This document shows positions 1 through 64,000 of a DNA stretch of 64,000 bases, in pieces. Under the pieces are notes generated by a model. That model searched no databases. It was not told the origin of the DNA and saw only the letters and a program-made list of their open reading frames with translations. Each line of letters starts with the position of its first letter. Position 1 is the stretch's first letter. The stretch lies in assembly GCA_030913385.1 (NCBI GenBank), contig CP133159.1, positions 1,572,584 to 1,636,583 of the forward strand, in the 5' to 3' direction. The position numbers were made by a program, and so were the translations under genes. This DNA comes from Cytophagaceae bacterium ABcell3. GTDB taxonomy: Bacteria; Bacteroidota; Bacteroidia; Cytophagales; Cytophagaceae.

Positions 1-1
1 C

Positions 2-1252
2 ATGCCATTTTTTATAGGAGTACTTTTTTTAATATTTTTTGCTTCAACATCCTCTGCCCAAAATGAGACGGCAAACTGGATAATGCCTCTCTATGCCGAC
101 AACGAGGAGCTGTATCATGTAAAGTTTAGTTTTAACGGTAATACTCTAGAAGAGGAAATCAATATCAGAAACGACGATTCACCTATTTTTTATGAACCAA
201 ATTTAACTAGTTCCTCTATGTCAGACAGGGAAGGGAATCTTTTGTTCTATACAATCAGCAGAACATATACCCGCGACCACCGCTTAATGCCGGGACTCCA
301 GGAAACCGACAGTTTGAGTCGTATTTATCAAAGCCTGACGATCCCTGTACCTGGTACCCAAAATCTTTTCTACATTTTTTCGCTTTATAGGCGTTCCGTT
401 CTTCGGAATACCAAACTTGATTATTCAGTGGTTGATATGAGAAAAAATGGAGGTTATGGAGAAGTGATAGAAAATACCAATATTTTTTCCGGATATCCCA
501 CTCCAGGGTTTACCATCGTCAAGCATTCAGATGGAGAGCACTTCTGGTTTTTTTACTATGATAAGGCGGAAGCGCTTTTCAAGTCACGCAAAATAACAGG
601 TAGTGGCATTGATGAAAACGCAATAACCAGTTCCTTTACTTTTGAATTCCCTGACTGGTGGGAAGGTAGAGGCGAGTTGAACTACAAAGTGTCACCAGAT
701 CAGAAGAAATTAGCGATACTAGTCTCCGCAGAATATAGTTGGGCACAATTTATATATCTATTTGATTTTAATTCCGAAACTGGTGAAGTAAGCAATGGAA
801 GAATGTTGGAAAACATATTAAATAGTGGAGAAGTGATTTATGATGCAGAATTTTCGCCAGATTCTAAACTATTGTATTATAGCCTTGGTGCAGGTATTTA
901 TCAGGTAAATATAAGCCATACCGACACATCTGATATTCAAAGGACGCAGGTAAAACCCTGCCCTTCATCATATTTCACTCGACTACAGCTCGCACAAAAC
1001 GGAAAGATTTATTTCTTTGAGGGTTTGGTGAATAGTTCAATGGGAGTGATACACGATCCTAACCGAGAAGGCATATTGTGCCATGTTGAATTTGAGGAAA
1101 AGTCTTGGCTTTTTTTTTTCTTTTACCTATCCAGGATTTATATCGTCTTATCTCCAACCGGCTTTTTCCTTCCAGAATACCTGCCTTGGAGAGGAAACCA
1201 TTTTTACCTTGACAGATACTACAGTGGTCAGTGCAGATTGGGATTTCGATGA
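2..1252 (+). CDS. N-terminal part of a large T9SS-type secreted protein (frame broken)
   Basis: The frame opens at the window edge with a hydrophobic signal-like segment ending in SAQ. It lacks the usual basic residues, so the true start may lie upstream of the window. Residues 25-360 are beta-rich and resemble the propeller-like N-terminal region of large Bacteroidota surface proteins: motifs such as NGKIYFF and GVIHDPNREG, and phrases like SPDQKKLAI and SPDSKLLYY that look like propeller blades. After about residue 367 (around 1105) the translation turns into low-complexity WLFFFFYLSR text and runs to a chance stop at 1252, while the next frame from 1083 continues convincingly. I read both frames as one gene interrupted near 1100-1121, where there is a run of ten T. 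Enzymatic function is unknown; a surface or extracellular role is inferred from the sorting domain in the other half. Confidence 0.6.
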   Translation: MPFFIGVLFLIFFASTSSAQNETANWIMPLYADNEELYHVKFSFNGNTLEEEINIRNDDSPIFYEPNLTSSSMSDREGNLLFYTISRTYTRDHRLMPGLQETDSLSRIYQSLTIPVPGTQNLFYIFSLYRRSVLRNTKLDYSVVDMRKNGGYGEVIENTNIFSGYPTPGFTIVKHSDGEHFWFFYYDKAEALFKSRKITGSGIDENAITSSFTFEFPDWWEGRGELNYKVSPDQKKLAILVSAEYSWAQFIYLFDFNSETGEVSNGRMLENILNSGEVIYDAEFSPDSKLLYYSLGAGIYQVNISHTDTSDIQRTQVKPCPSSYFTRLQLAQNGKIYFFEGLVNSSMGVIHDPNREGILCHVEFEEKSWLFFFFYLSRIYIVLSPTGFFLPEYLPWRGNHFYLDRYYSGQCRLGFR

Positions 1253-2885
1253 TCCGGGATCAGAAACAGTAAATAGTTTAAATCCTGCTTATACCTTTTC
1301 TTCAGCCGGAGACCATTATGTCCGGTGTACGCTTCATTATGCCAATGGGGAAAGTAAAACCTATGGAAGCAATGTGCGCATCAGGGGACCTCTCGATAGT
1401 ATTGTAAACGATACGACACTTTGTTCCGGAGATACATTTCGTTTTCAGTCCTGTGATCCCGAAACGCTATATGGTTTCAGTGAATCCGTAGAAAATGAAT
1501 ATCACGAGATTACGGTCAATGATACCATTGTGTATGAAACCTCTAACGGGTGCTATCAAGGACGTCAAGGTATAGCTGTTCATTTTCAGCAGAATCATAC
1601 CGTCGACTTGGGGCCAGATACCTTAATCTGTTTTGATGACCTTCCGTATCCCTTGGAATTGCCACTTCTTCCTGAAGCGACCTATTATTGGAGCAACGGT
1701 GACACCATTGCGCAGACATATCTTTCAGAAGCGGGTAACCATTATGCAGCTGTTACCCTGGGTCCTTGTTCTGTCAGGGACTCCATGTACCTGGGTGTTA
1801 CCCCAGCCATGCCTGTGGCAGATCTTGGGACAGATACCTCTTTGTGCACTGGCGATACGCTTGTGCTTGATGTTTCCCAGGAAGGCGCGGAGTACCACTG
1901 GCACGACGGATCCACTGAGCCGTCTTACAGCGTTGTATCTCCTGAACAAATCCGTGTGGACATACTTTTAGGTGGATGTCAAATTGCCGACTCCTTAACG
2001 GTCGCCTTTTATGATGCTCCGGAAGTCAATCTCGGCCTTGATACCACCCTCTGTCAAGGGGACACTTTGTGGCTGAACGTCTATAGTCCAGAAGCAGCGT
2101 ATCTCTGGCAGGATTCATCCGAAGCTCCTGAATATGCTGCATTTGACGAGGGATTACACCATGTCCAGGTTAACAAGGGATATTGCACACGTTCAGACAG
2201 CATATTCCTATCAATCATTGAGCCCCCCTTTCAGCCTGAACAAAAGCAATTTTTTATTTGCGAGGGGGAGTTTCAGGAAGTGGATCTCGCCCAGGAAGGT
2301 GTGTCGCTCCAATGGAGCGACGGCAGCACACATCCCACTTTTACAACAGAACAGCCAGAGGTTTTCCATGTATTTAGGGAAAATCTTTGTGGTTCAGCTA
2401 ATGATACCTTTGAGGTGTTTTTAGAATTTTTCCCGGAACTGGAAATAACAGGTGTGCAAGAAGGTTGTTTAGGTGATACGGTTCTGCTAAAAGTAGCAGG
2501 GGATTTTGACTTTATATGGGACAATGGCAGCGCTGACAGCATTAGAACGGTTGTGCATTCGGGTGAATATTTTGTAGAAGCTTCAAACAGGTGTGGAAGT
2601 TTAAGAGAATCGCACCGGGTTCAACTTGAAGAGTGCTGTGAGGCAGACGACATCCCCAACCTGATCACACCCAATGGTGACCAGAGAAACGATTATTTCT
2701 ATTTTGAGTGCGCCCAATATGGAGGTTGGGAAATAAATATTTACAACCGGCACGGGAAAAGAGTATTTTCAGACAGAGACTATAAAAACAATTGGGATGG
2801 TAAAGGACTCAGCGATGGCGTTTATTATTATCAGTTAAAGAAGGGAAACACCTACCATAAGGGGTGGATCCATCTTTTGAGGTAA
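1083..2885 (+). CDS. C-terminal part of the same protein: Ig/PKD-like repeats plus gliding-motility sorting domain
   Basis: This 600-codon frame overlaps the preceding one by 170 bp. Its first residues do not form a convincing signal peptide, so an independent start at 1083 is unlikely. From about residue 26 (QPAFSFQNTCLGEETIF) it reads as PKD/Ig-like modules. The first contains ADWDFDDPGS, typical of PKD domains. At least three later modules begin with LG-x-DT-x-L-C-x-G/D-DT-L (near residues 176, 248 and 317). The last ~75 residues, from NLITPNGDQRNDYF to GWIHLL, match the gliding-motility-associated C-terminal domain (CHU_C/TIGR04131 type). In Bacteroidota this domain directs cargo through the type IX secretion system to the surface or medium. 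The tail is intact, so the break upstream is either recent, a sequencing error in the homopolymer, or recoded. Confidence 0.75.
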   Translation: MLNLRKSLGFFFSFTYPGFISSYLQPAFSFQNTCLGEETIFTLTDTTVVSADWDFDDPGSETVNSLNPAYTFSSAGDHYVRCTLHYANGESKTYGSNVRIRGPLDSIVNDTTLCSGDTFRFQSCDPETLYGFSESVENEYHEITVNDTIVYETSNGCYQGRQGIAVHFQQNHTVDLGPDTLICFDDLPYPLELPLLPEATYYWSNGDTIAQTYLSEAGNHYAAVTLGPCSVRDSMYLGVTPAMPVADLGTDTSLCTGDTLVLDVSQEGAEYHWHDGSTEPSYSVVSPEQIRVDILLGGCQIADSLTVAFYDAPEVNLGLDTTLCQGDTLWLNVYSPEAAYLWQDSSEAPEYAAFDEGLHHVQVNKGYCTRSDSIFLSIIEPPFQPEQKQFFICEGEFQEVDLAQEGVSLQWSDGSTHPTFTTEQPEVFHVFRENLCGSANDTFEVFLEFFPELEITGVQEGCLGDTVLLKVAGDFDFIWDNGSADSIRTVVHSGEYFVEASNRCGSLRESHRVQLEECCEADDIPNLITPNGDQRNDYFYFECAQYGGWEINIYNRHGKRVFSDRDYKNNWDGKGLSDGVYYYQLKKGNTYHKGWIHLLR

Positions 2886-3066
2886 GGCAAAACCACTTCA
2901 GTCATAAAGTTTTTCCCCATTACCTCTAATATGGCCTTACTTTACCGATTAGTGTGTCTTGCTTGTAGCGGAATAAAACTGTGAGAGGTGCACTCTGTCG
3001 ATCTTCTAGCTTGCAGGGTCGTCTGCATTAGCTGGTGTTGTTAATATTTAGGTCCACCAATATTCA

Positions 3067-3285
3067 TTAATTCATTTTATAAGTTAAGCCAAGCATAACT
3101 CCACAAGAATTTAGCTTCACGTTACTTTCTGAAAATAGGTAACCAAAAGAATGCCGGTAAGTGGGGGTAATATTAATATTGAAATTTTCCCAAAAGTCAA
3201 TATTTGCCCCGAAGCCAACGAAACCTTTAAGTAAGGCACCGTTTGTTGGTATACTATGTGCGCCTTTCCTTAGTCTCGTCTTTTT
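3067..3285 (-). pseudogene. Decayed C-terminus of an outer-membrane beta-barrel protein
   Basis: Read on the minus strand, the frame from an upstream TAA (3286-3288) to the TAA at 3067-3069 gives about 72 residues. They include KGAHSIPTNGALLKGFVGFG, then NIDFWENFNINITPTYRH and finally GVMLGLTYKMN. The alternating pattern, the NINITPTYRHSFGYL strand and an end in a short aromatic strand (GLTYKMN) are what I expect of the last strands of an outer-membrane beta-barrel (OMP_b-brl/PorT-like class). There is no ATG in the frame and no recognisable barrel further upstream, so this is a fragment rather than a gene. It may be left from a deletion when the neighbouring operon or surface gene was rearranged. 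Confidence 0.5.
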
Positions 3286-3507
3286 TTACGTATATTTTTG
3301 GGATTTTGCGTATTTATACGTAACACATGTAATTGCTTATTATGCATCCTTCTGCCTAATTACTTCAGTTCTTAATTGTCGTTTAGTAAATCGTATCGCC
3401 TGTTTTTTATTGATTCAGCGCATGTTTAGTCCTTGATTGGTTCTAGTTTTATATGAAAAGGATATTTTATAGCACTTAAGAAAGAAAATTAAGATTTTTT
3501 AGAATAT

Positions 3508-3552
3508 TAAGTATAAATACTTAGTAAATGTGTAAAATACTTATTATGTTTG
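3508..3552 (+). promoter_or_regulatory. Candidate promoter and operator of the nrt-type operon
   Basis: TATGTTTG at 3545-3552 fits the Bacteroidota -7 consensus TAnnTTTG. A TTG at the ideal -33 distance is not seen. Near that position lies the perfect palindrome TAAGTAT-aa-ATACTTA (3508-3523), whose right half AAATACTTA recurs at 3535-3543. A regulator binding there could stand in for, or block, -33 recognition. This is inference; only the palindrome and the box are directly visible. Confidence 0.3.
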
Positions 3553-3625
3553 ATACGTAATTGCACGAAGTTATAACGCTCGCAATTGTCATAGAACTTA
3601 ATTTATAAAAGGTAACAATCTCTAA

Positions 3626-5023
3626 ATGAAAGTAATTATGTACAACATCAGAAATCTTTTGCCTCTATTTTTAATAACCCTGATGCTCAACGGTTGTGGG
3701 GGCGGATCGGAAACTGAAAATGTGTATACAGGAACCGCTGATATTCCTGAAACCTTATTAGAACTTGAAAAAGATGAGTTGAAGTTTGGTTTTATCAAGC
3801 TTACGGATATGGTGCCGTTGGCAATTGCTAAAGAAAAAGGTTTTTTTGAAGATGAAGGCTTATATGTGACGCTGGAAGCACAGGCGAACTGGAAAGTGCT
3901 TTTGGATCGGGTTATTTCTGGCGAATTGGATGGTGCGCACATGCTGGCCGGTCAACCTATAGCGGCATCTATTGGCTTTGGTACCAAAGCAGATGTGGTT
4001 ACACCTTTTAGTATGGACTTAAACGGAAATGGTATTACGGTTTCTAATGAAGTGTGGGAGCTAATGAAGAAAAACCTGCCTATGGAAGACGGTAAACCAG
4101 TGCATCCAATTAAGGCAGACGCTTTGCTCCCTGTGTTAGAGGAATATGATGATAAAGGTAAGAAGTTTAAGATGGGTATGGTTTTTCCGGTGTCAACGCA
4201 TAACTACGAACTTCGCTACTGGTTGGCAGCCGCAGGAATTCACCCAGGACTTTATACAGAAAATGATGTTACAGGTACTACCAATGCGGATGTATTACTT
4301 TCTGTGACTCCACCACCACAAATGCCTGCTACGCTTGAATCTGGTACTATAGACGGATATTGTGTAGGGGAACCATGGAACCAGCAAGCTGTGGTCAAAG
4401 GTATTGGCGTTCCGGTGGTGACAGACTATGAAATATGGAAAAATAATCCTGAAAAGGTGTTTGGTGTGACCAAGAAATGGGCAGACGAACACCCAAATAC
4501 GATGATAGCGGTGACTAAAGCACTGATCAGAGCGGCCAAATGGCTAGATGCTAACGATGGCGCTAATAGGGAAGAGGCGGTAAGAATTTTATCTCAATCT
4601 GAATACGTAGGGGCAGACTATGAGGTAATCGCTGCAAGTATGACCGGTACTTATGAGTATGAAAAAGGCGACAAAAGACCACTGCCTGATTTCAATGTAT
4701 TTTACAAATATGATGCTACTTATCCATTTTATAGTGACTGTATTTGGTACTTGACCCAGATGAGAAGATGGGGACAGATAGGCGAAGCTCAAACGGATGA
4801 CTGGTATAAGGAAACGGCGAAAAGCGTATACCTGCCTGATGTATGGAGAAAAGCAGCCCAGGCATTGGTTGAAGACGGTCACCTGACGCCATCAGAACTT
4901 CCTGAAACAGATGGTTACAGGGCACCAACGGATGAATTTATCGATGGTATCCTATATGACGGAAAGCAACCTAATGCATATTTGAATAAACTTGAGGTAG
5001 GGCTTAAAGATGAAGTTCTTTAA
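3626..5023 (+). CDS. nrtA: NrtA/CmpA-type substrate-binding lipoprotein of an ABC importer
   Basis: A 465-residue protein with a lipoprotein signal: a hydrophobic stretch ending in LNGC, with lipidated Cys at residue 24, followed by a Gly-Ser-Glu linker. The body matches the NrtA/CmpA family (nitrate/nitrite or bicarbonate binding). It has [20 protein letters not shown] followed by the GFFEDEGL segment, the [20 protein letters not shown] segment, the [20 protein letters not shown] region and [13 protein letters not shown]. In this family the mature protein delivers an oxyanion to the membrane permease. A second in-frame ATG lies four codons downstream; the first is kept because it adds a lysine to the n-region. 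The permease follows after 17 bp and two ATPases further on, so this is the first gene of the transporter. Sequence alone does not separate nitrate from bicarbonate or another anion. Confidence 0.85.
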
Positions 5024-5040
5024 AAATCAAATTTTGAATT

Positions 5041-6054
5041 ATGAAAGAGAAATTTATTCAAACACTTACAATCTCTGGTTTTGGTTGGAGTGTGCCTTTC
5101 TTTAAAATCTTTACAGGAGAGGTCAACAAAGAACAGTTAATGAGCATTTGGCGTGGGCTGGGTATCCCGGTAGTTTCCATTTTTATTTTCCTTTTGCTTT
5201 GGGGGTATGGCGCTTCTAAAATAGATACCAGCCTTGGAAAAGTGCCAGGACCTATAGAAGTCTATGCGGCTGCTCAAGGTTTGTATGCTGATCATTTGGC
5301 AGAAAGGGCAAAAAAAGCATCTTTTAATGAAAGACAGGCGGCGCGGAACCAAGCTATTTTGGCAAGTAATCCCAATGCCCAGATTAAAGTAAGGGACTAT
5401 GCGGGTAAGCCTACTTATCTCGACCAGATCTGGACCAGTCTTTTGACTGTGTTTGCAGGGTTTACCATTGCTTCTTGTATTGCTATTCCTCTCGGTCTCA
5501 TTTGTGGAATGAGCCGAAACGTGATGGCTGCCTTTAACCCACTTATTCAGGTATTCAAGCCTGTTTCTCCTTTGGCTTGGCTGCCTATTGTGACCATGAT
5601 TGTGAGTGCGCTTTATGTTAGTAATGATGGCTGGTTTGCCAAATCTTTCATCATTTCAGCTATTACCGTATCGCTTTGTTCTTTATGGCCAGGATTGATC
5701 AATACGGCGCTGGGTGTAGCCTCTATTGATAAGGATTACCTGAATGTGGCCAAGGTTTTAAAATTAAGTCCACTGCGCAAAACGTTCAAAATCGTACTGC
5801 CTGCTTCTATGCCTTTGATTTTTGCAGGTCTTAGGATCTCGCTTGGTGTGGGGTGGATGGTGCTTATTGCTGCTGAAATGTTGGCCCAGAACCCAGGTCT
5901 TGGAAAGTTCGTTTGGGATGAGTTTCAAAACGGAAGCAGTCAGTCGCTTGCCAGGATTATGGTGGCAGTGTTTACTGTAGGAATTGTTGGCTTTGCTTTA
6001 GACAGGGTCATGGTTATGCTTCAGAAGCTTGTTAGCTTTAAGCAAGTATCATAA
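5041..6054 (+). CDS. nrtB: NrtB/CmpB-type ABC transporter permease
   Basis: A 337-residue inner-membrane permease of the BPD_transp_1 (nitrate/sulfonate/taurine) class. Residues about 38-60 form a first membrane segment ([17 protein letters not shown]). A long soluble insert (about 70-130) is rich in Lys, Ala and Gln, and further membrane segments start near residue 133 ([20 protein letters not shown]). The coupling EAA-like loop reads [20 protein letters not shown] and is followed by the ATPase-contacting stretch [19 protein letters not shown]. It starts 17 bp after the lipoprotein gene and belongs to the same transcript. The next transporter gene is 260 bp further on, a gap that carries a dispersed palindromic repeat, so the ATPase genes may be expressed at a different level. 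The length is slightly above cyanobacterial NrtB because of the insert. Confidence 0.85.
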
Positions 6055-6148
6055 TCATTTTAAAAAAAGTGGATTGAACCGCCAGGTATGAGGGAATGTC
6101 GGATAATCCAGCTTAAAATCGGCTAGAGGAGGGGACTAGTCGATTTTT

Positions 6149-6192
6149 AACCTAGATTATGCAATAGAAAGTTCTAATGCATATTTCAGGTT
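6149..6192. repeat. Dispersed palindromic repeat, copy A (44 bp)
   Basis: Begins AACCTAGATTATGC and ends GCATATTTCAGGTT, which are near-perfect inverted repeats of each other. The inner core is ATAGAAAGTTCTAATGC. The same core and ends recur at 14356-14497 and 28968-29027. It lies in the 260-bp gap between the permease and first ATPase gene. Confidence 0.7.
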
Positions 6193-6314
6193 CAATCACC
6201 CTTCAGGTCAACAGTTTTCGCAGACTAAAAAACATGAGGGCAAGTGTCTTAATGGAATAGGTCAGCTAGAAACCTTGGTGTAATGTTGGGTTCAAACCTT
6301 AAAAACTAATAATC

Positions 6315-7172
6315 ATGCTGCAACTACTAAATGTATATAAAGGGTACGGTACAGGATCAAACCGGGTTGAGGTATTGGAAAACATCAACCTTCATGTAGA
6401 GGAAGGGGAGTTTGTATCTATAGTAGGGTTCACAGGAAGTGGAAAAACTACGCTTATCAATCTCATCAATGGATTGCTCATGCCCGACAGGGGTCAGGTG
6501 CTTCTCAATGGCAAACCTATCGAAGGCCCCGGCCCAGACCGTGGGGTGGTTTTCCAAAACTACTCTTTGTTGCCTTGGCTGACTTCTGGTGAAAATGTGC
6601 TGATGGCTGTAAAGGAAGTATTCCCGGACTGGAGCAAATCTCAGTATAGGTCTCACCTGGAAAAATACATGGAAATGGTAAACCTTTCCCATGCGATCAA
6701 TAAATACCCTGCCGAGCTTTCAGGAGGTATGCGGCAAAGGGTGTCTGTAGCCAGGGCATTGGCCATGCAACCTCAGATTCTACTGATGGACGAGCCGCTT
6801 AGCGCCTTAGATGCCTTGACTAGAGGGTCTATCCAAAAAGAAATTGACCATATCAGGGAGGCAGAAAAGAAGACCATTGTAATGATTACCAACGATGTGG
6901 ACGAAGGAATTCTTTTGTCAGACAGGATCATCCCTTTGAACCCTGGGCCAAATGCCAAACTAGGGCCAGCCTTTGATATCAATATAGAGCGGCCAAGGGA
7001 CAAAGTGGCTATGAACAGTAATCCTGATTTCATACGGATCAGGAATGAAGTTACCAAATACTTGTTAGATGCCGGTGCCGAAAGTGGAAAGGCCAGCAAA
7101 GGCAAATATGAACTCCCTGATTTAGAACCTATCGACTTAAGGGTGGGAAGTAAAGTTTTCTCCTTTTCTTGA
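6315..7172 (+). CDS. nrtC: NrtC-like ABC ATPase with Asn in place of the switch histidine
   Basis: A 285-residue ATP-binding subunit. Walker A is GFTGSGKT (38-45), the Q-loop Gln is near 81, the signature is LSGGMRQRV (135-143) and Walker B is ILLMDE (155-160). The switch region reads MITNDVDEG, so the position normally held by His (VTHD) is Asn193. The extra ~50 residues after the nucleotide domain ([14 protein letters not shown] onward) resemble the tail of nitrate-class ATPases; the large NrtA-like domain of cyanobacterial NrtC is absent. A second, different ATPase follows after 34 bp, which points to a heterodimeric engine. [17 protein letters not shown] is characteristic of the nitrate/taurine/sulfonate ATPase family. 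Confidence 0.8.
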
Positions 7173-7206
7173 TATTTTTTTGTAAAATTTCCAAGCTAAA
7201 GACATC

Positions 7207-8019
7207 ATGATAACAGAATCAATAGTAAATAAAAAGACGGTAAAGTCTGACAAGGTAATGTTGAACTGCATAGACCTATCTAAGGTTTATCCAACACCTA
7301 AAGGGCCTTTTGTAGTATTGGAAGGCTTTAACATGAAGATCAAGCAAGGGGAGTTTATCTCTATTATAGGGCATTCGGGTTGCGGTAAATCTACGGTGCT
7401 TTCTATGATCGCAGGGCTTAACGACATATCCAAAGGTGGAATCGTCCTTGATGGAAAACATATAGATGGTCCCGGTCCTGACCGTGCTGTGGTTTTTCAG
7501 TCGCCAAGTTTATTTCCATGGATGTCTGCATTGGAAAATGTAATGCTCGGTGTCAGGCAGGTGTTTCCTCATGCAACCAAAAAGCAAAGGGAGGATATCT
7601 GTAAATACTACCTAGACAAAGTAGGCTTAGGGGATTCTTTCAATAAAAAAGCATCCGAGATGTCTAATGGAATGCAGCAAAGGGTAGGTATTGCACGGGC
7701 TTTTGCTTTAAAGCCCAAGATACTTTTACTGGACGAGCCATTTGGGATGTTGGACAGCCTTACACGTGCCGAACTTCAAGAGGTGCTTATGGAGGTTTGG
7801 CTCAAGGAAAAGATAACAGCTATTATGGTTACCCACGATGTGGATGAAGCCATTTTCCTTTCGGACCGGGTTATTATGATGACCGGCGGCCCTTATGCCA
7901 AGGTAGGAGACGAGCTAAACGTGCATTTGCCAAGACCTCGTGAGAAAAAAGCTGTTCTGGAGCACCCTGACTACTATGTTTTAAGAGAACATCTTATCAG
8001 TTTCTTGGAAGGCCATTGA
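7207..8019 (+). CDS. nrtD: NrtD-like ABC ATPase with variant signature motif
   Basis: A 270-residue ATP-binding subunit. Walker A is GHSGCGKS (55-62), Walker B is ILLLDE (172-177), and the switch His is 210 in VTHDVDEAI. The signature is MSNGMQQRV (152-160) instead of LSGGQ, so the first glycine is Asn. Together with the neighbouring ATPase it would form one consensus ATP site (Walker A/B/His from this protein, LSGGM from the other) and one degenerate site. The family (NrtD/TauB/SsuB) powers uptake of nitrate, bicarbonate or sulfonates; the linked CmpA/NrtA-type lipoprotein favours the first two. About 17 residues precede the core; an internal ATG at codon 18 is an alternative start. It is the last gene of the transporter cluster, and I see no strong hairpin terminator directly after it. 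Confidence 0.8.
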
Positions 8020-8103
8020 TGAATTTGCCAAAGGAATTTAAAACCTTCTCTGCGTAAACAATTGGTGCGGATCACTTCTTTTTAAATAAAAAAGGAAAAA
8101 AAT

Positions 8104-8829
8104 ATGGTCCGCTATTTTATTACAGGCGCTAGTCGTGGTTTGGGAAAGGCAATGGCCCTTGAGTTATTGGATAACCCACAATCGAGGGTAACAGGGATCT
8201 CCCGAAAGCAAGGGATTATGCATGATCATTACAGCCACATAACGCTTGATCTTGCTGACTCAGATTTAATATTGAAAACAGCACCTGAAATTTTTGAAAC
8301 AGAGGAAGGCTTAGAAAAAATTGTCCTGATCAACAATGCAGGAACACTCGGGCAAGTGGGGTATCTTGGGAGTATAGAAAGTGAGAACATGCAGAGGGCA
8401 ATCAATGTAAACCTTACTTCCCCAGCGATCCTGGTCAATGAGTTTATTAAAGCGTACCGAGACCTCCCCGTGCATAAGACAATAATCAATATAAGTACCG
8501 GAGCCGCCAAACAGCCAGTGGACGGATGGAGTGCCTACTGTTCCTCAAAAGCAGGCTTGGATATGCTTGCTCAAGTAGGCGCCAAAGAGTCTAAGTTTCA
8601 TAAATTTGATATCAGGCACTATGCAGTTTCTCCAGGTATACTAGACACCGATATGCAGTCAGAAATCAGGACAGTCAATAAAGAAGACTTTTCCAGAATA
8701 GATGAATTTATCGAATACAAAAAGGAAAACATGCTGGTGTCCCCTGAAAAAGTAGCAAGTCAACTCCTTCAGTTGCTAGATGAAGAAGATAAAGTCCAAA
8801 AGCCTTTAGTTTCTGTTAGAGAGCTGTAA
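8104..8829 (+). CDS. Short-chain dehydrogenase/reductase (SDR)
   Basis: A 241-residue classical SDR: cofactor motif TGASRGLG (7-14), NNAG (77-80), catalytic Ser131, Tyr145 and Lys149 in YCSSK, and SPG at 176-178. These predict a cytosolic NAD(P)H-dependent oxidoreductase with a Rossmann fold. The length and the layout resemble the sepiapterin/benzil reductase (YueD-type) subgroup, but the substrate cannot be assigned. It starts 84 bp after the transporter ATPase gene in the same direction, so co-transcription is possible though the functional link is unclear. The gene ends just before a repeat-rich non-coding region. Confidence 0.8.
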   Translation: MVRYFITGASRGLGKAMALELLDNPQSRVTGISRKQGIMHDHYSHITLDLADSDLILKTAPEIFETEEGLEKIVLINNAGTLGQVGYLGSIESENMQRAINVNLTSPAILVNEFIKAYRDLPVHKTIINISTGAAKQPVDGWSAYCSSKAGLDMLAQVGAKESKFHKFDIRHYAVSPGILDTDMQSEIRTVNKEDFSRIDEFIEYKKENMLVSPEKVASQLLQLLDEEDKVQKPLVSVREL

Positions 8830-8901
8830 AGGAGAGGAAGCATTTGTAGGGTAATGGGGGTAAATAAGGCAGGTTTTTGTATAGTAATGATTTGTTATAA
8901 A

Positions 8902-9050
8902 CAGCAGAAAACCACAATTTAACCGTCATTGCGAGGCGCCAGGTAGCGTTGGGTAAAGTTCTTGGGTTAAAACGTAAGTCTTTAGTTTTTATAAAAAAAG
9001 TGTTGTTTACCTGTCAGCGTCCCTTGGACCTGACAGCGTAAGTGTTTAAT
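8902..9050. repeat. 149-bp tandem-type repeat, unit 1
   Basis: Runs from AGCAGAAAACC through TTTAACCGTCATTGC to a stem-loop CTGTCAGCGTCC/GGACCTGACAGCG. Units 2 (9158-9306) and 3 (9322-9416) repeat the same order of blocks. TCATTGCGAGGCGCC is like the extragenic palindromes common in bacterial spacers. Confidence 0.75.
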
Positions 9051-9157
9051 AACCTGACGATGAGATTGCTTCGTCGTGTCTCCTCGCAAGGACGTGGTTG
9101 GGTAAGGGTAGTAGTTTGGTTTAATAGTTGACTTTATTATAATCAATAATTATAGTT

Positions 9158-9306
9158 AGCAGAAAACCAGAGTTTAACCGTCATTGCAAGGCGCCTGGTA
9201 GCGGTGGATAAAGTTCTTGATTTTTATTTTAAAGACTTAAGTTTCTTATGAAAAAAGTGTTGTTTACCTGTCAGCGTCCTTTGGACCTGACAGCGTCAGT
9301 GTTAAA
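9158..9306. repeat. 149-bp tandem-type repeat, unit 2
   Basis: Same length and block order as unit 1 with scattered substitutions (GCAAGGCGCCTGG instead of GCGAGGCGCCAGG). It keeps the CTGTCAGCGTCC/GGACCTGACAGCG stem-loop. Confidence 0.75.
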
Positions 9307-9321
9307 TCATTGATTATAAGC

Positions 9322-9416
9322 AGCAGAAAACCAGAGTTTAACCGTCATTGCAAGGCGCCTGGTAGCGGTGGGTAAAGTTCTTGGTTTTGATTTTAAAGAC
9401 TTAAGTTTCTATGAAA
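9322..9416. repeat. 149-bp tandem-type repeat, unit 3 (truncated)
   Basis: Matches the first ~95 bp of unit 2 very closely and then diverges before the stem-loop half. The following 200 bp carry further REP-like pieces, including ATTCCTCGTTCCTCGGAAT near 9563-9581, before the next gene. Confidence 0.7.
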
Positions 9417-9674
9417 TAATGCCGCGACAATCTGTTTGCGTTAAGCTGTGTTGCTTGATTTTTAGGGTGCGAAATATCAAGCCTGACGATGAGATTGCTG
9501 GTTTAGTATGCTAGTTATCTATCTTTTGTTCTTTTTATGCTTTGGTGCCAGCCTCTGACAGATTCCTCGTTCCTCGGAATGACAGGTTATTATGAGTTGT
9601 AATAATCATCGAATAGTCCCATCATGACAATGTTTTTTTTCGTATACACCTCATATGGATCAAACTTAGTTCCT

Positions 9675-10835
9675 ATGGACTTGTCGCAGATATTATTCCA
9701 ATTGGGTGAAGAGAACGAGCATTACTTCAATGCTGTAGCGCCGCCGATAGTACAAACCTCTAACTTCTCTTTTAAAACGGTCGCAGAAATGCGTCAGGCC
9801 CAGCTTACAGAGTATGATACCCACTTTTACACCCGTGGGAATAATCCTGTCGTGGAGATGGTGAGGAAGAAAATGGCCGCTCTTGAAGGAGCTGAGGATG
9901 CCTTGGTACTGGCAAGTGGGAGTGCTGCCATTTCGGTTGCTGTTTTGAGCAATCTCCAACATGGCGATCATATCATTTCTGTTTATGCACCTTACAGTTG
10001 GACCAATAAATTTCTAACTGCTTTTCTTCCACGCTTTGGTATAACGGTGACTATGGTTGACGGTACCGATATAAGTAATTTTAAAGAAGCTATTAGGCCT
10101 GAAACCAAAGTGATCTTTTTGGAGTCTCCTAATTCTTACACTTTTGTCCTTCAAGATATAGCGCAGGTATCCTTGTTGGCTAAGGAACATAATATTACTA
10201 CAATTTTGGATAATAGCTACGCTGGCCCTCTTTTTCAAAACCCTATAAAAATGGGGGTAGACATAGTGGTGCATTCTGCAACAAAATATATAGGTGGGCA
10301 TAGTGATGCTATGGGTGGTGTGATATGTGGTAGGAGTGACATGATGCGGAAGATTTTTGCTTCTGAATATATGACACTAGGAGGTGTAATTTCGCCGTTC
10401 AATGCCTGGCTGCTGCTCCGGGGTTTGCGGACATTGGAAGTGCGAATGGACCGTATTGCTGATTCAGCAGCAAAGGTTACTGCTTTTTTGCAACAACACA
10501 AAGCAGTGGAAAGCGTCAGGTACCCTTTCTTACCGACCCATCCTCAGTACGACTTAGCAAAGAAACAGATGAAAAAATGTCCTGGTTTATTTACCATTGC
10601 ACTTAAGGCTAGCACTGTTGATGATGTAGAACTGTTTTGTAATACCTTGAAGCGGTTTGCACTCGCTTGTTCATGGGGAGGCTACGAGTCCTTAATTTTT
10701 CCTGCATGTGCTACTTTCGAAGAAAGGGACATGAACATGGAGAAGTTTAACCTGGTTCGGGTGTATGTTGGCCTAGAAAACCCTGACTTGCTCATTGAAG
10801 ATTTAGCGCAAGCTTTGCAAAAAATCAAAATGTAA
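9675..10835 (+). CDS. PLP-dependent trans-sulfuration-type enzyme (Cys/Met metabolism family)
   Basis: A 386-residue fold-type I PLP enzyme of the cystathionine gamma-synthase/lyase and methionine gamma-lyase family. Visible are YTRGNNP near the start, the phosphate-binding LASGSAAI stretch, the cofactor Asp in DNSYA (residue 179) and the Schiff-base Lys204 in SATKYIGGHSD. The conserved ending GLENPDLLIEDL is present. The frame is open from an ATG at 9624, but the first 17 codons (MTMFFFVYTS...) look non-native. The family homology starts just after the ATG at 9675 (MDLSQILFQLG), so I use that start. Reactions in the family include gamma-replacement or elimination on O-acyl-homoserine, cystathionine or methionine; the substrate is not decidable here. 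Monocistronic, with a repeat-rich leader and a convergent prfB downstream. Confidence 0.8.
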   Translation: MDLSQILFQLGEENEHYFNAVAPPIVQTSNFSFKTVAEMRQAQLTEYDTHFYTRGNNPVVEMVRKKMAALEGAEDALVLASGSAAISVAVLSNLQHGDHIISVYAPYSWTNKFLTAFLPRFGITVTMVDGTDISNFKEAIRPETKVIFLESPNSYTFVLQDIAQVSLLAKEHNITTILDNSYAGPLFQNPIKMGVDIVVHSATKYIGGHSDAMGGVICGRSDMMRKIFASEYMTLGGVISPFNAWLLLRGLRTLEVRMDRIADSAAKVTAFLQQHKAVESVRYPFLPTHPQYDLAKKQMKKCPGLFTIALKASTVDDVELFCNTLKRFALACSWGGYESLIFPACATFEERDMNMEKFNLVRVYVGLENPDLLIEDLAQALQKIKM

Positions 10836-10873
10836 CTTGGATTATGCTAATGCCTGTATTTGGGTGAGGAAAT

Positions 10874-10900
10874 AAAAAAGGCTGCCCCGTGGACAGCCTC
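10874..10900 (-). terminator. Rho-independent terminator of prfB
   Basis: On the minus strand GGCTG-tccacgggg-CAGCC is followed by a run of six T, just downstream of the prfB stop at 10908. The plus-strand tail is only TCTTTA, so termination of the convergent PLP-enzyme gene would be weaker. Confidence 0.75.
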
Positions 10901-10907
10901 TTTAGTA

Positions 10908-11997
10908 TCATTCAGAAACTTCAGTTTCCATTAAATAAGCTTTAATATATTCATCCAGATCCCCATCAAGGACATTCTGCACATCAGTTCTTTCTACGCC
11001 TGTGCGGATATCTTTAATGAGCTTATATGGGTGAAGGACATAATTCCTTATTTGAGAACCAAAGTCCACACGTTTTTTGGTGCTTTCTACCGCAGCCCTT
11101 GCTTCATTCCGCTTTTCAATTTCGAGCTGGTAAAGACGACTTTTCAGCATCTTAATAGCCTTTTCCTTGTTCTGAAGCTGCGAACGTTCCTGCTGACATT
11201 CGATAATTAAACCCGAAGGTTTATGGTGTAGTCTTACAGCGGTTTCTACTTTGTTTACATTCTGTCCACCGGCACCGCCTGAGCGGAAAGTATCCCATTC
11301 TATGTCGGCAGGGTTAACATCTATATTGATAGTGTCATCTACCACCGGATAGGCAAAAACCGAAGCAAACGAGGTATGCCTTCTGCCACCTGAGTCAAAT
11401 GGCGAAATTCTTACCAAGCGGTGAACTCCAATTTCAGACTTTAAGTACCCAAAAGCAAAAGGGCCATCAATTTCAAGGGTAACCGATTTCACGCCAGCTA
11501 CCTCACCGGCTTGATAGTTGATTTCCCGAACGGAAAACCCATGGCTTTCTGCCCACATGATATACATCCTCATAAGCATGCCGGCCCAGTCATTACTTTC
11601 TGTGCCACCTGCACCTGGGTTTATCTCGATAATAGCACTGAGTTGGTCTTCCTCGTTGGAGAGCATTTTTTTGTATTCTAGCTCTTCCACCGCTTTTAGC
11701 ACCTTTTTGTACTCTTGGTCTATGTCTTCCGCAGACACTTCGCCAGCCTCATGGAATTCATATAAGGTTTCAAAATCTTCATATAGCGTCTGGACTTTGT
11801 CAAATGCATCTGTCCAGAACTTCAGGATCTTGATCCCTTTCATTATTTTTTCGGCTTCTTTAGGGTCGTCCCAAAAGCCGGGGGAGGCAGACTTTTCTTC
11901 CTCTTCTTTTACATTGGCAATCTTACGATCGTAGTCAAAGATACCTCCTCAAAGCATTTACTCTTGCTTTTAAATCTTTAAAATCTTCTGTAGTCAT
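10908..11997 (-). CDS. prfB: Peptide chain release factor 2 with programmed +1 frameshift
   Basis: RF2 recognises UGA and UAA and triggers peptide release on the ribosome. The gene starts at the ATG at 11997 and reads 20 codons ([20 protein letters not shown]), then meets TGA at 11937-11935. The site is AGGAGGTATCTTTGAC: an internal Shine-Dalgarno-like AGGAGG three bases before the CTT slip codon, then UGA-C. This is the classic autoregulatory RF2 frameshift. After the +1 shift the frame continues DYDRKIAN... to 10908, giving 362 residues in total. The anticodon-like SPF is at 198-200 and the catalytic GGQ at 243-245, close to Escherichia coli RF2 numbering. An ATG at 11843 opens the main frame but would lose the N-terminal domain. 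Argininosuccinate-pathway genes lie immediately upstream on the same strand. Confidence 0.93.
11935..11949 (-). promoter_or_regulatory. prfB recoding site
   Basis: AGGAGG (11949-11944), then TAT, then CTT-TGA-C. The Shine-Dalgarno-like element pairs with 16S rRNA and the tRNA slips from CUU to UUU when RF2 is scarce. This autoregulation is established for prfB in many bacteria; here all elements are visible. Confidence 0.92.
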
Positions 11998-12047
11998 TAC
12001 AGTAGTGGGTTTAACAATTTGTTTATAATAAAATTTTTTATGCTCTA

Positions 12048-13019
12048 TTAGAACAACGGCGCTTTAAGTCTCAGCCCTGTTGTTTCCTCCAGTCCGCACA
12101 TTAAGTTCATGTTTTGGACAGCTTGTCCTGAAGCACCTTTCAAAAGGTTGTCGATCATGCTCACAACGAACACTTTGCCGTCATGCTTCTCTACATGGAC
12201 GATAGCATTATTAGTATTAACTACCTGTTTCATGTTAGGGTTCACATCAGATACATTGGTAAACGGATGCGAGCTGTAGTAGTCTTTGTAAAGAGCAACA
12301 GCGTCTGCTTCACTTAAATCAGATTTTAAGTAAATAGAAGCAAAGATCCCTCTTGTAAAATCTCCACGGTATGGGATGAAGTTGATGTCCTGTTCCATGC
12401 CTGGTTGCAGAGACTTTAAGCTTTGACCAATTTCTTTCAAATGCTGATGGGTAAAAGCTTTGTAAACAGATATGTTATTGTTTCTCCAGCTAAAATGAGA
12501 AGTAGGGCTCAAGCTTTGTCCAGCACCTGTAGATCCTGTAATGGCCGAAATGTGAATTTCATTGTTCAACTCACCGGCAGAAGCCAATGGCAAAAGACCT
12601 AACTGAATACAGGTAGCAAAGCAGCCTGGGTTAGCAATCTTTTGAGCTTCTTTTATTTTTTCTTTTTGTAGTTCAGGAAGGCCATATACGAAATCATTGC
12701 CTTCTCTTTTAATCCTAAAGTCGTGGCTTAGGTCAACGATTTTAACGTGGTCTGCAACTTTGTTTGCCTCTAGGAACTTGGCTGCGTCGCCGTGACCTAC
12801 GCATAAAAACAATACGTCAATATCATTAGACAAGGTGTCTGAAAACTTTAGGTCTGTTACACCTAAAAGGTCAGCGTGTACATGGCTCACAGGGTTTCCT
12901 GCATTACTGTTACTGTGTACAAATGCAATTTCAACATTAGGATGGAAAACCAATATTCTTAGCATTTCCCCACCGGTATAACCTGCGCCTCCGGCTATTC
13001 CTACTTTAATTTTCTCCAT
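12048..13019 (-). CDS. argC: N-acetyl-gamma-glutamyl-phosphate reductase
   Basis: A 323-residue cytosolic enzyme of arginine synthesis that reduces acylglutamyl phosphate to the semialdehyde with NADPH. The Rossmann motif GGAGYTG lies at 10-16. The active-site Cys133 lies in NPGCFATC and the STGAGQSLSPTSHFSWRN region follows, as in type 1 ArgC. The length is as expected. It lies 54 bp downstream of argG on the same strand, so argG-argC is a likely transcript. In some Bacteroidetes the pathway uses succinylated rather than acetylated intermediates; sequence alone does not decide. Confidence 0.9.
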   Translation of the reverse strand: MEKIKVGIAGGAGYTGGEMLRILVFHPNVEIAFVHSNSNAGNPVSHVHADLLGVTDLKFSDTLSNDIDVLFLCVGHGDAAKFLEANKVADHVKIVDLSHDFRIKREGNDFVYGLPELQKEKIKEAQKIANPGCFATCIQLGLLPLASAGELNNEIHISAITGSTGAGQSLSPTSHFSWRNNNISVYKAFTHQHLKEIGQSLKSLQPGMEQDINFIPYRGDFTRGIFASIYLKSDLSEADAVALYKDYYSSHPFTNVSDVNPNMKQVVNTNNAIVHVEKHDGKVFVVSMIDNLLKGASGQAVQNMNLMCGLEETTGLRLKAPLF

Positions 13020-13073
13020 TTTTTTGTTCTTTGTGCCTCACAATGCCACACAAGGGTTGGCAAAGTGGCAAGT

Positions 13074-14267
13074 TTATGATTTAGAATTTACTTTGTTCCA
13101 GATCATGGTCTGGTTGCCAAATATTTTTGAAAAGCCTTTCACGTCTTCTCCAGACCAGGCATTGTTCATTTCTCCATAGCTTCCGAACTGAGATGACATT
13201 AAGTCATTGTCAGACTGGATGCCTATAATGTGGAATCTATAAGGAGCTAAAAAGACTTTTACCGTTCCTGTCACACAGGCTTGTGTGTCTTCCATGAATT
13301 TCTCCATATTGCGCATGATAGGGTCGAGAAACTGTCCTTCGTGTACAGCATTGCCATACCAGCTTGCTAGTTGCTCTTTCCAGTACAATTGCCATTTGGT
13401 AAGTGTATGTTTTTCAAGTGTATGGTGTGCTTTGATAATTACCACAGGAGCTGCTGCTTCAAAACCTACTCTTCCTTTTATCCCTATAATCGTGTCACCT
13501 ACATGGATGTCCCTGCCAACCCCATACGGAGCTGCAATATCATTTAAGTCTTGAATGGCGTGAACAGGATTGTCATATTTTTTACCGTTGATGCCTTTCA
13601 GTTCTCCTTTGTCAAAAAACAGTTCTATTTCTTCGCTTTCTGTTTTTGTTACTTGGGTAGGGAATGCCGATTCAGGTAGATATTGGTCAGAGGTAAGTGT
13701 TTCTTTTCCACCTACACTTGTGCCCCAAATCCCTTTGTTTATAGAGTATTGAGCTTTTGCCCAATCTTGTTCTACACCTTTTGATTTTAGGTATTCGATT
13801 TCGGCTTCTCTGGAAAGCTTCATGTCTCTGATAGGCGTAATGATATTTGCTTCTGGATGTAGAATGTTAAATATCATGTCAAAGCGTACCTGGTCATTTC
13901 CGGCACCTGTACTTCCGTGTGCGATATGACTGGCATCAACCTCTTTAGCATACTTTGCGATAGCCATAGCCTGAAATACCCTTTCAGCACTTACAGAAAG
14001 TGGGTAGGTTTGATTTTTAAGGATGTTCCCAAAAATAAGGTAACGCAGGCATTCTTGATAATACTGGTCTACTACATCTAGCGTGACATGTTTTTTTACA
14101 CCTAGCTTATACGCTTTTTCTTCAATTTCTTTGAGTTCTTCAGGTGAAAATCCGCCGGTATCAACAATGGCAGAGTAAACCTCAAGCCCTTTTTCTTCGG
14201 ATAAATATTTTACACAGTAAGAAGTGTCTAAGCCGCCACTAAACGCAAGTATTACTTTATTGTTCAT
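13074..14267 (-). CDS. argG: Argininosuccinate synthase
   Basis: A 397-residue enzyme joining citrulline and aspartate with ATP. The PP-loop motif FSGGLDTSY (9-17) is at the N-terminus. HGSTGAGNDQVRFD, GIWGTSVGG and the C-terminal tetramerisation region are present, and the length is normal. The order GNAT protein, argG, argC (all minus strand) is one I associate with Bacteroidota arginine clusters. The gene is separated from the upstream GNAT gene by a terminator (14321-14352) and by a dispersed palindrome (14356-14497), so argG probably has its own promoter in that spacer. Confidence 0.92.
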   Translation of the reverse strand: MNNKVILAFSGGLDTSYCVKYLSEEKGLEVYSAIVDTGGFSPEELKEIEEKAYKLGVKKHVTLDVVDQYYQECLRYLIFGNILKNQTYPLSVSAERVFQAMAIAKYAKEVDASHIAHGSTGAGNDQVRFDMIFNILHPEANIITPIRDMKLSREAEIEYLKSKGVEQDWAKAQYSINKGIWGTSVGGKETLTSDQYLPESAFPTQVTKTESEEIELFFDKGELKGINGKKYDNPVHAIQDLNDIAAPYGVGRDIHVGDTIIGIKGRVGFEAAAPVVIIKAHHTLEKHTLTKWQLYWKEQLASWYGNAVHEGQFLDPIMRNMEKFMEDTQACVTGTVKVFLAPYRFHIIGIQSDNDLMSSQFGSYGEMNNAWSGEDVKGFSKIFGNQTMIWNKVNSKS

Positions 14268-14320
14268 TGTTAAGGATTTTAGCTAGCAAAATTAGGAATA
14301 AAATTTTTTGAATGATAATA

Positions 14321-14352
14321 AAAAAAGGACTTTCAGCAATTGTCGAAAGCCC
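14321..14352 (-). terminator. Terminator downstream of the GNAT gene
   Basis: On the minus strand GGGCTTTC-gacaattgct-GAAAGTCC is followed by seven T. It lies between the GNAT gene (ending at 14574) and argG (starting at 14267) and suggests the two are at least partly separate transcription units. Confidence 0.7.
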
Positions 14353-14355
14353 TTA

Positions 14356-14497
14356 AACCTGAATTATGCGATAGATTTCATCATGAGGAGCAAAATAGCA
14401 ATAAACAGCGCTATGTTTAAGACACAAATGTGATCGAAGCGACTGAATTGAAGTTGTTTTGCTACATAATAGAAAGTTCTATTGCATATTTCAGGTT
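14356..14497. repeat. Dispersed palindromic repeat, copy B (142 bp, long form)
   Basis: Starts AACCTGAATTATGC and ends GCATATTTCAGGTT, forming terminal inverted repeats. The right part contains TAATAGAAAGTTCTATTGC. The extra middle includes GCTATGTTTAAGACACAA, which recurs at 28609-28648 followed by another TTTCAGGTTT end. Confidence 0.7.
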
Positions 14498-14573
14498 ACA
14501 GTTTGTTAAAACAATAGAGATGCTGCCGTTCTATTGCTGTAAGGTAAAGTTCCTTTACTTGACCACGATAAGA

Positions 14574-15245
14574 TCAAAAGATTTTAAAAGAAGCTAAAGA
14601 CAAAGCTTTTGCCGGAACTTTTAAGGACTTTAAAAGTTTATGTTTTTTAAACTTTTGCCACCTTTCATACAGTGCAGACCTCTTCATGAAATCCCATTTG
14701 CTCTTGTTTTTTTCTTTGGGGTCGTAAACCATGCCTGTACATAAGCACATTTTATGGTTCATTCGGTTAAGAATATCATAGTTTACGCAACTGGAACATC
14801 CTTTCCAGAACGATTCATCGTCAGTAAGTTCTGAGAAAGTTACAGGTCTATATCCTAAGTCTGAGTTGATTTTCATTACTGCCAGACTTGTTGTAAGGCC
14901 AAAAAGTTTTGCATCTGGATATTTAGCTCGTGACAGTTCAAAAGCTTTGTACTTGATTTGAGTAGCCAAGCCGTATTTACGGAAATTGCCAGAAACGATA
15001 AGCCCAGAGTTGGCGACATATTTTTCATGTCCCCAAGTTTCTATGTAGCAGAAGCCTGCAAATTGACCATCAAGTGTAGTTGCAATGACGGCTTTGCCTT
15101 CTTCCATTTTCTTTCTAATATAGCTCGGGTCCCGTTTGGCTATTCCAGTGCCACGTGCTTTGGCACTAATTTCCATTTCATTACATATATCTTTTGCAAG
15201 GTGTAAGTGTTCTTTACTTGCTACAATTATTTTGAAATCGGACAT
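14574..15245 (-). CDS. GNAT-family acetyltransferase linked to argG-argC
   Basis: A 223-residue protein whose first ~135 residues form a GNAT fold (YVANSGLIVSGNFRKYGLAT carries the acetyl-CoA-binding region, then GLTTSLAVMKINSDLGYRPV). The C-terminal third contains four cysteines as CxxC (150, 153) and CxC (167, 169), a spacing suggestive of a metal site. The gene precedes argG and argC on the same strand. From that context it could supply the N-acyl group for glutamate or serve as a pathway-linked acyltransferase, but the substrate is not established. Start ATG at 15245; the homologous region begins directly after it. Confidence 0.7.
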   Translation of the reverse strand: MSDFKIIVASKEHLHLAKDICNEMEISAKARGTGIAKRDPSYIRKKMEEGKAVIATTLDGQFAGFCYIETWGHEKYVANSGLIVSGNFRKYGLATQIKYKAFELSRAKYPDAKLFGLTTSLAVMKINSDLGYRPVTFSELTDDESFWKGCSSCVNYDILNRMNHKMCLCTGMVYDPKEKNKSKWDFMKRSALYERWQKFKKHKLLKSLKVPAKALSLASFKIF

Positions 15246-15560
15246 TTTTTCAGAATCTAATAAATAGATAAATAGAATTTTTGAGAAATTTGTTCGGATT
15301 TAAAATCGAGGTGATGTTGCCGCCACGTAGGCAGCATAGTTAATTAAGCGGCCTAGGGCCTTGGGCAGCGCCCAGGAAGGTTCCTGCCAGCTCCTGCTTT
15401 TGCGGGAGCGAAAATCATATTCATATATGTAGAATTGTTCTGCATGGCAAGTTTATGAACACTCAAAGTTAACTTTTAATTTCTTTTTTTCAAAAAAAAA
15501 TGTGCCCCAGTTAGGGCACATTTGCAATGTTGTTTTAGTATTTTCCTGTAATACAGTTTG
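15246..15560. other. 315-bp intergenic region
   Basis: Between the GNAT gene and the response-regulator operon. It contains a hairpin GCTCCTGC-tttt-GCGGGAGC at 15390-15409, a G/C-rich patch around 15340-15400 unlike its AT-rich surroundings, and the minus-strand terminator at 15492-15523. No coding potential seen. Confidence 0.6.
15492..15523 (-). terminator. Terminator of the response-regulator operon
   Basis: On the minus strand TGTGCCC-taactg-GGGCACA is followed by a long T run (complement of 15492-15500). It lies 38 bp past the stop of the last response regulator. Confidence 0.8.
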
Positions 15561-15965
15561 TTATGCTCTTTTTGCTTCAAGGTCTTTTTTTAAGATATTT
15601 TGAAGTTTTTGGTCGGTAAATGGCTTTTCGATAATGTCAGGAAAACCTAAGTTGTTCAAAATATTAATGTATTCCGGGGTAACTGTACCTGTTAACAAAA
15701 TAATCCTGATGTTCTTGTCAAGAATCATCTTCTTGAAGTATTTTAAGAAATTGATCCCGTCCATCTCCGGCATGTTGATGTCTAAAAGAATCAACTCGGG
15801 CAACTTGTTCTTTGATTCTGCTAGATATGTAAGAGCATCTTCTCCGTTTCTGACGGCTTTTATTTCTCGTGCTAGCCCAGACTTTCTCAAAAGCCTTTCG
15901 GTTACGAAGTTGTTTACATAGTCATCATCAACAAGAAGAATTGTATTAAAGTATGTGTTGTACAT
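15561..15965 (-). CDS. Single-domain response regulator (CheY-like), second of a pair
   Basis: About 135 residues consisting only of a receiver domain: acidic cluster VDDD near the N-terminus, phospho-acceptor Asp in LILLDINMPEMDG, Thr in ILLTGT and Lys in IEKPF. There is no output domain, so it should act by protein-protein contact or in a phosphorelay. The frame is open from an ATG at 16013, but that would add 16 residues (MMKSKFLKK...) overlapping the neighbour. The start at 15965 (MYNTYFNTILLVDDD) aligns with the sister protein (MYKFKTVLLVDDD), so I prefer it. The two genes are evident tandem duplicates. No histidine kinase lies nearby. Confidence 0.82.
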   Translation of the reverse strand: MYNTYFNTILLVDDDYVNNFVTERLLRKSGLAREIKAVRNGEDALTYLAESKNKLPELILLDINMPEMDGINFLKYFKKMILDKNIRIILLTGTVTPEYINILNNLGFPDIIEKPFTDQKLQNILKKDLEAKRA

Positions 15966-15999
15966 AAGTTCCAATAAAAGATGATTCTTTTTTAAGAAC

Positions 16000-16389
16000 T
16001 TACTTTTCATCAAAAAGTTTGAGAATGTTCATTAGTTTTTCTTCGTTCAGCGGTTTTATTATATAATCGTTAAAACCTATGTTTTTCAAAATGTTAATAT
16101 CTTTTTCACTGAATGAAGAAGTGTAAATGATTATGCGGGTTTTATTTTTGTCCATATTGTAATGTTGGAAAGAGTCAATGAACTCGAACCCATCCATTAC
16201 CGGCATATTGATGTCTAAGAAGATCAATTCTGGGAAATGCTCTGCCTCGCGGAGATACCTCAATGCCTCGTCTCCATTACGGCAAAACACAACATTCTCG
16301 CATACCTTGAATTTCTGGAGCAGATGGTCGGCAATAAAGTTGCTCACATAATCATCGTCTACTAAAAGAACGGTCTTAAATTTATACAT
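16000..16389 (-). CDS. Single-domain response regulator (CheY-like), first of a pair
   Basis: A 129-residue receiver domain: VDDD at 9-12, phosphorylation Asp in LIFLDINMPVMDG, the Thr/Ser position in IIYTSS and Lys in IIKPL. Similar throughout to the next gene, including DDDYV-x-NF. It lacks an output domain. It is followed within 40 bp by its paralogue, so both probably share a transcript ending at the hairpin at 15492-15523. Partner kinase unknown. Confidence 0.85.
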   Translation of the reverse strand: MYKFKTVLLVDDDYVSNFIADHLLQKFKVCENVVFCRNGDEALRYLREAEHFPELIFLDINMPVMDGFEFIDSFQHYNMDKNKTRIIIYTSSFSEKDINILKNIGFNDYIIKPLNEEKLMNILKLFDEK

Positions 16390-16497
16390 CTATCCCTCAT
16401 GGTTAGTTTAAGTAGTCTTTTTAGCAGGAGCTGATACCTAAAAATATCCGAACCTGGTGTAAATTTATAAAAAAAATTATAAAATGTCTTGGTAAGA

Positions 16498-16749
16498 TTA
16501 AGATAGCTTGTTGACGAAGTCGATATATTCTTTCATCGCTTCTTCTTTAGACATGCCCTTTAAGCTTTCCCAAGCTGCGTATTTTGCATTGCCTTTGATA
16601 TCAAATGGGTTGCTAGGTTTGTCTATATTTACATCACCTTCTGTAGCTTGCTTGTACAAGCTGTAAATCCTCAGTAGGTTATCGTTGGGCTGGTTAGGCA
16701 ATGACTGAGATTTTGCTACCGCGTTTTCAAACTCTTGTTTTAGCTCCAT
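16498..16749 (-). CDS. Acyl-CoA-binding protein
   Basis: An 83-residue four-helix acyl-CoA-binding protein (ACBP family). The hallmark YSLYKQATEGDVN and the KYAAWESLKGMSKEEAM segment are both present, and the length equals eukaryotic ACBP. It would bind long-chain acyl-CoA esters in the cytosol and buffer or deliver them. The domain is uncommon in bacteria but recurrent in Bacteroidota. It lies 66 bp after the TrkA-type gene on the same strand; co-transcription is likely, the functional link is not obvious. Confidence 0.88.
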   Translation of the reverse strand: MELKQEFENAVAKSQSLPNQPNDNLLRIYSLYKQATEGDVNIDKPSNPFDIKGNAKYAAWESLKGMSKEEAMKEYIDFVNKLS

Positions 16750-16815
16750 GGTCTTATTGATTGTTTTATATTGATTAATAATTTACCCTTGAAAAAGTTT
16801 GGTTTCCACACCTGT

Positions 16816-17508
16816 TTAGCTGTTTACTTCGACAAATTTGTCTACGTCTTTTGCTTTTCCTAAAATTATGATGATGTCATTCTCATATAATATGGTATCT
16901 CCTTTAGGTACACCTATTACATGCTCTACGTTGACTGTTTCGCCTTCGCGCACTTCCTCAAAATTTCTTTTAATCGTTATCAGGTTCAGGTTGTAGCGTT
17001 CGCGTAGCCCTATGTCTTTTACTGCACGGTTCGAAATTTTAACAGGTGTTTGGATTTCTACAATTTCATAATCGTCAGGGAGGGGCAAAAAGGTTTTCAT
17101 AGTGGGGTGGAGCAGGATTTCTGCCACTGTTTTCCCGACTTCATCTTCCGGTGACAGAATTTCAGTAACGCCCATTTTTTCCAAGATCATTTTTTGCTGG
17201 GCACTTCCTGCCCTTGCTATGATCCTTTTTATTTTTAATTCCAGCAAGATTACGGTAGTGAGCATGAGCGATTCGAAATTGTCGCCTATGGCCACCACTA
17301 CCGCGTCCATACTTTGAATGTTATGGGCAATGAGTGTTTTGGTATCGGTAGAGTTCATTACTACTGCGTAAGCTACTTCATCCTTTACCTGGTCTACTTT
17401 TACAGGGTCTAAATCCAAGGCAAGCACTTCTGCACCACGTGTGGCAAGGCTTCGCGCAATGGAAGTGCCAAATTTTCCAAGACCGATTACAGCAAATTTA
17501 TTTACCAT
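16816..17508 (-). CDS. TrkA/KtrA-type potassium channel regulatory subunit
   Basis: A 230-residue cytosolic RCK protein. The N-terminal nucleotide-binding domain has GLGKFG (9-14) and the acidic end of strand two (LALDLDP). The second part (EIQTPVKISNRAVKDIGL... to IIILGKAKDVDKFVEV) is a TrkA_C ligand-binding domain. In this family the ring of RCK domains gates a TrkH/KtrB potassium translocator in response to nucleotides. No such membrane partner is in the window. Its start overlaps the end of the uridine kinase gene by 11 bp, indicating translational coupling. Confidence 0.88.
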   Translation of the reverse strand: MVNKFAVIGLGKFGTSIARSLATRGAEVLALDLDPVKVDQVKDEVAYAVVMNSTDTKTLIAHNIQSMDAVVVAIGDNFESLMLTTVILLELKIKRIIARAGSAQQKMILEKMGVTEILSPEDEVGKTVAEILLHPTMKTFLPLPDDYEIVEIQTPVKISNRAVKDIGLRERYNLNLITIKRNFEEVREGETVNVEHVIGVPKGDTILYENDIIIILGKAKDVDKFVEVNS

Positions 17509-18118
17509 GTATTTTATGTTTTAGAAAAGCAATTAATACTTCTAAGGCTTTGTCCAAATGTTTGTTATTGGGAATGATTAAATCAGCCTCTTCTTTGAAC
17601 GGTTCAATGTATTTTTTATAAGTAGGAGACACATGATGTTCATAACGGTATAGGACATCTTCCACGTTATATCCCCTTTCTTTTTGATCTCTGGCGATTC
17701 TTCTCTTTAATTTGATATGTTCTTGGGCATCGAGAAATATTTTTAGGTCAAACTGTTTGGCCAAAGCTTCATAATAAAAAATAAATATGCCTTCTGCAAT
17801 GATAATGGGGGCAGGTTTGCAGGTAACAGTACATGCTTCTCTGTTTGGGTTGTTAAAAGTGTATTCTTTAATTTCAATAGATGCTCCAGATTTTATTTTT
17901 TTTAAGTCTTCCTTAAATTTTTCTTGGTCAATAGACTCTGGTTGATCATAGTTTGGTATGCCATTATCATCTAGGGGTTGTAGAGACTGGTCTTTATAGT
18001 AATTGTCCTGGGAAACCAAGCATATCTCATTTTCCTCAAAAGCACTTAGAAGCTTTTGAAGTAGCAAGGTTTTTCCTGAGGCGCTTCCACCTGTTATTCC
18101 GACCAGATAGGGTTTCAT
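17498..18118 (-). CDS. udk: Uridine kinase
   Basis: A 206-residue P-loop kinase: GGSASGKT at 10-17, SQDNYYKD, then NYDQPESID, matching uridine/cytidine kinase of the pyrimidine salvage pathway (phosphorylation of uridine to UMP). RIARDQKERGY forms the lid region. The length is typical. It lies 17 bp after the rdgB-like gene and overlaps the TrkA-type gene, so it sits inside one minus-strand operon that starts near 18.7 kb. Confidence 0.87.
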   Translation of the reverse strand: MKPYLVGITGGSASGKTLLLQKLLSAFEENEICLVSQDNYYKDQSLQPLDDNGIPNYDQPESIDQEKFKEDLKKIKSGASIEIKEYTFNNPNREACTVTCKPAPIIIAEGIFIFYYEALAKQFDLKIFLDAQEHIKLKRRIARDQKERGYNVEDVLYRYEHHVSPTYKKYIEPFKEEADLIIPNNKHLDKALEVLIAFLKHKIHGK

Positions 18119-18135
18119 TGGCTGTAAGTTTTATA

Positions 18136-18714
18136 TTACTGTATACTCTGTAAATATTCAGTTAGCTTTCTAACAGCTATGCCCCGGTGGCTGATTTTGT
18201 TTTTCTCTTCCATCGTAAGTTCTGCAAAAGACCGTTCGTCGTTCAAAGGGCTGAATATCGGGTCATACCCAAAACCTTTGTCTCCTTTTCTTCCTTCTAA
18301 AATCCTTCCTTCTACGATACCTTCAAATTGCTTTACCTGTCCATTTAATATTAGGGTAATAGATGTCCTGAAACGGGCGTTTCTGTTAGAGCAGGCTTCC
18401 ATGTTTTTTAGGAGCAGGTCTATATTGTCTTCTGGACGGCATTCTGGCCCCGCATATCGCGCCGAATAAACACCAGGTGCGCCATTTAAACACTCAGTTT
18501 CTAGGCCAGTGTCATCAGCAAAGCATGATACATTATATTTGTTATATACATAATCTGCTTTTTGAAGAGAGTTCTCTTCTAGTGTTTCATGTTCTTCAGG
18601 CAATTCCTCATGGCATCCGATATCTTTGAGGCTTAATATCGTAAAGCGGTCTCCAAGGATATTTTGGATCTCTTTGAGCTTGCCTGGGTTGTTGGTTGCA
18701 AAACACAGTTTCAT
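18136..18714 (-). CDS. rdgB: RdgB/HAM1-type non-canonical purine NTP pyrophosphatase
   Basis: A 192-residue nucleotide pyrophosphatase that hydrolyses (d)ITP and XTP to monophosphates, keeping deaminated purines out of DNA and RNA. Visible motifs are the N-terminal FATNNPGKLKEI, the metal-binding ADDTGLE, NGAPGVYSARYAG and the C-terminal KGFGYDPIF with SHRGIAV. The length is normal and the start ATG at 18714 directly precedes the conserved core. It is the first gene of the minus-strand operon and is divergent from rpsP with a 185-bp spacer. Confidence 0.92.
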   Translation of the reverse strand: MKLCFATNNPGKLKEIQNILGDRFTILSLKDIGCHEELPEEHETLEENSLQKADYVYNKYNVSCFADDTGLETECLNGAPGVYSARYAGPECRPEDNIDLLLKNMEACSNRNARFRTSITLILNGQVKQFEGIVEGRILEGRKGDKGFGYDPIFSPLNDERSFAELTMEEKNKISHRGIAVRKLTEYLQSIQ

Positions 18715-18808
18715 AAAGACTGAATGATTTTATATCGCAATATTAAGTAAATTCTTGAAACCTCATATTTAAATATGGTGTTTTACTTGGTAATATGAAA
18801 GTTTAGTA

Positions 18809-18838
18809 TTGCATTGTTAAGTATTTTCAGTACTTTTG
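18809..18838 (+). promoter_or_regulatory. Bacteroidota-type promoter of the rpsP operon
   Basis: TTG at 18809-18811, a 19-bp spacer and TACTTTTG at 18831-18838 match the -33/-7 pattern (TTG, TAnnTTTG) recognised by Bacteroidota primary sigma factor. The predicted start is about 50 bp upstream of the rpsP ATG. Confidence 0.75.
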
Positions 18839-18899
18839 CAGTTCTTTTGAGAAAACCGAAGACGGACGGGTTCCGTCGCTAACTTAAAGTTAATTAATT

Positions 18900-19454
18900 A
18901 TGGCTGTTAAAATCAGACTAGCGCGTCGTGGACGCAAACAAAGAGCAATGTATGACATTGTAGTTGCAGATGCAAGAGCACCTCGTGATGGTAGGTTTAT
19001 TGAAAAACTGGGAACTTATAACCCAAATACCAATCCAGCAGATGTGGATCTTGACGCTGAAAGAGCACTTAAGTGGGTTATGAACGGTGCCCAGCCTACT
19101 GATACTGCTAGAAGCTTACTGTCTGATGGCGGTGTTATGCTTAAGAAGCACCTTCAGGTTGGTGTAAACAAAGGCGCTATTACTCAAGAGCAAGCTGACA
19201 AGAAGTTTGAAGAGTGGAAAGCTGCTAAAGAAAAATCTGCAACTGCTAAAGTTACTGCTATTACTGATAAGAAAGCAGCAGAAGCTAAGGCTAGACAAGA
19301 AGCTGAAGAAAAGGTTAACCAAGCTAGAATTGAAGCTCAGAAAGCTAAGCAAGCAGAAGTTGCTGCTGCTTTGGAAGATGCTGATGCTAAAACCGAAGAA
19401 GCTGGCGAAGCCGCTGACGCTGTTGACAATAAAGAAGGAGACACTGCAGAATAA
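18900..19454 (+). CDS. rpsP: 30S ribosomal protein S16 with long C-terminal extension
   Basis: The first ~80 residues are S16 ([36 protein letters not shown]), a small-subunit protein binding 16S rRNA. The total length of 184 is about twice the usual; the last ~90 residues are an Ala/Lys/Glu-rich probable coiled tail ([16 protein letters not shown], then [13 protein letters not shown]). Such extensions are familiar in Bacteroidota. It is preceded by a strong promoter and followed by rimM after 16 bp, giving the conserved rpsP-rimM-trmD-rplS order. Confidence 0.95.
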
Positions 19455-19470
19455 CATCTGTTTTTGAGCT

Positions 19471-20022
19471 ATGGACAAGGATTCCTGTTTTAAATTCGGG
19501 TTTATCTCCAAAGTTCATGGGCTGAAAGGCGACGTTATTGCGCAGGTAGATGTAAAATATCCTGAAGAATTTATTGACTTGGAATCACTGTTTGTTGAAA
19601 TAAACAAGCAGCTGATTCCTTTTTTTATTGAAGATTATCGACTGAAACAGCAGCAGCGCATTATTCTGAAGTTTGAAGACGTTGATAATTCTGAACAAGC
19701 CACTGAGTTAATCGGAAAAAGCATATTCCTGCCTAATGAATTGCTGCCTGAGCCGGATGAAGGAGAAGTACTGCTGAATCAACTGGTCGGATGTGCCGTG
19801 CATGATAAAGTGCATGGGGTATTGGGTGTGGTAGATGAGGTTTATGAAATGCCGGGGCAAGACCTGATTGGCATGACATATCAGGGAAAAGAGGTGCTGA
19901 TACCTGTAAATGGCAACATTTTGCTGGAGGCTGATTATAGAAAAAAAATCTTGCTTACTGAACTTCCCGCAGGTTTGTTGGACTTATACCTCAATGATGA
20001 TGCTACTGAAGAAGAGGATTGA
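19471..20022 (+). CDS. rimM: Ribosome maturation factor RimM
   Basis: A 183-residue 16S rRNA processing protein that helps assemble the 30S head by binding S19. The N-terminal RimM domain has KFGFISKVHGLKGDV; the C-terminal PRC-barrel covers ~95-175 (LVGCAVHDKVHGVLGVVDEV, then QGKEVLIPVNGNILLEAD). Length and position, after rpsP and before trmD, are canonical. The stop at 20022 is 6 bp before the trmD ATG, so translation is probably coupled. Confidence 0.93.
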   Translation: MDKDSCFKFGFISKVHGLKGDVIAQVDVKYPEEFIDLESLFVEINKQLIPFFIEDYRLKQQQRIILKFEDVDNSEQATELIGKSIFLPNELLPEPDEGEVLLNQLVGCAVHDKVHGVLGVVDEVYEMPGQDLIGMTYQGKEVLIPVNGNILLEADYRKKILLTELPAGLLDLYLNDDATEEED

Positions 20023-20028
20023 TTGCTT

Positions 20029-20727
20029 ATGCGTATAGATATTATAACATGCCTGCCCAAATTGTTGGATAGTTTTTTCGGACATTCCATATTGAAAAGG
20101 GCGCAGGACAAAGGACTCGCATCGCTTCATGTCCATGACTTGAGGGATTATTCTGATTTTAAACATCGTCAGGTCGACGATTATGCTTATGGGGGAGGGG
20201 CTGGAATGGTCTTGATGATAGAGCCTGTAGATAAATGTATCTCCGCGCTTAAAGCGGAAAGGGATTATGATGCGATTGTTTATATGTCGCCAGACGGACA
20301 GCGCCTTGAGCAGGGAATGGCAAACCGTTTTTCGTTGCTCAAGAATATTATTATCCTCTGTGGTCATTATAAAGGTGTTGACGAAAGGGTGAGGACAAGT
20401 TTGATTACCCACGAAATCAGCATTGGCGACTATGTGCTGTCAGGGGGAGAGTTGCCTGCCGCAGTTTTTACAGATGCCTTGCTGAGGCTTATTCCTGGAG
20501 TGCTGTCTGATGAAACATCGGCCTTGTCTGATTCTTTTCAGGACGATATGCTCGCACCGCCTGTATATACCCGTCCGGCTGAGTTTAAAGGAATGAAAGT
20601 GCCGGAAATATTGCTTTCGGGCAATGAAAAACATATTAATGACTGGCGTCACGAACAGGCGCTTGAAAGGACTAGGCTGAGAAGGCCGGACTTAATAGAA
20701 AAAAATAAAAAAATATCTGGCAGTTAG
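20029..20727 (+). CDS. trmD: tRNA (guanine37-N1)-methyltransferase
   Basis: A SPOUT-class enzyme that methylates G37 of tRNAs with S-adenosylmethionine to prevent frameshifting. Motifs: [10 protein letters not shown] start, [17 protein letters not shown], and the trefoil-knot cofactor site [12 protein letters not shown]...[16 protein letters not shown]. 232 residues. An in-frame TTG two codons upstream (20023) directly after the rimM stop could also initiate; I chose the ATG at 20029 because family members start MRID-I. Confidence 0.93.
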
Positions 20728-20750
20728 TGTTATTGTCAGTATTATTTACT

Positions 20751-20758
20751 TATATTTG
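20751..20758 (+). promoter_or_regulatory. Possible internal -7 box before rplS
   Basis: TATATTTG fits TAnnTTTG and lies about 40 bp before the rplS ATG. The nearest upstream TTG (20733-20735) is only 15 bp away, shorter than usual, so this is a weak prediction of extra rplS transcription. Confidence 0.3.
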
Positions 20759-20796
20759 CAATCCGTTTTTTTCGAGATTTAAAGATATCCATAAAA

Positions 20797-21195
20797 ATGA
20801 GCGAATTACTCAAAATCGTAGAAGCTGAATATGCCGAGAAGCTTACTAATGTGCCTAAATTCAAAGCAGGTGATACAGTAAACGTGCATGTGAGAATTAC
20901 TGAAGGTAATAAAGAAAGGGTACAGCAGTATCAAGGCGTTGTTATACAAAGAAGAAATCAAGGTACTACCGGTGAAACTTTCACCGTAAGAAAGGTTTCT
21001 GCTAGTGTCGCTGTTGAGAGAATTTTCCCTATTCTTTCTCCAAGCATCGAGAAAATCGAACTTGTAAGAAAAGGTGTTGTAAGGCGTGCCCGTCTATTTT
21101 ATCTTAGAAGTAAGACTGGTAAAAGCGCAAGAATCAAAGAAGACAAAAAAGCTTATAGTGCAAAAGCTAAAGAAAAGGCTAAAGCTAAAGCTTAA
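20797..21195 (+). CDS. rplS: 50S ribosomal protein L19
   Basis: A 132-residue L19 located at the 30S-50S interface. Core motifs: [42 protein letters not shown] and [16 protein letters not shown]. The tail after residue 115 is Lys/Ala-rich ([16 protein letters not shown]). It ends the rpsP operon; a strong hairpin terminator follows. Confidence 0.95.
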
Positions 21196-21213
21196 AATAT
21201 CTACCGACTTTAT

Positions 21214-21244
21214 AAAAAAAGCTCCTTTTTGGAGCTTTTTTTTT
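21214..21244 (+). terminator. Rho-independent terminator of the rpsP operon
   Basis: AGCTCC-ttttt-GGAGCT preceded by A residues and followed by a run of nine T, 19 bp after the rplS stop. Confidence 0.9.
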
Positions 21245-21303
21245 ACCTTTTAAACAAACAATCGGTTTCATTTTGTTATTTTTATAGCCTGTTTTAGAAC
21301 ATT

Positions 21304-22077
21304 ATGATTTTACACTTTTACAAATATCAGGGAACAGGTAATGATTTTGTGATGATCGATAACCGGAAGGAGCTTTTGGATCCTGAAGATCATCAATTAA
21401 TTGCAAAATTGTGCGACAGGCGTTTCGGTATCGGCGGGGACGGACTTATACTTTTAGAAGACCATACCAATTATGATTTCCAAATGGTCTACTTTAACTC
21501 CGATGGCAGGCAGAGTTCTATGTGTGGTAACGGAGGCAGGTGTATTGTTAAATTTGCCTACGATTTGCGCGTAATTGGAGATACTACTTCTTTTATTGCC
21601 ATAGACGGTGAGCATGAGGCCTGTGTGAAAAATGGCATTGTTCACCTCAAGATGGTAGACGTGAAGGGTTTAGAGCTTATTGGAAATGATCGTTTCCTAG
21701 ATACGGGCTCTCCCCATTATATACAATTTGTTGATTCCATAAAAGATTTCCCTGTAGTAGAGGAAGGACGGAAAATTCGATATAATGATAGGTTTAAGAA
21801 AGAGGGGACCAATGTAAACTTTGTCCGGAAGGAAGGGTCTAGTTCACTTGTCGTTAGAACGTATGAACGGGGGGTGGAAGATGAAACATGGAGTTGTGGA
21901 ACGGGCGTTACTGCTTCGGCAATAGCTGCTTTTCCTGAAGGTGTTGATGAACCTGTTAAAATTAAAACATTAGGAGGTGACCTTTCAGTGTCTTTTAAGA
22001 AAAATGATAGTTTGTATTACAATGTATATTTGAACGGTCCTGCCGTACAGGTTTATAAAGGTGAAATTGAAATATAA
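21304..22077 (+). CDS. dapF: Diaminopimelate epimerase
   Basis: A 257-residue PLP-independent racemase converting LL- to meso-diaminopimelate for lysine and peptidoglycan. The two catalytic cysteines are Cys74 (MCGNGGRC) and Cys198 (WSCGTGVTA); YQGTGNDFVMID is the N-terminal signature. Slightly shorter than the usual ~275 but complete. It follows the rplS terminator and precedes secA by 109 bp in the same direction. Confidence 0.93.
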   Translation: MILHFYKYQGTGNDFVMIDNRKELLDPEDHQLIAKLCDRRFGIGGDGLILLEDHTNYDFQMVYFNSDGRQSSMCGNGGRCIVKFAYDLRVIGDTTSFIAIDGEHEACVKNGIVHLKMVDVKGLELIGNDRFLDTGSPHYIQFVDSIKDFPVVEEGRKIRYNDRFKKEGTNVNFVRKEGSSSLVVRTYERGVEDETWSCGTGVTASAIAAFPEGVDEPVKIKTLGGDLSVSFKKNDSLYYNVYLNGPAVQVYKGEIEI

Positions 22078-22186
22078 AACACGTTTATTATAAACCTAAT
22101 ATATCCCTTAAAGTTTTTAGTATAGAAACTTTTTGTCCTTAGCGACTATTTGAAAAAAATTATTAACCAGAAATCGGTACAGAGCG

Positions 22187-25100
22187 ATGCTTGACTTTCT
22201 TACTAAAGGTATAACACTTCTTTTTGGAACAAAAAATGAAAGAGATCTAAAGGAGCTTACTCCTTATGTGCAATTAATTAATGACGAATATGAGAAGCTG
22301 AGGCCTATCAGTGACGATGATTTACGATTAAGGACCCAGCAGATCAAAGATATAATCAAGGCCGACCTTAAGCATATTGATGACGATATTGTTGCTTTGA
22401 ACAAAAGGGTAGAGGAAAACCCTAAAATGCACGTTACTGAAAAAGAAGCTGTTTTTCAACAGATCGATAAGCTTGAGGAGGATAGGAACAAAGATCTTGA
22501 AGATAGCTTGATTAAGGTTTTGCCTATGGCTTTTGCTGTGGTCAAAGAAACGGCTAGACGATTGAAAGAAAAGGGAGAGTTGATCGTAGAGGCCAACTAT
22601 TACGACAAGGAGCTTGCTGCCAAGAAAGACAATGTGATTATAGAAGGGGAACGTGCTATCTGGAAAAATACTTGGTTCGCTGCCGGGCAGGAGATTACCT
22701 GGGATATGCTGCATTACGATGTTCAGCTTATCGGTGGTGTGGTACTACACCAGGGTAAAATTGCAGAAATGGCTACAGGTGAAGGTAAAACCCTCGTTGC
22801 TACCTTGCCTGCTTACCTTAATGCCCTCTCTGAAAGAGGTGTACATATTGTTACTGTCAATGATTACCTCGCCAAAAGGGACTCTGAGTGGATGGCGCCT
22901 TTATTTGAATTTCATGGACTAAGGGTAGACTGTATTGATAAATATGAGCCACATTCTGACGAAAGAAAGGCTGCATACAGGGGCGATATCATATATGGTA
23001 CTAATAACGAATTCGGCTTTGATTACCTCAGGGACAATTTGGCCAAAAGCTCTGATGAACTCGTGCAGCGCAAGCATCACTTTGCCATGGTCGATGAGGT
23101 TGACTCTGTATTGATTGACGATGCACGTACGCCATTGATTATTTCAGGGCCGGTTCCCAAAGGTGACGAGCATGAGTTCTATGACCTAAAACCTAGGGTG
23201 GCGAGACTGGTAGATGCTCAAAAGAAAGTTGTAGGAAACTTCCTTCTTGAAGCCAAAAAGAAACTGGCTGAGGGTGATGACAAAGATGGTGGGCTTGCTT
23301 TATTGAGAGCGCACAGAGGTCTTCCTAAAAATAAACCGCTTATTAAGTTTCTGAGTGAAACTGGTAACAGAACCACGCTCCAAAAAACAGAAAATGTCTA
23401 TTTACAGGAAAATGCAAAGATGATGCCTGAGGCTGATGCGCCTTTGTATTTTACCATAGATGAAAAAAATAACAATATTGAACTTACCGATAAAGGTTTG
23501 GACTTTATTACAGGAGAAGGAGAAGATCCTAACTTGTTTATCCTACCTGATATTGCCACTGAAATTACGGCGATAGAGGAGGATACATCGCTTCCTGATG
23601 AAGAACGGATCCATAAAAAAGAAAGTTTACTAAAAGAATATACTGAAAAGGCTCAGCGTATACATTCGGTAAACCAGCTCTTGAAGGCATATACTCTTTT
23701 TGAGAAAGATGTTGATTATATTATAGTAGACGCCAAAGTAAAGATCGTTGATGAGCAGACGGGAAGGGTTATGGAAGGAAGAAGGTATTCTGATGGTCTG
23801 CATCAGGCATTGGAAGCCAAGGAAAACGTGAAGGTGGAAGAAGCTACCCAAACGTATGCTACCATTACTTTGCAGAACTATTTTAGGATGTACCATAAGC
23901 TGGCTGGTATGACTGGTACAGCAGAAACTGAGGCGGGCGAGTTTTGGGAAATTTACAAACTTGATGTGGTTGTTATTCCTACGAATAGACCTATCTCAAG
24001 ACTAGACCTTCAAGATAAGGTGTATAAAACCATGAGGGAGAAGTTTAATGCGGTAGTAGAGGAGATTATGGAACTCACGCAAGCAGGAAGGCCTGTGCTG
24101 GTGGGTACAACCTCGGTGGAGATATCTGAAATTGTGAGCCGGATGCTCAAGTTGAGGAACATTAAACACCAAGTGCTTAATGCAAAATATCACCAGAAAG
24201 AAGCCGAAATTGTAGCTGAAGCTGGTAAGACGTCTACGGTTACTATTGCAACGAATATGGCAGGTAGGGGTACCGATATCAAGTTGACTGCTGAGTCTAA
24301 GGAAGCGGGAGGTTTGGCTATTATTGGTACGGAAAGACATGAATCAAGGCGTGTGGACAGGCAGCTTAGAGGTCGTGCCGGTCGTCAGGGTGACCCGGGT
24401 TCTTCTCAGTTCTTCGTATCGCTTGAAGACAACCTGATGAGGTTGTTTGGATCTGATAGAATTGCTAGTCTTATGGACCGTATGGGGCTACAAGAAGGGG
24501 AGGTTATCCAGCACTCTATGATTTCTAAGTCTATAGAGCGGGCGCAGAAAAAAGTGGAGGAGAATAACTTTGCTATGCGTAAGAGGCTTCTGGAATATGA
24601 CGATGTGATGAATTCCCAAAGGGAGGTTATCTATAAGCGTAGAAAGAATGCACTTGAAGGGCAACGTTTGCAGCTAGACATTATGAACATGATGTTCGAT
24701 ATTGCTGAAGAAATTGCCTTGAACAATAAGTCGGTCGATAATTATGACAACTTCAGGTTGAGCATCATAAGTACCTTTGGTATGGATACTAAAATTACCA
24801 AAGAGGAATTCCTTGCGCTTAAAGCTGAAGATATAGGATTGAAACTTTATGACGAAGTTTATGTCCACTATGAGAAAAAGAATCAAGAACTTGTTCAAAA
24901 GACATTGCCGGTATTCCAAGATATAGCAGCTAACCGGGTAGGTGTCGAAAGAATTGTAGTACCGTTTACAGACGGTAAGAAGATTATTCAAATTTCTAGC
25001 GATATTCAGAAGCTATTAGCGCCAGATTCAAGAGAGCTGGTAAATAATATGGAAAAAAATATTGCGCTGTCTATCATAGACTCTGAGTGGAAAGAGCACT

Positions 25101-25549
25101 TGAGGGATATGGATGATTTAAAACAGTCTGTTCAAAATGCCGTATATGAACAAAAGGATCCTTTGTTGATCTATAAGTTTGAAGGTTTTGAGTTGTTTAA
25201 ATCTTTCCTTGGCAAAGTAAACGAAGGCATTGTGTCATTCCTGACCAGGGCAGATATACCAGTCAAAGATGCGGAAGACGTTAGAGAAATGCGTCAACCT
25301 CGTACAAGAACTGCTCCTTTGAAGGAGAATAAAGAAGATATTCAGTCTCCTTTGAGCTATGGTGGCAATGTGGCGGCCAACAAAACTCAAGCACCAGAAA
25401 AGGTAGCGCCTATCCGTTCTAATAAGATAGCTGGGCGTAATGATAAGGTTTCTGTGCAGTATCAAGACGGTAGTATTAAAAAAGATGTTAAATTTAAGAC
25501 AGTGGAAGATGATATTCGCAACAACCGCTGCGTTATAATTAATGACTAA
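22187..25549 (+). CDS. secA: Preprotein translocase ATPase SecA (long form)
   Basis: The cytosolic motor that drives unfolded preproteins through SecYEG, including the first step of export for T9SS cargo. The 1,120 residues exceed the ~900 typical of Proteobacteria through insertions. Walker A is ATGEGKT (196-202), the helicase DEVD box is at 303-306, and the late motif GTERHESRRVDRQLRGRAGR is intact. The extreme C-terminus (IKKDVKFKTVEDDIRNNRCVI) lacks the zinc-binding Cys cluster of E. coli SecA, as I expect in Bacteroidota. Start ATG at 22187 (MLDFLTKGITLLFGTKNERD) fits the family. Confidence 0.95.
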   Translation: MLDFLTKGITLLFGTKNERDLKELTPYVQLINDEYEKLRPISDDDLRLRTQQIKDIIKADLKHIDDDIVALNKRVEENPKMHVTEKEAVFQQIDKLEEDRNKDLEDSLIKVLPMAFAVVKETARRLKEKGELIVEANYYDKELAAKKDNVIIEGERAIWKNTWFAAGQEITWDMLHYDVQLIGGVVLHQGKIAEMATGEGKTLVATLPAYLNALSERGVHIVTVNDYLAKRDSEWMAPLFEFHGLRVDCIDKYEPHSDERKAAYRGDIIYGTNNEFGFDYLRDNLAKSSDELVQRKHHFAMVDEVDSVLIDDARTPLIISGPVPKGDEHEFYDLKPRVARLVDAQKKVVGNFLLEAKKKLAEGDDKDGGLALLRAHRGLPKNKPLIKFLSETGNRTTLQKTENVYLQENAKMMPEADAPLYFTIDEKNNNIELTDKGLDFITGEGEDPNLFILPDIATEITAIEEDTSLPDEERIHKKESLLKEYTEKAQRIHSVNQLLKAYTLFEKDVDYIIVDAKVKIVDEQTGRVMEGRRYSDGLHQALEAKENVKVEEATQTYATITLQNYFRMYHKLAGMTGTAETEAGEFWEIYKLDVVVIPTNRPISRLDLQDKVYKTMREKFNAVVEEIMELTQAGRPVLVGTTSVEISEIVSRMLKLRNIKHQVLNAKYHQKEAEIVAEAGKTSTVTIATNMAGRGTDIKLTAESKEAGGLAIIGTERHESRRVDRQLRGRAGRQGDPGSSQFFVSLEDNLMRLFGSDRIASLMDRMGLQEGEVIQHSMISKSIERAQKKVEENNFAMRKRLLEYDDVMNSQREVIYKRRKNALEGQRLQLDIMNMMFDIAEEIALNNKSVDNYDNFRLSIISTFGMDTKITKEEFLALKAEDIGLKLYDEVYVHYEKKNQELVQKTLPVFQDIAANRVGVERIVVPFTDGKKIIQISSDIQKLLAPDSRELVNNMEKNIALSIIDSEWKEHLRDMDDLKQSVQNAVYEQKDPLLIYKFEGFELFKSFLGKVNEGIVSFLTRADIPVKDAEDVREMRQPRTRTAPLKENKEDIQSPLSYGGNVAANKTQAPEKVAPIRSNKIAGRNDKVSVQYQDGSIKKDVKFKTVEDDIRNNRCVIIND

Positions 25550-25561
25550 AAGAGATTCATT

Positions 25562-26083
25562 ATGATTTCGGTACATAAAATTTTCTATAGCGGTCTTCTT
25601 TGTACTGTTTTTACTTTGGGTGCATGTGCAACGGGTAATCCCCCTCAGGCATCTCCTTCAAAGCCTCATAAAGAGGATCTTTCTATATATCGGATTAAGT
25701 ATGAAATCCTGGAAGAGGAGGAAATGGATGATGTGCAGGTAAGAAATGTAGAAGAAGAAACTGTAGACATTGCGAGCGATGTTACCGAGGTACTTCATGA
25801 TAAACTGGATGCTATTTCAGAAAAGAATAAATCTGTAAAAACAGTTAAAGGTTACAGAGTTTTGATCTATTCAGGAAATAGCAGTGAAGAAGCTAAAAAA
25901 GTCAAGAAAACCGTTTATGACTTTTTGCCAGAAGAAAATGTATATACTACTTACAGGCAGCCAAGCTTTAAAGTTAGGGTAGGGGATTGCTTAGACAGGC
26001 TGGAGGCAAATTATTTGCTAGTTCAGTTGAAAGATGAATTCCCAAATGCTTTGGTTGTGCCTGATCAGATTAATATTGAATAA
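25562..26083 (+). CDS. SPOR-domain lipoprotein
   Basis: A 173-residue protein with a lipobox LGAC (Cys22), an acidic linker (EDLSIYRIKYEILEEEEMDD) and a C-terminal SPOR-like fold at ~95-173 (KGYRVLIYSGNSSEEAKKVK, then FKVRVGDCLDRLEANYLL). SPOR domains bind denuded peptidoglycan glycans, often at division sites, so an outer-membrane-anchored, wall-contacting role is likely. It follows secA by 12 bp and precedes the amidohydrolase by 9 bp, so the three appear co-transcribed. Confidence 0.8.
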   Translation: MISVHKIFYSGLLCTVFTLGACATGNPPQASPSKPHKEDLSIYRIKYEILEEEEMDDVQVRNVEEETVDIASDVTEVLHDKLDAISEKNKSVKTVKGYRVLIYSGNSSEEAKKVKKTVYDFLPEENVYTTYRQPSFKVRVGDCLDRLEANYLLVQLKDEFPNALVVPDQINIE

Positions 26084-26092
26084 ATTTTTAAA

Positions 26093-27289
26093 ATGAGTGA
26101 TCTTAAGGAGCAAGTAAAAAAGCTCGCAATAGAATATTTTGATACTGTAAAAAAGGATAGAAGGCATTTGCATGCCAATCCTGAGTTATCTTTCAAAGAA
26201 TTTAATACCTGTAACTACATATCAGACCAGCTTGCGAAGGCTGGTATAGAGCATGAGGCAGGAGTAGCAGAAACTGGTCTTGTAGCATTGATCAAAGGTA
26301 AAAACCCTGAGAAAAAGATCATTGCTTTACGTGCTGATATCGACGCCTTGCCTATCGTAGAGGCGAACGATGTGTCTTACAAAAGTAAGGTGGAAGGTGT
26401 TATGCATGCGTGTGGACACGATGTACACAGTTCTTCTTTACTAGGTGCGGCACGGATTCTTAATGACGTAAAAGACCAGTTTGAGGGAACTATAAAATTA
26501 ATTTTCCAGCCTGGGGAAGAGAAACTTCCCGGCGGTGCTTCTTTAATGATTAAAGAAGGGGTTTTAAAGAACCCTGAGCCTTCTAGTATTCTGGGGCAAC
26601 ATGTACTGGCTTCTCTACCTGCCGGTAAAGTAGGTTTCCGCTCAGGAATGTATATGGCCAGTGCCGATGAAATATATGTGACTGTGAAGGGAAAGGGCGG
26701 CCATGCTGCCATGCCTGAAAAAAATATTGACCCTATACTTATTGCTTCTCATATCATCGTTGCCCTTCAGCAGATTATCAGCCGAAACTGTGACCCACGA
26801 GTGCCTTCTGTACTTTCTTTTGGTAAAATAATAGCCAATGGCGCTACCAATGTTATTCCTGAGGAGGTGAAAATAGATGGTACTTTCCGGACTATGAATG
26901 AAGCGTGGAGGGCTGATGCACATGAAAAAATGAAAAAAATGGCTGAGGCTATCGCTGAAGGAATGGGAGGATCTTGTGAATTTGATATTAAAAAGGGATA
27001 TCCTTTTCTTAAAAATGCCCCTGAGCTTACCGATAGGGTGAAGAACGCTGCAATAGAATATATGGGCGCGGAGAATGTGGTAGACCTTGATATATGGATG
27101 GCGGCGGAAGATTTCTCATTCTATTCCCAGCACATAGATGCTTGTTTCTACCGCTTGGGAATCAGGAATGAAGAAAGAGGTATCGTTTCTGGTGTTCATA
27201 CGCCTACTTTTGATATAGATGAAAACGCCTTGCAAACAGGTGCTGGCCTTATGGCTTGGTTGGCCATCAAGGAATTACAGAATTCCTGA
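26093..27289 (+). CDS. M20-family amidohydrolase (aminoacylase/carboxypeptidase type)
   Basis: A 398-residue di-metal hydrolase: HACGHDVHSSSLLGAAR (Cys107/His109 region), QPGEEKLPGGA with the catalytic Glu pair near 142-143, and the dimerisation domain from ~185. The subfamily (hippurate hydrolase/IAA-amino acid hydrolase type) removes N-acyl groups from amino acids or cleaves small amides. No signal peptide, so cytosolic. The substrate is not assignable. Directly follows the SPOR lipoprotein gene. Confidence 0.85.
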   Translation: MSDLKEQVKKLAIEYFDTVKKDRRHLHANPELSFKEFNTCNYISDQLAKAGIEHEAGVAETGLVALIKGKNPEKKIIALRADIDALPIVEANDVSYKSKVEGVMHACGHDVHSSSLLGAARILNDVKDQFEGTIKLIFQPGEEKLPGGASLMIKEGVLKNPEPSSILGQHVLASLPAGKVGFRSGMYMASADEIYVTVKGKGGHAAMPEKNIDPILIASHIIVALQQIISRNCDPRVPSVLSFGKIIANGATNVIPEEVKIDGTFRTMNEAWRADAHEKMKKMAEAIAEGMGGSCEFDIKKGYPFLKNAPELTDRVKNAAIEYMGAENVVDLDIWMAAEDFSFYSQHIDACFYRLGIRNEERGIVSGVHTPTFDIDENALQTGAGLMAWLAIKELQNS

Positions 27290-27306
27290 CCTGACGTTTT
27301 ATTGAT

Positions 27307-28596
27307 ATGAATGTTCTACAACCTTTTAAAATTCCTTCTTCCAGTCATTGGTTGAAGGAATTTTTTTGTGTATCGGCCAGGCTCATTTTATTAACCCTAT
27401 GCTGTGTAGGTGTGTGCAATGTCTGTTTTTCTGATACTTTGTCTGTGCATAGCAAGGTGAGCATTATCACTTGTGGGCCAGGGGAGGAGTTATATGAGGC
27501 TTATGGGCATTCTGCCATAAGGGTTAGTGATCCTGAGCGTAATCTGGACTTGGTTTATAATTATGGCACTTTCAGCTTTTCCGATCCTGATTTCTACTCA
27601 AAGTTTATTAAGGGAAAGCTCCAGTACTACCTTTCAGTTGGCTCTTATGATAATTTTTATGCGTCCTATGCGTATGACAACCGTAGCCTTAAAGAGCAAG
27701 TTCTAAATCTTTCAGTAGAGGAGCGTAATCAAGTTTACCAGTATCTTCTCAATAACCATCTTTTAGAGAATAGGTATTATTTGTATGATTTCTTTTATGA
27801 TAATTGCGCCACCCGAGAGATAAAGCTCCTTAACGATGTGTTAGGGGAGCGGCTTATTTGGCCAGTGGAAGAAGGTGGAGGGAAAACTTTTAGGCAACAT
27901 ATAGCCTTGCCTGACTTTCCGTGGGTGTATTTTGGTATGTCTATTGCCTTGGGCACGCCTACTGATAAAAAAACGAGCGCTGTAGAAGGTGCCTTTTTAC
28001 CATACAACCTTTATCATTTAATTGCCGATTCTAAGGTTCTGATCAGCGATTCTTTAGCTCCGCTTATTCGTTCATCATCAGATTTATTTGTACCGATTCC
28101 TAGAGAAACCTCTGCTAATGCATTCCCTTCACCCGTTTTATTTTTCTGGGGGCTTTTTGCGTTGGTGCTTGTAGTGTCTGCGTTGGGCATATTTAAGAGG
28201 CGTAACTTCTTATTGCTTTTTGATTATGCGCTATTTAGTATCTCTGGTTTATTGGGCGTTTTGTTTTTGTTTCTTTGGTTTGGGACAGATCACCAATCTA
28301 CTGCCTGGAACTTTAATATTTTGTGGGCGTCACCTTTGAACCTTATCTTCCCTTTTCTTTTACAGCGTCACAACGCTTTTAAAGCATATGCTCTTTTTTG
28401 TTTTTTAAGCTATACCATTGTTCTTTTAGGATCTGGAACATTAGTGCCTCAGGAATTTCACCAGGCTGTTTATCCTATTGTCCTAATACTTTCTGTCAGA
28501 GTGTTGGCTTGGGTTTTCTTTTATCCTGAAATATGCGATAGGTTTCGTTATAAGGAAATCAACAATAAATCGACTCTTTTGGGTCGCAAGGCATAG
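27307..28596 (+). CDS. DUF4105 (Lnb-N-like) membrane protein
   Basis: A 429-residue protein with an N-terminal membrane/signal segment (ARLILLTLCCVGVCNVCF). It has a DUF4105 periplasmic domain at ~50-190 with the conserved GPGEELYEAYGHSAIRV, the YNYGTFSF stretch, and DFFYDNCATREIK carrying a conserved Cys. About five hydrophobic helices follow from ~275 (LFFWGLFALVLVVSALGIF, then LLGVLFLFLWFG and others). The domain is shared with an N-terminal part of lacto-N-biosidases and is presumed to be papain-like (conserved His and Cys), but its substrate is unknown. It is the last gene of the secA-led run. Confidence 0.75.
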   Translation: MNVLQPFKIPSSSHWLKEFFCVSARLILLTLCCVGVCNVCFSDTLSVHSKVSIITCGPGEELYEAYGHSAIRVSDPERNLDLVYNYGTFSFSDPDFYSKFIKGKLQYYLSVGSYDNFYASYAYDNRSLKEQVLNLSVEERNQVYQYLLNNHLLENRYYLYDFFYDNCATREIKLLNDVLGERLIWPVEEGGGKTFRQHIALPDFPWVYFGMSIALGTPTDKKTSAVEGAFLPYNLYHLIADSKVLISDSLAPLIRSSSDLFVPIPRETSANAFPSPVLFFWGLFALVLVVSALGIFKRRNFLLLFDYALFSISGLLGVLFLFLWFGTDHQSTAWNFNILWASPLNLIFPFLLQRHNAFKAYALFCFLSYTIVLLGSGTLVPQEFHQAVYPIVLILSVRVLAWVFFYPEICDRFRYKEINNKSTLLGRKA

Positions 28597-28608
28597 TAGC
28601 GCTATGGC

Positions 28609-28648
28609 GCTATGTTTAAGACACAAGTTTTATTGAATGTTTCAGGTT
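28609..28648. repeat. Dispersed palindromic repeat, partial copy D
   Basis: GCTATGTTTAAGACACAA is shared with the middle of copy B (14356-14497), and the segment ends TTTCAGGTTT like the right end of the family. The left end is missing. The MITE-like insertion begins directly after it. Confidence 0.55.
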
Positions 28649-28916
28649 TATGGTAGGGCGCGCTGAAAAACGCCCAAAATACTGACCTGTTTATATTTGT
28701 AAAAAAACTAGGAGGTATAGGTGCAAGGGTTTTTCGGTTATTTCTTATTTTTCCGTGCACAGTAAATTCAGAAGCTTTTAACCCACTACTTTTTTTGGGC
28801 TAGCCACAAGCGCACAATCTACTTTATGGCCTTACATTAGAAGTATTCCAATACGTCTTCATGTAAGGCCATGCGTATCTTGCACACTTGTGACTTTTTC
28901 AGCAGGCCCTATGGTA
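28649..28916. mobile_element. MITE-like element with 7-bp target-site duplication
   Basis: A 254-bp element (28656-28909) is flanked by TATGGTA on both sides (28649-28655 and 28910-28916). Its left end GGGCGCGCTGAAAAA and the complement of its right end, GGGCCTGCTGAAAAA, match at 13 of 15 positions, as terminal inverted repeats. Inside is a perfect 12-bp inverted repeat, ATGGCCTTACAT ... ATGTAAGGCCAT. It encodes no protein, so it would need a transposase in trans. GCTGAAAAA-type ends are known from several insertion-sequence families. Confidence 0.75.
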
Positions 28917-28936
28917 AGTCAGGAGTCTAAAGAGCA

Positions 28937-28967
28937 TAAAAAAAGCTGTATTTCTACAGCTTTTTTT
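28937..28967. terminator. Bidirectional terminator between the DUF4105 gene and glyS
   Basis: GCTGTA-tttc-TACAGC flanked by a run of A on the left and of T on the right, so it works in either direction between two convergent genes. Confidence 0.85.
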
Positions 28968-29027
28968 AACCTGAATTATGCATTATATTTTGCCACGCAA
29001 TAGAAAGTTCTAATGCATATTTCAGGT
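28968..29027. repeat. Dispersed palindromic repeat, copy C (60 bp)
   Basis: AACCTGAATTATGC at the left, GCATATTTCAGGTT at the right and the core GCAATAGAAAGTTCTAATGC between. It abuts the terminator and ends 8 bp before the glyS stop. Confidence 0.7.
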
Positions 29028-29035
29028 TTAATTTA

Positions 29036-30514
29036 TTACAGTTTCTCAAAAATCCTTTTAAAGGACACTTCCCTGCGAAGCTTTTGTTTGAGTTCTGCTA
29101 TGGAAACTCTTTCTTGGTCTGTAGAATCCCGATGCCTGATGGTTACGGTATCATCTTCCAAAGACTGGTGGTCTACAGCTATGCAAAACGGTGTTCCTAT
29201 AAGGTCTTGTCTTGTGTACCGCTTTCCAATAGAGTCTCTTTCTTCATATATGATGTTCATGTCAAACTTCAGGTCATCATATATTTTTCTGGCTTTTTCA
29301 GGAAGCCCGTCTTTTTTAGTAAGTGGTAAAATAGCTGCTTTGACAGGAGCCAGTGCCGGGTGAAGTTTTAGGTAAACCCTTTCTTTGGCCTTTTCGCCTT
29401 CCCCAACCATTTCTTCGGTGTAGGCATTGCAAAGAACAGCAAGGAAAACCCTATCCGCACCTATAGATGTTTCTACCACATAAGGCACATAGTTTTTGTT
29501 TATCTCATTGTCAAAGTACTGTAGCTTCTTTCTTGAATGTTTCTCATGGCTTGCAAGGTCAAAGTCGGTACGAGAATGGATACCTTCAATTTCTTTGAAA
29601 CCAAATGGGAACTGGAACTCTACATCTACTGCTGCATTGGCATAGTGGGCTAGCTTTTCATGGTCATGGAAGCGAAGCTTTTCTGTAGGAAGGCCAATGG
29701 CTTTATGCCACTTCATTCTGGTTTCTTTCCAATTTTGGTACCATTCCATTTCGGTGCCAGGGCGTACAAAAAACTGCATTTCCATCTGTTCAAACTCTCT
29801 CATCCTAAAGGTGAACTGACGGGCGACAATTTCGTTTCTAAACGCTTTACCTATTTGTGCAATGCCAAAAGGAACTTTCATCCGGCCACTCTTTTGCACA
29901 TTTAAGAAGTTTACAAAAATTCCTTGTGCAGTCTCTGGACGAAGATAGATGGTGCTGGCGTCATCCGCTACAGAGCCTACTTGGGTAGAAAACATCAGGT
30001 TAAACTGCCTTACTTCAGTCCAGTTAGAAGTACCAGAAATTGGGCAAGTTATACCTTCATTTACAATTAGCTCTTGAACACCCTGTAAATCTTCGTTGTC
30101 TAATAGGCTGGCCAGTTTTTTTACCAGTTGGTCAGCTTTTTCTTTTTTCCCCTCTTGCTCATATTGAGCTGCTTTATCTTCTATAAGAACATCTGCACGG
30201 TAACGCTTCTTACTGTCTTTGTTGTCGATCATAGGATCGTTGAAACTATCTATATGACCTGAAGCCTTCCAAGTGGTCGGATGCATGAAAATAGCAGAAT
30301 CAAGCCCAACTACATTCTCGTTCATCTGGGTCATGGCTTTATACCATGCGTGCTTGATGTTGTTTTTCAGCTCTACACCATTTTGGCCGTAGTCGTATAC
30401 AGATTGGAGGCCTTCATAAATTTCGCTTGAAGGAAATATAAAACCATATTCCTTGGTGTGCGCTATTATCTTTTTAAAAAGATTGTCAGTTTGTGTTTCT
30501 TCCCTTTTTTCCAT
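29036..30514 (-). CDS. glyS: Glycyl-tRNA synthetase (eukaryote/archaea-type dimer form)
   Basis: A 492-residue class II aminoacyl-tRNA synthetase of the alpha2 type. Motif 2 region RNEIVARQFTFRMREFEQME and motif 3 region ETSIGADRVFLAVL are visible, as is the C-terminal anticodon-binding domain (HPALAPVKAAILPL). The open frame extends upstream to 30616, but those 34 residues (MFKITLFIINFQ...) are AT-rich translation of the leader. The conserved protein starts MEKREETQTDNLFKKI at 30514, which I use. Convergent with the DUF4105 gene and divergent from the universal stress protein gene. Confidence 0.93.
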   Translation of the reverse strand: MEKREETQTDNLFKKIIAHTKEYGFIFPSSEIYEGLQSVYDYGQNGVELKNNIKHAWYKAMTQMNENVVGLDSAIFMHPTTWKASGHIDSFNDPMIDNKDSKKRYRADVLIEDKAAQYEQEGKKEKADQLVKKLASLLDNEDLQGVQELIVNEGITCPISGTSNWTEVRQFNLMFSTQVGSVADDASTIYLRPETAQGIFVNFLNVQKSGRMKVPFGIAQIGKAFRNEIVARQFTFRMREFEQMEMQFFVRPGTEMEWYQNWKETRMKWHKAIGLPTEKLRFHDHEKLAHYANAAVDVEFQFPFGFKEIEGIHSRTDFDLASHEKHSRKKLQYFDNEINKNYVPYVVETSIGADRVFLAVLCNAYTEEMVGEGEKAKERVYLKLHPALAPVKAAILPLTKKDGLPEKARKIYDDLKFDMNIIYEERDSIGKRYTRQDLIGTPFCIAVDHQSLEDDTVTIRHRDSTDQERVSIAELKQKLRREVSFKRIFEKL

Positions 30515-30636
30515 GGCTACAAAGATATATAAAATGAACAGATGTTTGTATTTCAGGATTAAAAAATGAATTTTGTGTAATTGAAAATTGATGATAAAAA
30601 GTGTTATTTTGAACAAATTCTGCGGAAGTTAATAAA

Positions 30637-31488
30637 ATGATCAAAAAAGCTCCTATTCCTTTTGAAAAAATAGCTGTTGCAGTGGCTCTTTCTCCTCGTG
30701 TGGAAGAGATTATCTGTGAGTCTGTTAGGTTCGCAAAACTCTTTGATGCATCACTCATTTTTATTCATATCAGTCAAGAAGGGGAAGACTTGGAGCTGCT
30801 GAAAAGGTTGATTGACAAATATGCCGAGGCGGTAAAGCATGAACTGGTTCTTGAAAAAGGAGACGTGGTAGATTCTATTTTGAAAATATCCAAAAAGAAT
30901 GCCGCTGATCTCTTGATTGCTGGTGCTTTAGAAAAAGAAAGCTATCTAAGATATTATCTTGGCTCCGTTTCCCGAAAACTTTCGCGCAAGGCTAAGTGTT
31001 CTGTATTATTGTTAAAAGAGCCATCTTTGCATCCAAAGCCGTTTAACACAATGGTGGTAAGTGGGCCAGAACACCCTAAGACAGTACATACCGTTAAAGC
31101 TGCTGCCTATTTTGCTGAACGGGAATATACGTCTGAAGTTTTTCTGGTTAAGGAGAATGAGCTTTCAGGTTTGGCTACTTTTATAAATGAGGATTTTGAG
31201 GATAGCAGAAATAATTATAAAAAGCAGGTGGTGAAAGAAGAATATGCGCGCATGGATAAACTAATAAAGCAAGCAGGAGTGGAAAACACAGAGGTGAAGC
31301 CTGTACTTTTAGAAGGCAAGCCGGGGTATGAAATGGGGCGCTTTGCCAGGAGTAATCGTGCAGACCTTTTAATAATAAATTCGGCTGATTCTCATAAAGG
31401 ATTTTTTGAACGTATTTTTCCAGATGAGTTGGAATATGTATTGGAAAACCTTCCGTGCAGTTTACTCATTGTGCATTCCAGAGTCTGA
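30637..31488 (+). CDS. Universal stress protein, tandem UspA domains
   Basis: 283 residues with two Usp folds: ~1-130 (KIAVAVALSPRVEEIICESV, ending ADLLIAGALEKESYLRYYLG and SVSRKLSRKAKCSVLLLKE) and ~137-283 (NTMVVSGPEHPKTVHTVKAA, ending ADLLIINSADSHKGFFERIF). The nucleotide-binding G-2x-G-9x-G pattern is imperfect, so ATP binding is uncertain. A cytosolic stress or energy sensor is the usual role. It precedes a cation/proton antiporter by 9 bp, and Usp-antiporter pairing suggests regulation of the transporter. Confidence 0.82.
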   Translation: MIKKAPIPFEKIAVAVALSPRVEEIICESVRFAKLFDASLIFIHISQEGEDLELLKRLIDKYAEAVKHELVLEKGDVVDSILKISKKNAADLLIAGALEKESYLRYYLGSVSRKLSRKAKCSVLLLKEPSLHPKPFNTMVVSGPEHPKTVHTVKAAAYFAEREYTSEVFLVKENELSGLATFINEDFEDSRNNYKKQVVKEEYARMDKLIKQAGVENTEVKPVLLEGKPGYEMGRFARSNRADLLIINSADSHKGFFERIFPDELEYVLENLPCSLLIVHSRV

Positions 31489-31497
31489 TCTAGTGTT

Positions 31498-32736
31498 ATG
31501 AGTCAACTTACCCATGCAGATTTAATTAACTTATTATTGGCTTTGAGCATTATTTTGTTCGGAGGCCGTTTAGTGGGTGAAGTTTTTCGTAAAATAGGTC
31601 AACCTTCGGTTATTGGGGAGATTTTAGCAGGAGTCATACTTGGACCAACTGTTTTAGGTATGTTTTTCCCTGAAGCCTTTCAGATGATTTTCCCTTCTGA
31701 AAACAATGTAGCCTTAGTGCTGGATGGTTTTACCCAAGTATCAGTAATTCTTTTGCTGTTTATTGCTGGGCTAGAAGTAGAGTTGGATGTGGTTATGCAA
31801 CAAGGGAAAAAGGCTTCGATAATTAGTTTTTTTAGTATTATTGTTCCATTTGCCATAGGTTTTGGCGTTCCAATGCTTTGGCCGGACTTGCTGGAAGTGG
31901 AGCCTGAAAACAAATTTATCTTTTCCCTTTTCTTTGGCACGGCTTTGTCCATTACGGCACTCCCTGTCATAGCGAGGATATTGATGGACCTGAATCTTTT
32001 CAAAACCGGTTTTGGGGTTATTATCATTACTTCAGCTATGGTAAATGATTTGCTTGGCTGGATGTTTTTTGCAGTTATACTGACCATGATTACCCCTTCA
32101 GCTGGCACAAACCTTTGGGCAACATTAGGTACTACGATAGGCTTTTCTTTGCTGATGCTCACTTTTGGCAGGTTTTTGTTCAATAAAATTTTACCTTGGA
32201 TAAATACCAACTTTGCATGGCCTGGTGGAATATTGTCCATTTCGATTGCTTTATGTCTACTGGCGGCATCTTTTACGGAGTTTATTGGTATCCATGGAAT
32301 TTTTGGAGCTTTTATTTTAGGAGTAGCCCTTTCTAGTTCTTTTCATTTTAAAGATAAGGCCAAAGAAATTATCCATCATTTTGTAAACAATATTTTTGCC
32401 CCGATCTTTTTTGTTGGAATTGGGTTAAGGACGGACTTTATTCAAAATTTCGACTTTAAACTAACCTTTTTGGTAATTGTTATTGCTTTTGCAGGAAAAC
32501 TCATTGGGGGAAGCATTGGCGCACGGTTGTCAGGATATAATAACCGGGAGTCGCTTGCCATAAGTTCTGGAATGAACGCAAGAGGGGCTATGGAAATAAT
32601 TTTGGGACTATTGGCCCTTCAAGCGCAAATTATTAATGAGGAAATGTTTGTGGCTATAGTGGTAATGGCTTTGTTTACAAGTATTACCAGTGGCCCTATG
32701 ATGAAGTATTTTATAGGTAATAGAAAAATAAGCTGA
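31498..32736 (+). CDS. CPA2-type cation/proton antiporter
   Basis: A 412-residue inner-membrane protein with about 12 hydrophobic helices. Signatures of the Na_H_Exchanger family: KIGQPSVIGEILAGVILGPT near 33-52, LLLFIAGLEVELD, ALSITALPVIARIL and FGAFILGVALS. There is no C-terminal RCK (TrkA-N) domain such as KefB/KefC carry, so regulation may come from the universal stress protein encoded directly upstream. It exchanges Na+ or K+ for H+. The next gene follows after 10 bp. Confidence 0.88.
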   Translation: MSQLTHADLINLLLALSIILFGGRLVGEVFRKIGQPSVIGEILAGVILGPTVLGMFFPEAFQMIFPSENNVALVLDGFTQVSVILLLFIAGLEVELDVVMQQGKKASIISFFSIIVPFAIGFGVPMLWPDLLEVEPENKFIFSLFFGTALSITALPVIARILMDLNLFKTGFGVIIITSAMVNDLLGWMFFAVILTMITPSAGTNLWATLGTTIGFSLLMLTFGRFLFNKILPWINTNFAWPGGILSISIALCLLAASFTEFIGIHGIFGAFILGVALSSSFHFKDKAKEIIHHFVNNIFAPIFFVGIGLRTDFIQNFDFKLTFLVIVIAFAGKLIGGSIGARLSGYNNRESLAISSGMNARGAMEIILGLLALQAQIINEEMFVAIVVMALFTSITSGPMMKYFIGNRKIS

Positions 32737-32746
32737 TTTTAGGTAT

Positions 32747-33766
32747 ATGAAAAAGAAGACAGGTATATTTTTAATAAATCTGGGTACGCCAGATAGTCCT
32801 TCAGTGTCGGATGTAAGAAAGTATTTAAGAGAATTTTTGATGGATAGAAGGGTTATCGATATACCTCCTGTAAACAGGTATATGTTGATTAACTTCATTA
32901 TCGCACCTTTTCGGGCGCCGAAATCAGCAAAAGTTTACCAAGAGCTTTGGGAAGAAAAAGGCTCGCCGCTTATGTTTTATGGCGCTCAACTAAAAGATCT
33001 CCTGCAGCAAGCTTTGGGAAAAGATTATCAAGTGGAGTTGGGAATGAGGTATCAAAACCCATCACTGGCCTCAACACTGAAAGCCTTTGAAGGAAAAGGT
33101 ATTGATAAGTTAATTGTTGCGCCTCTTTTCCCTCAGTATGCTTCTGCGACTACAGGTTCTGCATATGAGGAAACAATGAGGATTGTTAGTAAATGGGAGA
33201 TTATACCAGAAATCAAATTTATGGGGGCTTATGCTGATCATCCACTGTTTATCAAGTCATTTGCAGAAATTGGGAAAAAGTATTTGGAGGAGGACCAGTA
33301 TGATCATTATTTGTTTACATATCATGGTTTGCCGGAAAGGCAGATTACTAAGTCCTCCATTGATAACTACTGTCAATTGAGTGAGAAATGCTGTTCTAAA
33401 TACCACTCAAAAAACCGATACTGCTATAGGGCTCAATGCTTTGAGACTACCCGGCAGTTAGTTGGCAATCTGGGGATTGAAAAGGATAAATACACCATAG
33501 CTTTTCAGTCACGGCTAGGGAAAACGCCGTGGATAAAGCCTTACTCTGATGATATTATAATTGAATTGGCTAATAAAGGTGTTAAGAAGATTTTGGCATT
33601 TTCTCCTTCTTTTGTTGCAGACTGTCTGGAAACTACCATTGAAATTGGCGAGGAGTATAAAGAGCTGTTCCAAGAGCATGGAGGTGAGAAGCTTCAATTG
33701 GTAGAGAGCTTAAATGTCCACCCTGTGTGGGTAGATAGCTTGAAAGAAATGATTTTAGAGCAATAA
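32747..33766 (+). CDS. hemH: Ferrochelatase
   Basis: A 339-residue enzyme inserting iron into protoporphyrin (or coproporphyrin) in the last steps of heme synthesis. N-terminal INLGTPDSPS, PLFPQYASATTGSAYEE, the catalytic His193 in YHGLPERQ and the C-terminal PSFVADCLETTIEIGEEYKE are all present. Between 209 and 231 are five cysteines (209, 215, 216, 226, 231), which could hold an iron-sulfur cluster as in some other ferrochelatases. It closes the Usp-antiporter-hemH run. Confidence 0.92.
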   Translation: MKKKTGIFLINLGTPDSPSVSDVRKYLREFLMDRRVIDIPPVNRYMLINFIIAPFRAPKSAKVYQELWEEKGSPLMFYGAQLKDLLQQALGKDYQVELGMRYQNPSLASTLKAFEGKGIDKLIVAPLFPQYASATTGSAYEETMRIVSKWEIIPEIKFMGAYADHPLFIKSFAEIGKKYLEEDQYDHYLFTYHGLPERQITKSSIDNYCQLSEKCCSKYHSKNRYCYRAQCFETTRQLVGNLGIEKDKYTIAFQSRLGKTPWIKPYSDDIIIELANKGVKKILAFSPSFVADCLETTIEIGEEYKELFQEHGGEKLQLVESLNVHPVWVDSLKEMILEQ

Positions 33767-33803
33767 ACAAGTAGGTTCGAAAGAAGCCCTGTTAAGGGTA
33801 TTT

Positions 33804-33846
33804 TATTCTATAAATGTAGCCTCCTTGAGACTACATTTATAGAATA
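33804..33846. terminator. Long perfect hairpin between hemH and the PorE-like gene
   Basis: A 16-bp perfect inverted repeat, TATTCTATAAATGTAG and its complement CTACATTTATAGAATA, with an 11-nt loop. It lies between two convergent genes, so bidirectional termination is the simplest role. The T-run is weak and the stem is AT-rich, so a repeat element is also possible. Confidence 0.55.
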
Positions 33847-33898
33847 TTGCTTTGTGTAATTCAAATATGCCATGCTTTATTTAAGATAAAGGTCTCAT

Positions 33899-35821
33899 TT
33901 ATTCAATTACCGATATTTCAGTTCTTCTGTTTAACTGCTTATTTTTAGGGCTGTCATTCGGTACTTGAGGTTTGGTTTCTCCATAGCCTTTGTACGAAAG
34001 CATTTTTTCATTCACACCTATAGAAATTAAGTATTCATATACACTTTTAGCCCTTTCTTTAGATAGTTTTAAATTATGTTCTGCTTCGCCATCACTATCT
34101 GTGTGGCCTCCTATTTCAACTTTTTTTACCTTTTCTTCCTCTTTAAGCATTTGTGCTAGCCTATTAAGTTCAGCAATAGACTCCTTTCTCAAATCTGCCT
34201 TGTCCGTATCAAAAAATACATTTCGGAGTACAATTACACTTCCTTTAACCAGCGGGTTCAGTGCTACTTGATCTGTGATTTCTTCATAGGTTTCAAGGTC
34301 AGGAATGTCTATGTTTTTAGAGAAAAATGCATAACCTTCCGCTTCGATGGCTAGCCCGTAGTTTCTTCCTGCAGGTAAAATTACCACATAATTCCCTGAA
34401 CTTGAATTTGATGTGTAGCGCCCGATTTCTTTGCCCGTTTTGTTGTCTGTTACAACTATTTGAGCTTCTACTGCTTTGTTGGTAACGGCATCTTTTATAC
34501 TTCCTTTCCATACAATAAGTGGGGCAAATGCAATGTTACGCTCAAGCATGTATATGTCTTTGTCTCCTAATCCTTCTTCCCTGATAGAAGAAAAATATGC
34601 CCTAGTGTTATCGGCAGACCACACGAAATAAGTGTCATCATCCGCAGTATTGATTGGGTAACCTATATTTTCCGGATCTGAAAGTATTTCACCTGTTTCA
34701 AGATCTATTTCTACTGAAAAAATATCAAAACCACCCATGGACTTATGCCCTTGGGAACTGAAATATAAAGTTTTGCCATCAGCGTGTATGAAAGGTGCAA
34801 TTTCGTCGTCCGGCGTGTTCACCTGGGGACCTAGCAATATTGCCTCGCCAAACTCGCCTGCTTTGCTTCTTTTTGACATATAAATATCCGTGCCTCCATA
34901 TCCTCCTTTTCTGTCGCTGGTAAAAAATAAAGTTTGGTTGTCTGCCGACAAACTAGCACTAGACTCCCATCCATCGGTGTTTACATTTGGGCCGAGGCTG
35001 GTTGGTTTTGACCAGTTTTCTCCTTCGAGTGTACTTATATATATGTCCCCATTATTTGAAGTAGAATTATATATCAGCATTTGTTGGCCATCTGCAGATA
35101 AGCCTATACATGCGTCATGGTTTTCAGTGTTAATTTTACCCCCAATTTTCTCCACCTCTGACCAAGCAGAGTCATTTTTGTGAGAAACATAAATGTCTTC
35201 ATAAAAGTAGCCGTCTTCAGGGTCTATTAAACCGCCTGTGCTAGAACTTCTTCTACTTGTAAAATATAATGTTGTCTCGTCTGCTGAAATTACCGGGTTG
35301 TATTCAGGGTCTTCTGTATTAATGTTTTCGCCTAGGTTTTCTATTTCTACCTCCAAAGGATTAAACATGAGGACTATACCCGTTTCACAATTGGCAATAA
35401 GCTTTTTCACCTTGGCTTTTTTGTTTTTTTCGGCATCCTTTAAAAGAGTATAATAAGTTTGGTAACTAGTGATAGCTTCATTGAATTTATGATACAAGTG
35501 GTATGCTCTTCCTAGATAGTAATGCAACTCAGGTTCATTTTCAAGCTTTAGTGATTTTGCTTTCTTTAGGCTTTCAATAGCTAAAGGCAACCTGTGATGC
35601 TTTAGTAGTGACACACCCTTATAATAATGGATCAGTGGATTTTTCGGATCATTCTCCTCTGCTACCGAAAAGTACTTGATCGCTTCGGTGAAATCATTAT
35701 CCATATAATGGGACATTCCTTTGTTATAGGATTTTTTGGCTGCTTTGTTTACTTTTTGAGCCAATATATCCTTAGAAGCAAGTAGTAAACACAGTGTAAG
35801 AAAAGGGAGTATTTTTTTCAT
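33899..35821 (-). CDS. PorE-like envelope protein: TPR, five-bladed propeller, CRD, OmpA domain
   Basis: 640 residues. Signal peptide MKKILPFLTLCLLLASKDILAQ. TPR repeats at ~25-145 (AAKKSYNKGMSHYMDNDFTE, PLIHYYKGVSLLKHHRLPLA, ELHYYLGRAYHLYHKFNEAI). Five PD40/WD40-like blades at ~160-430 (such as ADETTLYFTSRR, ADNQTLFFTSDRKGGYGGTD, ADGKTLYFSSQG). A carboxypeptidase-regulatory-like fold at ~440-520. An OmpA peptidoglycan-binding domain at ~535-640 (NVFFDTDKADL, GGHTDSDGEAEHNLKLSKER, LNRRTEISVIE). This is the domain order described for PorE (PG1058) of the type IX secretion system; SprD-like and other OmpA proteins share it partly. It faces the giant adhesin gene head-to-head, 262 bp away. No lipobox, so it is a soluble periplasmic or wall-linked protein. 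Confidence 0.8.
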   Translation of the reverse strand: MKKILPFLTLCLLLASKDILAQKVNKAAKKSYNKGMSHYMDNDFTEAIKYFSVAEENDPKNPLIHYYKGVSLLKHHRLPLAIESLKKAKSLKLENEPELHYYLGRAYHLYHKFNEAITSYQTYYTLLKDAEKNKKAKVKKLIANCETGIVLMFNPLEVEIENLGENINTEDPEYNPVISADETTLYFTSRRSSSTGGLIDPEDGYFYEDIYVSHKNDSAWSEVEKIGGKINTENHDACIGLSADGQQMLIYNSTSNNGDIYISTLEGENWSKPTSLGPNVNTDGWESSASLSADNQTLFFTSDRKGGYGGTDIYMSKRSKAGEFGEAILLGPQVNTPDDEIAPFIHADGKTLYFSSQGHKSMGGFDIFSVEIDLETGEILSDPENIGYPINTADDDTYFVWSADNTRAYFSSIREEGLGDKDIYMLERNIAFAPLIVWKGSIKDAVTNKAVEAQIVVTDNKTGKEIGRYTSNSSSGNYVVILPAGRNYGLAIEAEGYAFFSKNIDIPDLETYEEITDQVALNPLVKGSVIVLRNVFFDTDKADLRKESIAELNRLAQMLKEEEKVKKVEIGGHTDSDGEAEHNLKLSKERAKSVYEYLISIGVNEKMLSYKGYGETKPQVPNDSPKNKQLNRRTEISVIE

Positions 35822-36083
35822 AATAGTCTATTGTAACAACGAGGCCTGATGTAAAATTTATTCAAAAAAAAGTAAAAAAAAGATAATAATTCAGAATTTT
35901 TTCTTTTTTTTGTCCATCCGCCAGAATAATTTCTTATCATATTTTTCTTTAAATCATAAACTTAACAGGTGTTATTTCGATAGAGCCTGTGGAGTATTCG
36001 ATGTATATATATGTACCTTTTTTTGTGCTTTCCGTACAAGATTGGTATGCTAAATACAGTTTATAAGTAGTATCATTTAATTC
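35822..36083. promoter_or_regulatory. Divergent promoter region of the PorE-like gene and giant adhesin
   Basis: A 262-bp AT-rich spacer with A and T runs near 35864-35915 and TATATATATGTACC near 36004. I cannot point to a full TTG-N19-TAnnTTTG match for either direction. The closest minus-strand match is TAAGTTTA (complement of 35960-35967). Both promoters must lie here unless they are far upstream inside the opposite gene. Confidence 0.4.
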
Positions 36084-39000
36084 ATGAACAAGTTTCGCCT
36101 TTTAGTTTCTTTTTTTCTTTTTATCTCGACTTTAACAATTTCTGGTTATTCGTGGGGGCAATGTACGTCGTGTGATCAAACAATCAACACCACGGGAGGG
36201 ACTATTACTGCTAATGCCCACGGGCAGACGTTGTGTATTAATACTCCTGGTACCTTTAGTGGAACCATCAATTTCAACGGTAGAAACAATGTTGTACTTT
36301 GTATTGCAGAAGGGACTACCATAGCTGCTGGAGTTTCAATTGACAACAGTTGGGGCGATAATTATACTGTTAACAACTACGGAACTTGGAACAGGTCTTT
36401 GGCTAATCCTATGATTTCATATAATACCGCAGTTTTTAATAATTACGGTACGACGAACTTGGGATCTCAGCTTAATATTGGAGCTGATAATACTTTAAAT
36501 AATTACGGAGACCTTACTGTTACAGGTGGTGCGACTATAACCGGTGTGTTTCATAATTTTGGTACGGCTGACTTTCAGGGAAGTAGTCAGGTGGCGATCA
36601 GTGGATCGCCCGGGATTATTACCAATAGTGGTACATTTAATACCGGAGGCGAGTTTAGGATTGATGAAGGTACTGGTTTTACAAGTTTGGATGGTACCAC
36701 AAACTTTGCCTCTATGGATATTACATCGGGTACGCTTCATGTAGGAGGAATAGTAAATGTTATCGGTAATGCAACGGTGAGTAATCCTGCTAAAATTACA
36801 GGGTCAGGTGGTATATGTCCATATCTAAATGTAGGGGGGACATTTACTGTAAACTCTGGTGGAACCTTGGAAGGTGGAGATGGATTGGTTATTAATAAAG
36901 AACCTAATCCTAATTGGGGAAATTACGATACCGAAAACCTTACAGTAGGTGGGGGCGAAGTTACTTTTGATCAGCATCCCGAAAGCCAGGTTATGTGTGA
37001 AGGAGAAGATGTGGTTTTTTCTGTCAGTTTAAGTTCGACAAGTCCTGCAGTTTATCAGTGGCAAGTGAGAGAGAGTGGTGGAGAATGGACAGATATCTCC
37101 GGGGCTAACTCTTCTTCTTATACTGTTTCGGATATTAATCCATCGCAGAATGATAATGAGTATCGGGTTTTTGTAAATAGTTGTCCTGATAATGAGTATT
37201 CTGAGGTAGCTACACTTACAGTAAACCAACATAGCACCATTGCCCTTACTTCTGCCCCTGAAACAGCCTCGCAACTTTCATGTGAAGGGAACGCTATAAA
37301 CGAAATTACATATGCTATTGGAGGTGGTGGCACCGGAGCGTCAGTTACAGGCCTTCCAACTGGAATTGAAGGAAACTTCAGTTCGGGTGTTTTTTCTATA
37401 AGTGGTACAGCTACAGAGTTTGGTGTGTTTGATTACACAGTTACCACTACCAGTGATAATGACTGTGACCAAGTTAGTGAGACAGGCACGATTGAGATTA
37501 GTCCTAACCCAACAGCAAGTGTTGAATCTTCAGATGTAACTTGTCATGGGGAGGAAAATGGAGCTATTACTATTACTCCAGAAACAGGAGAAGCACCTTT
37601 TGAGTTTTCTATTAACGGAGGAAGTTTTGATTCGAATAATACTTTTGAAAGTCTCAGCCCTGACACTTATGAGCTTTCTATTAGAGATGCCAATGGTTGC
37701 GAAGCCTCTTTACCATCACAAACTATTACTGAGCCTTCCGAAACATTAACTGCTTCGACTGAAGAAACCGACGTTAACTGCTACGGCGGAACTGACGGTG
37801 AGATCACGGTAACCGCGCAAGGTGGAACTGAGCCGTACACCTTTATAATTGATGGCACTGAGCAATCAAGCAATACTTTCTCTGATCTATCAGCTGGAAC
37901 TTATGAAATTCAGGTAAGGGACGATAACGGTTGCGAGTTGGAGACTGCGATTTCTGTAGAGATCACAGAACCTTCTGAAACTTTAACTGCTTCGACTGAG
38001 GAAACGGACGTTAACTGTTATGGTGGAACAGACGGAGAGATCACGGTAACTGCCCAAGGCGGTACCGAACCATACACGTATATAATTGATGGCACTGAGC
38101 AATCATCAAACACCTTCACTGATCTTGCTGCCGGAACTTACGAGATCCAGGTAAGGGACGAGAACGGTTGCGAACTTGAAGCTGCACTTTCTGTAGAAAT
38201 CACAGAACCTTCTGAAACATTGACTGCTTCGACCGAAGAAACCGACGTTAACTGCTACGGCGGAACTGACGGTGAGATCACGGTAACCGCGCAAGGCGGA
38301 ACAGAACCTTATGTTTATATCATTGACGGTACTGAGCAATCAAGCAATACTTTCTCTGACCTATCAGCCGGAACTTATGAAATCCAGGTAAGAGACGAAA
38401 ATGGCTGCGAGTTGGAGACAGCACTTTCTGTCACTATCGGAGAGCCTTCTGAAACGTTAACCGCTTCGACAGAAGAAACCGACGTTAACTGCTTCGGCGG
38501 AACAGACGGTGAGATCACGGTAACTGCCCAAGGTGGAACTGAGCCGTACACCTTTATAATAGATGGCACCGAGCAGTCAAGCAACACTTTCACGGATCTT
38601 GCTGCCGGAACTTATGAGATCCAGGTAAGGGACGAAAATGGTTGTGAGTTGGAGACAGCACTTTCCGTCACTATCAATGAGCCTTCAGAAACTTTAACTG
38701 CTTCAACCGAAGAAACCGACGTGAACTGCCACGGCGGAACAGACGGTGAGATCACGGTAACCGCGCAAGGCGGTACTGAGCCTTATGTTTATGTCATTGA
38801 CGGAGCAGAACAGTCAAGCAACACCTTCACAGACCTATCAGCCGGAACCTACGAGATCCAGGTAAGGGACGAGAATGGTTGCGAGTTGGAAGCTGCACTT
38901 TCTGTAGAAATTACTGAGCCTTCTGAGACGTTGACTGCTTCAACCGAAGAAACCGATGTTAACTGCTACGGCGGAACAGACGGAGAGATCACGGTAACGG

Positions 39001-42000
39001 CACAAGGCGGTACTGAGCCGTACACCTTTATAATAGATGGAGCAGACCAATCTTCTAATACTTTCACCGACCTTGCTGCCGGAACGTATGAGATTCAGGT
39101 TAGGGACGAGAACGGTTGCGAGTTGGAGACGGCACTTTCTGTAGAAATCACAGAGCCATCAGAGACTTTAACTGCTTCGACAGAAGAAACCGATGTTAAC
39201 TGCTACGGCGGAACAGACGGAGAGATTACGGTAACCGCGCAAGGCGGAACAGAACCTTATGTTTATATCATTGACGGTACTGAGCAGTCAAGCAACACTT
39301 TTGTTGACCTTGCTGCCGGAACCTACGAGATCCAGGTAAGGGACGAGAACGGTTGCGAGTTGGAGACTGCGCTATCTGTAGAAATTACAGAACCTTCTGA
39401 AACATTGACTGCTTCGACCGAAGAAACCGACGTTAACTGCTACGGCGGAACTGACGGTGAGATTACGGTGACCGCACAAGGTGGTACTGAACCATACACC
39501 TATATAATAGACGGAGCAGAACAGTCATCAAACACTTTTACTGACTTGTCAGCTGGAACTTACGAGATCCAGGTAAGGGACGAGAACGGTTGCGAGTTGG
39601 AGACTGCGATTTCTGTAGAGATCACAGAACCTTCTGAAACTTTAACCGCTTCGACTGAGGAAACGGACGTTAACTGTTATGGTGGAACAGACGGAGAGAT
39701 CACGGTAACTGCCCAAGGTGGTACTGAACCATACACCTATATAATAGACGGAGCAGAACAGTCATCAAACACTTTTACTGACTTGTCAGCTGGAACCTAC
39801 GAGATCCAGGTAAGGGACGAGAACGGTTGCGAGTTGGAGACGGCACTTTCTGTAGAAATCACAGAGCCATCTGAAACGTTAACCGCTTCGACCGAAGAAA
39901 CCGACGTTAACTGCTACGGCGGAACAGACGGTGAGATCACGGTAACCGCACAAGGCGGTACAGAACCTTATGTTTATATTATAGACGGCACCGAGCAGTC
40001 AAGCAACACCTTCGCTGATCTTGCTGCCGGAACTTACGAGGTCCAAGTAAGGGACGAGAACGGCTGCGAGTTGGAGACTGCGCTTTCTGTAGAAATTACC
40101 GAGCCTTCAGAAACATTGACTGCTTCGACCGAAGAAACCGACGTTAACTGCTACGGCGGAACTGACGGTGAGATTACGGTGACCGCACAAGGTGGTACTG
40201 AGCCGTACACCTTTATAATAGATGGAGCAGAGCAATCTTCTAATACTTTCACCGACCTTGCTGCCGGAACGTATGAGATTCAGGTTAGGGACGAGAACGG
40301 CTGCGAGTTGGAGACTGCACTTTCTGTAACTATCACCGAGCCATCAGAGACTTTAACTGCTTCAACTGAGGAAACTGACGTGAACTGCTACGGCGGAACA
40401 GACGGAGAGATTACGGTAACCGCGCAAGGCGGAACAGAACCTTATGTTTATATCATTGACGGTACTGAGCAGTCAAGCAACACTTTTGTTGACCTTGCTG
40501 CCGGAACCTACGAGATCCAGGTAAGGGACGAGAACGGTTGCGAGTTGGAGACTGCGATTTCTGTAGAGATCACAGAACCTTCAGAAACTTTAACCGCTTC
40601 GACTGAGGAAACGGACGTTAACTGTTATGGTGGAACAGACGGAGAGATCACGGTAACTGCCCAAGGTGGTACTGAACCATACACCTATATAATAGACGGA
40701 GCAGAACAGTCATCAAACACTTTTACTGACCTATCAGCCGGAACTTATGAAATCCAGGTAAGAGACGAAAACGGCTGCGAGTTGGAGACTGCACTTTCTG
40801 TCACTATCGGAGAGCCTTCTGAAACGTTGACCGCTTCGACAGAAGAAACAGATGTTAACTGCCACGGCGGAACAGACGGAGAGATCACGGTAACGGCGCA
40901 AGGCGGTACTGAGCCATACACCTTTATAATAGATGGAGCAGAACAGTCAAGCAACACCTTCACAGATCTTGCTGCCGGAACTTATGAGATCCAGGTAAGG
41001 GACGAGAACGGTTGCGAGCTTGAAGCTGCACTTTTTGTAGAAATCAAAGAGCCATCAGAGACTTTAACTGCTTCGACAGAAGAAACCGACGTGAACTGCT
41101 ACGGCGGAACAGACGGTGAGATCACGGTAACTGCACAAGGCGGTACTGAGCCTTATGTTTATATCATTGACGGCACTGAGCAATCAAGCAACACCTTCAC
41201 AGACCTATCAGCCGGAACTTATGAGATCCAGGTAAGGGACGAGAACGGTTGCGAACTTGAAACAGCGCTATCTGTAACTATTTCTGAACCTTCAGAAACT
41301 TTAACCGCTTCGACTGAAGAAACAGATGTTAACTGCCACGGCGGAACAGACGGAGAGATCACGGTAACGGCGCAAGGCGGTACTGAGCCATACACCTTTA
41401 TAATAGATGGAGCAGAACAGTCAAGCAACACTTTCACAGATCTAGCTGCCGGAACTTATGAGATCCAGGTAAGGGACGAGAACGGTTGCGAGCTTGAAGC
41501 TGCACTTTTTGTAGAAATCACCGAGCCATCAGAGACTTTAACTGCTTCGACAGAAGAAACAGATGTTAACTGCCACGGCGGAACAGACGGTGAGATCACG
41601 GTAACTGCACAAGGCGGTACTGAGCCTTATGTTTATATCATTGACGGAGCAGAACAGTCAAGCAACACCTTCACAGATCTTGCCGCTGGAACCTACGAGA
41701 TCCAGGTAAGAGACGAAAATGGTTGTGAGTTGGAGACAGCACTTTCAGTCACTATCAATGAGCCTTCAGAAACTTTAACTGCTTCAACCGAAGAAACCGA
41801 CGTGAACTGCCACGGCGGAACAGACGGTGAGATCACGGTAACCGCACAAGGCGGTACTGAGCCGTACACCTTTATAATAGATGGAGCAGAGCAGTCATCA
41901 AACACTTTTACTGACCTGTCAGCCGGAACTTATGAAATCCAGGTAAGGGACGAGAACGGCTGCGAGTTGGAGACTGCGATTTCTGTAGAGATCACAGAAC

Positions 42001-45000
42001 CTTCTGAAACTTTAACTGCTTCGACTGAGGAAACCGATGTTAACTGCTACGGCGGAACTGACGGTGAGATCACGGTAACCGCCCAAGGCGGTACTGAACC
42101 TTATGTTTATATCATTGACGGCACTGAGCAATCAAGCAACACCTTCACAGATCTATCAGCCGGAACGTATGAAATCCAAGTTAGGGACGAGAACGGCTGC
42201 GAGTTGGAGACGGCACTTTCTGTAGAAATCACCGAGCCATCAGAGACTTTAACTGCTTCGACTGAAGAAACCGACGTTAACTGCTACGGCGGAACTGACG
42301 GTGAGATTACGGTAACTGCGCAAGGCGGAACAGAACCGTACATCTATATCATAGATGGCACTGAGCAATCAAGCAACACTTTCACAGATCTAGCTGCCGG
42401 AACTTACGAAATCCAGGTAAGGGACGAGAACGGTTGCGAGTTGGAAGCTGCACTTTCTGTAGAAATTACTGAGCCTTTTGAGACGTTGACTGCTTCAACC
42501 GAAGAAACCGATGTTAACTGCTTCGGCGGAACAGACGGTGAGATCACGGTAACTGCACAAGGCGGTACTGAGCCTTATGTTTATATCATTGACGGCACTG
42601 AGCAATCAAGCAACACCTTCACAGACCTATCAGCCGGAACTTATGAGATCCAGGTAAGGGACGAGAACGGTTGCGAGTTGGAGACGGCACTTTCTGTAGA
42701 AATCACAGAGCCATCTGAAACTTTAACTGCTTCGACCGAAGAGACCGATGTTAACTGCCACGGCGGATCAGACGGTGAGATTACGGTAACTGCACAAGGT
42801 GGCACAGAACCGTACACCTTTATTATAGACGGCACCGAGCAGTCAAGCAATGTTTTCACCGACCTTGCTGCCGGAACGTATGAAATCCAAGTTAGGGACG
42901 AGAACGGTTGCGAGTTGGAGACAACACTTTCAGTAACTATCGCAGAGCCGTCAGAAACGTTAACTGCATCGACCGAAGAAACCGACGTTAACTGTTATGG
43001 CGGATCGGACGGTGAGATTACGGTGACCGCACAAGGTGGCACTGAGCCTTTTGTTTATATCATTGACGGAACAGAGCAGTCCAGCAACACTTTTGTTGAC
43101 CTATCAGCCGGAACTTATGAAATCCAAGTTAGGGACGATAACGGTTGCGAGTTGGAGACGGCACTTTCTGTAGAAATCACCGAGCCATCAGAGACTTTAA
43201 CTGCATCGACCGAAGAAACCGATGTTAACTGCCACGGCGGAACAGACGGTGAAATCACGGTAACCGCACAAGGCGGAACAGAACCTTATGTTTATATCAT
43301 TGACGGTACTGAGCAATCAAGCAATACTTTCTCTGACCTATCAGCCGGAACTTATGAAATCCAAGTTAGGGACGAGAACGGTTGCGAGCTTGAAGCTGCA
43401 CTTTCTGTAGAAATTACTGAGCCTTCTGAAACGTTGACCGCTTCGACAGAAGAGACCGATGTTAACTGCTTCGGCGGAACAGACGGAGAGATTACGGTAA
43501 CTGCACAAGACGGTACCGAACCATACACCTATATAATTGACGGAGCAGAACAGTCATCAAACACTTTTACTGACTTGTCAGCTGGAACTTACGAGATCCA
43601 GGTAAGGGACGAGAACGGTTGCGAGTTGGAGACGGCACTTTCTGTAGAAATCACCGAGCCATCAGAGACTTTAACTGCATCGACAGAAGAAACCGACGTT
43701 AACTGCTACGGCGGAACAGACGGTGAAATCACGGTAACCGCACAAGGCGGTACCGAACCATACACCTTTATAATAGATGGAGCTGAGCAATCTTCTAATA
43801 CTTTCACCGACCTTGCTGCCGGAACGTATGAGATTCAGGTTAGGGACGAGAACGGTTGCGAGTTGGCAACTGCGATTTCTGTAGAGATCACGGAGCCGTC
43901 AGAAACTTTAACTGCATCGACAGAAGAAACCGATGTTAATTGCTTCGGTGGAACAGACGGAGAGATCACGGTAACGGCACAAGGCGGTACTGAGCCGTAC
44001 ACCTTTATAATAGATGGAGCAGAGCAATCTTCTAATACTTTCACCGACCTTGCCGCCGGAACTTACGAAATCCAGGTAAGGGACGAGAACGGATGTGAGT
44101 TGGAGACAGCACTTTCTGTAGAGATCACTGAACCGTCAGAAACTTTAACTGCTTCAACAGAAGAAAGCGACGTGAATTGCTTCGGCGGAACGGACGGGGA
44201 AATCACGGTAACGGCCCAAGGTGGCACGGAGCCTTATGTTTATATAATAGATGGTACTGAGCAGTCAGGCAATACTTTCACCGATCTTGCTGCCGGAACC
44301 TATGAAATCCAGGTAAGGGACGATAACGGTTGCGAGCTAGAAACAGCATTGAGTGTTGTTATCAACGAGCCGTCCGAGACATTAACTGCTTCGACAGAAG
44401 AAACCGACGTTAACTGCTTCGGCGGGTCAGATGGTGAAATCACGGTAACTGCGCAAGGCGGAACTGAGCCATACACCTTTATAATAGATGGTGCTGAGCA
44501 ATCTTCTAATACCTTCACTGACTTGTCAGCCGGAACTTATGAGATCCAGGTAAGGGACGATAACGGTTGTGAGTTGGAGACGGCACTTTCTGTAGAAATC
44601 ACTGAACCGTCAGAAACTTTAACTGCTTCGACTGAGGAAACCGATGTTAACTGCTACGGCGGAACAGACGGCGAGATCACGGTGACCGCACAAGGTGGTA
44701 CTGAACCATACACCTATATAATAGACGGAGCAGAACAGTCATCAAACACTTTTACTGACTTGTCAGCTGGAACTTACGAGATCCAGGTAAGGGACGAGAA
44801 CGGATGTGAGTTGGAGACAGCACTTTCTGTAGAAATCACCGAGCCGTCAGAAACTTTAGCTGCTTCAACTGAGGAAACGGATGTTAACTGCTTCGGCGGA
44901 ACAGATGGTGAAATCACGGTAACCGCACAAGGCGGTACTGAGCCGTACACCTTTATAATAGATGGAGCAGAGCAATCTTCTAATACTTTCACCGACCTTG

Positions 45001-48000
45001 CTGCCGGAACGTATGAGATTCAGGTTAGGGACGAGAACGGCTGCGAGTTGGAGACTGCACTTTCTGTAACTATCACCGAGCCATCAGAGACTTTAACTGC
45101 TTCAACTGAGGAAACTGACGTGAACTGCTACGGCGGAACAGACGGAGAGATCACGGTAACTGCACAAGGTGGTACTGAACCTTATGTTTATATCATTGAC
45201 GGCACTGAGCAATCAAGCAACACCTTCACAGACCTATCAGCCGGAACGTATGAAATCCAAGTTAGGGACGAGAACGGTTGCGAGTTGGAGACAGCACTTT
45301 CTGTAGAAATTACAGAACCTTCTGAAACTTTAACTGCTTCAACTGAAGAAACGGATGTAAACTGCTTCGGCGGATCAGACGGAGAGATCACGGTAACTGC
45401 CCAAGGTGGCACTGAGCCATACACCTTTATAATAGATGGTGCTGAGCAGTCAAGCAATACTTTTGTTGACTTAGCTGCCGGAACTTACGAGATCCAGGTA
45501 AGGGACGAGAATGGCTGCGAGTTGGAGACGGCACTTTCTGTAGAGATCACTGAACCGTCAGAAACTTTAACTGCTTCAACAGAAGAAAGCGACGTGAATT
45601 GCTTCGGCGGAACGGACGGAGAGGTCACGGTGACCGCACAAGGTGGTACTGAGCCTTATGTTTATATTATAGACGGCACCGAGCAGTCAAGCAACACCTT
45701 CGCTGATCTTGCTGCCGGAACTTACGAGATTCAGGTAAGGGACGATAACGGTTGCGAGTTGGAGACGGCACTTTCTGTCACTATCAATGAGCCATCTGAA
45801 ACACTGACCGCTTCAACAGAAGAAACCGACGTTAACTGCTTTGGAGGGTCAGATGGTGAAATCACGGTAACTGCGCAAGGTGGTACAGAACCGTACACCT
45901 TTATTATAGACGGTACTGAGCAATCAAGCAATACTTTCACAGACCTTTCCGCCGGAACTTATGAAATCCAAGTAAGGGACGAGAACGGTTGCGAGTTGGA
46001 GACGGCACTTTCTGTAGAAATCACCGAGCCATCTGAAACGTTAACCGCTTCGACAGAAGAAACCGACGTTAACTGCTTCGGCGGAACAGACGGTGAGATC
46101 ACGGTAACCGCACAAGGCGGTACTGAACCTTATGTTTATATCATTGACGGCACTGAGCAATCAAGCAACACCTTCACAGACCTTTCCGCCGGAACTTATG
46201 AAATCCAAGTTAGGGACGAGAACGGTTGCGAGTTGGCAACTGCGATTTCTGTAGAGATCACGGAGCCGTCAGAAACGTTAACCGCTTCGACAGAAGAAAC
46301 CGACGTTAACTGCTACGGCGGAACAGACGGAGAGATCACGGTAACTGCCCAAGGCGGAACAGAACCTTATGTTTATATCATTGACGGCACTGAGCAATCA
46401 AGCAACATCTTCACAGACCTATCAGCCGGAACTTATGAAATCCACGTTAGGGACGAGAACGGATGTGAGTTGGAGACAGCACTTTCTGTAGAAATTGCAG
46501 AACCGTCAGAAACGTTGACTGCATCAACAGAAGAAACCGACGTTAACTGCTTTGGCGGAACAGACGGAGAGATTACGGTAACCGCACAAGGCGGAACAGA
46601 ACCTTATGTTTATATCATTGACGGCACTGAGCAATCAAGCAACATCTTCACAGACCTATCAGCCGGAACTTATGAAATCCAAGTTAGGGACGAGAACGGT
46701 TGCGAGTTAGCAACTGCGATTTCTGTAGAGATCACGGAGCCGTCAGAAACTTTAACTGCATCGACCGAAGAAACCGACGTTAACTGCTACGGCGGAACAG
46801 ACGGAGAGATCACGGTAACTGCACAAGGCGGCACCGAGCCATACACCTATAGCATAGATGGCACTGAGCAGTCAAGCAACACCTTCACAGATCTTGCTGC
46901 CGGAACTTACGAGATCCAGGTAAGGGACGATAACGGTTGCGAGTTGGAGACTGCACTTTCTGTCATTATCGGAGAGCCTTCTGAAACGTTGACTGCTTCA
47001 ACTGAAGAAACAGATGTTAATTGCTACGGCGGAACAGACGGTGAGATTACGGTGACTGCACAAGGTGGTACCGAGCCGTACACCTTTATAATAGATGGAG
47101 CAGAGCAATCTTCTAATACTTTCACCGACCTTGCTGCCGGAACGTATGAAATCCAAGTTAGGGACGAGAACGGTTGCGAGTTGGCAACTGCGATTTCTGT
47201 AGAGATCACGGAGCCGTCAGAAACTTTAACTGCATCGACCGAAGAAACAGATGTTAACTGCTACGGCGGAACAGACGGTGAGATTACGGTGACCGCACAA
47301 GGTGGTACTGAGCCTTATGTTTATATCATTGACGGCACTGAGCAATCAAGCAACACCTTCACAGACCTATCAGCCGGAACTTATGAGATCCAGGTAAGGG
47401 ACGAGAACGGTTGTGAACTAGAGACTGCACTATCTGTCATTATCGCAGAACCTTCTGAGACCTTAACTGCTTCGACAGAAGAAACCGACGTTAACTGCTA
47501 CGGCGGAACTGACGGTGAGATCACGGTAACCGCGCAAGGCGGTACTGAGCCGTACACCTTTATAATAGATGGCACCGAGCAGTCAAGCAACACTTTCACG
47601 GATCTTGCTGCCGGAACTTACGAAATCCAGGTAAGGGACGAGAACGGCTGCGAGTTGGAGACAGCGATTTCTGTAGAGATCACAGAACCTTCTGAAACTT
47701 TAACCGCTTCGACTGAGGAAACGGACGTTAACTGTTATGGCGGATCGGACGGAGAGATCACGGTAACGGCACAAGGTGGAACTGAGCCATATGTCTTTAT
47801 AATAGATGGTTCTGAGCAATCCAGTAATGTATTTACTGACTTGTCAGCCGGAACTTATGAGATCCAGGTGAGGGACGATAACGGTTGTGAGTTGGAGACG
47901 GCACTTTCTGTAGAGATCACCGAGCCATCAGAGACGTTGACTGCTTCAACTGAAGAAACGGATGTTAACTGCTACGGCGGAACTGACGGTGAGATCACGG

Positions 48001-51000
48001 TAACGGCACAAGGCGGTACCGAACCATACACGTATATAATTGATGGCACTGAGCAATCATCAAACACCTTCACTGATCTTGCTGCCGGAACTTATGAAAT
48101 CCAAGTAAGGGACGAGAACGGCTGCGAGTTGGAGACTGCACTTTCTGTAGAAATCACCGAGCCATCAGAGACTTTAACTGCTTCGACTGAAGAAACCGAC
48201 GTTAACTGCTACGGCGGAACAGACGGAGAGATCACGGTAACGGCACAAGGCGGTACCGAACCATACACCTTTATAATAGATGGAGCTGAGCAATCATCAA
48301 ACACTTTTACTGACCTGTCAGCCGGAACGTATGAAATCCAGGTAAGGGACGATAACGGTTGTGAGTTGGAGACGGCACTTTCTGTAGAAATCACTGAACC
48401 GTCAGAAACTTTAACTGCTTCGACTGAGGAAACCGATGTTAACTGCTACGGCGGAACAGACGGCGAGATCACGGTGACCGCACAAGGTGGTACTGAACCA
48501 TACACCTATATAATAGACGGAGCAGAACAGTCATCAAACACTTTTACTGACTTGTCAGCTGGAACTTACGAGATCCAGGTAAGGGACGAGAACGGATGTG
48601 AGTTGGAGACAGCACTTTCTGTAGAAATCACCGAGCCGTCAGAAACTTTAGCTGCTTCAACTGAGGAAACGGATGTTAACTGCTTCGGCGGAACAGATGG
48701 TGAAATCACGGTAACCGCACAAGGCGGTACTGAGCCGTACACCTTTATAATAGATGGAGCAGAGCAATCTTCTAATACTTTCACCGACCTTGCTGCCGGA
48801 ACGTATGAGATTCAGGTTAGGGACGAGAACGGCTGCGAGTTGGAGACTGCACTTTCTGTAACTATCACCGAGCCATCAGAGACTTTAACTGCTTCAACTG
48901 AGGAAACTGACGTGAACTGCTACGGCGGAACAGACGGAGAGATCACGGTAACTGCACAAGGTGGTACTGAACCTTATGTTTATATCATTGACGGCACTGA
49001 GCAATCAAGCAACACCTTCACAGACCTATCAGCCGGAACGTATGAAATCCAAGTTAGGGACGAGAACGGTTGCGAGTTGGAGACAGCACTTTCTGTAGAA
49101 ATTACAGAACCTTCTGAAACTTTAACTGCTTCAACTGAAGAAACGGATGTAAACTGCTTCGGCGGATCAGACGGAGAGATCACGGTAACTGCCCAAGGTG
49201 GCACTGAGCCATACACCTTTATAATAGATGGTGCTGAGCAGTCAAGCAATACTTTTGTTGACTTAGCTGCCGGAACTTACGAGATCCAGGTAAGGGACGA
49301 GAATGGCTGCGAGTTGGAGACGGCACTTTCTGTAGAGATCACTGAACCGTCAGAAACTTTAACTGCTTCAACAGAAGAAAGCGACGTGAATTGCTTCGGC
49401 GGAACGGACGGAGAGGTCACGGTGACCGCACAAGGTGGTACTGAGCCTTATGTTTATATTATAGACGGCACCGAGCAGTCAAGCAACACCTTCGCTGATC
49501 TTGCTGCCGGAACTTACGAGATTCAGGTAAGGGACGATAACGGTTGCGAGTTGGAGACGGCACTTTCTGTCACTATCAATGAGCCATCTGAAACACTGAC
49601 CGCTTCAACAGAAGAAACCGACGTTAACTGCTTTGGAGGGTCAGATGGTGAAATCACGGTAACTGCGCAAGGTGGTACAGAACCGTACACCTTTATTATA
49701 GACGGTACTGAGCAATCAAGCAATACTTTCACAGACCTTTCCGCCGGAACTTATGAAATCCAAGTAAGGGACGAGAACGGTTGCGAGTTGGAGACGGCAC
49801 TTTCTGTAGAAATCACCGAGCCATCTGAAACGTTAACCGCTTCGACAGAAGAAACCGACGTTAACTGCTTCGGCGGAACAGACGGTGAGATCACGGTAAC
49901 CGCACAAGGCGGTACTGAACCTTATGTTTATATCATTGACGGCACTGAGCAATCAAGCAACACCTTCACAGACCTTTCCGCCGGAACTTATGAAATCCAA
50001 GTTAGGGACGAGAACGGTTGCGAGTTGGCAACTGCGATTTCTGTAGAGATCACGGAGCCGTCAGAAACGTTAACCGCTTCGACAGAAGAAACCGACGTTA
50101 ACTGCTACGGCGGAACAGACGGAGAGATCACGGTAACTGCCCAAGGCGGAACAGAACCTTATGTTTATATCATTGACGGCACTGAGCAATCAAGCAACAT
50201 CTTCACAGACCTATCAGCCGGAACTTATGAAATCCACGTTAGGGACGAGAACGGATGTGAGTTGGAGACAGCACTTTCTGTAGAAATTGCAGAACCGTCA
50301 GAAACGTTGACTGCATCAACAGAAGAAACCGACGTTAACTGCTTTGGCGGAACAGACGGAGAGATTACGGTAACCGCACAAGGCGGAACAGAACCTTATG
50401 TTTATATCATTGACGGCACTGAGCAATCAAGCAACATCTTCACAGACCTATCAGCCGGAACTTATGAAATCCAAGTTAGGGACGAGAACGGTTGCGAGTT
50501 AGCAACTGCGATTTCTGTAGAGATCACGGAGCCGTCAGAAACTTTAACTGCATCGACCGAAGAAACCGACGTTAACTGCTACGGCGGAACAGACGGAGAG
50601 ATCACGGTAACTGCACAAGGCGGCACCGAGCCATACACCTATAGCATAGATGGCACTGAGCAGTCAAGCAACACCTTCACAGATCTTGCTGCCGGAACTT
50701 ACGAGATCCAGGTAAGGGACGATAACGGTTGCGAGTTGGAGACTGCACTTTCTGTCATTATCGGAGAGCCTTCTGAAACGTTGACTGCTTCAACTGAAGA
50801 AACAGATGTTAATTGCTACGGCGGAACAGACGGTGAGATTACGGTGACTGCACAAGGTGGTACCGAGCCGTACACCTTTATAATAGATGGAGCAGAGCAA
50901 TCTTCTAATACTTTCACCGACCTTGCTGCCGGAACGTATGAAATCCAAGTTAGGGACGAGAACGGTTGCGAGTTGGCAACTGCGATTTCTGTAGAGATCA

Positions 51001-54000
51001 CGGAGCCGTCAGAAACTTTAACTGCATCGACCGAAGAAACAGATGTTAACTGCTACGGCGGAACAGACGGTGAGATTACGGTGACCGCACAAGGTGGTAC
51101 TGAGCCTTATGTTTATATCATTGACGGCACTGAGCAATCAAGCAACACCTTCACAGACCTATCAGCCGGAACTTATGAGATCCAGGTAAGGGACGAGAAC
51201 GGTTGTGAACTAGAGACTGCACTATCTGTCATTATCGCAGAACCTTCTGAGACCTTAACTGCTTCGACAGAAGAAACCGACGTTAACTGCTACGGCGGAA
51301 CTGACGGTGAGATCACGGTAACCGCGCAAGGCGGTACTGAGCCGTACACCTTTATAATAGATGGCACCGAGCAGTCAAGCAACACTTTCACGGATCTTGC
51401 TGCCGGAACTTACGAAATCCAGGTAAGGGACGAGAACGGCTGCGAGTTGGAGACAGCGATTTCTGTAGAGATCACAGAACCTTCTGAAACTTTAACCGCT
51501 TCGACTGAGGAAACGGACGTTAACTGTTATGGCGGATCGGACGGAGAGATCACGGTAACGGCACAAGGTGGAACTGAGCCATATGTCTTTATAATAGATG
51601 GTTCTGAGCAATCCAGTAATGTATTTACTGACTTGTCAGCCGGAACTTATGAGATCCAGGTGAGGGACGATAACGGTTGTGAGTTGGAGACGGCACTTTC
51701 TGTAGAGATCACCGAGCCATCAGAGACGTTGACTGCTTCAACTGAAGAAACGGATGTTAACTGCTACGGCGGAACTGACGGTGAGATCACGGTAACGGCA
51801 CAAGGCGGTACCGAACCATACACGTATATAATTGATGGCACTGAGCAATCATCAAACACCTTCACTGATCTTGCTGCCGGAACTTATGAAATCCAAGTAA
51901 GGGACGAGAACGGCTGCGAGTTGGAGACTGCACTTTCTGTAGAAATCACCGAGCCATCAGAGACTTTAACTGCTTCGACTGAAGAAACCGACGTTAACTG
52001 CTACGGCGGAACAGACGGAGAGATCACGGTAACGGCACAAGGCGGTACCGAACCATACACCTTTATAATAGATGGAGCTGAGCAATCATCAAACACTTTT
52101 ACTGACCTGTCAGCCGGAACGTATGAAATCCAGGTAAGGGACGAGAACGGCTGCGAGTTGGAGACGGCACTTTCTGTAGAAATCACCGAGCCTTCAGAAA
52201 CTTTAACTGCTTCAACCGAAGAAACCGACGTTAACTGCTTTGGCGGAACAGACGGTGAGATTACGGTGACCGCACAAGGTGGTACTGAGCCTTATGTTTA
52301 TATCATTGACGGCACTGAGCAATCAAGCAACACCTTCACAGACCTATCAGCCGGAACTTATGAGATCCAGGTAAGGGACGAGAACGGTTGTGAACTAGAG
52401 ACTGCACTATCTGTCATTATCGCAGAACCTTCTGAGACCTTAACTGCTTCGACAGAAGAAACCGACGTTAACTGCTACGGCGGAACTGACGGTGAGATCA
52501 CGGTAACCGCGCAAGGCGGTACTGAGCCGTACACCTTTATAATAGATGGCACCGAGCAGTCAAGCAACACTTTCACGGATCTTGCTGCCGGAACTTACGA
52601 AATCCAGGTAAGGGACGAGAACGGCTGCGAGTTGGAGACAGCGATTTCTGTAGAGATCACAGAACCTTCTGAAACTTTAACCGCTTCGACTGAGGAAACG
52701 GACGTTAACTGTTATGGCGGATCGGACGGAGAGATCACGGTAACGGCACAAGGTGGAACTGAGCCATATGTCTTTATAATAGATGGTTCTGAGCAATCCA
52801 GTAATGTATTTACTGACTTGTCAGCCGGAACTTATGAGATCCAGGTGAGGGACGATAACGGTTGTGAGTTGGAGACGGCACTTTCTGTAGAGATCACCGA
52901 GCCATCAGAGACGTTGACTGCTTCAACTGAAGAAACGGATGTTAACTGCTACGGCGGAACTGACGGTGAGATCACGGTAACGGCACAAGGCGGTACCGAA
53001 CCATACACGTATATAATTGATGGCACTGAGCAATCATCAAACACCTTCACTGATCTTGCTGCCGGAACTTATGAAATCCAAGTAAGGGACGAGAACGGCT
53101 GCGAGTTGGAGACTGCACTTTCTGTAGAAATCACCGAGCCATCAGAGACTTTAACTGCTTCGACTGAAGAAACCGACGTTAACTGCTACGGCGGAACAGA
53201 CGGAGAGATCACGGTAACGGCACAAGGCGGTACCGAACCATACACCTTTATAATAGATGGAGCTGAGCAATCATCAAACACTTTTACTGACCTGTCAGCC
53301 GGAACGTATGAAATCCAGGTAAGGGACGAGAACGGCTGCGAGTTGGAGACGGCACTTTCTGTAGAAATCACCGAGCCTTCAGAAACTTTAACTGCTTCAA
53401 CCGAAGAAACCGACGTTAACTGCTTTGGCGGAACAGACGGAGAGATCACGGTAACCGTACAAGGCGGTACTGAGCCGTACACCTTTATAATAGATGGAGC
53501 AGAGCAGTCAAGCAACACTTTCACAGATCTAGCTGCCGGAACGTATGAGATTCAGGTTAGGGACGAGAACAGCTGCGAGTTGGAGACGGCACTTTCTGTA
53601 GAAATCACCGAGCCATCAGAGACTTTAACTGCTTCGACCGAAGAAACAGATGTTAACTGCCACGGCGGAACAGACGGAGAGATCACGGTGACCGCACAAG
53701 GCGGCACAGAACCTTATGTTTATATCATTGACGGCACTGAGCAATCAAGCAACATCTTCACAGACCTATCAGCCGGAACTTATGAAATCCAAGTTAGGGA
53801 CGAGAACGGTTGCGAGTTGGCAACTGCGATTTCTGTAGAGATCACCGAGCCATCAGAGACTTTAACTGCTTCAACCGAAGAAACGGATGTTAACTGTTTC
53901 GGCGGATCTGATGGGGAAATTGCGGTTACTGCGCAAGGCGGAACCGAGCCGTACACCTATATCATAGACGGCACCGAGCAGTCAAGCAATGTTTTCACAG

Positions 54001-57000
54001 ATCTAGCTGCCGGAACTTATGAGATCCAGGTAAGGGACGAAAATGGTTGTGAGTTGGAGACAGCACTTTCCGTCACTATCAATGAGCCTTCAGAAACTTT
54101 AACTGCTTCAACCGAAGAAACCGACGTGAACTGCCACGGCGGAACAGACGGTGAGATCACGGTAACCGCGCAAGGCGGTACTGAGCCTTATGTTTATGTC
54201 ATTGACGGAGCAGAACAGTCAAGCAACACCTTCACAGACCTATCAGCCGGAACTTATGAAATCCAAGTTAGGGACGAGAACGGTTGCGAGTTGGCAACTG
54301 CGATTTCTGTAGAGATCACCGAGCCATCAGAGACTTTAACTGCTTCAACCGAAGAAACGGATGTTAACTGTTTCGGCGGAACAGACGGAGAGATCACGGT
54401 GACCGCACAAGGCGGCACAGAACCTTATGTTTATATCATTGACGGCACTGAGCAATCAAGCAACATCTTCACAGACCTTGCTGCCGGAACTTATGAAATC
54501 CAGGTGAGGGACGAGAACGGTTGCGAGTTGGAGACAACACTTTCAGTAACTATCGCAGAGCCTTCAGAAACTTTAACTGCTTCGACCGAAGAGACCGATG
54601 TAAACTGCCACGGCGGATCAGACGGTGAGATTACGGTAACTGCACAAGGTGGCACAGAACCGTACACCTTTATTATAGACGGCACTGAGCAGTCAAGCAA
54701 CACCTTCACGGATCTTGCTGCCGGAACTTATGAAATCCAAGTTAGGGACGAGAACGGCTGCGAGTTGGAGACGGCACTTTCTGTAGAAATCACCGAGCCA
54801 TCAGAGACTTTAACTGCTTCGACAGAAGAAACCGATGTTAACTGCCACGGCGGAACAGACGGTGAAATCACGGTAACTGCCCAAGGTGGAATCGAGCCAT
54901 ATGTTTATATCATTGACGGCACTGAGCAATCAAGCAATACTTTCTCTGATCTATCAGCTGGAACTTATGAAATTCAGGTAAGGGACGAGAACGGCTGCGA
55001 GTTGGAGACTGCGCTTTCTGTAGAAATTACCGAGCCTTCAGAAACTTTAACTGCTTCAACCGAAGAAACGGATGTTAACTGTTTCGGCGGATCTGATGGG
55101 GAAATTGCGGTTACTGCGCAAGGCGGAACAGAACCGTACATCTATATCATAGATGGCACTGAGCAATCAAGCAACACTTTCACAGATCTAGCTGCCGGAA
55201 CTTACGAAATCCAGGTAAGGGATGAGAACGGTTGCGAGTTGGCGACAGCGCTTTCTGTAGAAATTGCAGAACCGTCAGAAACGTTGACTGCATCAACAGA
55301 AGAAACCGACGTTAACTGCTACGGCGGAACTGACGGTGAGATCACGGTAACCGCGCAAGGTGGAACTGAGCCGTACACCTTTATAATAGATGGCACCGAG
55401 CAGTCAAGCAATACTTTCTCTGACCTATCAGCCGGAACTTATGAAATCCAGGTAAGAGACGAAAATGGCTGCGAGTTGGAGACAGCGATTTCTGTAGAGA
55501 TCACAGAACCTTCTGAAACTTTAACTGCTTCGACTGAAGAAACCGACGTTAACTGCTACGGCGGAACAGACGGTGAGATCACGGTAACCGCGCAAGGTGG
55601 AACTGAGCCGTACACCTTTATAATAGATGGCACCGAGCAGTCAAGCAACACTTTCACGGATCTTGCTGCCGGAACTTACGAGATCCAGGTAAGGGACGAG
55701 AACGGTTGCGAGCTTGCAACAGCACTTTCTGTAGAGATCACAGAGCCATCTGAAACGTTAACCGCTTCGACAGAAGAAACCGACGTTAACTGCTACGGCG
55801 GAACTGACGGTGAGATCACGGTAACTGCCCAAGGCGGAACAGAACCTTATGTTTATATCATTGACGGCACTGAGCAATCAAGCAACACCTTCACAGACCT
55901 ATCAGCCGGAACTTATGAAATCCAGGTGAGGGACGAGAACGGTTGCGAGTTGGAGACGGCACTTTCTGTAGAAATTACTGAGCCTTCTGAGACATTGACT
56001 GCTTCGACCGAAGAAACCGACGTTAACTGCTTCGGCGGAACAGACGGTGAAATCACGGTAACGGCACAAGGCGGTACCGAACCATACACCTTTATAATAG
56101 ATGGAGCTGAGCAGTCATCAAACACTTTTACTGACTTGTCAGCTGGAACTTACGAAATCCAGGTAAGGGACGAGAACGGCTGTGAGTTGGAGACAGTACT
56201 TTCTGTAGAAATTACTGAGCCTTCAGAAACTTTAACTGCTTCAACCGAAGAAACCGACGTTAACTGCTTTGGCGGAACAGACGGAGAGATCACGGTAACC
56301 GCACAAGGTGGAACTGAGCCATATGTCTTTATAATAGATGGTACTGAGCAATCTTCTAATACTTTCACTGACCTAGCTGCCGGAACCTACGAGATCCAGG
56401 TAAGGGACGAGAATGGCTGCGAGTTGGAGACGGCGATTTCTGTCACTATCGCAGAGCCTTCAGAAACTTTAACTGCTTCGACCGAAGAGACCGATGTAAA
56501 CTGCCACGGCGGATCAGACGGTGAGGTTACGGTAACTGCACAAGGCGGCACAGAACCTTATGTTTATATCATTGACGGCACTGAGCAATCAAGCAACATC
56601 TTCACAGACCTATCAGCCGGAACTTATGAAATCCAAGTTAGGGACGAGAACGGTTGCGAGTTGGCAACTGCGATTTCTGTAGAGATCACCGAGCCATCAG
56701 AGACTTTAACTGCTTCAACCGAAGAAACGGATGTTAACTGTTTCGGCGGATCTGATGGGGAAATTGCGGTTACTGCGCAAGGCGGAACCGAGCCGTACAC
56801 CTATATCATAGACGGCACCGAGCAGTCAAGCAATGTTTTCACAGATCTAGCTGCCGGAACTTATGAGATCCAGGTAAGGGACGAAAATGGTTGTGAGTTG
56901 GAGACAGCACTTTCCGTCACTATCAATGAGCCTTCAGAAACTTTAACTGCTTCAACCGAAGAAACCGACGTGAACTGCCACGGCGGAACAGACGGTGAGA

Positions 57001-60000
57001 TCACGGTAACCGCGCAAGGCGGTACTGAGCCTTATGTTTATGTCATTGACGGAGCAGAACAGTCAAGCAACACCTTCACAGACCTATCAGCCGGAACTTA
57101 TGAAATCCAAGTTAGGGACGAGAACGGTTGCGAGTTGGCAACTGCGATTTCTGTAGAGATCACCGAGCCATCAGAGACTTTAACTGCTTCAACCGAAGAA
57201 ACGGATGTTAACTGTTTCGGCGGAACAGACGGAGAGATCACGGTGACCGCACAAGGCGGCACAGAACCTTATGTTTATATCATTGACGGCACTGAGCAAT
57301 CAAGCAACATCTTCACAGACCTTGCTGCCGGAACTTATGAAATCCAGGTGAGGGACGAGAACGGTTGCGAGTTGGAGACAACACTTTCAGTAACTATCGC
57401 AGAGCCTTCAGAAACTTTAACTGCTTCGACCGAAGAGACCGATGTAAACTGCCACGGCGGATCAGACGGTGAGATTACGGTAACTGCACAAGGTGGCACA
57501 GAACCGTACACCTTTATTATAGACGGCACTGAGCAGTCAAGCAACACCTTCACGGATCTTGCTGCCGGAACGTATGAAATCCAGGTAAGGGACGAGAACG
57601 GTTGCGAACTTGAAGCTGCACTTTCTGTAGAAATTACAGAACCTTCTGAAACATTGACTGCTTCGACCGAAGAAACCGACGTTAACTGCTACGGCGGAAC
57701 TGACGGTGAGATCACGGTAACTGCACAAGGTGGCACCGAGCCGTACACCTATATCATTGACGGTACTGAGCAGTCAAACAATACTTTCACAGACCTATCA
57801 GCCGGAACTTATGAGATCCAGGTAAGGGACGAGAACGGTTGCGAACTTGAAACAGCGCTATCTGTAACTATTTCTGAACCTTCAGAAACTTTAACCGCTT
57901 CGACTGAAGAAACAGATGTTAACTGCCACGGCGGATCAGACGGTGAGATTACGGTAACTGCACAAGGTGGCACAGAACCGTACACCTTTATCATAGACGG
58001 CACCGAGCAGTCAAGCAACACCTTCACTGACCTTGCTGCCGGAACTTATGAAATCCAGGTAAGGGACGAGAACGGCTGCGAGTTGGAGACTGCACTTTCT
58101 GTAGAAATCACCGAGCCATCAGAGACTTTAACTGCTTCGACAGAAGAAACGGACGTTAACTGTTATGGCGGATCGGACGGAGAGATCACGGTAACGGCAC
58201 AAGGCGGTACCGAACCATACACGTATATAATTGATGGCACTGAGCAATCAAGCAATACTTTCTCTGATCTATCAGCTGGAACTTATGAAATTCAGGTAAG
58301 GGACGATAACGGTTGCGAGTTGGAGACGGCACTTTCTGTAGAAATCACCGAGCCATCAGAGACTTTAACTGCTTCGACTGAAGAAACCGACGTTAACTGC
58401 TACGGCGGAACTGACGGTGAGATCACGGTAACCGCGCAAGGTGGAACTGAGCCGTACACCTTTATAATAGATGGCACCGAGCAGTCAAGCAACACTTTCA
58501 CGGATCTTGCTGCCGGAACTTACGAAATCCAGGTAAGGGACGAGAACGGCTGCGAGTTGGAGACGGCACTTTCTGTAGAAATCACCGAGCCTTCAGAAAC
58601 TTTAACTGCTTCGACAGAAGAAACCGACGTGAACTGCTACGGCGGAACAGACGGTGAGATCACGGTGACCGCACAAGGTGGTACTGAACCTTATGTTTAT
58701 ATCATTGACGGCACTGAGCAATCAAGCAACATCTTCACAGACCTATCAGCCGGAACTTATGAAATCCAAGTTAGGGACGAGAACGGTTGCGAGTTGGAGA
58801 CGGCACTTTCTGTAGAAATCACAGAGCCATCTGAAACTTTAACCGCTTCGACAGAAGAAACCGACGTTAACTGCTTCGGCGGAACAGACGGTGAGATCAC
58901 GGTAACCGCACAAGGCGGTACTGAACCTTATGTTTATATTATTGACGGCACTGAGCAATCAAGCAACACCTTCACAGACCTATCAGCCGGAACGTATGAA
59001 ATCCAAGTTAGGGACGAGAACGGTTGCGAGTTGGAGACGGCACTTTCTGTAGAAATTACTGAGCCTTCTGAGACATTGACTGCTTCGACCGAAGAAACCG
59101 ACGTTAACTGCTACGGCGGAACTGACGGTGAGATCACGGTAACGGCACAAGGCGGTACCGAACCATACACGTATATAATTGATGGCACTGAGCAATCAAG
59201 CAACACCTTCACAGACCTATCAGCCGGAACTTATGAAATCCAGGTGAGGGACGAGAACGGTTGCGAGTTGGAGACGGCACTTTCTGTAGAAATTACTGAG
59301 CCTTCTGAGACATTGACTGCTTCGACCGAAGAAACCGACGTTAACTGCTTCGGCGGAACAGACGGTGAAATCACGGTAACCGCACAAGGCGGTACCGAAC
59401 CATACACCTTTATAATAGATGGAGCTGAGCAGTCATCAAACACTTTTACTGACTTGTCAGCTGGAACTTACGAAATCCAGGTAAGGGACGAGAACGGCTG
59501 TGAGTTGGAGACAGTACTTTCTGTAGAAATTACTGAGCCTTCTGAAACGTTGACCGCTTCGACAGAAGAAACCGACGTTAACTGCTTTGGCGGAACAGAC
59601 GGAGAGATCACGGTAACCGCACAAGGTGGAACTGAGCCATATGTCTTTATAATAGATGGTACTGAGCAATCTTCTAATACTTTCACTGACCTAGCTGCCG
59701 GAACCTACGAGATCCAGGTAAGGGACGAGAATGGCTGCGAGTTGGAGACGGCGATTTCTGTCACTATCGCAGAGCCTTCAGAAACTTTAACTGCTTCGAC
59801 CGAAGAGACCGATGTAAACTGCCACGGCGGATCAGACGGTGAGGTTACGGTAACTGCACAAGGTGGCACAGAACTGTACACCTTTATTATAGACGGCACT
59901 GAGCAGTCAAGCAACACCTTCACGGATCTTGCTGCCGGAACGTATGAAATCCAGGTAAGGGACGAGAACGGTTGCGAGTTGGAGACTGCGATTTCTGTAG

Positions 60001-63000
60001 AGATCACAGAACCTTCTGAAACTTTAACCGCTTCGACTGAGGAAACGGACGTTAACTGTTATGGTGGAACAGACGGAGAGATCACGGTAACTGCCCAAGG
60101 TGGTACTGAACCATACACCTTTATAATTGACGGCACTGAGCAGTCAAGCAACACCTTCACAGACCTATCAGCCGGAACGTATGAAATCCAGGTAAGGGAC
60201 GAGAACGGTTGCGAGTTGGAGACTGCGATTTCTGTAGAGATCACAGAACCTTCTGAAACTTTAACTGCTTCGACTGAGGAAACGGACGTTAACTGTTATG
60301 GTGGAACAGACGGAGAGATCACGGTAACTGCCCAAGGCGGAACAGAACCTTATGTTTATATCATTGACGGCACTGAGCAATCAAGCAACACCTTCACAGA
60401 CCTATCAGCCGGAACGTATGAAATCCAGGTAAGGGACGAGAACGGCTGCGAGTTGGAGACAGCGCTTTCTGTAGAAATCACCGAGCCGTCAGAGACTTTA
60501 ACCGCTTCAACTGAGGAAACCGACGTTAACTGCTTCGGCGGAACAGACGGTGAAATCACGGTAACCGCACAAGGCGGTACTGAGCCGTACACCTTTATAA
60601 TAGATGGAACAGAGCAATCTTCTAATACTTTCACCGACCTTGCTGCCGGAACGTATGAGATTCAGGTTAGGGACGAGAACGGCTGCGAGTTGGAGACTGC
60701 GATTTCTGTAGAGATCACAGAACCTTCTGAAACTTTAACCGCTTCGACTGAGGAAACGGACGTTAACTGCTTCGGCGGAACAGACGGTGAAATCACGGTA
60801 ACCGCACAAGGCGGTACTGAGCCGTACACCTTTATAATAGATGGAACAGAGCAATCTTCTAATACTTTCACCGACCTTGCTGCCGGAACGTATGAGATTC
60901 AGGTTAGGGACGAGAACGGCTGCGAGTTGGAGACTGCGATTTCTGTAGAGATCACAGAACCTTCTGAAACTTTAACCGCTTCGACTGAAGAAACCGACGT
61001 TAACTGCTTTGGCGGAACAGACGGAGAGATCACGGTAACCGCGCAAGGCGGAACAGAACCTTATGTTTATATCATTGACGGTACTGAGCAATCAAGCAAT
61101 ACTTTCTCTGACCTATCAGCTGGAACTTATGAAATCCAGGTAAGAGACGAAAATGGCTGCGAGTTGGAGACAGCACTTTCTGTCACTATCGGAGAGCCTT
61201 CTGAAACGTTAACTGCTTCGACAGAAGAAACCGACGTTAACTGCTACGGCGGAACAGACGGTGAGATCACGGTAACCGCGCAAGGCGGCACTGAGCCTTA
61301 TGTTTATATCATTGACGGAACAGAGCAGTCCAGCAACACTTTTGTTGACCTAGCTGCCGGAACCTACGAGATTCAGGTTAGGGACGAGAACGGCTGCGAG
61401 TTGGCAACTGCGATTTCTGTAGAAATCACCGAGCCGTCAGAAACGTTAACTGCTTCGACAGAAGAAACCGACGTGAACTGCTACGGCGGAACAGACGGTG
61501 AGATCACGGTAACCGCGCAAGGCGGCACTGAGCCTTATGTTTATATCATTGACGGAGCAGAACAGTCAAGCAACACCTTCACAGATCTTGCTGCCGGAAC
61601 TTACGAAATCCAGGTAAGGGACGAGAACGGCTGTGAGCTTGCAACAGCACTTTCTGTAGAGATTACCGAGCCTTCAGAAACATTGACTGCTTCGACTGAA
61701 GAAACCGACGTTAACTGCTTTGGCGGAACAGACGGTGAGATCACGGTGACCGCACAAGGTGGTACTGAACCTTATGTTTATATCATTGACGGCACTGAGC
61801 AATCAAGCAACATCTTCACAGACCTATCAGCCGGAACTTATGAAATCCAAGTTAGGGACGAGAACGGTTGCGAGTTGGAGACGGCTCTTTCTGTAGAAAT
61901 TACCGAGCCTTCCGAAACATTGACTGCTTCGACTGAAGAAACCGGCGTTAACTGCTTTGGCGGAACAGACGGAGAGATCACGGTAACCGCGCAAGGCGGA
62001 ACAGAACCTTATGTTTATATCATTGACGGTACTGAGCAATCAAGCAATACTTTCTCTGACCTATCAGCTGGAACTTATGAAATCCAGGTAAGAGACGAGA
62101 ACGGCTGCGAGTTGGAGACTGCGCTTTCTGTAGAAATTACCGAGCCTTCAGAAACTTTAACTGCTTCAACCGAAGAGACAGACGTTAACTGCTTTGGCGG
62201 ATCGGACGGAGAGATCACGGTTACTGCGCAAGGCGGAACAGAACCGTACATCTATATCATAGATGGCACTGAGCAATCAAGCAATACTTTCACAGACCTA
62301 GCTGCCGGAACCTATGAGATCCAGGTGAGGGACGAGAACGGCTGCGAGTTGGAGACTGCACTTTCTGTCACTATCGGAGAGCCTTCTGAAACGTTGACCG
62401 CTTCGACTGAAGAAACAGATGTTAACTGCCACGGCGGAACAGACGGAGAAATCACGGTAACGGCGCAAGGCGGTACTGAGCCATACACCTTTATAATAGA
62501 TGGAGCAGAACAGTCAAGCAACACCTTCACGGATCTTGCTGCCGGAACGTATGAAATCCAGGTAAGGGACGAGAACGGTTGCGAGTTGGCAACTGCGATT
62601 TCTGTAGAAATCACCGAGCTGTCAGAAACGTTAACCGCTTCGACAGAAGAAACCGACGTTAACTGCTACGGCGGAACTGACGGTGAGATCACGGTAACTG
62701 CCCAAGGCGGTACCGAGCCGTACACCTTTATAATAGATGGAGCTGAGCAATCATCAAACACTTTTACTGACTTGTCAGCTGGAGCTTACGAGATCCAGGT
62801 AAGGGACGAGAACGGTTGCGAGTTGGAGACGGCACTTTCTGTAGAAATCACAGAGCCATCTGAAACGTTAACCGCTTCGACCGAAGAAACCGACGTTAAC
62901 TGCTACGGCGGAACAGACGGTGAGATCACGGTAACGGCCCAAGGCGGAACAGAACCTTATGTTTATATCATTGACGGCACTGAGCAATCAAGCAACATCT

Positions 63001-64000
63001 TCACAGACCTATCAGCCGGAACTTATGAAATCCAAGTTAGGGACGAGAACGGTTGTGAGCTGGAGACAGCACTTTCTGTAACTATCGCAGAACCGTCAGA
63101 GGCTTTAACCGCTTCGACCGAAGAAACAGATGTTAACTGCTTCGGCGGAACAGACGGTGAGATCACGGTAACTGCCCAAGGCGGAACAGAACCTTATGTT
63201 TATATCATTGACGGCACTGAGCAATCAAGCAACACCTTCACAGACCTATCAGCCGGAACGTATGAAATCCAAGTTAGGGACGAGAATGGCTGCGAGTTGG
63301 AGACGGCGATTTCTGTCACTATCACCGAGCCTTCCGAGACTTTAACTGCTTCAACCGAAGAAACGGATGTTAACTGCTTTGGCGGAACAGACGGAGAGAT
63401 CACGGTAACCGCACAAGGCGGTACAGAACCATATACCTTCATTATAGACGGAGCAGAACAGTCCAGCAATACTTTCACCGATCTTGCTGCCGGAACCTAC
63501 GAAATCCAGGTAAGGGATGATAACGGTTGCGAGTTGGAGACGGCACTTTCTGTAGAGATCACCGAGCCATCAGAGACGTTGACTGCTTCAACTGAAGAGA
63601 CAGACGTTAACTGCTTTGGAGGATCAGACGGAGAGATCACGGTAACTGCCCAAGGCGGTACCGAGCCATACACCTTTATAATAGATGGTACAGAGCAATC
63701 CAGTAATGTATTTACTGATTTGTCAGCTGGAACCTATGATATCCAGGTGAGGGACGATAACGGATGTGAGTTGGAGACGGCACTTTCTGTAACTATCGCA
63801 GAGCCTTCTGAGACGTTGGCTGCTTCGACAGAAGAAACCGACGTTAACTGCTTCGGCGGAACGGACGGAGAGATCACGGTAACTGCACAAGGTGGCACTG
63901 AGCCATACACCTTTATAATAGATGGTGCTGAGCAGTCAAGCAACACCTTCACAGACTTGTCAGCTGGAACTTATGAGATCCAGGTAAGGGACGATAACGG
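36084..64000 (+). CDS. Giant SprB-like repeat adhesin, open at the window edge (at least 9,305 codons)
   Basis: The start at 36084 gives a signal peptide MNKFRLLVSFFLFISTLTIS followed by GYSWGQ. Residues ~27-290 are a repetitive beta-rich region full of NNYGT, FHNFGTADF and GTFNTGGEF, like a beta-helix. Residues ~295-385 are an Ig-like domain (CEGEDVVFSVSLSS, VYQWQVRESGGEWTDI) and ~395-475 a PKD-like domain. Residues ~480-549 are one diverged repeat (VTCHGEENGAITI), then 79-residue SprB-type repeats begin at residue 550 (37731). Each repeat contains GGTDGEITVTAQGGTEPY, LSAGTYEIQVRDENGCEL and EPSETLTASTEETDVNC. SprB of Flavobacterium johnsoniae is a mobile gliding adhesin of about 6,500 residues; this protein is already longer. 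The frame stays in phase from 36084 to the last base, and I saw no stop. The C-terminus, where a sorting domain is expected, lies outside the window. A role as surface adhesin moved or exported by T9SS is inferred from the repeats and the PorE-like neighbour. Confidence 0.9.
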   Translation, partial: MNKFRLLVSFFLFISTLTISGYSWGQCTSCDQTINTTGGTITANAHGQTLCINTPGTFSGTINFNGRNNVVLCIAEGTTIAAGVSIDNSWGDNYTVNNYGTWNRSLANPMISYNTAVFNNYGTTNLGSQLNIGADNTLNNYGDLTVTGGATITGVFHNFGTADFQGSSQVAISGSPGIITNSGTFNTGGEFRIDEGTGFTSLDGTTNFASMDITSGTLHVGGIVNVIGNATVSNPAKITGSGGICPYLNVGGTFTVNSGGTLEGGDGLVINKEPNPNWGNYDTENLTVGGGEVTFDQHPESQVMCEGEDVVFSVSLSSTSPAVYQWQVRESGGEWTDISGANSSSYTVSDINPSQNDNEYRVFVNSCPDNEYSEVATLTVNQHSTIALTSAPETASQLSCEGNAINEITYAIGGGGTGASVTGLPTGIEGNFSSGVFSISGTATEFGVFDYTVTTTSDNDCDQVSETGTIEISPNPTASVESSDVTCHGEENGAITITPETGEAPFEFSINGGSFDSNNTFESLSPDTYELSIRDANGCEASLPSQTITEPSETLTASTEETDVNCYGGTDGEITVTAQGGTEPYTFIIDGTEQSSNTFSDLSAGTYEIQVRDDNGCELETAISVEITEPSETLTASTEETDVNCYGGTDGEITVTAQGGTEPYTYIIDGTEQSSNTFTDLAAGTYEIQVRDENGCELEAALSVEITEPSETLTASTEETDVNCYGGTDGEITVTAQGGTEPYVYIIDGTEQSSNTFSDLSAGTYEIQVRDENGCELETALSVTIGEPSETLTASTEETDVNCFGGTDGEITVTAQGGTEPYTFIIDGTEQSSNTFTDLAAGTYEIQVRDENGCELETALSVTINEPSETLTASTEETDVNCHGGTDGEITVTAQGGTEPYVYVIDGAEQSSNTFTDLSAGTYEIQVRDENGCELEAALSVEITEPSETLTASTEETDVNCYGGTDGEITVTAQGGTEPYTFIIDGADQSSNTFTDLAAGTYEIQVRDENGCELETALSVEITEPSETLTASTEETDVNCYGGTDGEITVTAQGGTEPYVYIIDGTEQSSNTFVDLAAGTYEIQVRDENGCELETALSVEITEPSETLTASTEETDVNCYGGTDGEITVTAQGGTEPYTYIIDGAEQSSNTFTDLSAGTYEIQVRDENGCELETAISVEITEPSETLTASTEETDVNCYGGTDGEITVTAQGGTEPYTYIIDGAEQSSNTFTDLSAGTYEIQVRDENGCELETALSVEITEPSETLTASTEETDVNCYGGTDGEITVTAQGGTEPYVYIIDGTEQSSNTFADLAAGTYEVQVRDENGCELETALSVEITEPSETLTASTEETDVNCYGGTDGEITVTAQGGTEPYTFIIDGAEQSSNTFTDLAAGTYEIQVRDENGCELETALSVTITEPSETLTASTEETDVNCYGGTDGEITVTAQGGTEPYVYIIDGTEQSSNTFVDLAAGTYEIQVRDENGCELETAISVEITEPSETLTASTEETDVNCYGGTDGEITVTAQGGTEPYTYIIDGAEQSSNTFTDLSAGTYEIQVRDENGCELETALSVTIGEPSETLTASTEETDVNCHGGTDGEITVTAQGGTEPYTFIIDGAEQSSNTFTDLAAGTYEIQVRDENGCELEAALFVEIKEPSETLTASTEETDVNCYGGTDGEITVTAQGGTEPYVYIIDGTEQSSNTFTDLSAGTYEIQVRDENGCELETALSVTISEPSETLTASTEETDVNCHGGTDGEITVTAQGGTEPYTFIIDGAEQSSNTFTDLAAGTYEIQVRDENGCELEAALFVEITEPSETLTASTEETDVNCHGGTDGEITVTAQGGTEPYVYIIDGAEQSSNTFTDLAAGTYEIQVRDENGCELETALSVTINEPSETLTASTEETDVNCHGGTDGEITVTAQGGTEPYTFIIDGAEQSSNTFTDLSAGTYEIQVRDENGCELETAISVEITEPSETLTASTEETDVNCYGGTDGEITVTAQGGTEPYVYIIDGTEQSSNTFTDLSAGTYEIQVRDENGCELETALSVEITEPSETLTASTEETDVNCYGGTDGEITVTAQGGTEPYIYIIDGTEQSSNTFTDLAAGTYEIQVRDENGCELEAALSVEITEPFETLTASTEETDVNCFGGTDGEITVTAQGGTEPYVYIIDGTEQSSNTFTDLSAGTYEIQVRDENGCELETALSVEITEPSETLTASTEETDVNCHGGSDGEITVTAQGGTEPYTFIIDGTEQSSNVFTDLAAGTYEIQVRDENGCELETTLSVTIAEPSETLTASTEETDVNCYGGSDGEITVTAQGGTEPFVYIIDGTEQSSNTFVDLSAGTYEIQVRDDNGCELETALSVEITEPSETLTASTEETDVNCHGGTDGEITVTAQGGTEPYVYIIDGTEQSSNTFSDLSAGTYEIQVRDENGCELEAALSVEITEPSETLTASTEETDVNCFGGTDGEITVTAQDGTEPYTYIIDGAEQSSNTFTDLSAGTYEIQVRDENGCELETALSVEITEPSETLTASTEETDVNCYGGTDGEITVTAQGGTEPYTFIIDGAEQSSNTFTDLAAGTYEIQVRDENGCELATAISVEITEPSETLTASTEETDVNCFGGTDGEITVTAQGGTEPYTFIIDGAEQSSNTFTDLAAGTYEIQVRDENGCELETALSVEITEPSETLTASTEESDVNCFGGTDGEITVTAQGGTEPYVYIIDGTEQSGNTFTDLAAGTYEIQVRDDNGCELETALSVVINEPSETLTASTEETDVNCFGGSDGEITVTAQGGTEPYTFIIDGAEQSSNTFTDLSAGTYEIQVRDDNGCELETALSVEITEPSETLTASTEETDVNCYGGTDGEITVTAQGGTEPYTYIIDGAEQSSNTFTDLSAGTYEIQVRDENGCELETALSVEITEPSETLAASTEETDVNCFGGTDGEITVTAQGGTEPYTFIIDGAEQSSNTFTDLAAGTYEIQVRDENGCELETALSVTITEPSETLTASTEETDVNCYGGTDGEITVTAQGGTEPYVYIIDGTEQSSNTFTDLSAGTYEIQVRDENGCELETALSVEITEPSETLTASTEETDVNCFGGSDGEITVTAQGGTEPYTFIIDGAEQSSNTFVDLAAGTYEIQVRDENGCELETALSVEITEPSETLTASTEESDVNCFGGTDGEVTVTAQGGTEPYVYIIDGTEQSSNTFADLAAGTYEIQVRDDNGCELETALSVTINEPSETLTASTEETDVNCFGGSDGEITVTAQGGTEPYTFIIDGTEQSSNTFTDLSAGTYEIQVRDENGCELETALSVEITEPSETLTASTEETDVNCFGGTDGEITVTAQGGTEPYVYIIDGTEQSSNTFTDLSAGTYEIQVRDENGCELATAISVEITEPSETLTASTEETDVNCYGGTDGEITVTAQGGTEPYVYIIDGTEQSSNIFTDLSAGTYEIHVRDENGCELETALSVEIAEPSETLTASTEETDVNCFGGTDGEITVTAQGGTEPYVYIIDGTEQSSNIFTDLSAGTYEIQVRDENGCELATAISVEITEPSETLTASTEETDVNCYGGTDGEITVTAQGGTEPYTYSIDGTEQSSNTFTDLAAGTYEIQVRDDNGCELETALSVIIGEPSETLTASTEETDVNCYGGTDGEITVTAQGGTEPYTFIIDGAEQSSNTFTDLAAGTYEIQVRDENGCELATAISVEITEPSETLTASTEETDVNCYGGTDGEITVTAQGGTEPYVYIIDGTEQSSNTFTDLSAGTYEIQVRDENGCELETALSVIIAEPSETLTASTEETDVNCYGGTDGEITVTAQGGTEPYTFIIDGTEQSSNTFTDLAAGTYEIQVRDENGCELETAISVEITEPSETLTASTEETDVNCYGGSDGEITVTAQGGTEPYVFIIDGSEQSSNVFTDLSAGTYEIQVRDDNGCELETALSVEITEPSETLTASTEETDVNCYGGTDGEITVTAQGGTEPYTYIIDGTEQSSNTFTDLAAGTYEIQVRDENGCELETALSVEITEPSETLTASTEETDVNCYGGTDGEITVTAQGGTEPYTFIIDGAEQSSNTFTDLSAGTYEIQVRDDNGCELETALSVEITEPSETLTASTEETDVNCYGGTDGEITVTAQGGTEPYTYIIDGAEQSSNTFTDLSAGTYEIQVRDENGCELETALSVEITEPSETLAASTEETDVNCFGGTDGEITVTAQGGTEPYTFIIDGAEQSSNTFTDLAAGTYEIQVRDENGCELETALSVTITEPSETLTASTEETDVNCYGGTDGEITVTAQGGTEPYVYIIDGTEQSSNTFTDLSAGTYEIQVRDENGCELETALSVEITEPSETLTASTEETDVNCFGGSDGEITVTAQGGTEPYTFIIDGAEQSSNTFVDLAAGTYEIQVRDENGCELETALSVEITEPSETLTASTEESDVNCFGGTDGEVTVTAQGGTEPYVYIIDGTEQSSNTFADLAAGTYEIQVRDDNGCELETALSVTINEPSETLTASTEETDVNCFGGSDGEITVTAQGGTEPYTFIIDGTEQSSNTFTDLSAGTYEIQVRDENGCELETALSVEITEPSETLTASTEETDVNCFGGTDGEITVTAQGGTEPYVYIIDGTEQSSNTFTDLSAGTYEIQVRDENGCELATAISVEITEPSETLTASTEETDVNCYGGTDGEITVTAQGGTEPYVYIIDGTEQSSNIFTDLSAGTYEIHVRDENGCELETALSVEIAEPSETLTASTEETDVNCFGGTDGEITVTAQGGTEPYVYIIDGTEQSSNIFTDLSAGTYEIQVRDENGCELATAISVEITEPSETLTASTEETDVNCYGGTDGEITVTAQGGTEPYTYSIDGTEQSSNTFTDLAAGTYEIQVRDDNGCELETALSVIIGEPSETLTASTEETDVNCYGGTDGEITVTAQGGTEPYTFIIDGAEQSSNTFTDLAAGTYEIQVRDENGCELATAISVEITEPSETLTASTEETDVNCYGGTDGEITVTAQGGTEPYVYIIDGTEQSSNTFTDLSAGTYEIQVRDENGCELETALSVIIAEPSETLTASTEETDVNCYGGTDGEITVTAQGGTEPYTFIIDGTEQSSNTFTDLAAGTYEIQVRDENGCELETAISVEITEPSETLTASTEETDVNCYGGSDGEITVTAQGGTEPYVFIIDGSEQSSNVFTDLSAGTYEIQVRDDNGCELETALSVEITEPSETLTASTEETDVNCYGGTDGEITVTAQGGTEPYTYIIDGTEQSSNTFTDLAAGTYEIQVRDENGCELETALSVEITEPSETLTASTEETDVNCYGGTDGEITVTAQGGTEPYTFIIDGAEQSSNTFTDLSAGTYEIQVRDENGCELETALSVEITEPSETLTASTEETDVNCFGGTDGEITVTAQGGTEPYVYIIDGTEQSSNTFTDLSAGTYEIQVRDENGCELETALSVIIAEPSETLTASTEETDVNCYGGTDGEITVTAQGGTEPYTFIIDGTEQSSNTFTDLAAGTYEIQVRDENGCELETAISVEITEPSETLTASTEETDVNCYGGSDGEITVTAQGGTEPYVFIIDGSEQSSNVFTDLSAGTYEIQVRDDNGCELETALSVEITEPSETLTASTEETDVNCYGGTDGEITVTAQGGTEPYTYIIDGTEQSSNTFTDLAAGTYEIQVRDENGCELETALSVEITEPSETLTASTEETDVNCYGGTDGEITVTAQGGTEPYTFIIDGAEQSSNTFTDLSAGTYEIQVRDENGCELETALSVEITEPSETLTASTEETDVNCFGGTDGEITVTVQGGTEPYTFIIDGAEQSSNTFTDLAAGTYEIQVRDENSCELETALSVEITEPSETLTASTEETDVNCHGGTDGEITVTAQGGTEPYVYIIDGTEQSSNIFTDLSAGTYEIQVRDENGCELATAISVEITEPSETLTASTEETDVNCFGGSDGEIAVTAQGGTEPYTYIIDGTEQSSNVFTDLAAGTYEIQVRDENGCELETALSVTINEPSETLTASTEETDVNCHGGTDGEITVTAQGGTEPYVYVIDGAEQSSNTFTDLSAGTYEIQVRDENGCELATAISVEITEPSETLTASTEETDVNCFGGTDGEITVTAQGGTEPYVYIIDGTEQSSNIFTDLAAGTYEIQVRDENGCELETTLSVTIAEPSETLTASTEETDVNCHGGSDGEITVTAQGGTEPYTFIIDGTEQSSNTFTDLAAGTYEIQVRDENGCELETALSVEITEPSETLTASTEETDVNCHGGTDGEITVTAQGGIEPYVYIIDGTEQSSNTFSDLSAGTYEIQVRDENGCELETALSVEITEPSETLTASTEETDVNCFGGSDGEIAVTAQGGTEPYIYIIDGTEQSSNTFTDLAAGTYEIQVRDENGCELATALSVEIAEPSETLTASTEETDVNCYGGTDGEITVTAQGGTEPYTFIIDGTEQSSNTFSDLSAGTYEIQVRDENGCELETAISVEITEPSETLTASTEETDVNCYGGTDGEITVTAQGGTEPYTFIIDGTEQSSNTFTDLAAGTYEIQVRDENGCELATALSVEITEPSETLTASTEETDVNCYGGTDGEITVTAQGGTEPYVYIIDGTEQSSNTFTDLSAGTYEIQVRDENGCELETALSVEITEPSETLTASTEETDVNCFGGTDGEITVTAQGGTEPYTFIIDGAEQSSNTFTDLSAGTYEIQVRDENGCELETVLSVEITEPSETLTASTEETDVNCFGGTDGEITVTAQGGTEPYVFIIDGTEQSSNTFTDLAAGTYEIQVRDENGCELETAISVTIAEPSETLTASTEETDVNCHGGSDGEVTVTAQGGTEPYVYIIDGTEQSSNIFTDLSAGTYEIQVRDENGCELATAISVEITEPSETLTASTEETDVNCFGGSDGEIAVTAQGGTEPYTYIIDGTEQSSNVFTDLAAGTYEIQVRDENGCELETALSVTINEPSETLTASTEETDVNCHGGTDGEITVTAQGGTEPYVYVIDGAEQSSNTFTDLSAGTYEIQVRDENGCELATAISVEITEPSETLTASTEETDVNCFGGTDGEITVTAQGGTEPYVYIIDGTEQSSNIFTDLAAGTYEIQVRDENGCELETTLSVTIAEPSETLTASTEETDVNCHGGSDGEITVTAQGGTEPYTFIIDGTEQSSNTFTDLAAGTYEIQVRDENGCELEAALSVEITEPSETLTASTEETDVNCYGGTDGEITVTAQGGTEPYTYIIDGTEQSNNTFTDLSAGTYEIQVRDENGCELETALSVTISEPSETLTASTEETDVNCHGGSDGEITVTAQGGTEPYTFIIDGTEQSSNTFTDLAAGTYEIQVRDENGCELETALSVEITEPSETLTASTEETDVNCYGGSDGEITVTAQGGTEPYTYIIDGTEQSSNTFSDLSAGTYEIQVRDDNGCELETALSVEITEPSETLTASTEETDVNCYGGTDGEITVTAQGGTEPYTFIIDGTEQSSNTFTDLAAGTYEIQVRDENGCELETALSVEITEPSETLTASTEETDVNCYGGTDGEITVTAQGGTEPYVYIIDGTEQSSNIFTDLSAGTYEIQVRDENGCELETALSVEITEPSETLTASTEETDVNCFGGTDGEITVTAQGGTEPYVYIIDGTEQSSNTFTDLSAGTYEIQVRDENGCELETALSVEITEPSETLTASTEETDVNCYGGTDGEITVTAQGGTEPYTYIIDGTEQSSNTFTDLSAGTYEIQVRDENGCELETALSVEITEPSETLTASTEETDVNCFGGTDGEITVTAQGGTEPYTFIIDGAEQSSNTFTDLSAGTYEIQVRDENGCELETVLSVEITEPSETLTASTEETDVNCFGGTDGEITVTAQGGTEPYVFIIDGTEQSSNTFTDLAAGTYEIQVRDENGCELETAISVTIAEPSETLTASTEETDVNCHGGSDGEVTVTAQGGTELYTFIIDGTEQSSNTFTDLAAGTYEIQVRDENGCELETAISVEITEPSETLTASTEETDVNCYGGTDGEITVTAQGGTEPYTFIIDGTEQSSNTFTDLSAGTYEIQVRDENGCELETAISVEITEPSETLTASTEETDVNCYGGTDGEITVTAQGGTEPYVYIIDGTEQSSNTFTDLSAGTYEIQVRDENGCELETALSVEITEPSETLTASTEETDVNCFGGTDGEITVTAQGGTEPYTFIIDGTEQSSNTFTDLAAGTYEIQVRDENGCELETAISVEITEPSETLTASTEETDVNCFGGTDGEITVTAQGGTEPYTFIIDGTEQSSNTFTDLAAGTYEIQVRDENGCELETAISVEITEPSETLTASTEETDVNCFGGTDGEITVTAQGGTEPYVYIIDGTEQSSNTFSDLSAGTYEIQVRDENGCELETALSVTIGEPSETLTASTEETDVNCYGGTDGEITVTAQGGTEPYVYIIDGTEQSSNTFVDLAAGTYEIQVRDENGCELATAISVEITEPSETLTASTEETDVNCYGGTDGEITVTAQGGTEPYVYIIDGAEQSSNTFTDLAAGTYEIQVRDENGCELATALSVEITEPSETLTASTEETDVNCFGGTDGEITVTAQGGTEPYVYIIDGTEQSSNIFTDLSAGTYEIQVRDENGCELETALSVEITEPSETLTASTEETGVNCFGGTDGEITVTAQGGTEPYVYIIDGTEQSSNTFSDLSAGTYEIQVRDENGCELETALSVEITEPSETLTASTEETDVNCFGGSDGEITVTAQGGTEPYIYIIDGTEQSSNTFTDLAAGTYEIQVRDENGCELETALSVTIGEPSETLTASTEETDVNCHGGTDGEITVTAQGGTEPYTFIIDGAEQSSNTFTDLAAGTYEIQVRDENGCELATAISVEITELSETLTASTEETDVNCYGGTDGEITVTAQGGTEPYTFIIDGAEQSSNTFTDLSAGAYEIQVRDENGCELETALSVEITEPSETLTASTEETDVNCYGGTDGEITVTAQGGTEPYVYIIDGTEQSSNIFTDLSAGTYEIQVRDENGCELETALSVTIAEPSEALTASTEETDVNCFGGTDGEITVTAQGGTEPYVYIIDGTEQSSNTFTDLSAGTYEIQVRDENGCELETAISVTITEPSETLTASTEETDVNCFGGTDGEITVTAQGGTEPYTFIIDGAEQSSNTFTDLAAGTYEIQVRDDNGCELETALSVEITEPSETLTASTEETDVNCFGGSDGEITVTAQGGTEPYTFIIDGTEQSSNVFTDLSAGTYDIQVRDDNGCELETALSVTIAEPSETLAASTEETDVNCFGGTDGEITVTAQGGTEPYTFIIDGAEQSSNTFTDLSAGTYEIQVRDDN
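44544..48352 (+). repeat. 16-unit block, first copy of a 3,792-bp tandem duplication
   Basis: Matches 48336-52144 at an offset of 3,792 bp (16 x 237). The match begins after a GAG/GAA difference at 44543 and ends at a T/G difference at 48353/52145. All positions I compared between those limits were identical, even at synonymous sites that vary across the rest of the array. Confidence 0.85.
48336..52144 (+). repeat. 16-unit block, second copy of the 3,792-bp tandem duplication
   Basis: Second copy of 44544-48352, directly abutting the first. The private variants of the first copy (a SETLAAS unit, a TYEIHV unit, the TYSIDG unit) recur at the same spacing. Confidence 0.85.
51057..53440 (+). repeat. 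5-unit (1,185-bp) tandem duplication
   Basis: 51057-52255 matches 52242-53440 at an offset of 1,185 bp (5 x 237). The edges are a TAC/TTT codon difference at 51054-51056 and a GGT/GGA difference at 52256/53441. It begins inside the second copy of the 16-unit block and ends beyond it, so it arose after that duplication or extended its edge. Confidence 0.8.
53694..54727 (+). repeat. Dispersed duplicated patch, copy 1 (about 1.03 kb)
   Basis: Matches 56538-57571 at an offset of 2,844 bp (12 x 237) without intervening tandem identity. The edges are an ACC/ACT difference at 53693 and an ACT/ACG difference at 54728. It shares the rare codons GATGGGGAAATTGCGGTT. Confidence 0.75.
56538..57571 (+). 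repeat. Dispersed duplicated patch, copy 2 (about 1.03 kb)
   Basis: Second copy of 53694-54727, separated by 12 repeat units. The intervening DNA belongs to the array but is not part of the match. Confidence 0.75.

What the first reader, a model, noticed from the sequence alone, without database searches (positions are those of the whole stretch)
28649..28916. Non-autonomous transposable element with intact 7-bp target-site duplication
TATGGTA flanks a 254-bp element with 13/15 matching terminal inverted repeats (GGGCxxGCTGAAAAA) and an internal perfect 12-bp inverted repeat. The TSD is perfect, so insertion is fairly recent. It landed directly next to a partial copy of another repeat family.
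Basis: seen in the sequence. Interest (0 to 1): 0.5.

Follow-up and report, generated by a model that had tools for sequence, protein, structure and literature searches.

The report
Mini jumping element with conserved fold
The 254-base stretch is a small non-coding jumping element present in at least 40 copies in this bacterium, and half of it is a folded RNA-like structure that recurs, with compensating base changes, in similar small elements of many distantly related bacteria and matched no known RNA family where tested.

Summary
28656-28909 is a 254-bp MITE with 13/15 terminal repeats and a perfect TATGGTA duplication. The genome holds 40 near-full copies including this one, the others 88-95% identical (capped). 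Of 43 aligned copies, 31 have perfect 6-7 bp duplications, all TA-N2/3-TA. A resident 1648-bp IS (8 identical copies, IS5-type transposase) has similar ends and six-base TANNTA duplications in 8 of 8: the likely helper. A homologous MITE in another genus has an orthologous empty site.

In 29 sequences from three families of the order, 20 of 29 pairs show changes on both sides that keep the pair. Related modules occur in other orders of the class. No Rfam family covered it in the loci tested.

It is conserved among propagating lineages but decays about neutrally after insertion, so it probably serves the element. RNA versus single-stranded DNA, and the mechanism, are inferred.

The parts
28649..28655 (.). 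target-site duplication TATGGTA, left copy
   Evidence: same TA..TA form in 31 of 31 perfect duplications
28656..28909 (.). MITE, 254 bp
28656..28670 (+). left terminal inverted repeat GGGCGCGCTGAAAAA
28680..28790 (.). variable half (alignment columns 25-135): 10.9% mismatch to consensus, mostly variants shared between copies
28721..28762 (+). possible remnant of a second, inverted core (GTGCAAGGG...CCGTGCACAG); by eye only
   Evidence: one search compared
28797..28909 (-). conserved structured module, read inward from the right end on the minus strand
28880..28895 (-). 5' strand of outer stem P1 (16 pairs, four of them G-U)
28802..28817 (-). 3' strand of outer stem P1
28895..28909 (-). right terminal inverted repeat GGGCCTGCTGAAAAA
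28910..28916 (.). target-site duplication TATGGTA, right copy

Best explanation
A MITE, most likely moved in trans by the resident 1648-bp IS with an IS5-type transposase, which would recognise the GGG(C/T)NNGCTGAAAAA ends and insert into TA-N2/3-TA, duplicating 6-7 bp. One half of the element is a conserved hairpin that matters as a single strand of one polarity (minus strand here). Shown: dispersed copies, duplications, ends and target like those of the IS, a covarying strand-specific structure, and its recurrence in MITEs of other orders and phyla. Inferred: that this IS is the helper; that the structure works as RNA on read-through transcripts (or as single-stranded DNA); and that it helps the element to propagate rather than serving the host at each site. 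The confidence below is for the MITE plus conserved structure; I give about 0.7 to this IS being the helper and about 0.35 to the propagation role.
For: 40 near-full copies. Of 43 aligned copies 31 have perfect duplications, 22 of 6 bp and 9 of 7 bp, all TA..TA; the other 12 fit with 1-2 mismatches. IS: 8 identical copies, TANNTA duplications in 8 of 8, one end 17/19 identical to the MITE's right end; transposase above the NCBIfam IS5 cut-off. Empty site: gap-free 404-bp alignment, TAAATA in place of TAAGTA. Structure: z -9.2 on the minus strand, -5.7 on the plus. Cross-genus: 87 cells changed on both sides against 25.1 +- 3.8 shuffled (0 of 500), 4-19 when slid; the structured strand folds better in 29 of 29. 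Cross-phylum P1, outside the search pattern: 182 such cells against 64.1 +- 6.0; G-U 43 against A-C 7. Selection in propagating lineages: shared variants 372 left and 27 right, singletons 68 and 46.
Against: No expression data. The IS has no such module, its other end (GGGTCTGCTTAGAAA) matches less well, and blastn finds only short, weak similarity to the MITE (best E 0.022). In the order, close transposase relatives (10 of 390 genomes) and the module (12 of 390) overlap only in G000 and G333, and the G333 copies are interrupted by a stop or split. Inside the host genome pair counts show no covariation beyond chance. The Bacteroidota model finds no match in 17 of 45 cross-phylum loci, so homology across phyla is not proved. 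Streptomyces has 48-49 bp pairs of ends without room for the core. Gene conversion of the right half is not excluded.
Confidence: 0.8

Rival explanations
1. Ordinary MITE hairpin: elements with terminal repeats fold anyway, and the right half looks conserved only because all copies are young.
For: MITE transcripts are generally said to fold stably (PMC10969869 and PMC2229807, passages); no covariation inside the genome.
Against: Left half differs 10.9%, right half 1.7%, in the same copies; covariation across genera and phyla; strand asymmetry.
Confidence: 0.1
2. The structure acts as single-stranded DNA (as in attC sites, REP/RAYT or IS200-type ends; recalled) and not as RNA.
For: It starts at one element end and lies at a similar distance from the end in many elements; strand asymmetry also fits ssDNA; no promoter was identified by me and no transcript data exist.
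Against: Four G-U pairs in the outer stem, some kept across genera, are more usual for RNA; the ends and duplications are those of a DDE transposon, not of ssDNA transposons.
Confidence: 0.3
3. Host-serving regulatory RNA, terminator or 3'-end element, kept by selection at each locus.
For: 18 of 33 copies lie between convergent genes and 2 between divergent ones (crude ORF calling); on the plus strand the stem is followed by a short T-run.
Against: After insertion the module decays at about the rate of the duplications; stem changes G-U 20 against A-C 14 instances, 12 against 12 distinct; no orientation bias, 24 against 25.
Confidence: 0.15
4. The right halves are kept alike by gene conversion among copies, without function.
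For: Sharp boundary at column 136; variants L031 and L039 join the same right half to another left half.
Against: Does not explain compensatory changes between genera and phyla.
Confidence: 0.1
5. Another transposase, not the 1648-bp IS, moves the MITE.
For: 10 of 12 module-bearing genomes of the order lack a relative of this transposase at E <= 1e-60; similarity is limited to the ends.
Against: Ends and TANNTA target agree in this genome, and the 8 identical IS copies suggest recent activity.
Confidence: 0.3

Closest known systems
Bacterial MITEs in general (review PMC10969869: passages read)
   Same: short, non-coding, terminal repeats, duplications, transcripts predicted to fold; thought to be moved by IS transposases
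   Different: here one half has a covarying structure shared with MITEs of other genera, orders and phyla, some with other terminal repeats; the passages seen describe nothing of this kind
Coxiella QMITE1 and QMITE2 (PMC5896051: passages read)
   Same: MITEs linked to strongly folded small RNAs (CbsR13, CbsR16)
   Different: in the passages seen, QMITE1 had no orthologues by BLASTn; duplications of 2-4 bp (QMITE1) or 7-9 bp; no sequence comparison was made here
CIR elements of Caulobacter and relatives (PMC2229807: passages read)
   Same: intergenic repeats whose proposed RNA structure is said to have phylogenetically conserved properties
   Different: two arms with a linker and a GANTC motif, in alpha-proteobacteria; not compared here by sequence
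Non-coding RNAs at transposon ends (omega RNA of IscB/TnpB: recalled; bridge RNA of IS110: PMC11208160 seen in a search listing with the start of its abstract)
   Same: structured RNA at one end of a mobile element
   Different: those act with an element-encoded protein; none is encoded in these MITEs, and their ends and duplications are of the DDE type

Membership tests
MITE | terminal inverted repeats | tested here: met
MITE | target-site duplications at many independent insertions | tested here: met
   31 of 43 perfect, 12 with 1-2 mismatches
MITE | short, multi-copy, no transposase gene | tested here: met
   254 bp, 40 near-full copies; no ORF of 50 aa or more lies wholly inside
MITE | ends shared with an autonomous IS of the same genome | tested here: met
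   1648-bp IS: one end 17/19 to the MITE's right end, same kind of target; the IS's other end matches less well
MITE | mobilised in trans by that transposase | not testable with these tools
   needs a transposition assay
IS5 family (the helper IS) | transposase matches the family model above its cut-off | tested here: met
   NF033578 376.8 bits, cut-off 275; ISNCY_1 126 (cut-off 325) and IS1182 87.2 (cut-off 270) are below theirs
IS5 family (the helper IS) | 4-bp duplication usual for the IS5 subgroup (recalled) | tested here: not met
   6 bp TANNTA in 8 of 8 copies; I therefore say IS5-type transposase and leave the subgroup open
any Rfam 15 family | score above the curated threshold at the module | tested here: not met
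   none in the window or in 8 module-bearing loci; in 10 cross-phylum loci only one 6S RNA and two tRNAs, away from the core; permissive scans gave only matches far below threshold
CIR / ERIC / Correia repeats | their sequence or motifs | not tested
   no sequence comparison made

The most novel reading that the evidence does not exclude
An undescribed bacteria-wide family of structured RNA (or single-stranded DNA) that travels on MITEs of different insertion-sequence types: a stem, a tandem G-A core (AGAUGC.AGGCG / GCAACG..GCAGAUG) and an inner hairpin, near one element end. Its spread over about eleven phyla suggests either a partner that most bacteria share, or an activity of the RNA itself.
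Probability: 0.55. Interest if true: 0.88.

Novelty: new variant of a known kind. Interest (0 to 1): 0.72.

Why it matters
MITEs are usually seen as derivatives whose only working parts are their ends. Here a MITE carries a covarying structure that is kept while the lineage spreads and decays after insertion, and the same core turns up in elements with other ends in many phyla. If confirmed, small bacterial elements would share a single-strand component whose function can be tested directly with break-and-restore mutants.

Tried and rejected
Rejected: the other single-ended sites whose ORFs I listed (L035, L038, L041, L048) as an autonomous element, no transposase recognised by eye; a second 1700-bp IS with a 31%-identical transposase as helper (ends AGGGGATACTGG / TAGGGCTTCTTGG); mutation aimed at A in the left half (changes are not enriched at A); an intrinsic terminator on the minus strand (A-run after the stem); the module as part of an autonomous IS: it is not in the 1648-bp IS, and of 78 cross-phylum cores 59 have an inverted end within 600 bp (lengths 166-332), 3 only beyond 600 bp, 16 none; the 4-kb case L154 looks like two inverted MITE copies around other genes.

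Led nowhere: exact 19-mer of the G000 module in genome contigs, 0 hits (the tool says the window's own genome may be left out); core pattern in viral contigs, 0 hits; three plasmid searches, two with no match, one with 6 records, no annotated feature under the match; nine literature searches listed no paper that I recognised as describing the module; core fragments as text matched one unrelated paper. 'Not in print' means only these searches of an open-licence library. The Chunjie paper is not held.

Limits and dropped rows: the genome search scores a capped number of candidates per genome, so copy numbers are lower bounds. Of 117 core matches in 114 loci, 92 distinct ones with flanks were kept and 45 representatives counted. 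Alignment A4 used 31 of the 34 representatives plus three Bacteroidota sequences. Alignment A1 used 47 of the 52 modules; A3 used 29 chosen sequences and left out copies with inserts (L112, L131-L134, L136, L138, L139). In one search one measure, the number of pairs with a change on both sides, does not exceed the shuffles (13 against 12.7). A first count of flank pairing used a wrong register by one base and showed little pairing; it was redone. One search reported terminal repeats with a duplication of 4 bp or more for 33 of 71 cores; some of these are chance. Offsets printed overshoot the true end. Of the 18 homologues, 8 met a strict pattern for the second end, 8 more did by eye, L110 and L112 did not. 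Of the 14 the script found a second end with a perfect duplication in 4; 4 more (L146, L147, L149, L151) show one with a mismatch by eye; L140, L141, L150 and L153 run off the contig; L152 and the second L141 match show none.

Full report
Observation. No Rfam family reaches its threshold anywhere in the window.

It is a MITE. The window is 1572584-1636583 of a single-contig 5.115-Mb genome. A search with the element gives 40 near-full copies including this one, the other 39 at 88-95% identity, with 40 of 118 candidates scored. A 24-base piece of the right half with up to 3 mismatches occurs 50 times, against 0 for the reversed control. In 43 aligned copies 31 have perfect duplications (22 of 6 bp, 9 of 7 bp), all beginning and ending in TA; the other 12 fit with one or two mismatches. 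The window copy is 97.2% identical to the consensus; the median pair is 90% identical. With this query, 1 of 59 genomes matched, its own; none of the others was of the same genus.

Helper. A 1648-bp IS with a 516-aa transposase has 8 identical copies, each in a six-base TANNTA duplication; its end GGGTCTGCTGAAAAACTCA matches the MITE's right end at 17 of 19, its other end less well. The transposase passes the NCBIfam IS5 model (376.8 bits, cut-off 275) and has Pfam transposase domains. A 74%-identical relative in genome G333, with an in-frame stop, and a split one there have similar ends and duplications TAATTA and TATTTA. In the order, relatives at E <= 1e-60 occur in 10 of 390 genomes and the module in 12 of 390; they overlap only in G000 and G333, so other helpers are likely elsewhere.

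Empty site. For a homologous MITE in G205 (another family of the order), the joined flanks align without a gap over 404 bp (366 identical) to G380 of the same genus, with TAAATA where G205 has TAAGTA on both sides of the element. Both TA steps therefore belong to the target. Two further genomes also lack the element there, with gapped alignments.

The two halves differ. In the 43 copies, mismatch to consensus is 10.9% in columns 25-135 (519) and 1.7% in columns 136-239 (77), with a sharp boundary. Substitutions shared by two or more copies number 372 instances on the left and 27 on the right, but singletons are similar, 68 and 46. The duplications, a rough neutral clock, show 13 mismatches in some 540 site-lineages, about 2.4% (my count). 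So the right half is held nearly constant in the lineages that spread, and after insertion it decays at about the neutral rate; stem changes show no clear preference (20 G-U against 14 A-C instances, 12 against 12 distinct events). Pair counts inside this genome show no covariation beyond chance, as that view predicts.

Structure. The right half folds with z -9.2 read on the minus strand and -5.7 on the plus strand. The outer stem has 16 pairs, four of them G-U on the minus strand, followed by a tandem G-A mismatch and an inner hairpin. A covariance model from 47 copies finds the module in 12 of 390 genomes of the order, 11 besides its own, in two other families. There it again lies at one end of MITEs of about 260 bp, many flanked by TANNTA or TANNNTA. 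In an alignment of 29 sequences, 95.0% of cells pair, 20 of 29 pairs have changes on both sides, and 87 cells are so changed against 25.1 +- 3.8 in shuffles (0 of 500) and 4-19 when slid. The structured strand folds better than its complement in 29 of 29.

Other orders. A model built from that alignment hits 9 of 395 genomes of the class, 8 besides its own, in families f24, f40, f62 and f63. Of 14 module places read, the script found a second end with a perfect duplication (TAATTA, TATTTA, TATCTA, TAAATA) in 4, and 4 more show one with a mismatch by eye; 4 run off the contig.

Other phyla. Record titles name Acidobacteria and Aminicenantes, Bacteroidetes, Omnitrophota, Elusimicrobia, Verrucomicrobia and Kiritimatiellae, Planctomycetota and Brocadiaceae, gamma- and beta-proteobacteria, Desulfobacterales, Faecalibacterium and Phascolarctobacterium, Streptomyces and Tessaracoccus, and Spirochaetales; the count of about eleven phyla is mine from these titles. 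Many are metagenome bins; isolates are included (for example Streptomyces sp. NBRC 110028, Microbulbifer rhizosphaerae, Nitrosomonas halophila, Tangfeifania diversioriginum). The core letters are fixed by the search, so I tested what lies outside it. The seven stem pairs next to the core pair in 283 of 315 cells over 45 representatives (240 Watson-Crick, 43 G-U; 7 A-C and 25 other unpaired), against 46% with partners swapped between sequences; the motif strand folds better in 42 of 45. In a 34-sequence alignment, 13 outer pairs show 182 cells with double changes against 64.1 +- 6.0 (0 of 500) and 48-63 when slid. The Bacteroidota model gives 31 matches at E <= 1, all at the core, in 28 of 45 of these loci (26 matches at E <= 0.01, best 1.1e-9); 17 loci have none. 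Where ends could be found, the elements are mostly short MITEs, some with other ends and targets such as CTAG, with an inverted end within 600 bp for 59 of 78 cores. The Streptomyces genome has 115 matches to such an end against 4 for the control pattern.

Reading. That the element is a MITE is secure. The conserved single-strand structure is well supported. That the cross-phylum cores are homologous to the module here, rather than convergent, is likely but not proved. What the structure does is inferred: because it is conserved in spreading lineages and not clearly at each site, and because its orientation to flanking genes is unbiased (24 against 25; 33 copies, 18 of them between convergent genes, crude ORF calling), I think it serves propagation. 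The strand asymmetry says that one strand matters, as RNA or as single-stranded DNA. None of the papers listed in nine searches was recognised as describing it, and no Rfam family covered it at the loci tested (permissive).

Noticed in passing
window 6175, 14354, 14480, 28631, 28966, 29011: Another dispersed repeat, TAATGCATATTTCAGGTTTA, 6 places with up to 3 mismatches against 0.03 expected; two of them form an inverted pair at 28965-29031.
   Followed up: partly
G000: L059-L062: A second IS of about 1700 bp; 5 places with a transposase 31% identical to the helper's, 4 of them read and near-identical.
   Followed up: partly
L131-L134, L136 (G205, G380) and L112 (G315): Inserts of about 20 nt or more (CCTG...CAGG) inside the internal loop of the module, on one or both sides.
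   Followed up: no
L175, L188, L191, L201, L202, L206, L217, L221, L222: Several cross-phylum MITEs seem to carry a second, degenerate copy of the core in inverted orientation in the other half (by eye).
   Followed up: partly
Streptomyces sp. NBRC 110028, G769:C23:798918-798965 and G769:C47:50540-50588: Pairs of ends only 48-49 bp long, too short to hold the core, and some 186-bp versions, beside the usual 159-bp element.
   Followed up: no
L096 (G205 C27): A MITE inserted at the edge of another dispersed repeat with many copies in that genome.
   Followed up: no
L154 1062-2111: An IS110-like transposase (my reading of the sequence, no family search) lies between two inverted MITE copies in a Kiritimatiellae contig.
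   Followed up: no
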